A stretch of DNA of 64,000 nt, from assembly GCF_001311195.1 (NCBI RefSeq), contig NZ_BBAJ01000004.1, positions 1-64,000 of the forward strand, given 5' to 3'. Shown in pieces: positions 1 through 64,000 of this stretch (its first letter is position 1; each line of letters begins with the position of its first letter). Under the pieces are notes generated by a model. That model saw only the letters and a program-made list of their open reading frames with translations. It searched no databases and had not been told where the DNA came from. The DNA is from Lacticaseibacillus camelliae DSM 22697 = JCM 13995. Lineage in GTDB: Bacteria > Bacillota > Bacilli > Lactobacillales > Lactobacillaceae. Position numbers and translations under genes: made by a program.

Positions 1-436
1 TGGCGACCAGCGCGGTGTTTTGTGTCGCGGATCTTGCTCGGCTGCCTTCCAAGATGACAGTTTTGCCGCAGTGGTCGACTTGTTCTCGCCAGGCGCGTAC
101 CACGAATTCGATCGGGTCCTTCGCCCGGGCGGTCGGTTGTTCAAAGTCATTCCGGCGGCAGGCTACCTGCGCGAGCTGCGGCAGGGGCTTTATGCCGGCA
201 CGGCCAAGGCTGAATACAGCAACCAACCGGTGCTTGACCGGTTTTTGGCCGCGTATCCTGGTGCGGTCCAGACGCCGCTGACGTATGACTTTCCGGTGAC
301 GGCTGCTCAGTTCAGCGATGTCATGAAAATGACCCCGCTGACGTGGCAGGCTGACGCGGCGAAGCGGGCGGCAATGCTTCAGTCGCCGCCGACCAGTATT
401 CACGTGGACGTGTGTTTACTCGAGGCGTCCCGTTAA
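1..436 (+). CDS. rlmA: 23S rRNA (guanine-N1)-methyltransferase RlmA, C-terminal part
   Basis: This is the C-terminal part of a SAM-dependent methyltransferase that modifies G745/G748 of 23S rRNA. The gene enters the window in the third frame and reads VADLARLP, then continues in the second frame as FQDDSFAAVVDLFSPG, so one T appears to be missing near base 48. The residues that follow (EFDRVLRPGGRLFKVIP, then a region starting YLRELRQGLY) match the post-motif part of RlmA, and the stop is at 436. The N-terminal zinc finger and SAM motif I would lie upstream of the window. The family call rests on this remembered pattern; another class I methyltransferase is less likely. Confidence 0.8.
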   Translation, partial: GDQRGVLCRGSCSAAFQDDSFAAVVDLFSPGAYHEFDRVLRPGGRLFKVIPAAGYLRELRQGLYAGTAKAEYSNQPVLDRFLAAYPGAVQTPLTYDFPVTAAQFSDVMKMTPLTWQADAAKRAAMLQSPPTSIHVDVCLLEASR

Positions 437-439
437 ATG

Positions 440-477
440 TGAAAACGCTAAGGTTTGGCGCGGTGAAAGCGCTAAAT
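440..477 (+). promoter_or_regulatory. Two tandem cre-like sites (candidate CcpA operators)
   Basis: Two 14-base elements, TGAAAACGCTAAGG at 440-453 and TGAAAGCGCTAAAT at 464-477, each match 12 of 14 positions of the low-GC cre consensus TGWAANCGNTNWCA. They are 24 bases apart, just after rlmA and about 190 bases before trmL. CcpA binding is inferred. Confidence 0.4.
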
Positions 478-662
478 ATCAGGCGAGGGCTTGCAAGGTC
501 TAGGCATCGGTGTTAAATTACTCTTAAGCATTTTTATTTCTGGCTTTTATCAGGGCTTGCTTTTGGGAAATTGATAAAAGTTAGCGATGAAAAATTTAAC
601 TAACGTACCGTCTCGCCGTGCAGTCACCGAGGTGGTGCGTTTTTTTGTGGAGGTAAGTTAAA

Positions 663-1172
663 ATGACCAATCATATTGTGTTGTACCAACCGCTGATCCC
701 GGCCAATACGGGAAACATTGCGCGGACCGCGGCTGCCACCGACAGCGTGCTGGATCTGATCAAACCGCTGGGGTTTTCGGTAGATGACAAGCACCTCAAG
801 CGCGCCGGCCTCGACTACTGGGCCTCGGTGAAGATCGTGTACCACGAGTCGCTTGAGGCGTTCATGGCCACTGTGAAAGCTCCCCAGTATCTTTACCTGG
901 TGTCAAAGTTTGCCGAGCAGACCTATTCCGACGTCGATTACAGCGACGCTGCGGTTGATCACTACTTCATGTTCGGCAAGGAGACGACTGGTCTGCCGGA
1001 GCCCTTCATGCGCGCTAATCCGGAAAAGGCGGTCAGGATCCCGATGACGGACAAGGTGCGGGCGTTGAACCTATCTAACTGTGCCGCCTTGGTGATTTAT
1101 GAGGCCCTGCGCCAGCAAAACTTTGCCGGGCTGGAGCGCAGCCATGTCTATCCGCACGATAAGCTGAAGTAA
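663..1172 (+). CDS. trmL: tRNA (cytidine/uridine-34 2'-O)-methyltransferase TrmL
   Basis: This 169-residue SPOUT-class methyltransferase has the full family length and methylates the ribose of the wobble base of tRNA-Leu. It opens with MTNHIVLYQPLIPANTGNIAR, the first SPOUT signature, and contains the knot segment FGKETTGLPEPFM and the C-terminal RIPMTDKVRALNLSNCAA that forms the SAM pocket. A ribosome binding site GGAGGTAAG lies 6 to 14 bases before the ATG. It stands alone between rlmA and ftsK, with a 226-base leader that holds the cre-like pair and a perfect 9-base inverted repeat. Confidence 0.92.
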   Translation: MTNHIVLYQPLIPANTGNIARTAAATDSVLDLIKPLGFSVDDKHLKRAGLDYWASVKIVYHESLEAFMATVKAPQYLYLVSKFAEQTYSDVDYSDAAVDHYFMFGKETTGLPEPFMRANPEKAVRIPMTDKVRALNLSNCAALVIYEALRQQNFAGLERSHVYPHDKLK

Positions 1173-1247
1173 AGGCGAACGGCGCCGCTTTTTTTCTATT
1201 CAAGGCGCCTCGTGTATAATGAGGCTTAGATTCTAAGGAGGCAATTC

Positions 1248-3568
1248 ATGGCGCAGCGGCGGACGAGCAGCAAGCGAAAATCACCAACCAAGCGTAAGCC
1301 CCGCACCCGTAAAGTCGACCACACACTCAACTGGGTCGGTTGCGGGCTGTTTGTGGTGGCCGCGTTGGCGTTCTTTAAACTCGGCATTATCGGGACGTTT
1401 CTGGCCAACTGTTTTCGGTTGGTGATTGGGGATGCGTACCTTGTCGGGGCGGCACTGGTGGTGCTTTATGGCGCTTGGCTGATTGTTTCCGGCAAGGCGC
1501 TGCGGCCGACCGCGCGGCTGAGTTGGGGCGCCGGCTCATCACGCTTGGCGGGTTGGGGGTCATGTCGGGCCGGGCGATGGCGGCCCAAAGTGTCCATGCC
1601 CACTTTTTCCTTGCAACGTGGCGGCTGTTGCAAGGGGATTTTGCCTTGCAAGCAACCACCTCGCGAGTCGGCGGGGGATTGATTGGCGCCGGTTTGCTCA
1701 ATCTTTTTGCGCCGCTGCTGGCAGAAATTGGCGCGATGATTTTATTCTGGGTGCTCATCTTGATCGGCGTCGCCGCACTGGCCGGCGTTAAACCAGCGCA
1801 AGTGTTTGCGGCGGGGCACTGGTTGGCCGCCAAGCTCAGCGAAGCAGTCGCCGGCTTGCGCAACCAGTTCGACCAAGGCCGAGACCTTCGCACCGCCAAG
1901 CACACCGCCAAGAAAGAAGCGACTGAGGCGGCATCCAAGCCGGCTCACATGAATGCCGCAACTGAGCCTGCACCTCAATCGAGCACTGAGCCCGCCAAAG
2001 ACTTGCCCAAGCCGGTGGCCGAGCGGCAGCAAGAAATCAAAATCAATGTGCCTCATTCGGAAGCCGCGCAAACAGAGCTGTTGGCTGATGAAAAAGCAAA
2101 GCGGCAGACGCCGAGCAGCCGCTGGACACCAGCGCAAGCGCTGGCGACGATTACGTACTGCCGGCGATGAGCTTACTGACGCCGATTCCGGCGACTGACC
2201 AGTCAGCCGAGACCGCCAAAATCCGCAAGAACTCGGTCAAGCTCAGTGAGACGCTGCAGTCGTTTGGCGTTGACGTGACCGTGAAGCAGGCCACACTGTC
2301 CGAGCATTACCCAATACGAGATTCAACCTGCGACTGGCGTCAAGGTTTCCAAAATCACCAACCTGGCCGATGATTTAGCGCTGGCGCTGGCCGCCAAGGA
2401 TATCCGCATTGAGGCGCCAATCCCTGGCAAATCACTGATTGGTATTGAAGTGCCAAACCAGCAGGTGGCCACGGTCGGGTTCCGTGAAGTGCTTGAAAAA
2501 AAACGCCGGCCCATCCAGGGAAGCCGCTGGTGATTCCTTTGGGCAAGGACGTGGATGGGCACGTCAAGACCTTTGATCTGACTAAGATGCCGCATCTGCT
2601 GATTGCAGGGGCGACCGGTTCGGGGAAATCGGTCATGATCAATGTGATCATCACGAGCATCTTGATGACCACCAAGCCCGACCAAGTGCGGCTCATGCTG
2701 ATCGATCCCAAAAAAAAGTGGAGCTGTCGGTTTATGACGGGGTGCCGCACTTGCTCACCCCAGTGGTGACCGAGGCCAAAAAGGCGCCATCAGCCTGAAC
2801 AAAGTGGTCAAGGAGATGGAAAACCGGTACGAGCGGTTTGCCGCCGCAGGGGTTCGCAACATCGGGGAGTACAACCAAAAGGCCAAGGCGGAACATGATC
2901 CTGACGTGCCGCATTTGCCGCTCATTGTGGTGATCGTGGACGAGCTGTCAGATTTGATGATGGTCGCCGGCAGCGAGGTGGAAACAGCGCTGGTGCGGTT
3001 GGGCCAGATGGCCCGGGCCGCCGGAATCCATGTGATCATTGCCACGCAGCGGCCCAGTGTCGATGTCATCACCGGCCTGATCAAAGCCAACTTTCCTTCC
3101 CGCTTGGCGTTTGCGGTTTCGTCAGGGGTTGATTCCCGGACGATTCTGGACATGAATGGCGCCGAAAAGTTGCTTGGCCGTGGGGACATGCTTTTTGCCC
3201 CAATTGATGCGGCTAAGCCGATGCGGATCCAAGGGGCTTACATTTCTTCCGAAGATGTGGAAGCGGTCGTTAAATCGATCACCGATCAGGTGGCACCGGA
3301 GTATGTCGAGGACATGACCCCGAGCGATGAGCCCGAGGAAGCGGCTGCCGGTGACTCGGAAGACGAGCTGTATGACGAGGCCAAGGCGTTTGTGATTCAG
3401 CAGCAAACCGCGTCAACCTCACTGCTGCAGCGCCGTTTTCGGATCGGTTACAACCGGGCGGCGCGGTTGATCGATGACCTTGAGGCAAACCATATTGTGG
3501 GGCCGAGCGAAGGCAGCAAACCACGCAAGGTGTTTGTCCAACCGGGACAATCACAGGACGAAAGTTAA
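1248..3568 (+). CDS. ftsK: DNA translocase FtsK (frame broken six times)
   Basis: This hexameric ATPase pumps chromosome termini through the closing septum. About 775 residues are recovered when six breaks are joined. They include N-terminal membrane segments (from about 1330), an Ala/Pro/Glu-rich linker, the alpha-beta motor with Walker A GATGSGKS (near 2610) and Walker B IVVIVDEL, the segment [12 protein letters not shown], and a C-terminal winged-helix gamma domain that reads KOPS sites. Breaks fall near 1524 (G run), 2098 (A run), 2298 (two G missing), 2513 (A run), 2710-2717 (eight A, nine expected) and 2775 (A run); each fits missing bases. FtsK is conserved in this group, so the breaks are probably assembly errors. 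The RBS is AAGGAGG, eight bases before the ATG. Confidence 0.93.
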
Positions 3569-3577
3569 GGAGTTTTT

Positions 3578-4837
3578 ATGCGAATTCAATTAACTGATGG
3601 TGTATTTCTGAATGTGCTTTCAACCAAACAGTTCAAAACCACCCGGGTCGCCGTGCACTTCATCGCGCCTGCCAAGGCGGAGACGTTTGCGGCCCGCACC
3701 CTGTTGACCTCCGTGCTGGAAACCAGCTCGGCCCGGTATCCAACTCAAGCTGCCTTGTCCGCTGCTTTGGAAGCCATGTTCGGGGCTAGTTTCGGCATCG
3801 GGGTGGCCAAGGACGGCACGATGCACCGGGTGACTGCGACCTTGAACCTGGTGGCGGACCAACTCGCCCAAGTGCCACTGCTTGCCCAAGGGTTCGCGCT
3901 GCTTCACGAGGTGCTGCTCAGGCCGTTATTGGTGGCGGGCCAGTTTGACCGGACCGTGTTTGACCGCGAAAGGAAAAACCTGGCTGCGTATTTGGGCAGC
4001 TTGGATGAAGACCGCCAGCTGCAGGCCAGCTTGGCAACGCTGCGGCTGTACTTTGAGGGCAACGGTGCGCAAGCCACGCCTAGTTTCGGGACCACTGCGC
4101 AGCTTGAGCGGCTGACCCAGGCGGACTTGATGCACACGTATCAGGCGATGATCCGCCATGATCAGATTGAGATCGTGGTCGTCGGTGATGTCACCGAAGA
4201 GCAGGTGCGGCCACTAGCTGAGCAGCTTGGGTTCAGTGCCCGGCCGCAGCCGAGTTTCGCACTGAGTTATCGGCAAGCCGAGGCGCCGGTGCGGCAGCAG
4301 ACGGTCAAGGCGCACGTGAACCAAGCCAAGCTGAACTTGGCTTATACGGCGCCCAGTGATTTGTATGGCCGTCAGTATTATGCGAACGTGGTGATGAACG
4401 AATTATTTGGCGGCTCGCCGTTGTCTCTTCTCTTCACGAATGTGCGCGAAAAGGCTAGCTTAGCGTATTACGCCAGCTCTGCATTTAATCCTTTCCGGCA
4501 GTTTGTGATGGTGCAGACTGGCATCGATGGCGCTCAACGCGAGCAGGTTCAGTCGTTGATCACGGCGCAGTTGGCAAATTTGGCGAGTGGCGAGTTTTCG
4601 GCGGCCTTGCTTGCACAAATCAAGGAAGGGCTGCTTAACGCGCGGCAGGCCGCTTATGATTCGCCGCGCTTTTTGGCGCGGCAGGAGCTGCTTCAGGCGT
4701 TGGTCCCCACTCACCAGCCCGGCTATGCGGCTTATGCGGCGGCGATCACCGCGGTGACCAAGCAGGAAGTCATGGCGGCAGCTGCGGCATTGCGGCTGCA
4801 GGCCGTGTACTGCTTGGACGAACAGGAGGCGGAGTGA
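3578..4837 (+). CDS. ymfF: M16 family peptidase-like protein, YmfF type
   Basis: This intact 419-residue protein has the pitrilysin/insulinase fold (two M16 half-domains). It lacks the HxxEH zinc motif in the N-terminal part, as is usual for the YmfF member of the pair, and is therefore probably the non-catalytic partner of the next gene. The segment RQYYANVVMNELFGGSPLS and the following VREKASLAYYASS match M16 C-terminal domains. An AAGGAG site precedes the ATG by six bases. The stop codon overlaps the ymfH start (TGATG), which indicates translational coupling. In related bacteria the ymfF-ymfH-ymfI cluster sits with rodZ and pgsA, and YmfI is linked to EF-P modification; a role for the peptidase pair is not established here. 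Confidence 0.88.
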   Translation: MRIQLTDGVFLNVLSTKQFKTTRVAVHFIAPAKAETFAARTLLTSVLETSSARYPTQAALSAALEAMFGASFGIGVAKDGTMHRVTATLNLVADQLAQVPLLAQGFALLHEVLLRPLLVAGQFDRTVFDRERKNLAAYLGSLDEDRQLQASLATLRLYFEGNGAQATPSFGTTAQLERLTQADLMHTYQAMIRHDQIEIVVVGDVTEEQVRPLAEQLGFSARPQPSFALSYRQAEAPVRQQTVKAHVNQAKLNLAYTAPSDLYGRQYYANVVMNELFGGSPLSLLFTNVREKASLAYYASSAFNPFRQFVMVQTGIDGAQREQVQSLITAQLANLASGEFSAALLAQIKEGLLNARQAAYDSPRFLARQELLQALVPTHQPGYAAYAAAITAVTKQEVMAAAAALRLQAVYCLDEQEAE

Positions 4838-6149
4838 TGGAAACGGCGATGGCAAAAAAAGTATTATCCCACGGTTGGGGAAACGTTGGTCACGAAGACC
4901 TTGGCGAATGGTCTCCGCGTGCTGTTGGTCCCAAAGCCGGCCTATCACCAAACCTACGCGATGTTTGCCGTCAACTACGGGGGCATCGACGTGCGTTACC
5001 AGCCAGCTGGCGTCAGTGAAATGGTGGAAGACCCAGAGGGCATCGCGCACTTTCTTGAACACAAGTTGTTTGAGAAGGAGGATCACGACGCGTTTGACCT
5101 GTTTGGCCAAACCGGCGCGTCGGCTAACGCGTTCACCGGCGCCACCAGCACCGCGTATCTGTTTTCGACGTCCACCAAGCTGAGCCAGAACCTCAAGACG
5201 CTGCTTGACTTTGTGCAGATGCCCTATTTCTCTGATAAGACGGTGGCTAAAGAACGCGGCATTATTGGTCAGGAGATCCAAATGTATCAAGATGACCCTG
5301 GCTGGTTGCTTTACTACGGCATCATCGGCAACTTGTACCCGGGTCACCCGGTTGCCCGTGACGTGACTGGGACCATTGACTCTATCGCCAAGATCACGCC
5401 GGAACGGTTATACCAGCCTACCGGACATTTTATCAGCCCAGCAATATGACGTTGACTCTGGTCGGTAGTTTTAACGCGGCGGCGATCATGGCCCAAATCG
5501 CCGATGATCAGGCCCAAAAAAAACTTTTGCGCCCAGCACCCCAATCGTGCGCGGGGTCGGCTTTGATGGGGACCTGGCGACGATTCTGCCTTATCGAGCA
5601 GCCGATTTGCCGGTGATCCGGCCGAAAAGCGCGATTGGGATCAAAGGGCAAGTGGATGTCCAAGCTGATCTCGAAGGGACCAAGTACAAGTTGGCGATCG
5701 AGGTGCTGCTGGAAATGGTTTTCGGCGACTCGTCACCGCTTTATCAGCAGTGGTATGACGAGGGGCTGGTGGACGACTCCTTTGCCGCGGACTATATTGC
5801 CGGGCGCACGTTTAACTACGCCACGATCTCTGGGGATGCAGACGACCCTTCCGCAATGTCGGATGCCGTCGCGGCGGTGATCGCCCGCGGTGCCGATCAG
5901 CCGGCACTCACGGCCGAGCGGTTTGAACGGATCCTGCAGGCGGCGCTGGGCAAGTACTACATGTCCCTGAATTCCCTGGAACAGACCGCCAATCAGTTGT
6001 CCTCTCAGAGCTTCACCGGGTTGAACGCGTTTGAGGTGGTCGATGCGTTGAAGTCATTGACACTAGAAGACGTAAAAGCTGCCGCCGTAAGCTTCTTCGA
6101 TGTTGACGCAGTGTCCGTCTTTCACGTGCGGCCGGAGGCGAAAGCATGA
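4837..6149 (+). CDS. ymfH: M16 zinc metallopeptidase, YmfH type (frame broken three times)
   Basis: This is the active-site partner of ymfF, about 437 residues when rejoined. The zinc-binding HFLEH motif (HxxEH) is in GIAHFLEHKLFEKED near base 5045, followed by GASANAFTGATSTAYLFS and the second glutamate region ERGIIGQEIQMYQDDPGW. Breaks: an A7 run at 4854-4860 right after the start (one A too many or two too few), near 5414 (one G missing in CAGGCC), and an A8 run at 5516-5523 (nine expected). Start chosen at ATG 4837, which overlaps the ymfF stop and has AGGAGG eight bases upstream. It overlaps the next gene by four bases (ATGA). Confidence 0.88.
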
Positions 6150-6869
6150 GCTTTGCGTTGATTATTGGCGCCAGCGGGGATATTGGCGGCGCTTGTGCCA
6201 AGCGCTTGGCCGCACAGGCTGGTCGCTCTACCTGCATTACGATCAGCATGAGCGGCCCGTCACAGCACTACTGGAAGAGCTGACTGCTGCCTATCCCAAG
6301 CAGGATTTTCTGAAAGTCCAGTATGATTTTACTGATGAGACCCATTTAGACCGGCTCACCAGCCAGCTTTTTGGGGTCGATGCGGTGGTTTTTGCCGCGG
6401 GGATGACCTACTACCACTTGTTTCAAGAAACGACTGTGGGTGAGTTGAGCACGCTGATGAAAGTCCATCTGCTGACCCCGATGGTTTTATTGACGAAGTT
6501 GCAGGCCAAACTCGCGGTTTCCGGGCGCGGTCGCGTCGTCTTTATCGGCTCCGTGTATGGCGCGGCCGGGTCGGCCATGGAAGTGGCATACAGTACGGTC
6601 AAAGGCGCGCAGTCGGCGTTTGCCAAGGCGTACGCGCAAGAGGTCGCAAGCTTGGCATCACGGTCAACGTGGTCGCGCCCGGGGCCGTTGCGACCAAGAT
6701 GAATGCGATGTTTGATGACGCCACGCTGGCAGCAGTGCGGGCTGAGATCCCGGCAGGCCGGTTTGCAGAACCTGCAGACATCAGCTTTTACGTCGCCAGC
6801 TTGTGTGCCCCAGACGCAGCCTACCTGACGGGCCAAACGCTATACGTGACGGGCGGTTGGCTGCGCTAG
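6146..6869 (+). CDS. ymfI: Short-chain dehydrogenase/reductase, YmfI type (frame broken twice)
   Basis: This is an NAD(P)-dependent SDR of about 240 residues. The Rossmann glycine motif GASGDIGG is close to the N terminus, and the catalytic Ser-Tyr-Lys are seen in FIGSVYGAAGS and VAYSTVKGAQ. The C-terminal NVVAPGAVATKM and YLTGQTLYVTGGWLR are classical SDR segments. In Bacillus, YmfI takes part in the 5-aminopentanol modification of elongation factor P; that role here is inferred from homology and position. Frame breaks near 6215 and near 6662 (TTGGC for TTGGGC) each fit one missing base. It starts on ATGA overlapping the ymfH stop. Confidence 0.87.
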
Positions 6870-6908
6870 CAACGCAACTATTTCTTAATTCATGTAGCAG
6901 TTTATTCA

Positions 6909-6917
6909 TGCTATACT
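6909..6917 (+). promoter_or_regulatory. Extended -10 promoter element before rodZ
   Basis: TGCTATACT is an extended -10 (TG-N-TATACT), about 40 bases before the rodZ ATG. The upstream -35 (TTCATG, 17-base spacer) is weak, as is common with extended -10 promoters. Confidence 0.5.
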
Positions 6918-6956
6918 GAAAACAGTCAATAATAAACTAGCGGGTGAAGAAAACAA

Positions 6957-7898
6957 ATGGACGAAATTGGGCAAAAACTGCGTACCGCCAGAATTGAAAA
7001 GGGGTATACCCTTGATGACCTTCAACAGATCACAAAGATTCAAAAGCGTTATTTGATTGCGATTGAAGAGGGTAATTTTGACGCGCTTCCAGGCGATTTC
7101 TACGTCCGGGCTTTTATCAAGCAGTACGCCGAGACGGTCGGGCTGGACGCTGATGCGCTGCTGACACAATTTCAGCAAGATATTCCGGACACGCAGCCGC
7201 AGGAGTACGTCGAACAATCAGTTGAAAATCGGACTCGCAGCGAGCGGTCGGCGGAAAATTCACCGGTCAACAAGCTGCGGCAGCACGCCTGGCCGATTGC
7301 CATCGCCGCGCTTGCCATCGTGATCATCGTCGGGGTTTACTTAGTGATGTGGCACAACTCAAGCTCTCAGCCTAAAGAGACGATTCCGACCAATGACAAC
7401 GTCTCCGTTTCCAGCAGTAAAAAGACTTCGAGTCGTAAGAAGACCTCCAGCAGCAGTCAAAAAGCCAGTTCGAGCAGTTCTTCCTCTAAGAATGCGGCTT
7501 CGAGCAGCAAAAAGACGAAGAAATCAAGTAAGAAACATAGTGGGCTGAAAATTGCGGTGACTGACGTTTCCACCACTCGGCAAACCGCAACGGTGACTAA
7601 CCTGCCTGCCACGGGCAACAAGCTCAAGGTGGCCGCGACTGATGCCGCCGCCTGGGTCGCGGTGTATGTCAACAACGCGGTGACCTGGCAGGGGACGGTT
7701 CAGCCGGGCAGTGAGCACACGGTTGACTTGCCAGACGGCACCACGAATTTTGCCGTTAACTCTGGTAACATGCCTAAAACAACAATCTCGCTGAACAGCA
7801 AGAAGGTCGACTTGGGGACCACGACCACGAGTGTCGTGCGGACCGTGACCTTCTCTGCGGCGGCTGCCAGTTCGTCAGAAAGTGGGAACGCACAGTGA
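6957..7898 (+). CDS. rodZ: RodZ-like cell-shape protein (HTH, one membrane span, DUF4115)
   Basis: This 313-residue membrane protein of the YmfM/RodZ family is expected to link the cell wall synthesis machinery to the cytoskeleton. An N-terminal Cro-type helix-turn-helix (residues 1-70, with YTLDDLQQITKIQKRYLIAI) is followed by one membrane helix at about 112-132, a Ser/Lys low-complexity linker at about 147-196, and an extracytoplasmic beta domain (DUF4115-like) to the end. The linker is built almost wholly of AGC/AGT and AAG/AAA codons. No frame break is seen despite the repeats. It overlaps pgsA by four bases, so the two are probably cotranscribed. Confidence 0.88.
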   Translation: MDEIGQKLRTARIEKGYTLDDLQQITKIQKRYLIAIEEGNFDALPGDFYVRAFIKQYAETVGLDADALLTQFQQDIPDTQPQEYVEQSVENRTRSERSAENSPVNKLRQHAWPIAIAALAIVIIVGVYLVMWHNSSSQPKETIPTNDNVSVSSSKKTSSRKKTSSSSQKASSSSSSSKNAASSSKKTKKSSKKHSGLKIAVTDVSTTRQTATVTNLPATGNKLKVAATDAAAWVAVYVNNAVTWQGTVQPGSEHTVDLPDGTTNFAVNSGNMPKTTISLNSKKVDLGTTTTSVVRTVTFSAAAASSSESGNAQ

Positions 7899-8470
7899 AT
7901 TTACCAAACAAATTAACGATGCTGCGGATCATTTTAATCCCGGTTTTCACGATTCTCTTGGTCCTGGGTTGGCCGGCTGGCAGCTTTGCAGTGGGCAGTG
8001 GGAGCATTTCATGGTCCTACCTCTTGGCAACCATCATCTTCATCGCGGCCACGCTCACCGACTTGGCCGATGGCAAAATTGCCCGGGCTCGGCACTTGGT
8101 GACCAATTTCGGTAAGTTTGCCGATCCGCTGGCGGATAAGCTGTTGGTGATGACGGCGTTTATTTTCCTTACGGCGGCTGGTATTATCCCAGCCTGGGGC
8201 ACAGCGGTCATCTTGTGGCGGGAGCTGGCAGTGACCGGCCTCCGGCTGCTGTTGTCCAACGAAGGCGAAGTGCTTGCTGCGGCCTGGCCGGGCAAGATCA
8301 AGACGGTGACGCAGGATCTGGCGATTATCTGCTTGTTCCTGAACAATTTTGGCATGAGTTTTCCTTTGGGCCTGATCCTGTTCTACCTGGCGGTGATTTT
8401 CACGCTGTACTCAGGCATTGAATATTTCTACAAAAATCGTGGGGTGTTTGCTGATTCGTTTGGCAAATAA
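7895..8470 (+). CDS. pgsA: CDP-diacylglycerol-glycerol-3-phosphate 3-phosphatidyltransferase
   Basis: This 191-residue integral membrane enzyme makes phosphatidylglycerol phosphate, the committed step to phosphatidylglycerol and cardiolipin. The CDP-alcohol phosphotransferase signature D-x2-DG-x2-AR-x8-G-x3-D-x3-D is complete at residues 56-81 (DLADGKIARARHL then GKFADPLADK). Four or more membrane helices are evident. The length is normal. The start overlaps rodZ by four bases. A strong terminator follows within 10 bases of the stop, closing the ymfF-pgsA unit. Confidence 0.95.
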   Translation: MNLPNKLTMLRIILIPVFTILLVLGWPAGSFAVGSGSISWSYLLATIIFIAATLTDLADGKIARARHLVTNFGKFADPLADKLLVMTAFIFLTAAGIIPAWGTAVILWRELAVTGLRLLLSNEGEVLAAAWPGKIKTVTQDLAIICLFLNNFGMSFPLGLILFYLAVIFTLYSGIEYFYKNRGVFADSFGK

Positions 8471-8477
8471 CCCGAGG

Positions 8478-8500
8478 CCCGCAGGTAGCTGCGGGTTTTT
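8478..8500 (+). terminator. Rho-independent terminator after pgsA
   Basis: A perfect 7-base stem CCCGCAG/CTGCGGG with a GTAG loop is followed by five T. Confidence 0.85.
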
Positions 8501-8527
8501 GTTGTCTGGACGGAAAGGAAGAGTTGC

Positions 8528-9784
8528 ATGAACGCAGAATTGATCGCAGTCGGGACGGAAATGCTGTTGGGCCAGATCACCAATACCAATGGGGCGTTTC
8601 TGGCTAAGCAGCTGAGTGATTTGGGCATCGACAGTCTCAACCAGCAGGTCGTTGGCGACAATTCGGCGCGTCTGGACGCTGCCATTGCGCTAGCTGAAAG
8701 CCGTGCCGACTTGATTTTTGTGCTGGGTGGATTGGGTCCGACCCCGGATGATTTGTCCAAGCAGACGTTGGCCAAACACTTGGGCGTTGAGCTCGTGACA
8801 GACGAACCCGCCATGGCCAAACTCAAGGCATTCGCGACGCAGCAGCATCACCAGATGACGGCAAACAACCTGCTGCAGGCGATGTACCCAGCAGGGGCCA
8901 CAGTGCTGCCGAACGCGGTGGGGCTGGCCGTTGGGGCAATGCTCGATGTTCAAGGCAGGGCTTACGTGTTACTGCCGGGCCCGCCGCGCGAGTTTGAACC
9001 GATGGTGCTCAATGCGCTGGTGCCGGCGCTGCTGAAACGGCTGGGGCACGGCGAGGTGTTGGTGTCGCGAGTGCTGCGCTTCTTCGGCATTGGTGAATCA
9101 CAGTTGGTGACCGAGCTTGACGATCTGATTGCGCAGCAAACTAATCCGACCCTGGCCACGTACATTAAGCCTTACGAAGTGACCTTGCGGCTGACCGCCA
9201 AGGCAGGGTCAGAAGCGGCGGCTGAAGCGCTGCTGGACCCGTTGGAACGTGAGGTGCAAAAACGTCTCGGCCAATACTTTTATGGGTACGGCGATAATAA
9301 CAGCCTGGCTGCTGAAGTGGTCGCCGCCCTGGGCCGCACCCACACGGTGGTCACGGCAGCCGAGAGCTTGACTGCCGGCGCCTTGCAAGCCGCCTTGGCT
9401 GATGTCCCTGGCGTGTCTGACTGGTTTAAAGGCGGGTTTGTGACATACTCGAATCAGACCAAGGCGGCATTCTTGCACCTTGACCAGAAGCAAATCGATG
9501 CGGCGGGAGCGGTCAGTGAGCAGACGGCGAAAGCGATGGCTGAAGGCGCACTCAAGCAGGCCGGCGCCGATGTGGCCCTCAGTTTGACCGGTGTGGCCGG
9601 CCCTGGCCCTAACCAAGGGGTGGAGGCCGGAACCGTATGGATCGGGCTGGCTGCAAGCGGTCAGCCGACCAGTGCGTCGGTGCATCATTTTCCGGGAAAT
9701 CGCGCCGCCGTTCGCGGCCGAGCGGTCAAAGCGGCATTATTTATCTTGCTGCGTTTTCTGCAAGGCCGTGAAAAGCACGTCTAA
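8528..9784 (+). CDS. cinA: CinA: competence/damage-inducible protein, nicotinamide nucleotide deamidase family
   Basis: This intact 418-residue protein has two domains. The N-terminal part is a MoaB/MogA-like (COG1058) domain, with MNAELIAVGTEMLLGQITN, FVLGGLGPTPDD and LLPGPPREFEPM. The C-terminal part (about residues 255-415) is the CinA amidohydrolase domain, with VTAAESLTAGAL and GVAGPGPNQGVEAGTVWIG. The domain type is known to deamidate NMN. In Firmicutes cinA is usually followed by recA; here rny comes next, with only a 179-base gap. The RBS GGAAGG is eight bases before the ATG. Confidence 0.95.
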   Translation: MNAELIAVGTEMLLGQITNTNGAFLAKQLSDLGIDSLNQQVVGDNSARLDAAIALAESRADLIFVLGGLGPTPDDLSKQTLAKHLGVELVTDEPAMAKLKAFATQQHHQMTANNLLQAMYPAGATVLPNAVGLAVGAMLDVQGRAYVLLPGPPREFEPMVLNALVPALLKRLGHGEVLVSRVLRFFGIGESQLVTELDDLIAQQTNPTLATYIKPYEVTLRLTAKAGSEAAAEALLDPLEREVQKRLGQYFYGYGDNNSLAAEVVAALGRTHTVVTAAESLTAGALQAALADVPGVSDWFKGGFVTYSNQTKAAFLHLDQKQIDAAGAVSEQTAKAMAEGALKQAGADVALSLTGVAGPGPNQGVEAGTVWIGLAASGQPTSASVHHFPGNRAAVRGRAVKAALFILLRFLQGREKHV

Positions 9785-9809
9785 AATAGCGCTTAAAACT
9801 TTTCTTCAG

Positions 9810-9840
9810 GCGGGTCTGCCACGTTGGCAAACCCGCTTTT
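9810..9840 (+). terminator. Probable terminator after cinA
   Basis: The stem GCGGGT-c-TGCC / GGCA-a-ACCCGC closes on a 5-base loop and is followed by TTTT. The T tract is short, so termination may be partial. Confidence 0.65.
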
Positions 9841-9867
9841 GCGTAGGCTTGACGCGGTTTCATCAAG

Positions 9868-9896
9868 TTGACACCAAAAGCGGCAACCGCTACAAT
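9868..9896 (+). promoter_or_regulatory. Sigma-A promoter of rny
   Basis: TTGACA (9868-9873) is a perfect -35, followed by a 17-base spacer and TACAAT (9891-9896) as -10, about 68 bases before the rny ATG. Confidence 0.85.
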
Positions 9897-9963
9897 CAAG
9901 ATTGTGTCAAATTGTATAAATTAATAGCATCGTGAAACTTTTTGATGATGCGGAGGTGAAAAG

Positions 9964-11532
9964 ATGAGCTCAGGAATTTTGCTCTCAGTGATCCTCGCCG
10001 TCATCGCTTTAGTGCTCGGATTGTTGATCGGCAATTGGCTTCAGAAACGGAGCCATGCGCATACTTTGGATCAAGCACATGACAGTGCTGCAGGAATCAT
10101 TGAGAACGCGAAGAAAGAAGCCGAGACGCTCAAAAAAAGAACGATTGGTCTCGGCACGTGAGAAAGCCCACCAGTACCAAACTCAGGTGGAAGCCGAGCT
10201 TAAGGATCGGCGCAGTGAGGTCCAGCAGTCAGAACATCAGGTGTTGCAGCGTGAAGAGGCGCTCGATCGCCGTGATGATACACTTGACCAGAAGGAAAAG
10301 AGCCTGACGGAGCGTGAAAATGACTTAAACGCCCGCCAGCAGCAATTGGAAGCTAAAAAAAGAAGACATTACCGCCACTATTACGAAACAACAGCAGGAG
10401 TTGGAACGCATCGCCGGCCTGACCAAGGCGCAGGCGAAGGACCAGGTCCTCACTGAAACCAAGGCTGAACTGGCGCATGAACGCGCCATGTTGATCAAAG
10501 AAAGTGAAGATGAGGCAAAGGAGACGGCGGACCGTACGGCCAAGTCGCTCATTGCCGATGCCATCCAGCGCAGTGCCTCTGACGTGGTCGCCGAAACAAC
10601 GGTCACAACGGTCACGCTGCCTAATGACGATATGAAGGGGCGGATCATCGGCCGCGAGGGTCGTAACATTCGGACTTTGGAAACGTTGACGGGCATCGAT
10701 CTGATCATCGATGACACGCCGGAAGCCGTCGTGCTTTCGGGGTTTGATCCGATTCGACGCGAAATCGCAAGGATGGCGCTTGAAAAACTGATTCAGGACG
10801 GTCGCATTCACCCGGCGCGCATTGAGGAAATGGTCGATAAAGCGCGCAAGGAAATGGACCAACGCATTCGTGAAATCGGGGAACAGGCAATTTTTGATGT
10901 CGGGATCCACAACATGCATCCCGATTTGATCAAGATCTTGGGCCGCTTACACTTTCGGACCAGTTACGGGCAGAACGTCCTGGATCATTCGATCCAGGTG
11001 GCCAAACTGGCTGGGATCATGGCGGCAGAACTCGGCGAAGATGTTAACTTAGCGAGACGCGCAGGATTGCTCCATGATATTGGTAAGGCTCAGGACCGCG
11101 AAGTAGGTGGTTCGCATGTCGAGATTGGCGTGGAGCTTGCCACCAAGTACAAGGAACCGGAAGTGGTGATCAACACGATCGCGTCTCATCATGGCGATGT
11201 GGCGCCGACGTCGGTCATTGCGGTGTTAGTTGCCGCGGCCGATGCGATTTCAGCCGCCCGCCCAGGGGCCCGTTCGGAATCGCTGGAGAATTATCTCCAC
11301 CGGTTGGAGAAACTGGAGCAATCGCCAACTCGTTCAAAGGGGTGGCGCAGTCGTACGCGATTCAGGCTGGACGCGAGGTGCGCGTGATTGTGCAACCGGA
11401 TCAGTTGTCCGATGAGCAATCAGTTGTTCTCGCCCGGGACATTCGCAATCGGATCGAAAAAGAACTCGAGTACCCTGCCACATTAAGGTGACCGTGATCC
11501 GCGAAAAGCGGACTGTGGAATACGCCAAATGA
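9964..11532 (+). CDS. rny: Ribonuclease Y (frame broken four times)
   Basis: RNase Y is the membrane-anchored endonuclease that starts mRNA decay in Gram-positives. Rejoined, it has about 520 residues: an N-terminal membrane helix ([20 protein letters not shown]), a long charged coiled coil, a KH domain ([19 protein letters not shown]) and an HD domain with catalytic LLHDIGKA, then IASHHGD. Breaks: A7 runs at 10132-10138 and 10355-10361 (each one A too long), one missing G near 11322 (GAGGCAATC expected) and one missing G near 11473. It ends VEYAK at 11532. The breaks fall in conserved segments of an important enzyme and are best read as sequencing indels. Confidence 0.93.
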
Positions 11533-11539
11533 GGCTTAC

Positions 11540-11579
11540 AAAAGCGGATCGTCATCCTTGGGGTGGCGGTCCGCTTTTC
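11540..11579 (+). terminator. Rho-independent terminator after rny
   Basis: AAAAGCGGA (11540-11548) pairs perfectly with TCCGCTTTT (11570-11578). The A/T flanks allow termination in both directions. Confidence 0.8.
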
Positions 11580-11588
11580 TGCTATCAG

Positions 11589-11617
11589 TTGACGCTGACC
11601 CGTGAATTGGATTATCA
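11589..11617 (+). promoter_or_regulatory. Candidate kup promoter
   Basis: TTGACG, a 17-base spacer and TTATCA lie 57 bases before the kup start. The -10 is a poor match, so this is tentative. Confidence 0.4.
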
Positions 11618-11674
11618 TTTCGTACAGTCACTTGGGGCGCCTGGTGCAATCCGGACGTCGATAAGGAGAGAATA

Positions 11675-13803
11675 ATGACACGGAAGAAAAAAAGCGTCAC
11701 TGATCGGTATGTTGATCACTTTAGGCATCGTGTACGGCGACATTGGGACCTCACCCCTGTACGTCATGAACGCGATTATCGCAGATGCGGGCTCGGTCGG
11801 CGCCTTGACCCCGGACTACATCATTGGGTCGGTGTCGCTGATTTTTTGGACGTTGATGATCCTCACCACGATCAAGTATGTGGTGCTGGCGATGCAGGCT
11901 GACAACAATGGTGAAGGCGGGATTTTCGCTCTGTACGCGTTGGTCCGGCGCCGCGGTGCGTGGCTCGCGATTCCTGCGCTGATTGGGGGGGCTGCGCTGC
12001 TGGCGGACGGGACGCTGACCCCGGCGGTCACGGTCACCACGGCCCTTGAAGGCTTGAAAAATCAGCGCTTCGGCAGCTTTGTGTTCAGCAACTCGCAGCT
12101 CGTTGTGCTGGTGATCACCAGCGTGGTTTTGCTGACGCTATTCATGATTCAGCGGTTTGGGACCGCCAAACTTGGCAATGCCTTCGGGCCGATCATGTTG
12201 GTTTGGTTTGTTTTCCTGGGCTTGGCCGGGGTGACGCATATGACGGGTCACCTGGAGATCCTGAAAGCGCTGAATCCGGTTTACGCGGTTCGCATTCTTT
12301 TTTTCGCTTGCCAATAAGGTCGGGATTTTTCTGTTAGGCAGCATTTTCCTGGCGACGACTGGGGCCGAGGCGTTGTACTCGGACATGGGTCACGTTGGCA
12401 AGTACAATATTTACGCGACATGGCCATTCGTGTATGTCTGCCTGATGCTGAATTACTTTGGCCAAGGCGCTTGGCTGATTGGCCATTATCAGGACGCTGC
12501 GTTTTCGGGCATGACGACTCTTAACCCGTTTTACACAATGCTGAACAGCGGACTGCGGCCGTTTGCCATTGTGCTGGCCACTTTGGCCGCGATCATCGCG
12601 TCTCAGGCTTTGATCACGGGTTCCTACACGTTGGTGCACGAAGCCGTGGGCCTGAAGTTCCTGCCGCGCATGGCGATCAAGCACCCGTCGACCGAACGCA
12701 GTCAGATTTACATTTCTTTTGTGAACTGGTTCTTGTGCTTGGTGACCCTGAGCGTGGTCTGGTTCTTCCGGACCTCTAAGGCGATGGAGGCCGCATACGG
12801 ACTGGCGATCACCATCACGATGCTGATGACGACCATCCTGTTGTTCGAGTTCCTGTCCATGAAGATCAGGCGGCTTTACGCGGGCCTGATCGCCGGGTTC
12901 TTTGGCCTGATCGAAACGGTTTTTCTGATCGCTAGCATGGTCAAATTCCTGCACGGTGGGTATATCACGTTATTCATCATGTTGCTGATCCTGACGCTGA
13001 TGGCCGTGTGGTACTTCGGCAATAAGATTCGGGAGCACTATCAGGACGAAAGCGAGTACGTGGTGCTGACTGATTACGTCGATCAGCTGACCGAGTTGTC
13101 TGCGGACGACTCAATCCCGACTTACACGACGAACCTCGTCTACATGACCAAGGTCAAGGAAGGCTACCGGCTAAAACGGTCCACGCTTTATTCAATCTTG
13201 GACAAGCGGCCTAAGCGCGCCAAGGTCTACTGGTTTGTGACCGTCAACGAGACGGACAAACCGGTTGAAATGCGTTACACGGTTGACATGCTGCACACGC
13301 GTAATGTGATCTCTGTCCAAATCTACTTAGGGTTCCGCATGTCGCAGCACGTGAATGTCTACATTCGAAAGATCATCAATGACTTGCTGAACGCGAAGGT
13401 GATCGACCCGCAGACGCCGAAGTACACGACCGTCAAGAATCGTAACGTCGGCGACTTCAAGTTTGTCATTATTCGCGAGCAGGCGCAGAATTTACTGACC
13501 ACCGAGAACATTCCTGGGTGGCAGCGCAGCCTGATTGGCGGCCGATTGTGGCTGCAGAACATCACGACGAGCCCAGCCAACTGGTACGGCCTCGAATTTG
13601 CCAACGTGGTGGAGGAAACCGTGCCGCTGTTCATCAGCGTGCCAAGGACCGTGGCCTTTTCTAAGCATCAGATCATGAATGCCAAAGCAATGCGGTTGAA
13701 GGCCGTCGACCGGGTCAAAAACAGTCCGATTCAGACGCAGACAGAGATCATCAACTCCAAAGATGATCCAAGCCCAACCGCTGACGATAAAGACGATCAG
13801 TAA
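11675..13803 (+). CDS. kup: Potassium uptake protein Kup (frame broken twice)
   Basis: This H+/K+ symporter of the KUP/HAK family has about 709 residues when rejoined: about 12 membrane helices in the first two thirds and a cytoplasmic C-terminal domain. The first helix carries the family signature [15 protein letters not shown], followed by [17 protein letters not shown] and [24 protein letters not shown] lies after the second break. Breaks: A7 at 11687-11693 (six expected, just after the start) and T7 at 12298-12304 (six expected). The start at 11675 has AAGGAGAG nine bases upstream. It is monocistronic, between two terminators. Confidence 0.93.
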
Positions 13804-13806
13804 GCA

Positions 13807-13834
13807 AAAATCCCAGGCGACCGCCTGGGATTTT
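13807..13834. terminator. Bidirectional terminator between kup and yigZ
   Basis: AAAATCCCAGGCG / CGCCTGGGATTTT is a near-perfect hairpin with A and T flanks, serving the convergent kup (plus) and YigZ-type (minus) genes. Confidence 0.88.
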
Positions 13835-14472
13835 ACTGTGTCACGGGAATCAGGGATGGAATCAAGTGACCGCTTTGCGGGGTCACTTTGCCCGCCGTCA
13901 AATCGAGAATACTGCGGCTGACGGCTGCCGCCTCACCGGCGGGCACGTTGACCTTCAGCGTGACGACGACCTGATAATCACTGGCAGAGATGGCTAGGCT
14001 TTGCTCAGCCAGAAAGTGGGTCACGCGGTCGAGCAGGGCGTAGGGCACACTGAGTGTCAGCTGGCGCATCATGCGGCGTTGACTAATGCCTGCTTGCTGA
14101 ACCGCGGCGGTGATGCTGCCCGCATAGGCGCGGATCAGCCCACCGGCGCCGAGCTTAATCCCGCCGAAATAGCGCGTCGTGACGGCGACGACATCATGGA
14201 GTCCCATTTCTTGCAGTGTGTGCAGCATCGGCACGCCGGCAGTCCCTGCCGGCTCGCCGGCGTCGCTTGCCCGCTGAATGTGGTCATCATCGCCTAGCAG
14301 ATATACCGGGACGTGATGATTGGCCTTAGGATGGGCCGTCTGGATACGCGCGATGAACGCTTTGGCTTCGTCTTCACTGGCGACTGGGGCGACGGCGCAG
14401 ATGAAGCGCGATTTTTTTAATGACCTTTTCAGCCTGACCGGGTTTGGTCAGTGTGTAATAAGTGGCTGCCAT
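13833..14472 (-). CDS. yigZ: YigZ/IMPACT family protein (UPF0029), one frame break
   Basis: This protein of about 212 residues belongs to the IMPACT/YigZ family. From the ATG at 14472 it reads MAATYYTLTKPGQAEKVIKK, then a T7 run on the plus strand (14412-14418, six expected) breaks the frame, and it continues SRFICAVAPV. The family core is clear in SDAGEPAGTAGVPML and VAVTTRYFGGIKLGAGGL. The C-terminal half is a UPF0029 ferredoxin-like domain. The biochemical function of the family is not settled. AAGGAG lies eight bases before the start. It is divergent from comFA with only 27 bases between starts, so the two promoters must overlap. Confidence 0.85.
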
Positions 14473-14499
14473 GGCGTAATCTCCTTTGAGGTGAAACCA

Positions 14500-15757
14500 A
14501 TGATACCAACCGGAATGCAGCTGAGCGATGAAGAAGTCAGCGCAGCGGCGGTAACTGAGTCAAGTTTAGCACAGGCCGAGGTCGGACCAGGGATTGTTGA
14601 AGGAGTTTGCCAGCGCTGCCGGCAGCGCGCTTGGTCAGTCTGCCGGATGGACGTCAGTATTGTCGGGCCTGCATCGGTTTGGGCCGAATCACCAGCACCA
14701 CCCGGCTTTGGCGCTTTCCCAGCAGTGCTAGTGAAGGTGGCCGGTTGACTTGGACGGGCACGCTGACGCCCCCTCAAGCGGCCGCCGCGCAGGCCGCCAT
14801 CGCTTCCGTGGCCACTGGCCGCGATCACCTGCTGTGGGCGGTGACTGGGCCGGCAAGACGGAGATGCTGTTTCCGCTGATTGCGCATGAGCTGGGACTGA
14901 ATCATCGGGTAGCAGTCGTCACCCCGCGCATTGACGTGGTCCTGGAACTGGCACCGCGGCTTCAGGCGGCGTTTGCAGGGACGAGCATGGCAGTGCAGTA
15001 TGGCGGCACCCCTTGGCCTGAGGCACCGACTTCGCTGTTGGTCGCCACCACGCACCAACTGTTACGCTATTATCACCATTTTGATCTAGTCATTGTCGAT
15101 GAGGTGGATGCTTTTCCGTTCAGTCAAACGCCAATGCTGGCAGCTGCGGTGGCGCAAGCAAACCGTGGCCCCACGGTTTATTTAAGTGCAACGCCACCGC
15201 GGCGTTTAAAAAGGGCGGCCAGGCGTGGGCAGATGGGGGTCAGTTTTTTTGGTGCGGCGGTTTCACGGGTTCCCGTTGCCAGTGCCAAAACTGGTCGTAG
15301 CCCCGCTGAAGCAGGTACCGACGAAACTCTCAAACGCGGTTTTGGCCCTGCTGAGGGTTGGCACTCAAGGCCGGCAGTGCCTCCTGTTTGTCCCCCGAAT
15401 CGAATGGCTTGGGCCGCTGGCCCAGGCGCTGAGTCAGGCCGGCTACTCGGTTGAGACGGCCCACGCGGCAGATCCCGACCGGGTGGCGAAAGTTCAACAG
15501 TTTCGCGATGGGACCTTCACTGTCCTGGTGACAACCACGATCTTGGAACGCGGGGTCACTATTCCGCGTTGCAGTGTGCTTGTCTTGGCCGCAGATGACC
15601 GGCAGTTTGGCGCCAGCGGCTTGATTCAGATGGCAGGGCGCGCCGGGCGCAGTCAGGCCAGTCCCGACGACCCGGTTTGGTTTGTCGGCCGCCACATGAC
15701 CTTAGCCATGCTGGTTGCGCGGCATGAGATCCAGGTGATAAACGGGCGAAAGCATGA
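14500..15757 (+). CDS. comFA: ComFA: DNA-translocating helicase of competence (frame broken about five times)
   Basis: This DEAD-type ATPase drives uptake of single-stranded DNA in competent cells; about 420 residues are recovered. A zinc ribbon pair (CQRC near 14610, then YCRAC) is followed by Walker A GAGKTEML (near 14860), the DEAD-type box VIVDEVDAF, motif III YLSATPP and the C-terminal helicase motif IQMAGRAGR. Breaks lie near 14625, near 14850 (G run), near 15235 (one base too many), and probably near 15747, where one more G would end the protein on the TGA at 15755-15757. That stop would overlap the comFC ATG in the usual ATGA manner. Given the number of breaks, real decay cannot be ruled out for this non-essential gene. 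Confidence 0.82.
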
Positions 15758-16416
15758 GGTGCCTATTGTGCAATCAGCCACTACGAGACGACCAGCCGCT
15801 GGCCCGGCTGCTCAGTGGCCAGACAACGCGGCTGCCCGCGCTTTGCCGGCGGTGTTTGGCTCAGTTTGAGTTGATCGACCAGCAGGATGCGTGCCCTGGC
15901 TGCGGCCGCGGCAGCTCATCAACGCTTTGTCAGGACTGTCAGCGGTGGGCGGCGCAGGGGGAAACGCTGCTGCACCATCGCGCCTGGTTTCGCTACACCG
16001 CGCCGATGAAAGCATTTATTCAGCAGTACAAGGGCCTAGGCGACTACCGTCTGCACTCGGCGTTTGCGGATGTCTTGCAACTGGCTTCTCGAAACCAGGC
16101 GTTAGTGCCGATCCCCAGTGAGCCCGGGCACTACGCTCGGCGCGGGTTTGATCCGGTGCTGGGCTTGTTTGGTCACTTGCCTTTGGCCTTGTGGCTCACT
16201 AAGGGGGAGACGGCAGTCCCTCAGGCGCAAAAGACGCGCGCCGAGCGCCTGGTCACCGCGCAAAGTTTTACGGCTCATCTGCCGGCAGTGGTGCCACCGC
16301 GGATTGTCCTGCTAGATGATTTGTACACGACCGGGCGGACGTTGTATCACGCGAAGGCGGCCCTGCGCGCTGCGGGGTATCAAGGCGAAGTGATCAGCCG
16401 CTCGCTGATCAGATAA
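15754..16416 (+). CDS. comFC: ComFC: phosphoribosyltransferase-like competence protein
   Basis: This intact 220-residue protein has N-terminal CxxC zinc-finger pairs (C3/C6, CRRC, CPGC, CQDC) and a type I phosphoribosyltransferase domain with the PRPP-binding loop RIVLLDDLYTTGRTLYHA near the C terminus. ComFC is required for transformation in Bacillus and streptococci and partners ComFA. The ATG overlaps the inferred comFA stop. It lies directly before the hpf promoter, the same context as in other lactobacilli. Confidence 0.92.
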   Translation: MRCLLCNQPLRDDQPLARLLSGQTTRLPALCRRCLAQFELIDQQDACPGCGRGSSSTLCQDCQRWAAQGETLLHHRAWFRYTAPMKAFIQQYKGLGDYRLHSAFADVLQLASRNQALVPIPSEPGHYARRGFDPVLGLFGHLPLALWLTKGETAVPQAQKTRAERLVTAQSFTAHLPAVVPPRIVLLDDLYTTGRTLYHAKAALRAAGYQGEVISRSLIR

Positions 16417-16420
16417 ATAT

Positions 16421-16449
16421 TTGTTTCACCGCGGTCAGTTCGATATAAT
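16421..16449 (+). promoter_or_regulatory. Sigma-A promoter of hpf
   Basis: TTGTTT (16421-16426), a 17-base spacer and a perfect TATAAT (16444-16449), about 80 bases before the hpf start. Confidence 0.8.
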
Positions 16450-16491
16450 AAAGTCGAAGGGTGAAAGGGCTTTACCAGCTCATTTACCTGT

Positions 16492-16507
16492 GTGCAACGA
16501 GTTGCAC
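16492..16507 (+). other. Perfect hairpin in the hpf 5' leader
   Basis: GTGCAA-CGAG-TTGCAC forms a 6-base stem with a tetraloop, just upstream of the hpf ribosome binding site (AAAGGGGAG). It may affect translation of hpf. Confidence 0.5.
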
Positions 16508-16528
16508 GGATGAAAGGGGAGAAGTTTT

Positions 16529-17089
16529 ATGCTCACATACAACGTTCGTGGCGAAAACATCGAAGTCACTGATGCCATTCGCAGTTATGTTGAGAAGCGG
16601 ATCAGCAAGCTGAACAAGTTCTTCGAAAGTTCAGTCGAGGCGATCGCGCACGTCAACTTGAAGGTTTATCAGGATAAAACCGCCAAGGTCGAAGTGACCA
16701 TCCCATTGTCTTATTTGACTTTGCGGGCTGAGGAAACCAGTCCGGATCTGTACGCCAGCGTCGATTTGGTCACTGATAAGCTGGAGCGTCAGGTGCGTAA
16801 GTACAAGACCAAGATCAACCGCAAGTCGCGTGAAAAGGGCTTTGCACCAATCGATGTGGCACCGGAAGGCACACCAGCACCAACTAGTACCGATGACAAC
16901 GAGGACGATTTGTCCGTCGTTCGGACCAAGCGGGTATCGCTGAAGCCGATGGATTCGCAGGAAGCCATTTTGCAGATGGACATGTTGGGGCATAACTTCT
17001 TCATCTTTGAGGATGCCGATACTAACGGCACCAGTATCGTCTACAAGCGCCGCGATGGGCGTTACGGCCTGATTGAAACTGACGAGTAA
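16529..17089 (+). CDS. hpf: Long-form ribosome hibernation promoting factor
   Basis: This 186-residue long HPF has an N-terminal S30AE domain (about 1-100, opening MLTYNVRGENIEVTDAIRSY) that binds the decoding centre of idle ribosomes, an acidic linker, and a C-terminal dimerisation domain (about 130-186, with VRTKRVSLKPM and DMLGHNFFIFED) that pairs two 70S particles into 100S dimers. It is intact. It has its own promoter and terminator and sits between comFC and secA, as in many Firmicutes. Confidence 0.95.
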   Translation: MLTYNVRGENIEVTDAIRSYVEKRISKLNKFFESSVEAIAHVNLKVYQDKTAKVEVTIPLSYLTLRAEETSPDLYASVDLVTDKLERQVRKYKTKINRKSREKGFAPIDVAPEGTPAPTSTDDNEDDLSVVRTKRVSLKPMDSQEAILQMDMLGHNFFIFEDADTNGTSIVYKRRDGRYGLIETDE

Positions 17090-17105
17090 ACGTCAGTAGG
17101 ACGCG

Positions 17106-17135
17106 CCGCAGATCTTTAAGATCTGCGGTTTTTTT
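17106..17135 (+). terminator. Rho-independent terminator after hpf
   Basis: CCGCAGATC / GATCTGCGG is a perfect 9-base stem followed by seven T. Confidence 0.92.
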
Positions 17136-17226
17136 GGCTAAACGTGTAAAGACCCAGGAACAATGATAGAATAACTTAGATACTGTCAGAAGTATGCAAA
17201 GTTGGATGACAGGAGAGGATTACTGA

Positions 17227-19588
17227 ATGGCAAACGTATTAAAATCTTGGGTCGAAAGCGATAAACGCGAAGTCAACCGTCTCGGAAAAATTGCCGATCA
17301 GGTGATGGCTTATGAGGATGAGTATGCTGCGCTGAGCGATGAGGACCTGCAAGCGAAAACCCCTGAGTTAAAAGCCCGGCTAGAGCAGGGCGAGACCCTT
17401 GACGATATCTTGCCGGAAGCGTTTGCGACTGCCCGTGAAGGCGCCAAACGCGTTTTGGGTCTGTTCCCGTTTCGGGTTCAAATCATTGGTGGGATCACCC
17501 TTCACGAAGCAATATTGCCGAAATGAAAACCGGTGAAGGGAAAACCCTGACGGCCACGATGCCTGTCTACTTAAACGCGTTAGCCGGCAAAGGCGTTCAC
17601 GTTGTCACCGTCAACGAGTACTTGTCCGGCCGTGATGCCACTGAAATGGGCGAGCTCTATAACTGGCTTGGTCTGACCGTTGGCCTCAACACCCACGACT
17701 TGTCGTCTGAGGAGAAACAGGCGGCGTACAACGCCGACATCACTTACTCGACGAACAGTGAACTGGGGTTTGACTATTTGCGTGACAACATGGTTGTCTA
17801 CAAGCAGCAGATGGTTCAGCGGCCGCTGAACTACGCCATTGTCGATGAAGTTGACTCGATTTTGATTGATGAAGCGCGGACGCCGCTGATCATCTCTGGC
17901 GGGGCGGAAAAGTCGACGGGGCTGTACATTCGCGCGGACCGGTTTGTGAAGACCCTCAAAGAAGAGGACGATTACAAGATCGATTGGCCGACGAAAACCG
18001 TTGCGCTGACTGAAAACGGCATTCGCAAGGCGGAAAAGATCTTCGGGTTGAAGAACCTCTACGACACTGAAAACACCGCCCTGACTCACCATTTGGATCA
18101 GGCGCTGCGGGCTAACTACATCATGCTCAAGGATATCGACTACATGGTCCAAGATGGCGAAGTGCTGATCGTTGACCAGTTCACCGGCCGGGCTATGGAA
18201 GGCCGGCGTTTCTCCGACGGCCTGCACCAGGCAATCGAGGCCAAGGAAGGCGTCGAGATCCAGGACGAAAATGCGACCATGGCCACGATCACGTATCAGA
18301 ACTTCTTCCGGATGTACAACAAGCTGGCCGGCATGACCGGGACGGCGAAAACCGAAGAGGAAGAATTCCGTGAGATCTACAACATGGAAGTCATTTCGAT
18401 TCCGACTAACAAGCCGGTCATCCGGGTGGATTCACCCGACATTCTGTACCCGACTTTGGATGCGAAGTTCAAGCGGTGACTCGGGATATTAAGGCTCGTC
18501 ACGCCAAGGGCCAGCCGATCCTGGTCGGGACGGTGGCCATCGAATCTTCCGAGCGGCTGTCCAAGCTGCTGGATGAAGAAGGCATTCCGCACAGCGTCTT
18601 GAACGCGAAGAACCATGCCAAGGAAGCCGAGATCATCATGAACGCGGGCCAGCGCGGTGCGGTCACGATCGCGACCAACATGGCCGGGCGGGGGACCGAT
18701 ATCAAGCTCGGCCCTGGCGTCACGGCCGTTGGCGGGCTGGCAGTTATCGGGACAGAGCGGCACGAGAGCCGCCGGATCGATAACCAGCTGCGTGGCCGCT
18801 CTGGGCGGCAAGGCGATCCTGGCGCGACCCAGTTTTATCTGTCGCTTGAGGATGACCTGATGAAGCGGTTCGGCTCGGAACGAATCAAGCAGATGCTTGA
18901 CCGCTTTAAGTTGGATGACGATGAGCAGGTGATCCGCAGTCGAATGATCTCGCGCTCCGTTGAATCTGCGCAAAAGCGCGTTGAAGGGAACAACTACGAT
19001 ACGCGTAAAAATACCCTGCAGTACGATGACGTCATGCGCGAACAGCGTGAGGTCATTTACAAACAGCGGCAGCAGGTGATCAACGAAGATGAGACCCTCA
19101 AACCGGTGCTGATGGCCATGATCGATCGCTGCATCACGCGCATGGTGCAGGCGCACACCCAAGGCGAGAAGGCCGAATGGGAACTCGACAAGATTTACGA
19201 TTACGTGACGACAAACATGGTCACGGATGAAGACTTCAAGAAGAGCGACCTGGCTAAGCGCTCAAGCGATGAGATCATCAAGACCCTTGAGCAGTTGGCT
19301 GAGGACAACTACACCAGCAAACTGAACCAGCTTGGCGACAAAGCCCAAATGTTGGAGTTTGAAAAAGTCGTGATCCTGCGCGTGGTCGACAGCTTGTGGA
19401 CAGAGCATATCGATGCGCTTGATCAGCTGCGGCAAAGTGTTGGCCTGCGCGGCTACGGGCAGATGAACCCGCTGGTCGAGTACCAGGAAGAAGCGTACCG
19501 GATGTTTGAGGAAATGATTGGCAACATGGACGACGGGGTCACCCGCCTGTTCATGAAGGCACAGATTCGTCAGAACATTCGTCGTTGA
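17227..19588 (+). CDS. secA: Preprotein translocase ATPase SecA (frame broken twice)
   Basis: SecA is the essential motor of the Sec pathway; about 787 residues are recovered. The nucleotide-binding fold ([33 protein letters not shown]), the cross-linking domain, the second motor domain ([27 protein letters not shown]) and the helical scaffold are all present. It ends [12 protein letters not shown] without a zinc-binding tail, a lactobacillus feature. Breaks: one missing G near 17510 (HEGNIAEM expected) and one missing G near 18475 (KFKAVTRDIK expected). As SecA cannot be lost, these two indels are strong evidence for sequencing error. Confidence 0.96.
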
Positions 19589-19593
19589 TCAAG

Positions 19594-19629
19594 ACGCCAG
19601 GGCAGACAGTAGTCGCCTTGGCGTTTTTG
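19594..19629 (+). terminator. Terminator between secA and prfB
   Basis: ACGCCAGGGC pairs with GCCTTGGCGT (one G-T pair) and is followed by five T. It overlaps the leader of prfB. Confidence 0.7.
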
Positions 19630-19661
19630 ACGAAATCACGGATCGGGAAAGGAACGACACG

Positions 19662-20778
19662 ATGGAAATCGCTGAAATACGCACCACGCTCGCTGAAATG
19701 CGGGCCAAAATAAATCACTTTAGGGGGTCGCTTTGACCTCGATGCCTTGAACGAACGCATCGCTGAAAACGAGGGGCGGATGGCCGAACCAGGATTTTGG
19801 GACGACCAGGAGGCCGCACAAAAACTGATCGATCAAAACAATCAGCTGAAGGTCAAACACGACAACTTCATTGCGTTGCAAAGTAAACTCGATGATCTCG
19901 ACGTGGCGTTTGAGCTGCTTCAAGAAGAACCGGACAAAGAACTGCAGCAGGAGCTGGAACACGACATGGCGGCCCTGCAGGACAAGCTCAGCAAGTACGA
20001 AATGGCGCTGCTTCTCAATGGTAAATACGACCATAACAATGCCATTATCGAAATTCACCCCGGCGCCGGTGGCACTGAAGCGCAAGATTGGGGCTCAATG
20101 CTGACGCGCATGTACGAGCGCTGGGCGGAGCAGAACGGCTACACCGTCGAAGTGGCGGATTATCAGGCCGGCGATGAGGCCGGCATCAAAAGTGTGACGC
20201 TGCTGATCAATGGTGAGAACGCTTATGGCATGTTGCGTTCGGAAAAAGGGGTGCACCGGCTGGTCCGCATCTCGCCGTTTGACGCGGCGGGCCGGCGGCA
20301 CACGAGTTTTGCTTCAGTCGATGTGATGCCTGAGTTGGATGACACGATCGACGTTGACCTGCGGCCGGAAGACATCAAAATGGAGGTCTTCCGCTCCAGC
20401 GGGGCCGGTGGTCAGCACATTAACAAGACCTCCAGTGCGGTCCGACTGATCCATATTCCGACGGGCATCGTGACCTCGAGTCAGGCTCAGCGCAGTCAGT
20501 TTCAGAACAAGGCGACTGCGATGGCCATGCTGAAAGCCAAACTGTATCAACGTGAACAGGAGAAAAAGGCGGAACAGGCCGCGGCTATCAAGGGCCAGCA
20601 AATGGATGTGGCGTTTGGTTCGCAGATCCGTTCCTACGTTTTCCACCCGTACACGATGGTGAAGGATCACCGCACCAACTACTCGACCAGCAACGGTCAG
20701 GCGGTGATGGACGGTGCGCTTAACCCGTTTATCTATGCCTATTTGCAGTGGGAACTCGCCAGCGCCAACCCGGCGTAA
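19662..20778 (+). CDS. prfB: Peptide chain release factor 2, with programmed +1 frameshift
   Basis: RF2 recognises UGA and UAA. A 24-codon first reading frame (ATG 19662) runs into TGA at 19734-19736. The stop is preceded by CTT and, three bases before that, by AGGGGG (19722-19727), an internal Shine-Dalgarno element. This is the classical RF2 autoregulatory site: the ribosome slips +1 on CTT when RF2 is scarce and continues as GAC-CTC. The second frame runs uninterrupted to 20778 and carries the catalytic GGQ (SGAGGQHINKTSSAV). The total is about 371 residues, normal for the family. Unlike the other frame breaks in the window, this one is genuine. Confidence 0.96.
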
Positions 20779-20860
20779 TCAAATGTAATCTGGCTGCAAT
20801 CAGTCTGACGTATTGCTTTGCTATACTCAGCGATAGTGTTTTAAATAAAGGAGCGAAGTC

Positions 20861-21549
20861 ATGATTCAGATGAAAAACGTGATGAAGCAGTACGACAATG
20901 GCGTCATCGCGATCAAGGATTTGAGTTTGACCGTCGACCCGGGGGAATTTTTGTACGTGATCGGACCCAGCGGTGCCGGCAAGTCGACCGTGATCAAGAT
21001 GCTTTACCACGAATTGAAGCCAACGCATGGCACCATCCAGGTCGGCAATTACGACTTGGCCAAAATGGCGCCCAAGGAAGTGCCGTATTTTCGGCGCGGC
21101 ATCGGCATTGTCTTTCAGGATTTCAAACTCCTGCCACGGCTGACGGTGTACGAGAATGTCGCCTATGCGATGCAGGTGGTTGAGGCCAAAGAGGCAGACA
21201 TTAAGCCGCGCGTGCTGCATGTCCTCAAGCTGGTAGGCCTGGAGCAAAAAAAATTCGGCGGTTCCCTAATGAGTTGTCCGGCGGCGAACAGCAGCGGGTC
21301 TCCATTGCCCGGGCCATCGTGAACGCGCCTGACGTCGTGATCGCCGATGAACCGACGGGCAATCTGGATCCGGATACCTCAGAAGGCATCATGGACATTT
21401 TAGAGAAGATCAACTCGGAAGGTACCACTGTGATCATGGCGACGCATAACCGCGAAATCGTCAACGAGCGGCCGCACCGTCTGCTGGAAATTGCCGGCGG
21501 CCGGCTGGTCCGGGACGAGCAAGGAGGCAGCTACAGCGATGAAAACTAA
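20861..21549 (+). CDS. ftsE: Cell division ATP-binding protein FtsE (one frame break)
   Basis: This ABC ATPase of about 229 residues works with FtsX to activate peptidoglycan hydrolases at the septum. Walker [11 protein letters not shown]-loop [12 protein letters not shown], signature [15 protein letters not shown], Walker [14 protein letters not shown] and the switch histidine MATHNREIV are all visible. An A8 run at 21246-21253 (nine expected) breaks the frame between the Q-loop and the signature. The ATG has GGAGCG about seven bases upstream and an extended -10 TGCTATACT about 40 bases upstream. It overlaps ftsX by 11 bases. Confidence 0.94.
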
Positions 21550-22426
21550 TATCTTTATGCGTCACGTGAAGGACTCACTCAAGAGCCTGAAGCGTAACGG
21601 CTGGATGTCAGTGGCTGCAGTGTCCGCCGTGACGGTGACGCTGCTGTTGGTGGGGATCTTTCTGGCCCTACTGATGAACGTGAACCGAGTTTCGACGCAG
21701 GTCGAAAACGATGTGCGCGTCCGGGTCTACATTCAAAAAGGAACCAGCAAAAAGCAGCAGGCCAACCTGAAGCAGAACTTGGAAGGGTTAGCCAAGGTGA
21801 AGAAAGTCACCTACCGGTCAGCCAGCCAAGAACTGAATTCGATTGTTGGCAGTTACGGCTCGCAATGGGCCATGTTTCGCGGGGATCAAAACCCCTTGAA
21901 CAATATTTTCATGGTCGATACCGATTCTGCGAAGGACACCATCAGCGTGGCCAAACAGGCGGAAAAAATGCCTCGCGTGTCAGAGGCCACATACGGTGGG
22001 ACAACGGCCAAAAAGCTTTTCCGGACGGTGGCCACGATTCAGCGGTGGGGTGCCTTCTTTATGATCCTGTTGCTGTTTGTGGCAGTGTTCCTGATTTCGA
22101 ACACGATTCGCATCACGATTTTGTCGCGCAGTGATGAGATCAAAGTCATGCGGCTGGTCGGGGCGACCAACGCCTATATTCGGTGGCCGTTCCTACTGGA
22201 AGGCGCGTGGACGGGGCTTTTCGGCTCGCTATTGCCTATGCTGATCGTCGATTTTGGGTACAGCCTGGTGGCCCGTAACGCGCATTTCACCGAAGCGGCT
22301 AATGGTTTCTCGCTGTATCCGAACATGCCGTTTCTACTGTGGCTTGATTTGGGGATGGCCTTGATCGGCGTGATCATTGGCGGCCTTGGCTCAGTGGTCT
22401 CGATGCGCCGGTACCTCAAAGCTTGA
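21539..22426 (+). CDS. ftsX: Cell division protein FtsX
   Basis: This intact 295-residue permease-like partner of FtsE has one N-terminal helix ([20 protein letters not shown]), an extracellular domain of about 110 residues, and three C-terminal helices typical of the MacB/FtsX superfamily ([19 protein letters not shown] onward). It couples ATP hydrolysis in the cytoplasm to activation of hydrolases such as CwlO-type enzymes. The ATG at 21539 lies inside the end of ftsE, with AAGGAGG as RBS. Confidence 0.94.
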
Positions 22427-22443
22427 TCAATTAATCCGCTTAC

Positions 22444-22475
22444 AACCGTTTTGCCATGAGGCAGGACGGTTTTTT
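22444..22475 (+). terminator. Rho-independent terminator after ftsX
   Basis: A 12-base stem (AACCGTTTTGCC with GGCAGGACGGTT, two T-G pairs) closes on ATGA and is followed by a run of T. Confidence 0.85.
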
Positions 22476-22544
22476 GGTAGTCCTGGGCTTTTGGTGCGCA
22501 GAAAATCCATGCTATACTTACGATGAATAGTGAGGAAGGTGCGT

Positions 22545-23658
22545 ATGGGACATTTGCTGGTCACGATATTTCTGAGTCCGGTAACGGTGTGTGGGTTACT
22601 CGTGGCACTTTTTTGGCGCGAACATCGGATCAGGCAAGAACGAGCGGTGTTTGGGACCAGTATCGACCGTCACTGGACGAACTGGTGGGCGGGCCTGCTT
22701 GGGGGATCGGCTGTGGGCTGATTCTCAGTCTGATGTTGGTCCTCTTAGGGGCAACTTTGCCCCAGCCCGTCATGCTGATGTCTGGTCTTCTTGAGGTGCT
22801 GGCGTTGCTGCTCTCGGGGCTGGGGTTTGCGCCATGGTTTTTGGCGCTTGCCGGTCTGATCGTGGTGCTGCCGGCCTGGTTCGGGCCAGTGCCTGCCCCT
22901 GCGCGCTGGCTGGCGGTTATGTGGCCATGGTCGCGCTGGTGTGGTTGGCCAATGCGCTGCTGCTGCGCTTTCTGAATCCTGCGGTTGATGTGCCCAAGCT
23001 GCGACCGGGCAAGCGTGGGGCGCGCATCGCGACTTACAGTCGGCGGCAGTGGTACTGGCTGCCGTTGGTGCTGCCGGTGCCTGGCGACTGGCTGCAGGCG
23101 TTTGGGTGGTGGCCAACTTTGGGCATCGGGGCGACTCGTTTTGCCTTGGTTGGGCTGCCGCTGATTGTCGGCGCGGCCTTGACCACCCGCAAGCAGCTGC
23201 CGACGCGGGCCACCGATGCGTGGGCGTGGCAGTACTTGGGGGCCGGACTGGTTGCCTTGATTGTGGCCGGCTTGGTGTACTGGCGGCCGGCCGCCGGTCA
23301 AATGGCCATTTTTGCTTTGGCGGCGCTGGGCTGCATTCTTGGGCTCGCCAACTGGGCGGCGACCCGGCGCGGCACTGGCCTGATTTCACAGACCAGCACC
23401 GGGGTTCGAATCGTGGCGGTGCAGCCGGACACCCCGGCCAGCAAGATGGGTCTTGTCGCAGGCGACATTGTCCTGACCTGCAACCATCAGGCCGTCCACA
23501 CGGAAAATGAACTATACGCGGCGCTCCAAACGTCTCCGACCTACTGCCGGCTGAAGGTGATGCGGCTTGACGGCGCCATCCGACTGGCCGAAACAGCGGT
23601 TTTTAACGGCGTCCCGCACGAACTGGGAATGATCACATTTGCGGAGGAACAAGCATGA
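22545..23658 (+). CDS. Polytopic membrane protein with C-terminal PDZ domain, MinJ-like (two frame breaks)
   Basis: Rejoined, this is a protein of about 371 residues with seven or eight membrane helices followed by a cytoplasmic PDZ domain of about 80 residues (GVRIVAVQPDTPASKMGLVAGDIVL, then the region with HTENELYAALQ). This architecture resembles Bacillus MinJ, a division-site adaptor, although the sequence alone does not prove that role. Breaks: one missing G near 22717 and one near 22910. The RBS GAGGAAGG precedes ATG 22545, and an extended -10 (TGCTATACT) lies about 30 bases upstream. The stop overlaps the response regulator start (ATGA). Its place between ftsEX and the Pho system is compatible with a division or envelope function. 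Confidence 0.75.
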
Positions 23659-24359
23659 AAAAGATTCTTGTCGTCGATGATGAACCAGCAATCGTCACCC
23701 TGCTTCAGTACAATTTGGAGAAGGAGCACTACGACGTGACCACTGCGGAAGATGGGGATACAGCGCTCAGCCTGGCTCTGCAGCAAAGCTTTGATTTCAT
23801 CATTTTAGATCTAATGCTGCCCGGCCTGGATGGGCTTGAGGTGACCAAAAAGCTGCGGGCCGCCAATTTAGAAACACCGATCATGATCCTGACGGCCAAG
23901 GATAGTGAAACGGATAAGATTGTGGGGCTGGAGCTTGGCGCTGATGACTATGTGACCAAGCCGTTTTCGCCGCGTGAAATCATTGCGCGGATCAAAGCCA
24001 TTGAACGCCGCGTGGATAAGCCGCGCCAAAGCGGGCCTAAACCGCCTGCGCAAGCATTGGTGGTGGGTGAGCTGACCATTGACCCCGAAAATTACCGCGC
24101 CAGCAAGGCTGGGGTCCGCTTGCAACTAACCCCCAAAGAGTTCGAACTGCTAGTGTACTTTGCTAAGCGGGTGGGCAAGGTGCTTTCCCGCGATGCCCTT
24201 TTGAATGGGGTCTGGGGGTTTGAGTATCCGGCCGAAACGCGGATGGTCGACATTCAGGTCAGCCACTTGCGCGATAAAATCGAGAAGGATCCGAAGCATC
24301 CGGATTACATCAAAACGGTGCGCGGGTTCGGTTATCAGATGGAGGCGCCTCATGAGTAA
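23655..24359 (+). CDS. phoP: Response regulator of the phosphate two-component system (PhoP/PnpR type)
   Basis: This intact 234-residue OmpR-family regulator has a receiver domain opening MKKILVVDDEPAIVTLLQYN, phospho-acceptor Asp in DFIILDLMLPGLDG and conserved Lys in VTKPFSPREIIARI. The C-terminal winged helix has LTPKEFELLVYFA and MVDIQVSHLRDKIE. The gene overlaps the sensor kinase by eight bases and lies directly before the pst operon, which identifies it as the phosphate regulator. Pho-box-like repeats upstream of pstS are its expected target. Confidence 0.92.
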   Translation: MKKILVVDDEPAIVTLLQYNLEKEHYDVTTAEDGDTALSLALQQSFDFIILDLMLPGLDGLEVTKKLRAANLETPIMILTAKDSETDKIVGLELGADDYVTKPFSPREIIARIKAIERRVDKPRQSGPKPPAQALVVGELTIDPENYRASKAGVRLQLTPKEFELLVYFAKRVGKVLSRDALLNGVWGFEYPAETRMVDIQVSHLRDKIEKDPKHPDYIKTVRGFGYQMEAPHE

Positions 24360-26023
24360 GCATGTGCGTCGAATTGCCTGGGTTAGCATACTCGCTATCG
24401 CAGGCTTTTTTTTGCCCTGTGGGTCGCCATTGATCGCGTGTTGTACACCCAGCAGGGGACCCACTTGGCGGCGCTTTACCAGACGTTCAGTGACGATCAG
24501 CCTGGCACTGCCTCGACCAAGCAACTGGCGATGGACAACCACGTGACCTTTACGGTGCTCAATGGCCGGGAAAGCGGCACGCGGGCCAGGCTACTGACGA
24601 AACTGGTGGATCAGCAGCGAACGATTCTCGGCCACAGTACGACGATGACAGTCAACGGCCAGTCGGAGCAGGTTTACGTTGGCCGGCGCCACAATCAGTT
24701 CGTCGGCGTCTGGCAAAAAAGGGCAACGCTGTTCAGCGTGGCGCCGGCGGTGGCCTGGGGGATGATTGGGGTGGCGATTCTTGGGCTGGTCGCACTGCTC
24801 GCTTGATGGCGCGGCGTCACCGGTACTGGACGGGGCATTTGGCGAAAATGACCAGCAACCTGGCGCGCATCGAGGCCGGTGGTGCCCCTGAACCAATCAT
24901 TCTCACGCCTGATTCGCCGTTTTTGGCGATGGGGAAGCAAATCGAGTCGCTTCACGCGGCCACGCAAACCCTGCAGTCCCAGGTGGAGATCCGCCAGGCC
25001 ACGTTCGGCCGCCTCATCGATCATCTGCCGCTTGGCGTCATGCTGCTGGATGCAAACCGCCAGGTGCTGCTGGCTAATTCCGCCATGGCGGAGTTGGTCG
25101 GGCACCCGATTCAGGAGACCAAGCACGATTATTTTGACGACATCAAAACTTACCGCCTGGCGCGCATGATCGAGCATACTTACCGCAATCAGAAGACGCA
25201 CCATAAGGAGCTGACCATGCTGAACACGCAGAAGTCGGTCGATGCCAGTGTGATTGCCTTAAACCGCGGCACTGCCGAGCTGCAGGTGTTAGTCATCTTG
25301 TACGACGTGACCTACCTGCGCCAGGTCGAGCAAATGCAGCTGGACTTTGTCGGCAACGTGTCGCACGAGTTAAAGACGCCGGTGACTGCGATTAGCGGGT
25401 TTGCCGAGACCCTGCTGGCCGGCGCAAAAGACGACCCCAAGACGTTGGACCAGTTTCTGCAGATCATCTACGACGAAAGTTCTCGCCTGACCCAGCTGAT
25501 CACCGACATTCTGACCCTTTCCCGGCCTGATTCAGGGCAAGCTCAGGCCAAGGCAGTGAACGTGCTGGACCTGGTGAATGACGCGCTGAAGAGCCTGAAA
25601 CAGCCGATTGCCGAAAAAGGGCTTGAGGTGAAGACGGATGTGCCTAAAGACCTGACCATCACCACTGTCCCTGCTAAATTTTCTCAAGTGGTCAGAAACC
25701 TCTTGAACAATGCGGTGTTCTATAATCGCAAAGACGGCGTCGTCACCGTGACCGCAACGGCGGACGAAAAGAATCTGAAGCTGAGCGTCCAAGATACGGG
25801 CATCGGGATCGCGGAGAACGATCAGGAACGCATTTTTGAGCGCTTTTACCGGGTCGATAAAGCCCGCAGCCGCCACAATGGCGGGACCGGCTTGGGCCTT
25901 GCCATTGTTCACGACATGGTGATGCAACTTGGCGGTGAGGTCACATTGGCCAGTCAGGTGGGCGTTGGGTCGACCTTTACGGTGAGTCTGCCGTTGGCTG
26001 ATTTACCCAGGTTTTACAAATGA
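24352..26023 (+). CDS. phoR: Sensor histidine kinase of the phosphate system (PhoR/PnpS type), two frame breaks
   Basis: Rejoined, this kinase has about 557 residues: two N-terminal membrane helices flanking an extracytoplasmic loop, a PAS-like domain (DHLPLGVMLLDANRQVLLAN), a HisKA domain with the phospho-histidine in FVGNVSHELKTPVTAISGFA, and a HATPase domain with N box VRNLLNNAVFYN, G1 VQDTGIGIAEND, F box IFERFYRVDKAR and G2 GGTGLGLAIV. Breaks: T8 at 24406-24413 (nine expected) and a missing base near 24797. The end of the coding region overlaps the first candidate Pho-box repeat of pstS. Confidence 0.92.
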
Positions 26024-26051
26024 TGCGGCAACAATTTACATCACATTGATA
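26013..26051 (+). promoter_or_regulatory. Candidate Pho box (TTTACA-type repeats with 11-base period) upstream of pstS
   Basis: TTTACA occurs at 26013 and 26035 and TTGATA at 26046; all are in phase on an 11-base repeat, the spacing known for PhoP sites of the TTAACA type. The 26024 register does not match. The location (70 to 110 bases before pstS, after the sensor kinase) fits autoregulation of the pst operon. Confidence 0.55.
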
Positions 26052-26121
26052 CACTTTTCTTGTTATGGATTAACGCGAAAGCAACCACAACTGGGCCGAT
26101 GACGGTCGTGGAGGGGTGAAC

Positions 26122-27006
26122 ATGAAAAAGCGCCATTTATTGTTATTCGCCTTAGCCGGACTTCTGGCCTTGGCCGGGTGTGGGACGAGTCAGAGCAGCG
26201 GCGAGTCGATCACGGCGGTCGGCTCAAGTGCGCTGCAACCGCTGGTGGAAGCCGCGGCTGAGCAGTATCAGACCGATCACACAGGCGTGTTCATCAACGT
26301 GCAGGGAGGCGGCACAGGGACCGGCCTGTCGCAGATTCAGCAAGGCGCAGTGGAAATCGGCAACTCAGACCTGTTTGCCGAGGAAAAGCCTGGGATCAAC
26401 GCGGGCAAACTGGTCGATCACAAGGTGGCGGTCGTGGGCATCACCCCCATTGCCAACAAACAGGTGGGGGTCAAAGACCTCACCGTCGTCCAGCTCCGGC
26501 GTCTGTTCACTGGCGAGATCACGAATTGGAAACAGGTCGGTGGCAAAGACCTCCCAGTCGTCGTGGTCAACCGCGCCCAGGGGTCGGGGACTCGTGCGAC
26601 CTTTGAACGGTGGGTCCTTGGTGATCGCCAGCCGATGCCGGCGCAGGAGCAGGACTCGACCGGGATGGTCCGGTCGATTGTGGCCAGCACGCCAGGGGCC
26701 GTTTCTTACGTGGCGTTTTCCTATGTTGATGCCACGGTCCAGGCATTATCGCTCAGTGGGGTCAAGCCGACGGACCAAAATGTTACGACGAACGATTGGC
26801 CGATTTGGTCTTACGAGCATATGTACACCAAGGGTCAGCCCAAGGGCTTGACCAAACAGTTCCTGGCGTACATCCAAAGCCCGCAAACGCAAAAGCGGTT
26901 GGTCGGCAAGATGGGTTATATCCCGATCACCGCGATGAAGGTCACGCGGGATGCCAAGGGGAACGTGATCGCCGAGCAGGGGGAAAAGAACAATGGATCC
27001 AATTAA
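26122..27006 (+). CDS. pstS: Phosphate ABC transporter, substrate-binding lipoprotein PstS
   Basis: This intact protein of about 294 residues has a lipoprotein signal peptide (KKRHLLLFALAGLLALAGC, lipobox LAGC) and phosphate-binding loops: AVGSSALQPL at the mature N terminus and RAQGSGTRATFERW in the middle. It captures inorganic phosphate outside the membrane for PstCA. ATG 26122 is preferred over GTG 26116 because GGAGGGG sits about five bases before the ATG. It overlaps pstC by 14 bases. It heads a complete pstS-C-A-B1-B2-phoU operon. Confidence 0.95.
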   Translation: MKKRHLLLFALAGLLALAGCGTSQSSGESITAVGSSALQPLVEAAAEQYQTDHTGVFINVQGGGTGTGLSQIQQGAVEIGNSDLFAEEKPGINAGKLVDHKVAVVGITPIANKQVGVKDLTVVQLRRLFTGEITNWKQVGGKDLPVVVVNRAQGSGTRATFERWVLGDRQPMPAQEQDSTGMVRSIVASTPGAVSYVAFSYVDATVQALSLSGVKPTDQNVTTNDWPIWSYEHMYTKGQPKGLTKQFLAYIQSPQTQKRLVGKMGYIPITAMKVTRDAKGNVIAEQGEKNNGSN

Positions 27007-27915
27007 AGCGGCAATGCTTAAACGCTCCCGTTCTGCCAAGCTTGAGCGGCGGGGGAAGCTGATCAGCCTGTTTTGTATCAGTCTGATCGTGATCGTTGTG
27101 GTCGCGATTTTCTTCTTTGTCGCGTCCCGCGGGCTGGCCACTTTTTTTGAAGATAAGGTGAACCTGTGGTCGTTTCTCAGTAAAAGTGTTTGGTCGCCCT
27201 CTGTGAAGGATGCGCACGGTAATCCCCAAGTTGGGGCGCTGCCGATGATTGTTGGCTCGTTCGGGGTGACCTTCCTGTCCGCGGTGGTGGCCACTCCTTT
27301 TGCCGTCGGTGCGGCGATCTTCATGACGGAGATTTCACCTAAGATGGGCAAAAAGATCCTCCAGCCGGTGATCGAATTACTGGTTGGCATTCCCAGTGTG
27401 GTATACGGCTTCATCGGTTTGTCGGTGGTCGTCCCGGCGATTCGCCACGTGTTCGGGGGCACCGGCTTTGGGATCCTGGCGGGCACTTTTGTTCTGTTTG
27501 TCATGATCCTGCCGACGGTGACCTCGATGACGGCGGATGCCTGAACGCCGTGCCGCGCTATTACCGCGAGGCCAGCTTGGCGCTCGGCGCCACGCGCTGG
27601 CAAACCATCAGTCGCGTGGTTTTGCGCGCCGCCCTGCCAGGCATCCTGACCGGGGTCGTCTTCGGCATGGCGCGGGCGTTTGGTGAGGCGCTGGCGGTGC
27701 AGATGGTCATCGGGAACGCGGCGCTTTTGCCGCACAACTTGATCAGCCCGGCCTCGACCTTGACTTCAGTTCTGACCTCCGGCATTGGGAATACGGTCAT
27801 GGGGTCGCTGGAAAACAACGCCCTGTGGTCGCTGGCGCTGTTGCTACTGCTGATGTCTTTGGCCTTTAACCTCGTGATTCGGTGGATCGGGAAGAAAGGA
27901 GAGATGAAACGATGA
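26993..27915 (+). CDS. pstC: Phosphate ABC transporter permease PstC (one frame break)
   Basis: This is a membrane permease of about 307 residues with six helices. The permease EAA loop is visible after the break as YYREASLALGATRWQTI. The segment PFAVGAAIFMTEISP and ELLVGIPSVVYGFIGL are PstC signatures. One C is missing near 27541 (MTADALNAVPRYYRE expected). The gene starts inside the end of pstS and ends on ATGA with pstA. Confidence 0.94.
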
Positions 27916-28797
27916 ACGCCAAGCAAAAAGATCGGTTGGCCACCGCGGTGCTGTACGGCATCGCCGTGCTCATCGTTTTGATCCTTGCCAGCCTGCTGGG
28001 CTACATTTTGGTTGAGGGGCTGCCTCATGTGTCATGGCACTTTCTGACTAGTCCGGCCAAAGCGTTTGAGGCTGGCGGTGGGATCGGGATTCAGTTGTTC
28101 AACTCGTTTTACTTGCTCCTGCTCGCGATGCTGATCTCGGTACCGATTTCACTTGGCGCCGGCATTTACCTGGCCGAGTATGCCAAGGCCAACCGGCTGA
28201 CCGACATTATTCGCACCGCAATCGAGATCCTGAGCTCGTTGCCGTCGGTGGTGGTTGGGTTGTTCGGGTTTCTGGTCTTCGTGCTGCAATTCCAATTTGG
28301 CTTCTCAATTTTGTCCGGCGCACTGGCGCTGACGATGTTCAACCTGCCGCTGCTGACGCGGAACATCGAGGATTCTCTTCGGCAGGTGGACTTTGCGCAG
28401 CGCGAAGCGGGCCTGGCCCTGGGCCTGTCACGCTGGGAGACCGTGATTCACGTGGTGATTCCCGAGGCGCTGCCGGGTATCATCACGGGGATGATTCTCG
28501 GCGCCGGCCGGGTCTTTGGCGAAGCCGCGGCGTTGATTTACACCGCTGGCCAAAGCGCGCCAGCCCTCAATTTCGGCGACTGGAATCCATTAGATATTGC
28601 CAGCCCCTTGAATATTTTCCGGCCGGCTGAGACGTTGGCTGTGCACATCTGGAAAATCAATTCAGAGGGCATTCAGCCCGATGCGGCCGCGGTGTCTGCC
28701 GGGGCCAGTGCCGTGTTGATCCTCGCAGTGTTGCTGTTCAACGTCTTGGCCCGTTTTCTGGGGCAACGCCTGTACAAAAAAAATGACCGCCGAATAA
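27912..28797 (+). CDS. pstA: Phosphate ABC transporter permease PstA (stop hidden by an indel)
   Basis: This is the second permease subunit, about 295 residues, six helices, with SSLPSVVVGLFGFLVF and the EAA loop REAGLALGLSRWETVI. As written, the frame runs on into pstB to give a 579-residue fusion. If the A8 run at 28776-28783 were seven A, PstA would end KKMTAE with TAA at 28795-28797, followed 17 bases later by a normal pstB start. I take this as the true structure. Confidence 0.9.
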
Positions 28798-28814
28798 GGC
28801 AGAAAGGTCGCCAC

Positions 28815-29621
28815 ATGAACAATTATTCTTTAACCGATACCTTTATCAGGCCATTTGACGACAATCAGGAAATCGCCCTGGCAACGCATGACGTCAAGGT
28901 GTTTTACGGTGACAATGAGGCCCTTCACGGGGTTTCCTTACCGTTTGAACGCTACAAGATCACTGCCTTGATTGGGGCTTCCGGCTCCGGCAAATCCACT
29001 TTTCTGCGGTCGCTCAACCGGATGAATGACACCATTGAAGGCACGCGGGTCACCGGCCAAATCATGTATCGCGGCGTTGATATCAACTCCCAGCAGGTCG
29101 ATGTTTACGAAATGCGCAAGCACATCGGCATGGTGTTTCAGCGGCCCAATCCGTTTGCCAAATCGATTTACGACAACATCACGTTTGCTCCGCGCCGCTT
29201 TGGCGAGCACAATAAGGAAAAGCTGGATCAGTTAGTCGAGCAGAGCCTTAAGGACGCTGCACTTTGGGACCAGGTGAAAGATGACCTCAACCAGAGTGGG
29301 CTGGCCCTTTCCGGCGGCCAGCAGCAGCGGCTGTGCATCGCCCGCGCCATTGCCATGAAGCCTGATATTTTGCTGCTGGACGAACCGGCGAGTGCGCTTG
29401 ATCCGATCTCCACCTCGGTCGTGGAAGACACGTTGCTGCAGCTGAAGGCACACTACACGATCATTATCGTGACGCACAACATGCAGCAGGCGGCGCGAAT
29501 CAGCGACTACACCGCGTTCTTTTATTCCGGGACGGCCATTGAGTACGATGAGACCAGAAAAATTTTCACGCGGCCAAAGATTCAGGCGACGGACGATTAT
29601 GTTTCTGGCCACTTTGGCTAG
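28815..29621 (+). CDS. pstB1: Phosphate ABC transporter ATP-binding protein PstB, first copy
   Basis: This ABC ATPase of 268 residues has Walker A GASGSGKST, Q-loop IGMVFQRPNPFAKSIYDN, signature [15 protein letters not shown], Walker B ILLLDEPASALDP and switch IIVTHNMQQAARISD. It energises PstCA. The first 25 residues before the ABC core are longer than in the second copy. Start ATG 28815 was chosen over the run-on from pstA. Tandem pstB genes are usual in lactobacilli and streptococci. Confidence 0.93.
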   Translation: MNNYSLTDTFIRPFDDNQEIALATHDVKVFYGDNEALHGVSLPFERYKITALIGASGSGKSTFLRSLNRMNDTIEGTRVTGQIMYRGVDINSQQVDVYEMRKHIGMVFQRPNPFAKSIYDNITFAPRRFGEHNKEKLDQLVEQSLKDAALWDQVKDDLNQSGLALSGGQQQRLCIARAIAMKPDILLLDEPASALDPISTSVVEDTLLQLKAHYTIIIVTHNMQQAARISDYTAFFYSGTAIEYDETRKIFTRPKIQATDDYVSGHFG

Positions 29622-29633
29622 CAGGAGGCGCCC

Positions 29634-30392
29634 ATGAAAAATCAAGTGATCACCAGCAAAGACGTTCACTTGTTCTACGGCAAGTTTGAGGCACTGACGG
29701 GCATTGATCTGGACTTCAATGAGCACGAGATCACGGCCATGATCGGCCCCAGCGGCTGTGGCAAGTCGACTTACCTGCGGATCCTGAACCGCATGAACGA
29801 CCTGATTCCAGGTGTCAAGATCACCGGGGAGATTCGGTTGGAAAATCAGGATATCTACGCGCCGGACACCGATGTGGTCGCCTTGCGCAAACGCGTGGGG
29901 ATGGTGTTTCAGCAGCCCAATCCGTTCCCGTTCTCCATCTACGACAACGTGGTCTACGGGCTGCGCCTGGCCGGGGTCAAGGACCGCGCGACGTTAGACG
30001 CGGCTGTTGAGGCCAGTCTGAAGCAGGCGGCCATTTGGGACGAGGTCAAGGACAACCTTCACGACAGCGCGCTGTCACTTTCCGGGGGCCAGCAGCAACG
30101 GGTCTGCATTGCCCGGGTCTTGGCCGTGCAGCCGGAAGTCATTTTGCTCGATGAGCCGACCTCGGCGCTGGACCCAATTTCTAGCACCCAGATTGAAAAT
30201 ATGCTGCTGGAGCTGCGCGATCAGTATACAATCATCATTGTGACGCACAACATGCATCAGGCATCGCGAATTTCCGACAAAACCGCGTTTTCCTTCAAGG
30301 TCGGTTGGTCGAATTCGATGACACGAAAAAAAATGTTTCTGAACCCGAAGGAAAAAGAAACCGAAGACTACCTGAGCGGCCGTTTCGGCTGA
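29634..30392 (+). CDS. pstB2: Phosphate ABC transporter ATP-binding protein PstB, second copy (compensated frameshift)
   Basis: This 252-residue ABC ATPase has Walker [10 protein letters not shown], signature [15 protein letters not shown] and Walker [13 protein letters not shown]. The ORF is open throughout, but residues about 220-232 read [13 protein letters not shown], which does not fit the family. One extra T near 30288 and one A fewer in the A8 run at 30326-30333 would restore [18 protein letters not shown], the normal PstB sequence. Two opposite indels therefore probably hide here. RBS AGGAGG. Confidence 0.93.
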
Positions 30393-30416
30393 GTTCGGGC
30401 CAAGGAGGGAATCGTC

Positions 30417-31094
30417 ATGCGGCGACTATTTTCAGATGAGCTTAATGACCTACACGCACGTTTTTCGGAGATGGGCATGATGGTCAACGAGGCCATTTTT
30501 GACTCGGTGAAGGCCTTCGTTAATCACGATAAGACGCTGGCCCATGCTGTGATCGATCACGACTTTCACATCAACAAGCGAGAGGTGGACCTGGAAAAAC
30601 GCAGCTTTGAGATGATTGCGCTGCAGCAACCCGTGACGTCCGATTTGCGCATGATCGTGACAATCATGAAGGCGAGTTCCGACTTGGAGCGCATGGGCGA
30701 TCACGCCGTGTCCATCGCCAAGTCCACGATTCGCGTCAAGGGTGAGACGCGAGTGCCTGAAATCGAGCAAGTGATCGCGCAAATGGCGGCCGCGGTCAAG
30801 GAGATGGTCGAGCAGGTGCTCGATGCCTACGTCAAGGAAGACGTTGATGCGGCCCGGCAAATCGCTGAGGAGGACCACGGCATTAATGATTTTTCCAGCC
30901 AAATCTACTATCTGTGCATCGACGAAATGACCCGTGATGCGGATACCATCGTTGGCTCGATGGATTATATGTTGGTTTCCTCGTACCTGGAGCGAATCGG
31001 CGACTACGTGACCAACATCTGTGAGTGGATCTTGTACCTCAAAACCGGCAAGTTGCTGGAACTCAATTCGAATGCGAAAGAAGACGGCTTCTAA
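30417..31094 (+). CDS. phoU: Phosphate signalling regulator PhoU
   Basis: This intact 225-residue protein consists of two three-helix bundles with the metal-binding PhoU repeats (ASSDLERMGDHAVSIAKS and SSYLERIGDYVTNICEW). PhoU connects the Pst transporter to the sensor kinase and restrains the Pho response when phosphate is ample. RBS AAGGAGG. It is the last gene of the operon, closed by a terminator. Confidence 0.95.
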   Translation: MRRLFSDELNDLHARFSEMGMMVNEAIFDSVKAFVNHDKTLAHAVIDHDFHINKREVDLEKRSFEMIALQQPVTSDLRMIVTIMKASSDLERMGDHAVSIAKSTIRVKGETRVPEIEQVIAQMAAAVKEMVEQVLDAYVKEDVDAARQIAEEDHGINDFSSQIYYLCIDEMTRDADTIVGSMDYMLVSSYLERIGDYVTNICEWILYLKTGKLLELNSNAKEDGF

Positions 31095-31102
31095 TCTGCA
31101 TG

Positions 31103-31126
31103 AAAGGCGGGGAAACCGCCTTTTTT
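31103..31126 (+). terminator. Rho-independent terminator after phoU
   Basis: AAAGGCGG / CCGCCTTT stem with a GGAAA loop, then T6. Confidence 0.9.
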
Positions 31127-31254
31127 CGTGTCCTCTGCCCGCCTCCTGCGCCTTGGGCTGGGGGTAAAATCAACCTTAGGACCTATGCATTTTTGGCCAG
31201 GACCGACCATACTATAACTACAAGCAGTAGTCAGAAACCCTGGAGGTAAATCTC

Positions 31255-32699
31255 ATGAATGAACGTGAACGGATCCTAGACTTAGTTAAACAAGGTGTGA
31301 TCACGAGTGAAGAGCGTTGGTCCTCTTAGAGAACCTGGCCAAGAAGCAGAGCGCCCCACAGGGCAAGCAGTCTCAGCCTGACGCGACAACCGGCCAGACG
31401 CAGGCGGCGCCTGACGAAGACTCGGCCCTCACCAAACTAAATACTAAAATCGCGGAAGTCAGTGGCAGTTTGGACGCCACGAGCAATCAGATCAAGAAAA
31501 CTCAGGCCAAGGTTGCCGCGAACAAGGAGCAGATCATTGTGCTCGACACGATGGAGGACCTTGACACGTTGACCGCGGCGAAATACGAAGAGCGCGGGAC
31601 GTTGAAGCGGGAAAATGCGCAGTTAGGTGAGAAGTTGGTGCAACTTGCTGATCAGCAGGAACAGCTGCGTCAGACGCTCGCGGATCTGCACCGCCAGAAG
31701 CGCCAGCTGACTAAGCAAAGCCTTGCCGGCATCTTGCCAGACGACTGGCAGGATCAAACCAAGGATGCCTTGAACGATTTAGGCAAGACCGTCAGCGTGA
31801 CGACGAACCAAATCGGGTCGATGGTCAAGAAGACCGTCAGCTCCGTTCTTGATAACGTGGATTGGAAAGACGTGAACATTAAGGTCCCGGGGCTGGCGAC
31901 AGAGAAGTTCAGCCACACCTTTAGCTACCCGGACAGTCAGGCATCGATCATCGACGTTAAGGTGGCCAATGGTGATGTGACCCTAGTAGAAGGCGACGGC
32001 CGCGATGTGGTCATTCAAGCCGACATCAAGCTTTATGGTAAAATGGCCGGCGAGTCGCCGCTCCAGTCGTTTCTCGACCGGAGTCGGGTCGAAGTGACAG
32101 ATGATCACCTCATTTTCCAAGTGCCGAACAAGCGGATTCAGGCGGATCTCATCATTACCGTGCCCAAGCGCGATTACGACCATGTTTCGCTGCGACTGCT
32201 GAACGGCAACCTAAAGGTCAACGCGCTTTCTGGCAAGGACTTTTTCGCCAAGAGCACGAATGGCGACCTGACGTTTTCAGGGTTGACTGCGGTCATGCTG
32301 GAAACCGAGGGCGTCAATGGCAGCGTGAAGGTCAACGGCCAAGTTCACGACTTGGTGGTTGACGCCGTCAATGGCGACATTAAATTTAAAGGCGACGCGA
32401 AGACGCTGGAACTCAAGACCGTTAACGGGACGATTCGGACCACACTGGTGAGCGACTTCAAAGCGCTGACAGCAAGCTCAGTTAACGGTGATGTGAAGCT
32501 TGCCATGCCGGCCAGCGTTGCGGTGACCGGCGAGGCGCGGACTCGGTTTGGCAGCATTAAGAGCCGAATGAGCGGCGTTGAAGCTGATGCGAAGACCAAA
32601 GCGCTGTCGCTTGACCGGCCTGGCACCGGCGCCGGCACCTTGAAGGCCAGCGTGTCCTCAGGCACGATTCAGCTCAAAGACACCGACTTATCGAAGTAA
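31255..32699 (+). CDS. LiaX-like protein: SHOCT-like N terminus, coiled coil, DUF4097 beta domain (one frame break)
   Basis: About 481 residues. It opens MNERERILDLVKQGVITSEE and, after one missing G near 31316 (EEALVLLENLAKKQ expected), continues in one frame. The N-terminal helical SHOCT-like motif is followed by a charged coiled-coil region (about 60-150) and a DUF4097 right-handed beta domain with short repeats of the type NGDVTL, NGNLKV, NGDLTF, NGSVKV, NGDIKF. This matches enterococcal LiaX and related proteins that respond to membrane-active antimicrobials. Function here is inferred. It leads a three-gene set with two small membrane proteins. RBS TGGAGG eight bases before the ATG. Confidence 0.8.
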
Positions 32700-32708
32700 A
32701 GGGGTGAC

Positions 32709-33011
32709 ATGATGCCACTGTTGTTCTTACCAATCATTCTGATCATTGTGGGGATCGTGTTAGTCCTAGTGATTGGGTTCAGCTTCTTCATTGGGATCGC
32801 CTTGTTGCATATTCTGATCTGGCCGGTCCTGATTGGCTTGCTGATTTGGTGGCTGGTCCGGCGGCAGTCAGGCCACACCAGTCGGTCGCGGCGCCACGAT
32901 CACCGCGACTGGCAGGAATACATCAAGCCGGGGCCGAAACCTGCCCAGCACGTCAAGGAAGAATCTCATCATGAGCGGCAGGCGCACCATGATGACTGGA
33001 GTGATTTTTAA
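32709..33011 (+). CDS. Small membrane protein with His-rich cytoplasmic tail
   Basis: About 100 residues: two hydrophobic segments in the first 50 residues, then a hydrophilic tail rich in His, Arg and Asp ending HHERQAHHDDWSDF. I do not recognise a family. The ATG at 32712 is as plausible as 32709. It lies nine bases after the LiaX-like gene and overlaps the next gene by one base, so it is very probably part of the same envelope-stress unit. Confidence 0.7.
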   Translation: MMPLLFLPIILIIVGIVLVLVIGFSFFIGIALLHILIWPVLIGLLIWWLVRRQSGHTSRSRRHDHRDWQEYIKPGPKPAQHVKEESHHERQAHHDDWSDF

Positions 33012-33356
33012 TGGGTTTTATCCGCAAAGTCATTTTGACCATGGTCGTGTTCATTGTTTACGCCGAGCTGCTGCCCAATCAGCTGTACGTGGCTGATTGG
33101 CAGGCGGCGCTCACCGGGGCAGTGATTCTCGGCCTGCTGAACGGGCTGCTCAAGCCGATTTTAAAACTACTGACCTTTCCACTGACCATTCTCACCCTGG
33201 GGCTGTCGCTGCTGGTGCTTAACGCGCTGATGGTCGTCTTGATGACTCAGGTCGTGCCGGGGATCACGTTTTTTCAGCTTTGGTAGTGAATTGATTTTTG
33301 CTTTGGTGGTCAGTATCGTAAACGCGACGCTGGGTGAGCCCAGAAAGGACCGCTAA
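33011..33356 (+). CDS. Phage holin superfamily IV membrane protein (one frame break)
   Basis: About 114 residues with four membrane helices, resembling the small proteins annotated as phage holin family in Gram-positive chromosomes (GLLNGLLKPILKLLTFPLTIL and the following LGLSLLVLNALM). The frame stops at 33286 as written. If the T6 run at 33269-33274 were five T, it would continue FSFGSELIFALVVSIVNATLG and end at TAA 33354-33356. Such proteins commonly sit with PspC/LiaX-type envelope-stress genes; a lytic role is not implied. Confidence 0.72.
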
Positions 33357-33361
33357 GCTAG

Positions 33362-33388
33362 AGCCAGGCAGGATTGCCTGGCTTTTTT
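33362..33388 (+). terminator. Rho-independent terminator after the LiaX-like unit
   Basis: Perfect stem AGCCAGGCA / TGCCTGGCT with a GGAT loop, then T5. Confidence 0.92.
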
Positions 33389-33465
33389 CTGATGGGCGCG
33401 GCCCTGTTAAGTTGCCAGCAGTGATGATACACTATTAACAATGAGTGAAAGGCGGGGTGGATCCA

Positions 33466-34440
33466 ATGGCAGACCAAGTCTCAGTCAAGCAGCTGGTCAA
33501 AGACATTAACTTACTCGTGTATAGTGGTGAACCGTACTTAGCAGAGCGCCAGGTGGTCGTCAGCGATATTTCGCGGCCAGGCCTCGAGCTGACCGGTTAC
33601 TTTAACTATTATCCCCATGAACGGATTCAACTTTTCGGGCGCACCGAAAGTGCCTTCGCGCGTAACATGACCGCTGCCGAGCGGCTGGTGATTCTTAAAC
33701 GCATGGCGGCCGAAGATACGCCGGCGTTCTTGGTGTCGCGCGGGATCGCACCGCTGCCGGAAATGCTGGAGGCGGCCGATGCGGCCCACGTGCCGGTACT
33801 AGGCTCAAAGCTGCCGACGACGCGACTGTCCAGCTTGCTGACGGACTACCTTGAAAGCCGTCTGGCCGAGCGGCAAAGCATGCATGGCGTTTTGGTCGAC
33901 CTTTACGGTTTGGGGGTCATGATCACGGGTGATTCCGGGGTCGGCAAGTCGGAAACCGCGCTGGAGCTGATTCAGCGCGGCCACCGGCTGATTGCGGACG
34001 ATCGCGTGGATGTCTACCAGAAGGACGAGCAAACGATCGTCGGCGAGGCGCCAGCCATTTTGTCCCACCTGCTGGAGATTCGCGGCCTGGGCATTATTGA
34101 CGTCATGAACCTGTTCGGCGCCGGTGCGGTGCGGTCGCATGCCAACATTGATTTAATCGTCCACTTGGAGAATTGGACGAAGGACAAGCAGTTTGACCGC
34201 TTGGGCTCCGGCGAACAGAGTCAGCAGATTTTTGACGTGAGTGTGCCGAAAATCACCATTCCGGTCAAAGTCGGGCGGAACCTGGCCTCGATCATTGAGG
34301 TCGCGGCGATGAACTTCCGCGCCAAATCGATGGGCTACGACGCCACGAAGACGTTTGAAAACAATTTGAATCAGTTAATTAAATCAAATGAACAGGCCGA
34401 TCGGGCAGACGCCAAGGATTCGACCGATAGCGAGGGATAG
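33466..34440 (+). CDS. hprK: HPr kinase/phosphorylase
   Basis: This intact 324-residue bifunctional enzyme phosphorylates HPr on Ser46 and so controls carbon catabolite repression through CcpA. Walker A GDSGVGKS lies at residues 155-162, and the HprK signature [19 protein letters not shown] follows. ATG 33466 was chosen over the upstream GTG 33445, because the protein then begins [20 protein letters not shown] as in the family and a purine-rich site (AAAGGCGGGG) precedes it. It is one base from lgt, so the two are cotranslated. Confidence 0.95.
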
Positions 34441-34441
34441 T

Positions 34442-35262
34442 ATGATTGCAGCTTTAAATCCAATTGCACTCAGGCTCGGCGGGCTCGAGATCCACTGGTA
34501 CGGTGTGATTATTGCCTGCGGGGTCCTGCTGGCCGTGTGGCTGGCGACACGTGAGGCGAACGCCCGCGGGATCGGGGAAGATCACATCATCAACCTTGTC
34601 CTGTGGGCGTTGCCGTTTGCGCTGATCGGCGCGCGGTTGTATTACGTGGCCTTTGAGTGGCCGTATTACAGTGCACATCCCGATCAGATCATCGCGATTT
34701 GGAACGGCGGAATCGCCATTTACGGCGCGCTGATCGCGAGTGTTATTGTTTTCCTGATTTACTGCCGGGTAAAGTGGCTGCCAGCCTGGCTCGTGTTGGA
34801 CATCGCTGCGCCAACCGTTATGATCGCGCAAAGCATCGGGCGCTGGGGCAACTTCATGAACCAGGAGCCTTCGGGGCCAAGACCACGCTAACCTACCTGC
34901 GCGGCTTGCACCTGCCTGAGTTCATCATTCAGCAGATGAACATCGGTGGTGCGTACCGGCAGCCGACTTTCCTGTACGAATCCATGTGGAATCTGATCGG
35001 CTTCGTGCTGATCATGAGCGTCCGGCGCCACAAGGGCTGGTTCAAGCGCGGCGAAATTGTGCTCAGTTACGTCATGTGGTACAGCTTTGGCCGCTTCTTT
35101 GTTGAAGGCATGCGGACGGACAGTTTGTACCTGATGCCTGGGCTGCGCGTGTCTCAGCTGCTTTCGGTGGTCTTGTTTGTGGCCGCGTTAGGGCTTGTGA
35201 TTTGGCGGCGCCACAAGAATGTGCCATGGTACATGGACGGCTTTTCCCTGAACAACTTATAG
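34442..35262 (+). CDS. lgt: Prolipoprotein diacylglyceryl transferase (one frame break)
   Basis: Lgt attaches diacylglycerol to lipobox cysteines in the membrane, needed for lipoproteins such as PstS. About 273 residues with seven helices. The signature [13 protein letters not shown] spans the break: one G is missing near 34867. Other Lgt segments: [32 protein letters not shown] and [15 protein letters not shown]. The function is widely conserved, so the break is probably a sequencing indel. Confidence 0.94.
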
Positions 35263-35272
35263 GAGTGATCTT

Positions 35273-36319
35273 TTGACTGATAAAATTGCGGTACTCGGCG
35301 CCGGTTCTTGGGGCACGGTACTGGCCAACCTGTTGGTGGAAAACGGCTTGAACGTCGCGCTTTGGACCCACAATCCCAAACAGATTCCCGAAATCAATGA
35401 GACGCACCACAATCAGCACTACTTGCCTGATTTTGTGTTGCACGATTGTTTGCGCGCGACGACTGATCTGGCGGCGGCCGTTGCTGGGGCCACGGTGATT
35501 TTATTTGTGGTGCCGACCAACGCGATTCGCAGCGTGGCCGAGCAAGTCGCGCCGTTGTTAACAGATCAACAGCCAATCATTGCCCATGCGGCCAAGGGCC
35601 TGGAGCTTAACACGAAGCTGCGGGTGTCTCAGGTCCTGACCGCCGTGCTGCCCAAAGGCGCCTTCCGCGGGCCGGTGGTGATCTCCGGGCCGAGTCACGC
35701 GGAGGATGTCGCAACCAGGGATATCACGACGCTGACCGTGGCGTCGACGGACCTGCAAGCGGCGCAGACGGTCCAGAAGCTGTTCATGAACGACTATTTC
35801 CGGCTTTATACCAACACCGACGTGCTCGGCGTCGAGCTGGGCGCGGCACTGAAAAATGTGATCGCGATCGGGGCCGGTGCGCTGCACGGCTTGGGTTACG
35901 GTGACAATACCAAGGCCGCGTTAATGACGCGGGGCTTGGCCGAAATTACTCGGCTTGGCACGCACATGGGGGCGAACCCGATGACGTTTATCGGCCTGTC
36001 TGGCGTCGGGGATCTAATCGTCACCTGCACCAGTGTCCACAGCCGCAACTGGCGGGCGGGCAACGCGTTGGGCCAAGGCGAAAAGTTGCCCGATGTGTTG
36101 GCGCACATGGGCATGGTGGTCGAAGGCGTCTCCACCGCGAAGGTCGTGCACGAGCTTGCCAAGGATCAGGACTGCGACATGCCGATTTCCGAAGGCATCT
36201 ACCAAGTGCTGTATCAAGGCGCGCCAATTAAAACCGTGATCACTGACCTGATGGCGCGAGAAGGCAAGCCGGAATTTGATTTTGGCCTGACTTTACAAAA
36301 TGCCTCGAAGCAGGTATAG
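35273..36319 (+). CDS. gpsA: Glycerol-3-phosphate dehydrogenase (NAD(P)+)
   Basis: This intact 348-residue enzyme reduces dihydroxyacetone phosphate to sn-glycerol-3-phosphate for phospholipid synthesis. The N-terminal Rossmann motif is VLGAGSWGTVLANLL; the catalytic lysine is in LGAALKNVIAIGAGALHGLG. It begins with TTG at 35273, supported by AGGAG seven bases upstream and by the Rossmann strand starting directly after. In several lactobacilli galU follows gpsA; here trxB follows. Confidence 0.94.
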   Translation: MTDKIAVLGAGSWGTVLANLLVENGLNVALWTHNPKQIPEINETHHNQHYLPDFVLHDCLRATTDLAAAVAGATVILFVVPTNAIRSVAEQVAPLLTDQQPIIAHAAKGLELNTKLRVSQVLTAVLPKGAFRGPVVISGPSHAEDVATRDITTLTVASTDLQAAQTVQKLFMNDYFRLYTNTDVLGVELGAALKNVIAIGAGALHGLGYGDNTKAALMTRGLAEITRLGTHMGANPMTFIGLSGVGDLIVTCTSVHSRNWRAGNALGQGEKLPDVLAHMGMVVEGVSTAKVVHELAKDQDCDMPISEGIYQVLYQGAPIKTVITDLMAREGKPEFDFGLTLQNASKQV

Positions 36320-36343
36320 TGGCTTAAGACTTACAAAACGTAA

Positions 36344-37336
<993 letters not shown>

Positions 37337-37341
37337 ATGTT

Positions 37342-37377
37342 AGCACCAATCGGTAAACGCTGATTGGTGCTTTTTTT
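37342..37377 (+). terminator. Rho-independent terminator after trxB
   Basis: AGCACCAATC / GATTGGTGCT perfect 10-base stem, then T7. Confidence 0.92.
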
Positions 37378-37557
37378 CTTGGCTGCGGATGAGAGTTTGG
37401 ACCGGCCGATTGAATCAGGAGGCGGCTGTGCGATAATAAACGAGTAAACCCTCGGGTGTGAATTGCTTGAGGAGGCGCTTGTGCGCGCTTTATTTTGAAT
37501 CCAGGGTTACAATAAGCGTGTCAATCGCAGCCTGAATAATAGACAGGAGCTGATCAC

Positions 37558-39277
37558 ATGGGATATAAGGAGAACTATCAGGCGTGGCTAAATGAGCCAC
37601 ACTCGATGCCACACTGAAGAAAGAGTTACAGACAATGGACGATGCCACGCAGCAAGAAGCCTTTACCGCGCCGCTGAGTTTTGGGACCGCAGGGATGCGC
37701 GGAATCATTGGTGCCGGCATTGGGCGGATGAATATTTACACTGTTCGTCAGGCCACTGAGGGCTTGGCCCGGTTCATGGACACGCTGCCAGCTGCGCAGA
37801 AGCAACAAGGCGTGGCCGTCTCGTTCGACTCGCGCTACATGAGCCAGCAGTTTGCCACTGAGGCGGCGGCGGTTCTTGGGGTGCACGGGATTCCGAGTTT
37901 TGTTTTCGATAGTTTGCGGCCGACACCGGAGTTGTCATTTGCGGTGCGCCACCTTAAAACCTATGCGGGTATCATGATCACGGCCAGCCACAACCCGAAA
38001 CAGTACAATGGCTACAAAATTTATGGGCCAGATGGCGGGCAAATGCCACCGGCTGAATCCGATAAGATCACCGAGTATGTTCGCAGTGTCACGGATCTGC
38101 TCGGCATCCAAGTGATGGATGTGCACACGCTGCGCGAAAAGGACCTCATGCACATCATCGGGGAAGGCGTGGATGAGGCTTATTACCGCGCCGTGGGTAC
38201 CGTGACGATCAATGCCGACCTGGTCAAGACGGTTGGCAAAGATATGAGCCTGATCTACTCGCCGCTGAATGGGACTGGCCGGATCCCGGCCCAGATGGTG
38301 CTGCGCAACGCCGGTTTTGAAAACTTTGAGCTCGTTTTGCCGCAGTCCACAGCTGATCCGGAATTTCCGACAACCCCGTTTCCGAACCCGGAATTCCCGC
38401 AAACGTTCGATTTGGCGATCGAGATGGGAAAAAAAAGAGTCATGCGGATGTCCTGATCGCGACTGATCCGGATGCCGACCGATTGGGCACCGCGGTTTGG
38501 ACTGGCAGCAGTTATCAGCTGCTGACCGGCAATCAGATTGCCAGTCTGCTGCTGCACTACATCCTTGAGGCCCGCAAGCAGGCCGGCACGCTGCCGGCTA
38601 ACGGGGCCGTGGTGAAGTCGATTGTTTCCACCGAGCTGGCAACGGCGATTGCCAAGGATTACGGCGTTGAGATGATCAACGTGGAAACCGGCTTTAAGTT
38701 CATCGGCGATCAGATCAAACAATACGAGGAAACCGGCAGCCACGAGTTTCTTTTCGGGTTTGAGGAGAGCTACGGTTACCTGATCAAGCCGTTTGTGCGT
38801 GACAAGGACGCCATTCAGTCCACAGTGCTGCTGGCGGAAGTGGCCGCGTACTACAAGTCCCAAGGTAAGACGCTGTGGGATGGCATTCAGGGCCTGTATG
38901 ATCGTTACGGGCACTACGCGGAAAAAAACGGTTGGCTTAGACTTCCCAGGCCTTGAGGGGCCAAAAGAAATGGCGGCTTGATGACCAAGTTCCGTGAGGA
39001 AAGCCCGGCTGATTTTGCGGGCGTCAAAGTGGTTTCGACCGAGGATTACAAGTTGCAGCGCAAGACCAACGCGGATGGCACCAGCACGGCGATCGACATG
39101 CCGGTTTCCGACGTGCTGAAGTATCTTCTTGCTGATGGCACCTGGATCGCGATCCGGCCGTCCGGCACCGAGCCGAAGGTCAAGTTCTACGTGGGTACGG
39201 TGGCGGATTCGAAGGATGCCGCAGACAAAAAGCTGGCGGACTTTGAGACTGCACTGACCAATTTTAAAAACTCATGA
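37558..39277 (+). CDS. pgm: Phosphoglucomutase/phosphomannomutase (frame broken four times)
   Basis: This alpha-D-phosphohexomutase of about 573 residues interconverts glucose-6-phosphate and glucose-1-phosphate for cell envelope sugars. Active-site phosphoserine loop TASHNPKQYNGYK, metal loop ATDPDADRLGTAV, sugar loop GFEESYGYL and phosphate loop RPSGTEPKVKFY are all present. The N terminus reads MGYKENYQAWLNEP. Breaks: near 37600 (one base missing), A8 at 38429-38436 (nine expected), A7 at 38932-38938 (six expected) and one T missing near 38972. The catalytic parts are otherwise intact. Confidence 0.93.
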
Positions 39278-39283
39278 TGAAGT

Positions 39284-39312
39284 CAGGGCCTGGCACTAGA
39301 GGCCCTGTTTTT
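39284..39312 (+). terminator. Rho-independent terminator after pgm
   Basis: CAGGGCCT / AGGCCCTG perfect stem, then T5. Confidence 0.9.
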
Positions 39313-39418
39313 GTCCCGTGGGGTGAGTCTGGTCACGCCACTGGCAGGGGTGCCGAGGGTTGAATCATGACCATCGGCGTGGTAAGCTTTTTAAAATTTG
39401 CGTGAGGAGGCCAGCATC

Positions 39419-40055
39419 ATGGGCATGCATCAATATATTCAAGGATTGGGCAATTTGGAGACGCTGCGGCGGGCACCGGGGTTCTTCAAGTACGCGGAGC
39501 ACAGCGTTGCGGCGCACTCGTTCAAAGTGGCCGAGATCGCCCAGATGCTGGGCGACATTGAGGAACACGCGGGCAACGCGGTCAACTGGCAGATGCTCTA
39601 CGAAAAGGCGTTGAACCACGACTACACCGAGCGATTTATCGGTGACATCAAGACGCCAGTCAAATACGCGACCCCGGCCTTGCGGTCCATGCTGGCGGAC
39701 GTCGAGGAATCGATGACCGAAAACTTCATTCAAAACGAGATTCCTGCCGAGTACCAGGACGTCTACCGCCGCCGGCTTGGCGAAGGCAAAGACGACACGC
39801 TGGAGGGGCAGATCCTCAGCATTTCGGATAAGGTGGATCTGCTTTACGAATCGTTCGGCGAGATTGAAAAGGGCAATCCAGAGCGCGTGTTTGTCAATAT
39901 TTACACAGAGAGTCTCAGCGTGATCATGAGCTTTGAGGCCCGGCCGAGTGTCCAGTATTTCTTGAAAGAGATCCTGCCGGACATGCTCAATGAGGAGTTT
40001 GCCGACCGCGATATGCTGAAGAAATTGACGCGGTCCGTGATGGCAAAAAAAATAG
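39419..40055 (+). CDS. HD-domain hydrolase, YfbR-like (nucleotidase family)
   Basis: About 212 residues with an HD metal-binding pattern: H in AEHSVAAHSFKVAEIAQML and the HD pair in KALNHDYTERFIGDIKTPV. The closest pattern I recognise is the YfbR/COG1896 5'-deoxynucleotidase-type family; the substrate is not known here. The open frame runs on to 40186 as written, but if the A8 run at 40045-40052 were seven A the protein would end MAKK at TAG 40053-40055, before the SOS box of uvrB. I take that as the real end. Start ATG 39419 has GAGGAGG eight bases upstream. Confidence 0.75.
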
Positions 40056-40067
40056 TGAGGGTGAGCA

Positions 40068-40093
40068 CGAATATTTGTTCGCTATGGTATAAT
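40068..40093 (+). promoter_or_regulatory. LexA/DinR (SOS) box and -10 element of uvrBA
   Basis: CGAATATTTGTTCG at 40068-40081 matches the Gram-positive SOS box CGAAC-N4-GTTCG at 9 of 10 fixed positions. TATAAT at 40088-40093 is the -10 of the uvrB promoter, so LexA binding would block RNA polymerase. The uvrB start is about 100 bases downstream. Confidence 0.85.
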
Positions 40094-40190
40094 AAGTGTC
40101 AGTCAAAAGTTGGGATCTCGGTTCCGACTTTTTTGTTGCAGGGCCTAGCTTTGGCGCCGATTGCGACGCCGGGCCACTGGAGGTAATCAT

Positions 40191-42207
40191 ATGATCACAC
40201 GAATCGCTGATAAGAAATTTGAATTGGTCTCACCATACGCCCCGGCCGGGGATCAGCCTCAGGCCATCGCCAAGCTCACCAAGGGCTTCAAGGCGGGCAA
40301 AAAAAGAGCAGATCTTGCTGGGGGCCACGGGGACTGGGAAGACCTTCACCATGAGCAACGTCATCGCGAACCTCAATAAACCCACGCTGATTTTGTCACA
40401 CAACAAAACCTTGGCAGGGCAACTCTACGGCGAGTTCAAGCAGTTCTTTCCCCACAACGCGGTCGAGTATTTCGTCTCCTACTATGATTACTATCAGCCA
40501 GAGGCGTATGTGCCGAGTTCCGACACGTACATCGAAAAAAGACTCGGCGATCAATGATGAGATTGATAAGCTGCGGCACAGTGCGACGGCGGCACTGCTG
40601 GAGCGTAACGATGTGATCGTGGTGGCCTCAGTGTCCTCGATTTTCGGACTGGGCTCACCAACGGAGTACCGAGACCATGTGCTTTCCATCAGGAAGGGCA
40701 TGGAAATTGACCGGAACACGCTGTTGCGGCAGCTGGTCGACATCCAGTTCGAACGGAACGACATTGATTTTCAGCGCGGTCGGTTCCGGGTGCGCGGCGA
40801 CGTCGTGGAAATTTTCCCGGCGAGTCGCGACGATCACGCCATTCGCGTCGAGTTTTTTTTGGTGATGAGGTGGATCGCATCACCGAGGTCGACGCCCTGA
40901 CCGGTGAGGTTGTTGGCGAGCGGGAGCAAGTCTCCATCTTCCCGGCGACTCACTTTATGACCTCAGATGACGCGATGGAACGCGGGATCGAAGGCATCTC
41001 TAAGGAATTGACCCAGCGGTTAAAGGAATTGCAAGATCAGGGTAAGCTGCTTGAAGCGCAGCGCTTGGAGCAGCGGACGAATTACGACATTGAAATGCTG
41101 CGCGAAATGGGCTACACCAACGGGATCGAAAACTACTCCCGGCACATGGAGGGGCGCAAGGCCGGCGAACCGCCTTACACCTTGTTGGACTTTTTCCCCA
41201 AAGACTTCATGATCATGGTCGACGAAAGCCATGTCACCATGCCTCAGGTCCGCGCCATGTACAACGGCGACCGCGCCCGCAAGCAGACCCTGATCGACTA
41301 TGGGTTCAGGCTGCCTTCTGCCTTGGACAACCGGCCGCTTAAGCTCAATGAGTTTGAGCAGCACGTGAACCAGATTCTCTACGTCAGCGCGACCCCTGGC
41401 CCGTACGAGCTGGACCGCGTGCCGAAGGAAGACGTTGCCGAGCAAATCATTCGGCCGACCGGGCTGTTGGATCCGGAAATCGAAGTGCGGCCGATTATGG
41501 GGCAGATCGATGACCTGACCTCGGAAATCAACAAGCGGGTCGAGCAGAACGAGCGCGTCTTTGTCACCACGCTCACCAAAAAAATGGCGGAGGATCTGAC
41601 CGATTACCTCAAGGAAGAGGGCATTAAGGTCGCCTACCTGCACTCCGACATTAAAACGCTGGAGCGGACGCAAATCATCCGCGACTTGCGCTTGGGTAAG
41701 TACGACGTGCTGGTCGGCATCAACCTGTTGCGTGAAGGGATCGATGTGCCTGAAGTCTCTTTGATCGCGATTCTGGATGCCGACAAGGAAGGCTTCCTGC
41801 GCGCCGAGCGGTCGCTGATTCAGACGATTGGGCGGGCGAGTCGCAACGAGCACGGGAAGGTCATCATGTACGCGGATTCCGTCACGGATTCGATGAAAGG
41901 TGCGATCGATGAGACCAAACGGCGGCGGACGATTCAAATGGCGTTCAACGAGAAACACCACGTCACCCCAAAGACCATTGTGAAACCGATACGGGATGCG
42001 ATCACGGCGGTCGATACCAGCGGTAGTGCGGATCCGGACAAGGACCGCAGCTTTGCCGAGGTGGATCTGCACGACATGAGCAAGGCCGACCGGAAGCAGC
42101 TGATCGGCAACCTGCGGACGCAGATGCAGGCGGCGGCGAAGAAACTCGACTTTGAGCAGGCGGCCACGCTGCGTGACACAATACTGGAACTAGAAGCAGA
42201 AAAGTGA
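40191..42207 (+). CDS. uvrB: Excinuclease ABC subunit B (frame broken three times)
   Basis: UvrB is the DNA-damage recognition helicase of nucleotide excision repair; about 671 residues. Walker [14 protein letters not shown], beta-hairpin region [21 protein letters not shown], the helicase motif [13 protein letters not shown] and the C-terminal UVR motif ([19 protein letters not shown]) are seen. Breaks: A7 at 40299-40305 (six expected), A6 at 40535-40540 (five expected) and T8 at 40853-40860 (nine, or six, expected). RBS GGAGG eight bases before ATG 40191. The gene is six bases from uvrA and shares the SOS-controlled promoter. Confidence 0.95.
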
Positions 42208-42213
42208 GGATTT

Positions 42214-45082
42214 ATGGCTAACGATAAAATTGTGATCCACGGGGCAAGAGCCCATAACCTGAAGAACATCGATGTGACCATTCCCAAAAATAAACTGGTG
42301 GTCATGACGGGGCTGAGTGGTTCCGGCAAGTCCAGTTTGGCTTTCGACACACTGTACGCTGAAGGCCAGCGCCGTTACGTGGAGAGCCTTTCCGCGTACG
42401 CCCGCCAATTTTTAGGGCAAATGGACAAACCGGACGTTGACTCAATCGACGGCCTCAGTCCAGCCATTTCGATTGATCAGAAAACAACGTCGAAAAACCC
42501 GCGGTCAACGGTCGGCACGGTAACGGAAATTAATGATTACCTGCGTTTATTGTGGGCGCGCATTGGCACACCCATCTGCCCCAACGATGGCACGGTGATT
42601 TCCAGTCAAAGCGTTGAGCAGATGGTCGACCGCGTGCAGAAGCTGCCCGACAAGAGCCGCATTCAGATCCTGTCACCGGTGGTTCGCCGCAAAAAAGGGG
42701 CCCACAAAAAAGTCCTCGAGAAAATCGTCCGTGAGGGTTACGTGCGGATGCGCGTGGATGGCGAGATCATGGACGCGAGTGCCGACGTCGACTTGGATAA
42801 AAACAAGAATCACGATATCGATATCGTGATCGACCGCATCGTGGTGAAGCACGGGGATGCCGACAATCGCTCCCGGCTGTTTGACTCGTTTGAAGCTGCA
42901 CTGCGCCTGTCTGACGGCTACGCGAACGTGGACGTGATCGGCGGGGAGCCGCTGGTCTTCTCCGAGCACTTTGCCTGCCCGCTGTGCGGCTTTACGATTG
43001 GTGTGCTTGAGCCGCGGCTGTTTTCGTTCAACGCGCCGTTTGGGGCCTGCCCCGAGTGTGACGGGTTGGGCGAGAAGCTGACCGTCGATGTTGATTTGGT
43101 CGTGCCGGATCCGACCAAGTCGATTCAGCAGGGGGCCGTTGCCGCTTGGTACTCGGCCTCCTCGACGTATTACCCGGCCATGCTGGAACAGGCTTGCAAG
43201 GCGTTTAAGATTCCAATTGACAAGCCATTCAACAAGCTGACCGAGCGGCAGCGCGACATCGTCCTGAACGGCAGTCACGGGAAGAAGTTCCATTTTCACG
43301 CCGACTCTGATTTTGGCGGGGTCCGCGACGTGACGGCGCCGTTTGAAGGCGTGCTGCCAAACATTGAACGGCGCTACCACGCGAATAATTCGCCGTTCGG
43401 CTCCGATCAAATGCGGCAGTACATGACCGCGTTGGTTTGCCCCGTGTGCCACGGCAAGCGGCTGAACCGTCAGGCGTTGGCCGTGAAGGTCGCAGGCAAG
43501 GATATCGCAGATGCCTCGAACCTCTCGATCAAGCACGCCCTGCCGTTCTTCAAGAGCATTAAGCTGACCCCCAACCAGCAGGTGATCGCCCAGCCAATCG
43601 TGAAGGAAGTCAACGATCGCCTGACGTTCCTGGAAAACGTGGGTCTGGATTACCTCACCTTGTCCCGCTCCGCCGGCACGTTATCCGGCGGAGAGGCCCA
43701 GCGCATTCGGTTGGCCACTCAAATCGGGTCTAACTTGTCTGGGGTGCTGTACATCTTGGATGAGCCTTCAATTGGCCTGCATCAGCGCGATAACGACCGG
43801 TTGATCGCCTCGCTGAAGAAAATGCGCGATCTGGGCAATACGCTCATCGTGGTTGAACACGATGAGGACACCATGCTGGCCGCCGATTATCTCATCGATG
43901 TTGGACCCGGTGCCGGCGATAACGGTGGTCACATCATGGCCGCAGGAACGCCGAAGCAGGTCATGCGGTCGGCAAAGTCTCTGACTGGTCAGTACCTGGC
44001 AGGCAAGAAGTTTATTCCTGTGCCTAAAACCAGACGGCCGGGCAACGGCAAGGTGATCCGGGTCGAAGGTGCGGCCGAGCATAATCTGAAGCACATCAAC
44101 GTGGACTTTCCCCTGGGGAAGTTTATCGGGGTGACCGGTGTCTCTGGCTCCGGTAAATCCACCCTTGTCAATTCGATCCTAAAGCGCGCGCTGGCGCAAA
44201 AACTGTACCGCAATTCGGAAAAGCCGGGCAAATACGCCAAGCTGATGGGGTGGCAGAACATTGAGAAGCTGGTCGATATCGATCAGAGTCCCATTGGGCG
44301 CACGCCTCGCAGCAACCCTGCGACCTACACGGGCGTCTTCAACGATATCCGTGCGCTGTTCGCCCAAACCAATGAGGCCAAGCTGCGCGGGTACACGCAA
44401 GGCCGGTTCTCATTCAACGTGAAGGGGGGCCGGTGCGAGCATTGCAAAGGCGACGGGATCATCAAAATCGAAATGAATTTCCTGCCAGATGTCTATGTGC
44501 CTTGCGAAGTCTGTCATGGGACGCGGTATAACTCGGAAACGCTCGAAGTCACCTACAAGGGCAAGAGTATTGCCGACGTGTTGAACATGACAGTCGACGA
44601 GGCCGTGAAGTTTTTTTGCGGCGATCCCGAAGATCGCGCGCAAACTGCAAACCATTGTCGATGTTGGCTTAGGGTACGTCCAGATGGGCCAAAGCGCCAC
44701 GACGCTTTCCGGCGGCGAGGCGCAGCGCATGAAGCTTGCCTCTGAGTTGCAGAAGATCTCGACCGGACGTAACTTCTACATTTTGGATGAGCCGACCACC
44801 GGCCTGCACACTGACGACATCCGCAAGCTCTTGGATGTGCTTCAGCGGCTGGTCGACGAAGGCAATACGGTCCTGGTGATTGAGCATAATCTCGATGTGA
44901 TCAAGACGGCCGATTGGCTGATCGACCTGGGCCCCGAAGGCGGGGACGGCGGCGGCCAGGTGATCGCCACTGGCACCCCTGAGCAGGTGGCAAAGGTCAA
45001 AGCCTCGTACACCGGTCAGTACCTTGGCCCGATTCTGACCAGGGACAAGGCCCGGGCCGCTAGTCAAGCGGCAGCGCGGTAG
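42214..45082 (+). CDS. uvrA: Excinuclease ABC subunit A (one frame break)
   Basis: UvrA is the damage-sensing ABC ATPase dimer that loads UvrB; about 956 residues. Two ABC halves are visible: Walker [14 protein letters not shown] near the N terminus and [13 protein letters not shown] in the C-terminal half, signatures [12 protein letters not shown] and [12 protein letters not shown], and zinc fingers with CPLC/CPEC and CEHC/CEVC. T7 at 44611-44617 (six expected) breaks the frame just before the second signature. It is cotranscribed with uvrB. Confidence 0.96.
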
Positions 45083-45149
45083 GCAGCGCTCAGTTTGCCT
45101 TGTGGATTAATGGTCGAGTCAGTATGATGAACTCAAGAGGTGGCAAATT

Positions 45150-45689
45150 ATGTTTAGACAGACACACTTTGGCTTTGACTGGGGCGAATTGTTCACCGGG
45201 ATTGCATTGATCCTGGCGGCAATCGTCGTTCTGAATCACCCAGGTGCCACGATGGCAACCTTGACCTTTCTGTTTGCGTTAGTCGCGATTATCCGCGGCA
45301 TCGCGATTTTAGCCAGCTTTACGAAGCTGCGCGCCTTGACCGGCGGCCTGGCTTGGATCAGCCTGATTGCCGGAATCTTCGATGTCCTGCTGGGGCTCGT
45401 CTTCTTGTTTGATCTCGAGTCTGGTGCGATCACGCTGGCTTACCTGTTTGCGATTTGGTTTCTGGTCGACAGTATTGCCAATCTGGTCAACGCGGGTCAC
45501 ATGCGCGAAGCTGGGACCGGCTGGTTTATTCTGACGCTGATTCTTGATATTTTCGCCGTGGTGGTCAGCCTGCTGCTGATCATGCAGCCGGTGGTGGCAG
45601 CCGTCGGATTGATTATTTTGCTGGCGACAGCCTTCTTCATTCTCGGGGTCAATGCGATCCTCACCGCCTTTGCGCGGCGTCAAATCTGA
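45150..45689 (+). CDS. DUF308/HdeD-like membrane protein
   Basis: This intact 179-residue protein is made of six membrane helices in three DUF308 repeats (GIALILAAIVVLNHPGATM; ISLIAGIFDVLLGLVFLFDL; LILDIFAVVVSLLLIMQP). In enterobacteria HdeD is linked to acid resistance; no role is established for the lactobacillar members. RBS AGAGGTGG precedes the ATG. It is monocistronic, between uvrA and a structured intergenic region. Confidence 0.82.
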   Translation: MFRQTHFGFDWGELFTGIALILAAIVVLNHPGATMATLTFLFALVAIIRGIAILASFTKLRALTGGLAWISLIAGIFDVLLGLVFLFDLESGAITLAYLFAIWFLVDSIANLVNAGHMREAGTGWFILTLILDIFAVVVSLLLIMQPVVAAVGLIILLATAFFILGVNAILTAFARRQI

Positions 45690-45727
45690 TTGTTGCTGAG
45701 GCTGTGAGATAAAGCAGTTTTAGCCCA

Positions 45728-45855
45728 AAAGTACATGCGCCTTTGCGCCACGATTCGGGTTTAAAGTCGTGGAGCAGAGGCGTTTGTGCACGTGGCGGGG
45801 TTTGGTGGACCGGCGCTAGGCGATTTTCGCCTTGCGCGGAGAGACGCCAGGACTG
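45728..45855. repeat. Structured intergenic element with two large hairpins
   Basis: The 215-base gap between the DUF308 gene and rapZ holds no credible gene. CGCCTTTGCGCCACGA pairs with TCGTGGAGCAGAGGCG (14 of 16, one T-G) around a 13-base loop. A second hairpin, CGCTAGGCGA-TTT-TCGCCTTGCG, follows about 30 bases later. No T tract follows either, so they are not ordinary terminators. This looks like a REP-type element, but no second copy is seen in this window. Confidence 0.5.
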
Positions 45856-45904
45856 TTGATGACACGCCCGGCATGTTACAATAGCAAAAGAAAGAAGGGA
45901 TAGG

Positions 45905-46792
45905 ATGGCAGACTCGATTAACCTCGTGGTGATCACCGGGATGTCTGGGGCCGGAAAGACTGTTGCCATGCAGTCATTTGAGGACCTTGGCTATTTTACC
46001 GTCGACAACATGCCCCCGGCGCTATTACCCAAGTTCTGGGAGTTGATGAAAGAAAATGGCAAAATCACAAAGATCGCGCTTGTGGTGGATCTTCGCAGTC
46101 ATGCTTTCTACGACCAGATCAACGACATGCTCGCCAATTTGGACAACACCTCCTTTGTGACCACCAAGATCCTGTTTCTTGACGCCACCGACGCTGAGCT
46201 GGTGTCCCGGTACAAGGAAACCAGGCGCAGCCATCCGCTAGCCCAAGAGGGCCGACTGATGGATGGCATCAAGGAGGAACGGGGCCTGCTGACTGAGCTG
46301 CGCAACCGCGCCCAGGTGGTGATCGACACCACCAACCTGTCGCCGCGGCAGCTGCGTGAGAAGCTGTTTGTCATCTTTAAAACGGCTGACCATCCGACCT
46401 TTCATCTTGAGGTCATGTCCTTTGGGTTCAAGTACGGCCTGCCCATTGATGCCGACATCGTGATGGATGTGCGGTTTTTGCCCAACCCCTACTATGTCCA
46501 AAAGTTCCGCAATCGCGACGGTCGTGATCAGGAATCTACGACTACGTGATGGATAATCCTGCAGCCGAGGATTTTTACAAGAAGTTTTACGACCTGCTGG
46601 CCAGTATCACGCCTCAATATAAAAAAAGAGGGCAAAAGCAGCGTGACGATCGCCATCGGCTGCACCGGCGGTCAACACCGCAGCGTTGCCTTCACGGAGA
46701 GAATCGGGCAGGCCTTCAAGACGGCGGGGTACCCAGTTGATATTACCCACCGTGATGTCAATAAACGGAAAGCGACGGTGAACCGCTCATGA
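45905..46792 (+). CDS. rapZ: RapZ family nucleotide-binding protein (YvcJ), two frame breaks
   Basis: About 295 residues. Walker A GMSGAGKT lies at residues 12-19. RapZ/YvcJ proteins bind nucleotides and, in enterobacteria, an sRNA controlling glucosamine-6-phosphate synthase; in Gram-positives the function is less clear. C-terminal segments [17 protein letters not shown] and the ending KATVNRS are recovered after two breaks: one A missing near 46538 ([11 protein letters not shown] expected) and A7 at 46621-46627 (six expected). A -10-like TACAAT lies about 30 bases before the start. The stop overlaps yvcK (ATGA); rapZ-yvcK-whiA is a conserved trio. Confidence 0.93.
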
Positions 46793-47823
46793 TGCCGAAT
46801 GAAACAAAAACGATCCGCGTGATTCGCGGCAGACGCCCCAAAGTCGTCGTCATCGGCGGCGGGACCGGGTTGCCGGTGATCGTCAAGAGCCTGCGCGAGC
46901 AAAATGCCGATGTGACGGCGGTGGTCACTGTGGCCGACGACGGCGGTTCCAGCGGGGTGATCCGCAACTACATCAACGTGGTCCCGCCTGGTGATATTCG
47001 CAATGTTCTCGTGGCCTTATCTGACATGCCTGAACTGGAAAAGCAGGTTTTTCAGTACCGGTTCGAGAGCGGTGACAGTTTTTTTGCCGGGCATGCGATC
47101 GGCAACTTAATTATTGCGGCTCTCTCGGAAATGGGCGGCGGGATTTTTCAGGCGGTTCAGACCTTGTCGTCAATGATGAAGGTTGATGGCCATGTCTACC
47201 CCGCCAGTGATCGGCCGCTGACGCTGCACGCCGAATTTACCGACGGCTCCACGCTGGCCGGTGAAGCGGAAATCACGGCTGCCGGTAAACACATCAAGCG
47301 CGTCTGGGTGACCGACACCGATGATGACCTTGAACCCAAGGCCATGCCTGAGGTGGTCGACGCCATTCTCGCGGCCGATGTGGTGGTGATGGGGCCGGGG
47401 AGTCTGTTTACCAGTGTGCTGCCCAACCTGATGATCAAGAACTTGGGTCAGGCGGTGCTCAAGACCCGGGCCGAGGTGATTTACGTCGTCAACATCATGA
47501 CGCAAAAAGGGGAGACTGAACACTTTACTGATGCCGATCACGTCCGGGTGCTCAATCGCCACTTGGGTGCCAATTTTGTCGATACCGTGCTGGTCAACAT
47601 CGCACAAGTGCCAAAGAACGCGCTCGATGCGCAAAAGTACAACGAAATCCTGGTGCCCGTCCGGCCGGATTATCAAGGCTTGCGCGATTTAGGCTGCCGG
47701 GTGATTTCCGCGGACTTTTTGAAGCTGCGGGACCGTGGCGTCTTTCACGATGGCGACAAGGTGGCCTCGGAGATCCTGAATTTAGCCTTTCAAGTCGGCA
47801 CGATGAAAAAGAGAAAGCGGTGA
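46789..47823 (+). CDS. yvcK: YvcK family protein (gluconeogenesis factor)
   Basis: This intact 344-residue protein opens its core with [20 protein letters not shown] and has [13 protein letters not shown] and [10 protein letters not shown], signatures of the CofD/YvcK family that binds UDP-sugars. In Bacillus YvcK is needed on gluconeogenic carbon sources and for normal cell shape. It starts on the ATGA overlap with rapZ and ends five bases before whiA, so the three are cotranscribed. Confidence 0.95.
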
Positions 47824-47827
47824 GTGG

Positions 47828-48775
47828 ATGGCCAGTTTTGCCAGTACAGTCAAAAAAGAGCTCACCCAACTTGAGGTCCATCCCGAGCACGCCAAAGCTG
47901 AGCTGTCCGCGTTGATTCGGATGAACGGCAGTTTAACGATTCAGGACCACCAATTTGTCCTGAATGTTCAAACCGAGAATCCGGCCATTGCCCGGCGCAT
48001 CTATAGCCTCATTCGCCAGGTGTATCATCATGAGGCCAACCTGATCGTCCGGCGGAAAATGAAGCTCAAAAAGAACAATCAGTATGTGGTCCGCCTCGCC
48101 ACCGGCGTCAATGCGGTGCTTGAAGACCTGGACATTCTAGATGGGCGCAACATGGCCATCATGACGGCGGTGTCGCGCAAAGTGCTGAATGAACCGCAGC
48201 GAGAGCGGTCATATTTACGGGGCGCGTTCTTGGCCGGCGGATCAGTCAACAGCCCAGAGACGTCACGGTATCACCTGGAGATTTATTCCCTGTACAAGGA
48301 TCACAACGACGACGTGCTCAAGATGATGAATGACTTTGGCCTCAATGCCCGGACGGTAGAGCGGCGCAGTGGCTGGATTGTTTACTTGAAGGAAGCAGAA
48401 AAGATTGCCGATTTTCTTCGGGTGATTGGGGCCACGACGGCGATGCTCAAATTCGAAGATGTCCGGATCGTTCGCGATATGCGCAACTCGGTGAACCGGT
48501 TGGTCAACTGTGAAACGGCTAATCTGAACAAAACCATTGATGCGGCCCAGCGTCAAATCGAAAATATCAACTACCTCAGAGACCGCGGGCTGTTGGAAGG
48601 GTTGCCGCCTAAGCTGAAGGAAATTGCCGAGATGCGCCTGGCCCATCCCGATGTTTCCCTGAAGGAACTGGGGGAAATGGTGCCAAGCGGGGTGATCTCG
48701 AAATCAGGCATCAATCACCGGCTGCGGAAGCTTAATCAGATTGCAGAGGGGAGTCGCCAGCCCAGCGAAAGTTGA
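47828..48775 (+). CDS. whiA: WhiA DNA-binding protein
   Basis: This intact 315-residue protein has a LAGLIDADG-like N-terminal domain lacking catalytic residues ([18 protein letters not shown] is visible in the middle) and a C-terminal helix-turn-helix ([17 protein letters not shown], then [14 protein letters not shown]). In Gram-positives WhiA influences cell division and chromosome segregation. It is the third gene of the rapZ-yvcK-whiA trio. An Opitz-style sporulation role is known only in Streptomyces and does not apply here. Confidence 0.95.
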
Positions 48776-48852
48776 CACTTCCATTACCTAATTAAATCGT
48801 CTACAATAAACTCGATAGAACCGTTGGGTATGACGTCACTGGAGGCGAGCAT

Positions 48853-49301
48853 ATGACTAAACCGATTCGATTGAATGAACAGCTGTGTTTTTCCATTTAC
48901 AAAGCACAGAAGCAGTTTAATCATTTTTATTCTCAAGCACTGGCTAAGTACAAGCTGACCTATCCGCAGTACATCACCTTGCTTTCCCTTTATGAGCACG
49001 GGACGATGTCGGTCAAAGAGGTGGGGCAGACGCTGAATCTAGACTCTGGGACTCTAACGCCGTTGATGAAGCGGATGGAGAAGGACGGCTGGATCTCACG
49101 GAAGCGCTCGGCGCAAGACGAACGCCGGGTTGATGTCAGCTTGACTCAGAAAGCCAAGGACATGCGCGATGAGATCTATGACCATGTGGCTCATGCATGG
49201 CCTACCTGAACTTCCCGAGCGAAAAGTACGAAGCCATCAAGGCGCAGGTCGATACGGTCGATCAGCACCTGACGGCCATTCCGGACGAGAAGCTTCAGTA
49301 A
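48853..49301 (+). CDS. MarR family regulator, OhrR-like (one frame break)
   Basis: About 149 residues with a winged-helix MarR fold (SVKEVGQTLNLDSGTLTPLM as recognition region, then KRSAQDERRVDVSLT as wing). The N-terminal LNEQLCFSIYKAQKQFN places a cysteine at residue 12, corresponding to the peroxide-sensing Cys of OhrR. A peroxide sensor is likely, but no ohr gene is adjacent. One T is missing near 49195 (AHCMAYLNFPSEKY expected), and the protein then ends at TAA 49299-49301. RBS GGAGG. Confidence 0.82.
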
Positions 49302-49342
49302 GCACGCAATGCCTCGATTTTGAGGGGAATTTGCGCTGACGC

Positions 49343-49371
49343 TTGCATTTTGCGGCGCGCTCCCGTAAAAT
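49343..49371 (+). promoter_or_regulatory. Promoter of the tRNA-Arg gene
   Basis: TTGCAT (49343-49348), a 17-base spacer and TAAAAT (49366-49371), 12 bases before the mature tRNA 5' end. Confidence 0.7.
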
Positions 49372-49383
49372 AATTGAGTACTT

Positions 49384-49455
49384 GCGCGGTTAGTGTAATG
49401 GATCGCACGTGAGATTCCGGTTCTCGAAATCCGGGTTCGACTCCCGGGCTGCGCA
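49384..49455 (+). tRNA. tRNA-Arg, anticodon CCG
   Basis: The 72-base cloverleaf folds fully. Acceptor GCGCGGT/GCTGCGC (one T-G, one G-T), U8-A9, D stem GTGT/GCAC, anticodon stem TGAGA/TCTCG with loop TTCCGGT (anticodon CCG, reads CGG), T arm CCGGG-TTCGACT-CCCGG and discriminator A. CCA is not encoded. CGG is used heavily in most genes of this window. Confidence 0.93.
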
Positions 49456-49468
49456 GCATTCAAAAGAG

Positions 49469-49494
49469 AAACGCCACTTGGTTGGCGTTTTTTT
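49469..49494 (+). terminator. Terminator after tRNA-Arg
   Basis: AAACGCCA / TGGCGTTT stem followed by further T. Confidence 0.85.
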
Positions 49495-49568
49495 GTTGGC
49501 TGAAAGGCGCTTACCAGCGCACCTGGCAAGTGGAATATGCTAAACTAACGCTGACCGAAAAAAACTTT

Positions 49569-49597
49569 GGTCAAAGACTTTGACCTTTTTTTTGACG
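49569..49597 (+). promoter_or_regulatory. CtsR-like operator upstream of clpP
   Basis: GGTCAAAG-A-CTTTGACC (49569-49585) is a palindrome of two CtsR-type heptads, and a third TTTGAC follows at 49591-49596 after a T8 run. On the minus strand the second and third GTCAAA lie in direct orientation, but two bases further apart than the CtsR consensus; the T run may be miscounted. Confidence 0.55.
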
Positions 49598-49609
49598 TTA
49601 GTGCTAAGC

Positions 49610-49636
49610 TTAGCACTGTAGTTTTAAGAGTGCTAA
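49610..49636 (+). promoter_or_regulatory. CIRCE element (HrcA operator) upstream of clpP
   Basis: TTAGCACTG-N9-GAGTGCTAA matches the CIRCE consensus TTAGCACTC-N9-GAGTGCTAA at 17 of 18 positions. A further half-site GTGCTAA (49601-49607) makes the perfect palindrome GTGCTAAGCTTAGCAC with the left arm. The element ends 23 bases before the clpP ATG. Confidence 0.85.
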
Positions 49637-49658
49637 ATACTCGTTAGGAGGTTCCACT

Positions 49659-50248
49659 ATGCTAGTTCCGACAGTTATTGAACAAACCAGCCGCGGCGAG
49701 CGTTCGTATGACATATACTCTCGCTTGCTTAAAGACCGGATCATTATGCTGTCTGGGGAAATCAACGACCAAGTTGCCAATTCGGTCATTGCCCAGCTTC
49801 TGTTCCTGGACGCACAAGATCCTGATAAAGACATTTACCTTTACATCAACAGCCCTGGCGGTGTGATCACCTCCGGTCTGGCGATGCTGGACACCATGAA
49901 CCTGATCCACGCGGATGTTCAGACCATCGCCATTGGCATGGCAGCGTCCATGGCTTCCGTGCTGTTGGCGGGCGGAGCCAAGGGCAAGCGCTTTGCGCTG
50001 CCAAACTCAGAGATCCTGATTCACCAGCCATCCGGTGGTGCTCAGGGCCAGCAAACAGAAATCGAAATTGCGGCGGAAGAAATCTTGAAGTCACGCAAGA
50101 AGTTGAACAAGATTTTGTCTGACGCGACCGGCCAGACTGAAGCCAAGATCAAGAAGGACACTGAGCGGGATAACTACATGACCGCGCAGGAGGCCAAGGA
50201 TTACGCTTGATCGACGATATCTTGACGTCGAAGGCCGACCAGAAGTAA
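49659..50248 (+). CDS. clpP: ATP-dependent Clp protease proteolytic subunit (one frame break)
   Basis: About 196 residues. ClpP forms the proteolytic barrel used with ClpX/C/E ATPases. Catalytic Ser97 in GMAASMAS and His122 in [11 protein letters not shown] are present, and the Asp lies in the C-terminal third. One G is missing near 50208, after which the true end [14 protein letters not shown] runs to TAA 50246-50248. ATG 49659 has TAGGAGG eight bases upstream. Expression is likely under both CtsR and HrcA, judged by the operator-like sites. Confidence 0.96.
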
Positions 50249-50260
50249 GGGGTCATCTAA

Positions 50261-50291
50261 GTACCGGCGTTAACGTGCCGGTGCTTTTTTT
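50261..50291 (+). terminator. Rho-independent terminator after clpP
   Basis: GTACCGGC / GCCGGTGC (one T-G) with an 8-base loop, followed by T7. Confidence 0.9.
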
Positions 50292-50440
50292 AATGAAAAA
50301 CAGGTGAGAAGGGTCCCGAATGACCAAGTTTGAAAATCGCGCCACTAAATTTGGAAATCGGTTTCTTTACGAAAAAAAAGCGGTATTTGGGCAACAATTC
50401 TTCTAATATGGGAAGAGTTTTCGCCTTTTGGGCAAATCTC

Positions 50441-50469
50441 TTGCACCGTTTTCACGAGGCGGCTATAAT
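50441..50469 (+). promoter_or_regulatory. Sigma-A promoter of the cggR-glycolytic operon
   Basis: TTGCAC (50441-50446), a 17-base spacer and a perfect TATAAT (50464-50469). Transcription would start near 50476, giving a leader of about 110 bases. Confidence 0.85.
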
Positions 50470-50530
50470 AGAAAGCGTTGGTAAGGGAGATCCGGGTTAG
50501 CTGGGGTCCCAAAATTTTTTTTGCCACCAC

Positions 50531-50569
50531 TGGGTCACTAGGTGACACGGTAGGACGTCAAACGACCCA
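50531..50569 (+). promoter_or_regulatory. Candidate CggR operator in the leader
   Basis: GTCAC-TAG-GTGAC (50534-50546) is a perfect inverted repeat nested in a wider pair, TGGGTC (50531-50536) and GACCCA (50564-50569). The position downstream of the promoter fits repression by CggR. No consensus match is claimed. Confidence 0.4.
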
Positions 50570-50587
50570 CAAGAAGGACAATGAGCA

Positions 50588-51624
50588 ATGCATTCTGAGT
50601 TCGCTTGGATCGAAGCAATCGCCCCAGACTTTATGGGTGTGATTACGCAACGTTATCAGATCTTGCAGTTCATCAGCTGGATGTCGCCGGTCGGTAGACG
50701 GGCGTTAGCCGAGCAGATGAAACTAAGCGAACGGGTCCTGCGGACGGAGACCGAGTTTCTCCGGAAGCAAGGCCTGATCAAAAGCTCGAAGTCTGGAATG
50801 GTCCTTACCAGCCAGGGCATCGAAGTCTTTCAAGGCCTGGAGCAGTTTATGAATCGACTGCTGGGGTTTAAGGAAGACGAGAAGCACCTCGCCGATAAGC
50901 TCGGCATTGACCACTGCTTGATTGTCAGTGGGGACGCTGATCAAAGCAGCCGGGTGTTGGACGAAATGGGCAAGGAACTGAATTCAACGCTGCAGCTGAT
51001 TTTGCCTAGCGGTCAGCTGACCATCGCAGTGATGGGCGGCACGACAATGGCGCGCGTGGCTCAGCAGATGACTTACAAGCTGTCTGCCGGGCGTGAGCTC
51101 ACGTTTGTGCCGGCCCGCGGCGGGGTCGGCGAGGCGGTGGCGATTCAGCCAATTCCGTGGCGGCCAGCATGGCCGAAGCGACGGACAGCAAGTACCGCGT
51201 GTTGTACATTCCTGAAAACGTGAGTGCGAAAACTTACCAGCCATTACTTCAGGAACCCTCCGTGCGCGAAGTGCTGCAATTGATTGACAATGCCCAGGTA
51301 GTGATTCATAGTATAGGGGATGCATTGGTCATGGCCAAGCGCCGATCAATGTCTCCTGAGGCCATTGCCAAGCTCACCAAGCAACATGCTGTTTCAGAAA
51401 CTTTCGGCACGTTCTTTGATGCGAGCGGCAAGGTGATTTACAAGATCCCAAGAATTGGGTTGCAGATTCCGGATCTTGATCATATCCCATATGTGTTTGC
51501 GGTTGCCGGGGGCCGTTCCAAGGCTAAGGCGATCACGGCATATATGAAAAATGCGCCAAGTCGGACGTGGCTCATCACGGACGTTGGCGCCTCAAATGCG
51601 ATTTTAACTGGGGAAACCCGTTAG
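50588..51624 (+). CDS. cggR: Central glycolytic genes regulator CggR (one frame break)
   Basis: About 345 residues of the SorC/DeoR family. An N-terminal winged helix ([20 protein letters not shown]) is followed by a sugar-phosphate sensing domain with [14 protein letters not shown] and [13 protein letters not shown]. CggR represses gap-pgk-tpi-eno when fructose-1,6-bisphosphate is low. One G is missing near 51147 ([18 protein letters not shown] expected). It is the first gene of the operon; gap follows after 37 bases. Confidence 0.94.
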
Positions 51625-51661
51625 AATAAAACTCTTATTTCCTAAAGGAGGAAATTTTAGC

Positions 51662-52684
51662 ATGACTGTTAAAATTGGTATCAATGGTTTTGGCCGTATC
51701 GGTCGTTTGGCCTTCCGTCGCATCTTTGAATTAGGTGCCAAGAGCAACGATATTGAAGTTGTTGCCATCAACGATCTGACCAGCCCAGCGATGTTGGCTC
51801 ACCTGCTGAAGTACGATTCTACTCATGGTACATTCCCTGGTGAAGTCAGCGCTACCGACAACGGTATCGTTGTTAACGGCAAGGAATACCGTGTTTATGC
51901 TGAACCTCAGGCTCAGAACATTCCTTGGGTTAAGAACGACGGCGTTCAGTACGTTCTGGAATGCACAGGCTTCTACACCTCAGCTGAAAAGGCTCAGGCT
52001 CACTTGGATGCCGGCGCAGAACGTGTTCTGATTTCCGCACCTGCTGGCAAGATCAAGACCATCGTTTACAACGTCAACGATGACACCTTGGACGCAAACG
52101 ACAAGATTGTTTCTGCCGGCTCTTGCACGACCAACTGCTTGGCCCCAATGGCTTACTTCCTGAACAAGGAATTCGGCATCGAAGTTGGTACCATGACAAC
52201 GGTTCACGCTTACACCTCCACTCAGATGCTGCTTGACGGCCCTGTTCGCGGTGGCAACCTGCGCGCTGCGCGTTCTGCTGCTGTTAACACCATCCCTCAC
52301 TCAACTGGTGCGGCTAAGGCTATCGGCATCGTTATCCCAGAACTGAACGGCAAGCTTCAGGGCCACGCACAGCGTGTCTCCGTTGTTGACGGCTCCCTGA
52401 CCGAATTGGTTTCCATCCTGAAGACCAAGAACGTGACGGCTGACCAGGTCAACGCTGCGATCAAGAAGCACACTGACGGCAACCCAAGCTTTGGCTACAA
52501 CGCTGACGAGATCGTTTCGTCTGACGTTATCGGCACAACCTACGGCTCAATCTTCGACCCTACCCAGACCGAAGTAACGACCGCCGGTGACTACCAGCTG
52601 GTTAAGACGGTTGCTTGGTACGACAACGAATATGGCTTCACTTGCCAGATGATTCGTACCCTGCTGAAGTTCGCGACTCTCTAA
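51662..52684 (+). CDS. gap: Glyceraldehyde-3-phosphate dehydrogenase
   Basis: This intact 340-residue NAD-dependent enzyme has the Rossmann start [18 protein letters not shown], catalytic Cys155 in [12 protein letters not shown] and the C-terminal [19 protein letters not shown]. Codon use is that of a highly expressed gene: all 11 Arg codons I counted are CGT or CGC, with no CGG, unlike most neighbours. A strong terminator follows, so gap may be made in excess over pgk-tpi-eno. Confidence 0.98.
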
Positions 52685-52727
52685 TTTAAAACCTTAGAGC
52701 ATTAACGATTTCAACCGTTATGAAGGG

Positions 52728-52760
52728 GGCGGAGGGAGTATCTCCCTCCGCCTTCTTTTT
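52728..52760 (+). terminator. Terminator between gap and pgk
   Basis: GGCGGAGGGAG / CTCCCTCCGCC, an 11-base perfect stem, then TTCTTTTT. Probably partial, as pgk belongs to the same operon in relatives. Confidence 0.85.
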
Positions 52761-52814
52761 ATGACAGAATGTGCAAAAACACACGCGCATTTCCCGGCCT
52801 ATTGTGGGCTGGGC

Positions 52815-52847
52815 TTGCCGTGCCAAACCGCTGGTTTGGTAGGGCAA
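52815..52847 (+). other. Large hairpin in the gap-pgk intergenic region
   Basis: TTGCC-g-TG-CCAAACC-gct-GGTTTGG-TA-g-GGCAA gives 14 paired positions with one G-G mismatch and a 3-base loop. No T tract follows. It lies 66 bases before the pgk start and may be an mRNA processing, stability or regulatory element. Confidence 0.6.
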
Positions 52848-52913
52848 ACCTAGTCCCCAGTGGCCAGGTGGATGTGCACAAAGCATTCCAACATTTTAGG
52901 AGGGTTTTATTCA

Positions 52914-54104
52914 ATGGCTAAATTGATCGTTTCTGATCTAGACGTGAAGGACAAAAAAGTCCTGATCCGCGTTGATTTCAACGTGCCGATCAAAGACGGC
53001 GTCATCGGTGATGACAACCGTATCGTGGCAGCACTGCCAACGATCCAATACGTGATCGACCATGGCGGCAAGGCAATCCTGCTGTCTCACTTGGGCCGCG
53101 TGAAGACCGAAGAAGACAAGGCTAAGTTGAGCCTGCGTCCAGTTGCAGAGCGTCTTTCCGAACTGCTGAAGAAGCCGGTTACCTTTGTCCCAGCCACTCG
53201 TGGCAAGGAACTTGAAGACGCAATCGCTAAGATGAACGACGGCGACGTTCTCGTCATGGAGAATACGCGCTTTGAAGACCTTGACGGCAAGAAAGAATCC
53301 GGCAACGATCCTGAACTGGGCAAGTACTGGGCATCCCTGGGCGACCTGTTCGTCAACGATGCGTTCGGTACCGCTCACCGTCAGCACGCTTCCAACGTCG
53401 GCATTGCGTCCAACATGCCGCAAACGGCTGCTGGTTTCTTGATGGAAAAGGAAATCAAGTTCTTGGGCAACGCGGTTGAAAACCCGAAGCGCCCATTCGT
53501 TGCCATCTTAGGTGGGGCGAAGGTTTCTGACAAGATCGGCGTGATCCGCAACCTGGTTCCTAAGGCTGACAAGATCATCGTCGGTGGCGGTATGACATAC
53601 ACCTTCTACGCGGCTAAGGGCCTGTCGGTTGGCAAGTCACTGGTTGAGAAGGATAAGATTGACCTGGCAAAGCAGATTATGGACGAAGCCGGCGACAAGC
53701 TTTTGCTGCCAGTTGACAACGTGGTCGCAACCGAGTTCTCGAATGATGCGCCGCACAAAGTTGTTGAAGGCGCCATTCCTGACGGTTACATGGCTTTGGA
53801 TATCGGTCCTAAGTCCATTCAGGACATCAAGGATGCGCTTAATGGTGCCAAGACGGTTGTTTGGAACGGCCCAATGGGCGTGTTCGAAATGCCGAACTAT
53901 GCTAAAGGCACCTTGGAAGTCGGCACAGCCCTTGGCGATCTCAAAGACGCAACCACGATCATTGGTGGTGGTGATTCGACCGCCGCTGCCAAGCAGCTCG
54001 GCATCGCACCGAAGATCACTCACATCTCCACTGGCGGTGGCGCAAGCCTTGAATACCTGGAAGGTAAGACTCTGCCAGGCATCGCGGCAATTTCCGACAA
54101 GTAA
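52914..54104 (+). CDS. pgk: Phosphoglycerate kinase
   Basis: This intact 396-residue enzyme makes ATP from 1,3-bisphosphoglycerate. Substrate site [10 protein letters not shown] with LLSHLGRVK, nucleotide site [13 protein letters not shown] and [12 protein letters not shown] at the end are present. ATG 52914 was chosen for its RBS AGGAGGG (52898-52904); the frame is open further upstream, but that part is not Pgk-like. It has codon bias like gap. Confidence 0.98.
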
Positions 54105-54129
54105 GCTTCAGTCTGAAAGGAAGTTAATT

Positions 54130-54885
54130 ATGCGCACACCTATCATGGCCGGGAACTGGAAAATGAACAAGAACCCGGAAGAAACACAAGCATTCCTGGA
54201 CGGCGTTAAGGGTAAGCTCCCTGAATCCAGCAAGGTTCAGACCGTCATTGCTGCTCCTGCAATTGACCTGACCACACTGGTGGCCGGCGCCAAGGGCACA
54301 CCACTTCAGACTGCGGCAGAAAACTGCTACTTCGAAGATGCTGGTGCCTTCACTGGTGAAACCAGCCCGAAAGCCCTCAAGGACATGGGTCTGGACTATG
54401 TCGTGATCGGCCACAGCGAACGCCGCGGCTATTTCCACGAGACTGACCAGGACATCAACAAAAAGGCGAAGGCCATTTTGAAGAATGGCCTGCTGCCAAT
54501 CATCTGCTGTGGTGAAAGTCTCGACCAGCGTGAAGCTGGCCAGACCAACGACTGGGTTGCTTCTCAAGTTGAAGCAGCACTGGCTGGCATCTCGGCTGCT
54601 GACGTGAAAAACAGCGTCATCGCGTACGAACCGATTTGGGCCATTGGCACAGGCAAGACTGCCTCTGCTGATCAGGCACAAGAAGTCGTTGCGCACATTC
54701 GTTCAATCGTTGCGAAGCTTTACGATGCCGAGACTGCGGATGCTGTCCGCATTCTTTACGGCGGTTCCGTTAAGCCTGCAAACGTCAAGGAATTGATGGC
54801 CAAGCCTGATATCGATGGCGGCTTGGTTGGCGGTGCATCGATGGATCCAGAAAGCTTCGTTGCCTTGGCCAACTACCAAGACTAA
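54130..54885 (+). CDS. tpiA: Triosephosphate isomerase
   Basis: This intact 251-residue TIM barrel interconverts dihydroxyacetone phosphate and glyceraldehyde-3-phosphate. Catalytic Lys11 (GNWKMNK), His95 (IGHSERR) and Glu167 ([12 protein letters not shown]) are in place, and the C-terminal phosphate loop reads [11 protein letters not shown]. The start at 54130 follows GAAAGGAAG; the frame extends upstream over pgk but is not used. It lies 25 bases after pgk. Confidence 0.98.
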
Positions 54886-54887
54886 TC

Positions 54888-54904
54888 CCACAGTTTTTCT
54901 GTGG
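54888..54904 (+). other. Hairpin in the tpiA-eno intergenic region
   Basis: CCACAG-TTTTT-CTGTGG is a perfect 6-base stem directly after the tpiA stop, without a following T tract. Confidence 0.5.
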
Positions 54905-54907
54905 TAA

Positions 54908-56262
<1,355 letters not shown>

Positions 56263-56306
56263 TCTGGCCCGCGCCAGTGCACATTTAACGTTGAGTTAAG
56301 TGCGAT

Positions 56307-56340
56307 AAAGCATCCTGCGATTCTGCAGGGTGCTTTTTTT
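56307..56340 (+). terminator. Rho-independent terminator after eno
   Basis: AAAGCATCCTGC / GCAGGGTGCTTT (one G-T) with a 6-base loop, then T run. Confidence 0.92.
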
Positions 56341-56358
56341 GATTGGTCAGCCGAAAAA

Positions 56359-56386
56359 TTCACACTTTCTTCACAATTCACTCGCA
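56359..56386 (+). promoter_or_regulatory. 11-base-period TTCACA repeats upstream of the MFS gene
   Basis: TTCACA occurs at 56359 and 56370, and the degenerate CTCGCA at 56381, all 11 bases apart. The spacing and TTNACA form resemble the candidate Pho box at pstS. Confidence 0.35.
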
Positions 56387-56436
56387 CACTATTATGTGAC
56401 TGTTTTTATTCTACCAACTCACGGGGGAGTGACATC

Positions 56437-57655
56437 ATGAACGAAGAACAAAGGGAAAAAAAAGCCCATGGCGGCGCAACCTGAACGTCTTGTGGGGGTG
56501 CACGTTTATTGCCGGGATCGCGTTTTCCGAAATCACCCCGTTCATGTCACTGTATGTCGGTGAGCTGGGCAATTTCACCAAGGCACAAGTCTCCCTGTAC
56601 TCCGGCCTCGTGTTCGCCGCGACTTTTTTTGTGACCGCCATTGTGTCGCCGCTGTGGGGCGCGCTGGCCGATCGTAAGGGCCGCAAGATCATGCTGATCC
56701 GCGCAGCGGTCGGCATGGCCGTCGCGATGTTTCTGATGGGGCTGGTCACCAACGTCTGGCAGCTGATCGGTCTGCGAGCGCTGCAGGGCCTGTTTTCGGG
56801 GTTCATTTCGAATGCGCAGGCGTTGATCGCCTCGCAGACGCCACGCAACCACGCCGGCAGGGCACTTGGCACGCTGGTGACGGGTTCCACCTCTGGCATG
56901 CTGATGGGGCCGGTGATTGGCGGGCTGCTGGCCCAGTTCATGTCGATCCGGGTGACCTTCTTTATCACTGCCGGGCTGTTGATGTTGGCGGGCCTTGCCT
57001 CAGCCTGTTCGTCAAAGAGTACTTTGTGCCGGCACCGCGTAAGAAAGGCGGCAAATCAGGTTTGGCCGGGTTGCTGGGCCAATTTGCGAACCCTAAGCTG
57101 ATCATTGTGCTGCTAATTTCGACCATGATCGTTCAGCTGGGTAACGCGTCGATTTCGCCAATCATCAGCCTTTACATCAAAGAGTTGATGCACAACGCCG
57201 GGCCAGTGGCCTTGGTGGCCGGGATCATTGCCGCCTTGCCTGGGCTGTCCAACATCTTAGCGGCGCCGCGGCTAGGTGACTATGGGGACAAACACGGCTC
57301 CGGCAAAGTGCTGATTGCGGGTTACTTGTTCGCGGTCGTCATGTACTTTCCCCAAGGCTTTGTCACCAGTGTTGTTCTGCTCGGGGTCCTGCGGTTTGCC
57401 ATTGGGATCTCCGATGGGGCACTGTTCCCCACGATTCAAACGCTGCTGACTAAGAACTCGCCGGCCTCGGCGACCTCAGCGATTTTCTCCTGGAACCAGT
57501 CGTTTCAGGCGCTGGGCAACATGTTTGGGGGCCTGCTGGGCGGGCTGCTCGGCGGGATCTTTAACTACAATGTCGTGTTTATCTCCACGGCCGCGTTGTT
57601 GCTCATCAACTTCATCATTTTGTGGTTCACGGAGCCGTCGCTTCGGCGCGGTTAG
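56437..57655 (+). CDS. MFS drug exporter, MdtG/PmrA-like (two frame breaks)
   Basis: About 406 residues with 12 membrane helices. The MFS motif A loop is seen in GALADRKGRKIMLIRAAVG, and LGTLVTGSTSGMLMGPVIGG is the antiporter motif C region, typical of drug:H+ antiporters of the DHA1 group. Breaks: A8 at 56456-56463 (nine expected, giving EKKSPWRRNLNVLWG) and one T missing near 57002 (FSLFVKEYFVPAP expected). The start has GGGGGAG eight bases upstream. It lies between eno and secG, an insertion relative to the usual eno-secG order. The substrate is unknown. Confidence 0.82.
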
Positions 57656-57658
57656 GTT

Positions 57659-57683
57659 CGCATTTTATGCGGCCCTTTTTTTT
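57659..57683 (+). terminator. Weak terminator after the MFS gene
   Basis: CGCAT-TTT-ATGCG followed, after GCCC, by a long T run. The stem is short, so confidence is low. Confidence 0.4.
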
Positions 57684-57719
57684 GCTGTATAATGGAATAA
57701 GTTTCTTTGGAGGTGTGAC

Positions 57720-59251
57720 ATGCAAAAGGCTTCAAAAACCGTCGATCCCACGCGGCTGCGCTTCGTCCTTTTTGGACTATTGGTGGGCCTTTTGACTGGC
57801 GCTGTGGTGGCGGCGTTTAGATTATCGATCGAGCGGATCTTGTCCTTCATGCAGTCGCTGTATCGCGCGGCGACCCCAGGGCTCTTGGCCTGATCGTGCT
57901 GGGCAGTATTGCCGCCGGCCTCGTCGTTGCCTGGATGCTGAAGAGTGAGCCGAATATCTCAGGGTCCGGGATCCCGCAGGTCGAAGGGCAGCTGCAAGGG
58001 GAGCTTGAGTTTCATTGGTGGTCGATCCTCTGGAAAAAGTTTGTCGCCGGGATCATCAGTATCGGCCCGGGGCTATTTCTGGGCCGGGAAGGGCCATCGA
58101 TTCAGCTGGGTGCCGCCGTGGGTCAAGGCGTCGCCCAAGGGTTTAAGAAACACGGGTCAGACCGGCGCATCATGATCGCCGCCGGGGCCGCCGGGGGCTT
58201 AGCCGCCGCGTTCAACGCGCCAATTGCCGGCACCATGTTTGTGCTTGAAGAGGTTTACCATAACTTTAGCCCACTGGTATGGATCACCAGTTTGGCAAGC
58301 GCCGTGGGGGCCAACTTCATTTCACTGAACGTCTTTGGTGAAGTGCCGGTTCTGCACTTGGTTTACGATCGCCCCTTGCCGGTTTCTTTGTACTGGCATT
58401 TGCTCCTTCTGGGGGTCCTGCTTGGTGTTTTAGGGTTCGCGTATCAAAAAAACGTTGCTCGCGATGCCCAAGCTGTATTCCTACACGCACATTCCGCGGG
58501 CGCTGCAGGGGCTGGTGCCGTTTCTTCTGGTGATTCCGATTGGCCTGCTGGATCCGGCCATTTTAGGCGGTGGCAACGGGCTGATCACTGGGTTTAACAG
58601 GAGCATTCCCGCGTTTGGGGTGCTGCTGGTGATTTTTGCGCTGCGGTTCGTTTTTTTCCATGGTTTCGTATGGGTCCGGGCTCCCCGGCGGGATTTTTCT
58701 ACCGATCCTGTCGCTTGGTGCGGTGATTGGGGCGGCTTACGCGGTGCTGATGGGCGACATCGGCTGGCTGCCGCGCGCCTACGAGATGAATCTGATCATT
58801 TTTGCCATGGCCGGGTACTTCGCCGGCATCGGCAAGGCGCCGTTTACCGCCATTTTGCTAATCACCGAGATGGTGGGCAACTTGACCAACCTGATGGCCA
58901 TGGCGGTGCTGTCTTTGGTCGCCTATGTGGTGGTCGACCTGTTGGTGGGGCCCGATTTATGAGTCGCTGCTGCGGCGGATGACAACCAAGAACCGGCTGC
59001 AGGCGATTCACCGCATGGACCGCCTGGAGCTGCCGGTGTACGCCGGTAGTGTTCTGGACGGCATGGCGGTGCGCGATTTTAAGTGGCCCAAGGAAACGCT
59101 GCTGATGGCGATCAGACGCGGCGAGGACAGCCTGTTGCCGCATGGTGACACCGTGATCCACGGCGGGGATACCCTGGTCATATTGACCGATGCCAGCCGG
59201 CGGGCGGCAGTGCGCAAGCGGCTGCACGAGCTGGCGGAAAAAAATGAGTGA
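57720..59251 (+). CDS. ClC family chloride channel/transporter with TrkA_C domain (frame broken four times)
   Basis: About 510 residues. ClC signatures: GSGIPQVEGQL, GREGPSIQLGAAVGQG and GGLAAAFNAPIAGTMFVLEE. A C-terminal TrkA_C-type ligand-binding domain follows (ELPVYAGSVLDGMAVRDF, then the region ending GGDTLVILTDAS). Known ClC proteins move Cl- in exchange for H+ or F-; the ion here is not determined. Breaks: one G missing near 57888, A7 at 58446-58452 (six expected), T7 at 58651-58657 (six expected) and a G4 run near 58947 (three expected). RBS TGGAGGTG. Confidence 0.88.
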
Positions 59252-59364
59252 GCAGGAGTCTTAACGAGGTTGCCCAGCGCGTGGTGATGCGCAAACTCGA
59301 CTGGTCTTGACGCTGAGTTTGTGATAATCTACTACTAGTAACCATTTGCAAGGGAGGGAAAAAC

Positions 59365-59601
59365 TTGCAGACCCTTTTTACGAATTTACTCATCATCGAC
59401 TCGATCCTCATCGTGATCGCGACCCTGATGCAGCCAAGTAAGCAGCAAGATGCTTTAAGTGCGCTGTCTGGCGGCGCCACCGACTTGTTTGGTAAGCAAA
59501 AATCACGGGGCTTTGAAGCGTTTATGGAAAAGGTGACCGTTGTACTGGGCGTCCTTTTCTTCGCCTTCTCGCTCGTCTTAGTGTATCTGGCATCCCACTA
59601 A
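59365..59601 (+). CDS. secG: Preprotein translocase subunit SecG
   Basis: This 78-residue SecG starts with TTG at 59365, supported by AGGGAGGG about nine bases upstream. Two membrane helices (TNLLIIDSILIVIATLM and VTVVLGVLFFAFSLVLVYL) flank the conserved cytosolic loop ALSGGATDLFGKQKSRGFE. It assists SecYEA translocation. It lies directly before rnr-smpB, the common lactobacillar order. Confidence 0.95.
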   Translation: MQTLFTNLLIIDSILIVIATLMQPSKQQDALSALSGGATDLFGKQKSRGFEAFMEKVTVVLGVLFFAFSLVLVYLASH

Positions 59602-59603
59602 CG

Positions 59604-59634
59604 AAGGTCTCCTGGTGAACAGGGGCCTTTTTTT
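59604..59634 (+). terminator. Rho-independent terminator after secG
   Basis: AAGGTCTCCTG pairs with CAGGGGCCTT (one bulge, one T-G) and is followed by T7. Confidence 0.8.
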
Positions 59635-59765
59635 GGAGGCAGGCACGTACGCAGCTGATTAAGCAAGCCGAAATTGCGGTGAGTGGTTTGGCTGGCCTGC
59701 GCTTGGATGCGGCCAATTAATTTAGAGATTGAAAGATTTTTATCAAAAGAAAACGAGGGACATGT

Positions 59766-62125
59766 ATGACCACAGTCGGCCACTTAAGAAATGAATTACT
59801 GGCGACGTTTCGGCGCAACCCGCAGATCGGTTTTTCCACTGCGTCGCTGAATCGCGCGCTCAAATTGACGTCTGCCGAGGACTTTAAGGTGATGGTGCAG
59901 GCGCTCACCGGGCTCGAAAATGATGACTTGATTCATCAAGACGATAATCAGCGCTACATGCTCGGCGGCAAGCCGCAGAGCCTGGAAGGCGTGTTCCACG
60001 GCAACGAAAAGGGCTTCGGCTTTGTTGCCATCGAAGACCAGGACAATGATATGTTCATTGCCCCGCCGAACACCAAGTTTGCCATGGACGGCGACACTGT
60101 CGAAGTGACGGTGGTGCACCAGGCCCGGCCCGGCGACACCCGCGGCCCTGAAGGCGCGGTCACGAAGGTGGTCGAGCGCAAGAATACGCGCTTGGTCGGC
60201 GAGTACGCGCCGCTGTCTGATGCGGAGCACAGTCGGACCGGGTTCATTGGCACGGTCACCAGTCATGAGAAAAAATTGGCGCGCTATCCGATTTTTATCA
60301 AGGATAACGGCACCGTGCCGGAACGCGGCGACATGATCATGGCCGAGATCACCGAGTTTCCGAACGCCGACCGGCCGAACAGCATGGTCGGTTTGATCGT
60401 TCAGAACCTGGGCAACAAGAACGCGCCTGGGGTCGACATCATGTCGCTGGTGCTGGCCAACGATATTTACGTGGATTACCCGGATGACGCGATGGCCCAG
60501 GCCAACGGCATTCCGGATCACGTGACGGCTGAGGACCGGTTGGGTCGCCGTGACATCACCGATCAGCCGGTGGTCACCATCGACGGCGATGACTCCAAGG
60601 ACTTCGATGACGCGGTGGTGGCATGGAAGCTGCCCAACGGCAATTACCATTTGGGTGTCCACATTGCGGATGTGTCCTACTACGTCACGGAAGGCTCGCC
60701 GCTGGACAAAGAAACATACAAGCGCGGCACCTCGACTTACTTGGTCGACCGTGTCATTCCGATGCTGCCATTCCGGCTCAGTAACGGTATCTGCTCGCTG
60801 AACCCGAATGAGGATCGCTTGGCCATGTCGTGTGACATGGAGATCGATGGCGAAGGCCATGTGGTCAGCCACGAGATTTACCAAAGCGTCATTCGGTCCC
60901 ACGGCCGCTTGACCTACAACAAGGTCAACCAGGTGCTCGATGGCGATCCTGATGCGACTGCCGAATACGGCGACTTGGTCCCAATGCTCAAGCTGATGGC
61001 GGACCTGCACAAGATCCTTTACAAGATGCGCCATGGCCGCGGCGCCATTGACTTTGAGGAAAATGAAGCCAAAATCATTGTGGATGATGAAGGCACCCGA
61101 CCGACATCGTGCTGCGCGAGCGCGGCGTGTCCGAGCGCATGATCGAAAGTTTCATGCTGCAAGCGAACGAAACGGTCGCCGAGCATTACAACCGCATGCA
61201 CGTGCCGTTCCTGTACCGGGTCCACGAGACGCCGGATGAGGACCGGATCAAGGACTTTGTTGATTTTCTGGCCACGTTCGGCCTGCAGGTCCCGATCAAA
61301 AAAGGGCAGCAGGTGACGCCAAAGATGCTGCAAAACGTCAACACCGAAGTCGCCGGCACACCAGAGGAAATGATGGTCAACGTCAAGATGCTGCGCAGCC
61401 TGAAGCAGGCGCGGTACTCTGACGAGCCCCTTGGCCACTTCGGGATCGCCGCCAAGTACTACTGCCACTTCACGAGCCCGATTCGCCGTTATCCTGACCT
61501 GGTCGTTCACCGGCTGATCCGGACTTACGCGATCGAAGGGACCGGTGACAACGTTCAAACCAAGTGGGCGGAGAAGCTGCCGGACATTGCGGCCCAGGCC
61601 TCGACCCGTGAGCGGCACAGTGTCGACGCCGAGCGCGCCGTGGACGACCTCAAGAAGGCCGAGTTCATGGCTGACAAGGTCGGCGAAGAGTTTGATGCCG
61701 TGGTTTCCGGCGTTGCCGGATTTGGGATGTTTGTGGCCCTGCCGAACACCGTTGAAGGGCTGGTCCACATCACCCGGATGACGGATGACTATTATGGCTT
61801 CCTGGAAAGCCAGATGGCGCTGATCGGCGAGCGCACCCACCATATCTACCGCATTGGGCAGCCGGTGCGGGTGAAGCTCGAAGCCGTCGACGTTGAACAG
61901 CGTCAGGTCGACTTTTCGCTGGTGCCGACGGCTGACACCCCGACAACCGATCTGGCCGTGCCGAAGCAGCCCCGCCGCCAGCCGCGGCACGATGACCACA
62001 AGGCCGGTGCGCCCAAGCCTGGCGATCAGGCAAGCGGCACAATGCCAAGCGCCCGACCGGCCACGCCAACCGTTCCGCAACACGATCGGCAGCCAGGTCA
62101 AGGGTCACGCGACCCGTGGTGGTAA
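59766..62125 (+). CDS. rnr: Ribonuclease R (one or more frame breaks)
   Basis: This 3'-5' exoribonuclease of about 786 residues degrades structured RNA and works with tmRNA-SmpB. An N-terminal helix-turn-helix, cold-shock-like domains, the RNB catalytic core (TIDGDDSKDFDDAVVAWKL, DVSYYVTEGSPLDKETYKRG, TSPIRRYPDLVVHRLIR) and a C-terminal S1 domain (VVSGVAGFGMFVALPNTVEG) are present. One base is missing near 61093 (EGHPTDIVLRERGV expected). The basic tail after 61940 is low-complexity; an alternative frame runs to 62157, so the exact C terminus is uncertain. Confidence 0.94.
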
Positions 62126-62161
62126 TAAAGGAAACAGACATTAGCCAAGGAAGGTGAGCCG

Positions 62162-62635
62162 ATGGCAAAGAAAATGAAGCCAAAGCCCGATAACCTACTG
62201 GCCCAAAACAAAAAGGCCTGGCACGATTACAACATTCTCGAAACTTACGAGGCGGGAATCGCCCTGACCGGGACTGAAATCAAGTCGGTGCGGGCAGGCA
62301 AGACCAACTTGCGTGATGGTTCATTCGCATTACGAATAATGAGGCCTGGCTGGTCAATGTGCACATCAGTCCTTACAAAGAGGGCAATCAGTTCAATGTT
62401 GACCCGCTGCGTTCTCGCAAGCTCTTGCTGCATAAAAAAAGAAATCGCCAAGCTGCTTGCTGCTTTGACCCAGCAGGGTAAAACCGCAGTGCCGCTGCGC
62501 ATGTACCTGAAGCATGGCTACGCGAAGGTGCTGATTGGCGTGGCGGAAGGTAAGAAGCTTTATGATAAGCGTGAAGCCTTAAAGAAAAAGGACCAGAAGC
62601 GTGAAATGGCCCGGGCACTGAAAGAACGCTATTAA
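62162..62635 (+). CDS. smpB: SsrA-binding protein SmpB (two compensating frame breaks)
   Basis: SmpB escorts tmRNA to stalled ribosomes. The 157-residue ORF looks intact, with [20 protein letters not shown] and [19 protein letters not shown] at the ends. Residues about 54-92, however, do not resemble SmpB. Adding one T near 62320 and removing one A from the A7 run at 62434-62440 restores [20 protein letters not shown] and the segment ending [11 protein letters not shown], which are true SmpB sequence. The protein sequence as written is therefore wrong in its core. RBS AAGGAAGG. Confidence 0.93.
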
Positions 62636-62637
62636 CA

Positions 62638-62674
62638 CAAAAAAATCCAAGCCGGGTGGGCTTGGATTTTTTTG
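62638..62674. terminator. Bidirectional terminator between smpB and the HIRAN gene
   Basis: AAAAATCCAAGCC / GGCTTGGATTTTT hairpin with A and T flanks, between convergent genes. Confidence 0.9.
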
Positions 62675-62680
62675 TCGTCT

Positions 62681-63082
62681 TCAGAGCCGCAGAAACACGT
62701 CGAGCCGAATGTAGGGCCAATTGCCTTTCATGGTCCAATCGGTGATCTTGGCGTAGACGTTCAGGCCGGCGTCTAACAGGCGCGCGATGACGATGTTTTC
62801 TTTCTTTGGGAGGTAACCGAGCTTGCGGCCGCTGGGCGTTTCGACTCTGGTCGCGAACGCGTCATAGGCGTTTTTCTCGCGCAGCAGTTTGACCTGCATG
62901 CCCAGTTCCAGGTCGCTGGTCAAAGTTTCTGGGTCGGCGACATGGGCGGTCCCTGCGACGTGATGGTTGATGAGAAGGATCTCGTCTCCTCCGGCAACAT
63001 GCTCAGCTTGACTCGGCATCCCGCCATGCCAAGGGGTCAAGCCGCTACCACCGGCGACCGGCTTGATTTCAAATTCACTCAT
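62681..63082 (-). CDS. HIRAN domain protein
   Basis: 133 residues. After a Gly-rich N-terminal stretch of about 45 residues comes a HIRAN domain: GTAHVADPETL, MQVKLLREKNAYDAFATRV, RKLGYLPKKENIVIARLLDAG and a terminal beta strand. HIRAN domains bind DNA ends or stalled-fork DNA in the helicase HLTF; as stand-alone bacterial proteins their role is unknown. ATG 63082 was chosen because AGGAG lies nine bases upstream; ATG 63091 would abut that site. It overlaps the preceding J-domain-like gene by eight bases, so the two form an operon. Confidence 0.75.
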   Translation of the reverse strand: MSEFEIKPVAGGSGLTPWHGGMPSQAEHVAGGDEILLINHHVAGTAHVADPETLTSDLELGMQVKLLREKNAYDAFATRVETPSGRKLGYLPKKENIVIARLLDAGLNVYAKITDWTMKGNWPYIRLDVFLRL

Positions 63083-63887
63083 TGGTTTCATCTCCTAAGT
63101 CGCCCACCAGCTGCCCGTAAAGGACGATATTGGCGGCGACCTGCTGTTTCAGCTGGTTGAGGGTCAGTTGTAAGGTGGCCTGGTGATGCGCGCGCCAGGT
63201 CTCGTTTTGGAGCTCTTTCTCGATGGTGAGCGGCCACTTTTGATGGAGCTGGACGTTGCGCCTCCGCTCCCTGGCCAAATCGGTCAACAGCTTGGCCAGC
63301 TGCTGGTGCAACTCAGGCAGTGATAAGGCTTCATCATCGCCATCATCCAGAATCGCCGCGATGGTTTGCAAAACCGCCAGCAAGCCGTTTGCATAGGCAT
63401 CAAGGACAATCAAAAATAATTTGGCATCGGCGGCGCTTTGATGAGGATGTAAATCGGGGTGCAACGCTTTGATCAGCTGCTTGTACAAGGCGTTCAGCTC
63501 GTCCGTCTGGGGAGCGGATAACATTGGCAGGGAGAGGTACTCCCTCGCAGTGGTCAGCTGACCGCGCATAACCGACAGCGAGTGGACCCGTTCTTCAAAC
63601 TGCTGCGTCACCCGCACTTGAATTGCAGGGAGGTCGATGGGGAGACCGCGATTGAGGTACTGACGAATCAGCCGGATCCGGTAGGCCGTTTCGTCCCGCT
63701 TCAGCTCGGCCTCATAAAGCGCGATCTCCAGGGGGCCAAATTGGGTCCAGTAAAAGGCCTCGAGGTTGGGGAGGCGATGGTTGGCCAAGGCGTCATTTTC
63801 CTGGACCGCATCCAGGAGCAGTTCTCGCACAACGTCCAGGCGAAGACGCGCCAAAGCCAGCTCGGGCGAAGACATTAATTCGTACAT
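63075..63887 (-). CDS. J-domain-like protein with internal HPD motif
   Basis: 270 residues, almost wholly helical. The segment ELNALYKQLIKALHPDLHPHQ places an HPD tripeptide at residues 143-145 after a helix of J-domain type, followed by KLFLIVLDAYANG as a possible helix III. The flanking regions are long charged helices with no family I recognise. A J-domain would recruit DnaK, but this is inferred from the motif alone. ATG 63887 has GGAGG eight bases upstream; the GTG at 63896 overlaps that site. It is the first gene of a two-gene unit with the HIRAN protein. Confidence 0.72.
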   Translation of the reverse strand: MYELMSSPELALARLRLDVVRELLLDAVQENDALANHRLPNLEAFYWTQFGPLEIALYEAELKRDETAYRIRLIRQYLNRGLPIDLPAIQVRVTQQFEERVHSLSVMRGQLTTAREYLSLPMLSAPQTDELNALYKQLIKALHPDLHPHQSAADAKLFLIVLDAYANGLLAVLQTIAAILDDGDDEALSLPELHQQLAKLLTDLARERRRNVQLHQKWPLTIEKELQNETWRAHHQATLQLTLNQLKQQVAANIVLYGQLVGDLGDETNE

Positions 63888-63948
63888 GCGGCGCACCTCC
63901 TTTTAAATCTATTATCCAGCCACGAGAAACCGGTTGCAAGCCAGGCCT

Positions 63949-63975
63949 AAAAAAAAGACCCGCTTGTAGCGGATC
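63949..63975 (-). terminator. Minus-strand terminator of a gene to the right
   Basis: On the minus strand, GATCCGC-TACAA-GCGGGTC (one mismatch) is followed by eight T. It would end a transcript coming from beyond the right edge. Confidence 0.65.
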
Positions 63976-63985
63976 TGTGCTGCGC

Positions 63986-64000
63986 TTACGCGTAAATGTA
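63986..64000 (-). CDS. Possible last codons of a minus-strand gene
   Basis: Read on the minus strand, the edge gives Tyr-Ile-Tyr-Ala then TAA, directly before the minus-strand terminator. Too short to identify. Confidence 0.25.
   Translation of the reverse strand, partial: YIYA

Follow-up and report, generated by a model that had tools for sequence, protein, structure and literature searches.

Two overlapping genes in the window, the whole 64,000-nucleotide stretch of Lacticaseibacillus camelliae DNA analysed here, encode a J-domain-like protein and a small HIRAN protein. The proposal that these proteins form one functional unit is well supported at the sequence level, because the genes overlap, are linked, and have agreeing gene trees across phyla. 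To judge from conserved residues and neighbouring genes, the unit could consist of a J-domain co-chaperone and a dedicated partner that binds DNA ends, through which DnaK would clear or remodel proteins at those ends, a reading that we favour tentatively. Both the J/HIRAN combination and the J family appear to be undescribed, and both parts belong or relate to known domain families.

Layout of the locus and distribution of the pair

The original prediction had placed overlapping J-like and HIRAN genes here, and a check of the sequence and its open reading frames bore this out: both frames are intact and lie on the minus strand (Table 1). The J-like gene starts at ATG 63887, with AAAAGGAGGTG directly upstream. 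ATG 63082 (133 aa) is probably the start of the HIRAN gene, in preference to ATG 63091 (136 aa), because AGGAG lies 9 nt ahead of it, within the J gene, and all 30 paired homologues have a Met at that position (residue 4), which in 24 of them is merely the ORF start used. Depending on the HIRAN start, the genes overlap by 8–17 nt; the probable overlap of 8 nt is as in coupled translation.

On one side of the pair a convergent smpB ends at 62635, and on the other a 394-aa cyclopropane-fatty-acid-synthase-like (cfa-like) gene lies beyond the window, both names being read from the sequences of the genes. On weak evidence, the pair looks like a two-gene transcript of its own, since hairpins lie at both ends and a promoter-like site precedes the J gene; terminator-like sites in 62500–64000 number four, against 1.8 expected by chance. 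Next to the pair, the frame of rnr is broken in two and part of smpB is out of frame (59766–62125 and 62162–62635), and on contig C2 of the same genome a dnaJ match is likewise split between overlapping ORFs. These frame breaks are probably indel errors of a low-quality assembly, which is 84.5% complete with 5.9% contamination.

Table 1 Features of the J-like/HIRAN locus, in positions of the window.
Feature	Position	Strand	Basis
Terminator-like hairpin, between convergent smpB and the HIRAN gene end	62652..62665	.	Motif scan, sequence
HIRAN protein gene, 136 aa from ATG 63091	62681..63091	-	ORF, Pfam PF08797
HIRAN beta-barrel domain (residues 37-135)	62687..62983	-	AlphaFold2, fold searches
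J-like protein gene, 270 aa, all-helical, central J-domain core	63075..63887	-	ORF, translation, family profile, model
J-domain core: helix II, HPD loop, helix III (residues 125-166)	63390..63515	-	AlphaFold2, J-domain alignment
HPD codons, residues 143-145, inside KALHPDLHP	63453..63461	-	Sequence, conservation
Promoter-like TTGCAA-17-GATAAT, upstream of the J gene	63911..63939	-	One found against 0.7 expected by chance; weak
Terminator-like hairpin upstream of the J gene, in the gap between the J gene and the cfa-like gene	63956..63976	-	Motif scan

Five of 15 sampled Lacticaseibacillus genomes carry the pair, each time adjoining smpB. The window J protein matches its relatives in L. hegangensis and L. 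jixianensis at 71 and 61%, and those in L. yichunensis and L. mingshuiensis at about 30%. One genome (G277) has the cfa-like gene directly after smpB, an empty site. A 301-genome sample of the family contains HIRAN in 38 genomes and the J protein in only five, with none in the other genera sampled.

A pattern scan of 84,980 species with the peptides KALHPDLH and A[FR]Y[WT][SHT][EQ]FG[PD] returned 56 loci, of which 49 (L037–L085) are family members, from Lacticaseibacillus, Clostridia, Bacteroidales, Synergistes, Leptolinea and Verrucomicrobia. A HIRAN ORF follows downstream on the same strand in 46 of the 49; the other three are cut by contig ends (L077, L078) or are a 145-aa J fragment (L085). 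With the ORF calls used, the spacing in 37 of these 46 loci lies between a 25-nt overlap and a gap of 18 nt. The remaining loci, L086–L092, were dropped: six are ordinary J-motif ORFs, with Pfam-scanning confined to L086, and in L090 no ORF matches.

Searches free of any HPD requirement gave 28 copies, comprising 13 from the order of the window, four from 299 genomes sampled from the phylum of a clostridial MAG and 11 from a 325-genome sample of the order of an Oscillospiraceae MAG; this count leaves out the seeds (G591, G587 and G594) as well as G931, which has the same J stretch as L051. HIRAN is linked in 19 of the 28 (8 + 4 + 7). The phylum sample has HIRAN in 71 genomes and the J family in five, seed included, and all five J genes lie beside HIRAN. 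Also dropped were a short ordinary J match (L104/G557) and the matches in the other 99 phylum-sample genomes, which are mostly local (profile positions about 130–171); four of these that were aligned (L115, L117, L118 and L129) are DnaJ-like, and a few that cover 65–171 with internal stops were left out of the counts. On viral contigs, three of three J loci have an adjacent HIRAN gene. The predicted linkage of the two genes in other genomes thus extends far beyond Lactobacillales.

Variants of the arrangement were also seen. In three clostridial loci (L041 5799–6596, L042 1833–2636 and L043 5799–6596) and one of the window's order (L096 681–1508, minus strand), J and HIRAN are separated by a conserved gene for a protein of about 270 aa; the intervening proteins of L041 and L096 have no match in Pfam, PADLOC or PHROGs. 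In a clostridial genome, ORF 2–3328 of L145 (G793:C12:3000-8800) fuses RecJ parts (DHH, DHHA1, RecJ_OB), HIRAN and DEAD/Helicase_C. In the 299-genome sample, 26 HIRAN matches fall in ORFs of 1,145–1,272 aa, among which the domain scan covers L145 alone.

For the pairs compared, distances in the J tree and the HIRAN tree correlate with r = 0.915, against at most 0.37 in 2,000 permutations of the labels; when Lacticaseibacillus is removed, r is 0.905 (permutation maximum 0.39). Shared species history also raises such values, an effect that permuting the labels does not remove. The comparison used 50 of 53 pairs, the J gene being broken or cut in L071, L080 and L083. One Synergistaceae pair and one Leptolinea (Chloroflexi) pair group as sisters in the J tree and the HIRAN tree alike (local support 0.85 and 0.56). 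This is expected if the unit moved between phyla whole; mis-binning of MAGs is also possible.

Fold and conservation of the two proteins

The prediction of an all-helical protein with an internal HPD agrees with the AlphaFold2 model (pLDDT 91.4, pTM 0.80), in which a long N-terminal helix and others precede helices II (125–142) and III (152–166), which flank the HPD and are followed by a short helix (170–180) and C-terminal helices. The predicted helices 98–119 and 170–180 are suitably ordered for helices I and IV of the J fold; a canonical helix I, with the DYYxxLGV of ordinary J-domains, is not recognisable. Long coiled-coil arms dominate the model.

Judged by profiles, assignment to the J-domains is weak on the single sequence and firm on the family. 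The window protein alone matches PF00226 with 17.4 bits (E = 0.0047), under the cut-off of 27.8; among nine family members scanned singly, seven scored 18.9–24.6 and two (L100, L101) had no match. A PF00226 match at E ≤ 0.01 was found in 22 of 30 chosen members. Searched against the PDB with the family profile, J-domains come first (best 2ej7, E = 1.4e-4), and profile–profile comparison with 11 ordinary J-domains gave a probability of 97.5 and E = 5.3e-12 over columns 131–171 (helix II–HPD–helix III), an E value that overstates the significance because all 11 had been retrieved through likeness to the same motif. Foldseek with the J model gave no match below E 0.1; Foldseek and VIA returned coiled coils and helical bundles and no J-domain, which proves nothing either way. 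Across Pfam, NCBIfam, PHROGs and PADLOC no family covers the whole protein, and PHROG 15863 (function not known) weakly matches two relatives across the HPD stretch.

Conservation of the HPD among homologues, also predicted, held for most copies and failed in some: the motif is conserved, yet not invariant. It is intact in 20 of the 28 copies found without requiring it (9 + 4 + 7), namely in 17 of 19 HIRAN-linked against three of nine unlinked copies (Fisher p = 0.005, descriptive only, with related copies treated as independent). The HPD was counted only in copies found by profile or BLAST, a profile that is HPD-rich and leaves some bias; pattern-scan loci cannot test conservation, because the scan peptide KALHPDLH contains the motif. 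Sequence identity to the window protein is 19–31% for most rows of the J alignment.

About three lineages account for the losses. In genus g79 (Lactobacillales), four genomes have HPA or HPL and no HIRAN match in the genome; the Asp of the HPD and Lys 140 are each kept in none of the four, against 25 of 26 elsewhere for Lys 140, and Tyr 135, Arg 136, His 143, Pro 144, Ala 164 and Tyr 165 are still retained. The fifth g79 genome (G470) has no J family member. Two unlinked copies of the 325-genome order sample have NPD. HIRAN linkage is not always accompanied by an intact HPD, because two linked copies (G1061 and G1131, or L180 and L181) have HPA and overlap a divergent HIRAN gene; they offer a natural test of the unit with the HPD altered. 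Among copies that keep the motif, two have no HIRAN within about 9 kb on either side, and in G330 the HIRAN gene lies about 49 kb from the J gene and is nearer to other lactobacillary HIRANs than to the paired group. For G932, G1196 and G920, unlinked refers to the surroundings of the J gene. G943 has one unlinked copy and one HIRAN-adjacent, stop-interrupted copy, the latter entered in the counts as HIRAN-linked and HPD-bearing. The coupling of HPD to HIRAN, which had looked perfect in Lactobacillales and the first clostridial sample, broke down in the 325-genome order sample.

The neighbour was predicted to be a stand-alone HIRAN protein, and it matches Pfam PF08797 with 46.9 bits (E = 2.4e-12; cut-off 24.7), no other Pfam family being matched. 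The core of its AlphaFold2 model is mostly above pLDDT 90, and the N-terminus is of low confidence (residues 4–31 below 50). The model shows the HIRAN beta-barrel with its two helices and superimposes on lp_0118 (3k2y) with Z 17.8 and an rmsd of 1.5 over 100 residues (30% identity), and on the HIRAN domain of HLTF with Z 12.1 and an rmsd of 2.6 over 97 residues. Free and DNA-bound HLTF HIRAN are among the best folds, both at about Z 12, and yeast Rad5 scores about 10. The C-terminal part of the Hachiman helicase HamB (8vxy_B 1093–1167) also aligned, with Z 7.2 and an rmsd of 3.0 over 74 residues, slightly above Cas12f and SmpB; this defence helicase may perhaps contain a HIRAN-like fold.

The residues of the HLTF-type nucleotide pocket are kept in the paired HIRANs. 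Arg 71, Asn 74, Asp 77 and Ala 80 do not vary among the 30 chosen paired HIRANs and are also present in lp_0118 and HLTF; Asn 74 corresponds to HLTF Asn 91, counting from Tyr 93. Position 76, equivalent to HLTF Tyr 93, is Y, H or F in 27 of 30. Position 50 is H, F or Y in 30 of 30 and is equivalent to HLTF Tyr 72, a correspondence mapped by eye through lp_0118 because the automatic alignment with the HLTF fragment is doubtful there. PMC4666394 describes Tyr 72 and Tyr 93 of HLTF as stacking on the bound dinucleotide. PMC11237066 reports that HLTF HIRAN binds the 3′-OH end of single-stranded DNA, that N90A-N91A disrupts HIRAN function, and that removal of Cas9 from 3′ DNA ends needs, or is guided by, this domain. 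Prokaryotic HIRAN domains are termed uncharacterized in PMC11090510.

A possible role at DNA ends and its alternatives

In the co-chaperone reading, the HIRAN protein would bind the 3′ end of single-stranded DNA, and the coiled-coil arms of the J protein would hold the HIRAN protein, the substrate or both. The HPD loop would bring the general DnaK and fire its ATPase, and cycles of DnaK would pull off or remodel proteins caught on DNA ends, on stalled forks or on intermediates of repair. DnaK would thus supply the ATP-driven force, the role played by the translocase motor in human HLTF. We infer DNA-end binding, a physical complex, DnaK activation and the substrate; DNA-end and DnaK action would fit the conserved residues and some of the neighbours. 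That the unit is a chaperone-powered analogue of HLTF and Rad5, spread across bacterial phyla as a pair of genes, with HIRAN reading 3′ ends and J recruiting DnaK, is a more speculative possibility.

The upstream neighbours of the pair hardly recur across loci; the J/HIRAN pair is therefore the conserved element. A DEDDh 3′-5′ exonuclease gene lies downstream in 12 related clostridial loci, 10 from one lineage and two from its sister. It directly follows the HIRAN gene in L044, L050, L060, L061, L063, L067–L070 and L072, and comes one gene later in L053 and L079. We scanned 79 of 86 flanking proteins, from genera other than that of the window and with neighbours of at least 120 aa. Among the best 25 of 71 families matched, most are housekeeping, and the matches include RNase_T (nine), Patatin (four), AlkZ-related (two) and HhH-GPD (two); a Y-family polymerase lies in the neighbourhood of L056. 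The DNA-repair flavour of the neighbours, mostly from one lineage, is only suggestive because the neighbour counts had no control set.

An Hsp70-family match was found in 16 of 16 genomes tested, all of them other than the window's own, with fragments only in G587. Judged by length and span, the matches look like the general DnaK and short MreB-type matches, with extra Hsp70-like proteins in some genomes. As a candidate for a dedicated Hsp70 nearby, we considered an ORF of about 533 aa that recurs downstream in Oscillospiraceae loci; in L044, the sole locus scanned, it is an ABC-F type ATPase and the candidate was rejected.

The J-like protein could instead be a coiled-coil scaffold for HIRAN, its J core being inherited and not, or not mainly, a dock for DnaK, so that no chaperone action is involved. 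We consider this unlikely. The two linked HPA copies (G1061, G1131) speak for it and are the strongest evidence against the favoured mechanism. The NPD, HPA or HPL motifs of six unlinked copies, the PF00226 score below the cut-off in the window, the lack of a match in L100 and L101, and the dominance of coiled-coil arms in the model would all suit a scaffold. Set against it is the retention of the HPD in 17 of 19 linked copies despite deep divergence (19–31% identity). The Asp of the HPD and the preceding Lys are expected to contact DnaK, and the loss in g79 hits exactly these two residues while the rest of the core stays, which again argues for a DnaK dock.

An anti-phage or conflict system, in which HIRAN would sense phage DNA ends and the J protein trigger a response, is improbable. 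Bacterial HIRANs with HipA-like kinases and diDNases are proposed to act in defence, according to PMC8262856 and PMC11706625; the window HIRAN weakly matches the PADLOC candidate PDC-M03B (1.7e-7), and the distribution of the pair is patchy, all of which would suit such a system. Against this, the three J proteins scanned have no PADLOC match, and among the best 25 of 140 PADLOC families matched by the 79 neighbours, the DEDDh/PDC-S48 exonuclease alone reaches more than two neighbours, the rest being scattered. Nor did tblastn find a match in 72,556 plasmid records (two queries) or in 50,697 phage records (searched with the Synergistes homologue L054 alone), and viral contigs gave only three pair loci.

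Still less probable is an RNA or ribosome unit, working with DnaK as an accessory of trans-translation or ribosome rescue. It would account for the alignment of SmpB chains to the HIRAN model at Z about 6 and for the convergent smpB next to the pair in each of the five Lacticaseibacillus genomes that carry it. Against it, the Z scores of HLTF and lp_0118 are much higher (12–18), the DNA-pocket residues of the HLTF type are kept, and among the best 25 of 71 neighbour families no smpB recurs in other genera. Finally, an accidental linkage within one genus of two genes with separate jobs, for which the presence of the pair in only five of 15 genomes of the genus, and of HIRAN in 38 and J in five of the 301 genomes of the family sample, might speak, is scarcely credible, being already contradicted by linkage in several phyla with changing flanks and by the agreeing trees.

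Significance and comparison with known systems

The classical cases of chaperone use in phage and plasmid initiation are lambda P and P1 RepA. Beyond these, no J protein dedicated to DNA transactions of the bacterial chromosome is known to us. Should the co-chaperone reading hold, the pair would link Hsp70 to DNA ends in bacteria, and would provide a function for a group of unexplained stand-alone HIRAN proteins and for a J-protein family that has no name. Being small and conserved, the unit lends itself to direct tests with purified proteins. Among the papers listed for HIRAN with J-domains or Hsp70, none appeared to describe the pair, many of the matches to "hiran" probably being the author name Hirano; PMC11706625 contains neither "DnaJ" nor "J domain".

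The J protein resembles J-domain proteins (PF00226) in its helix II, HPD loop and helix III, with Y, R and K before the HPD and F and AY after it. It differs from them in that its J core is internal, between coiled coils, with no DnaJ_C match and a score below the family cut-off. Like the HipN/HipL proteins and the diDNase-HipA-HIRAN clusters described in PMC8262856 and PMC11706625, the pair is a small conserved HIRAN unit, in some cases with a DEDD exonuclease. In those systems, unlike in the window, HIRAN is either fused to a HipS-like or kinase domain (HipN, HipL) or has a HipA-type kinase in its gene cluster; the best 25 of 71 neighbour families of the pair include no kinase. The lp_0118 protein of Lactobacillus plantarum (3k2y) has the same HIRAN fold, and we have seen no published function for it. 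With HLTF and Rad5 the window HIRAN shares the fold, and its pocket residues match Asn 91 and Asp 94 of HLTF and the aromatics at 93 and 72, the last through lp_0118. In contrast to HLTF and Rad5, it is a stand-alone protein of 133–136 aa with no motor or RING domain, and the proposed motor would be DnaK, recruited through a separate J protein.
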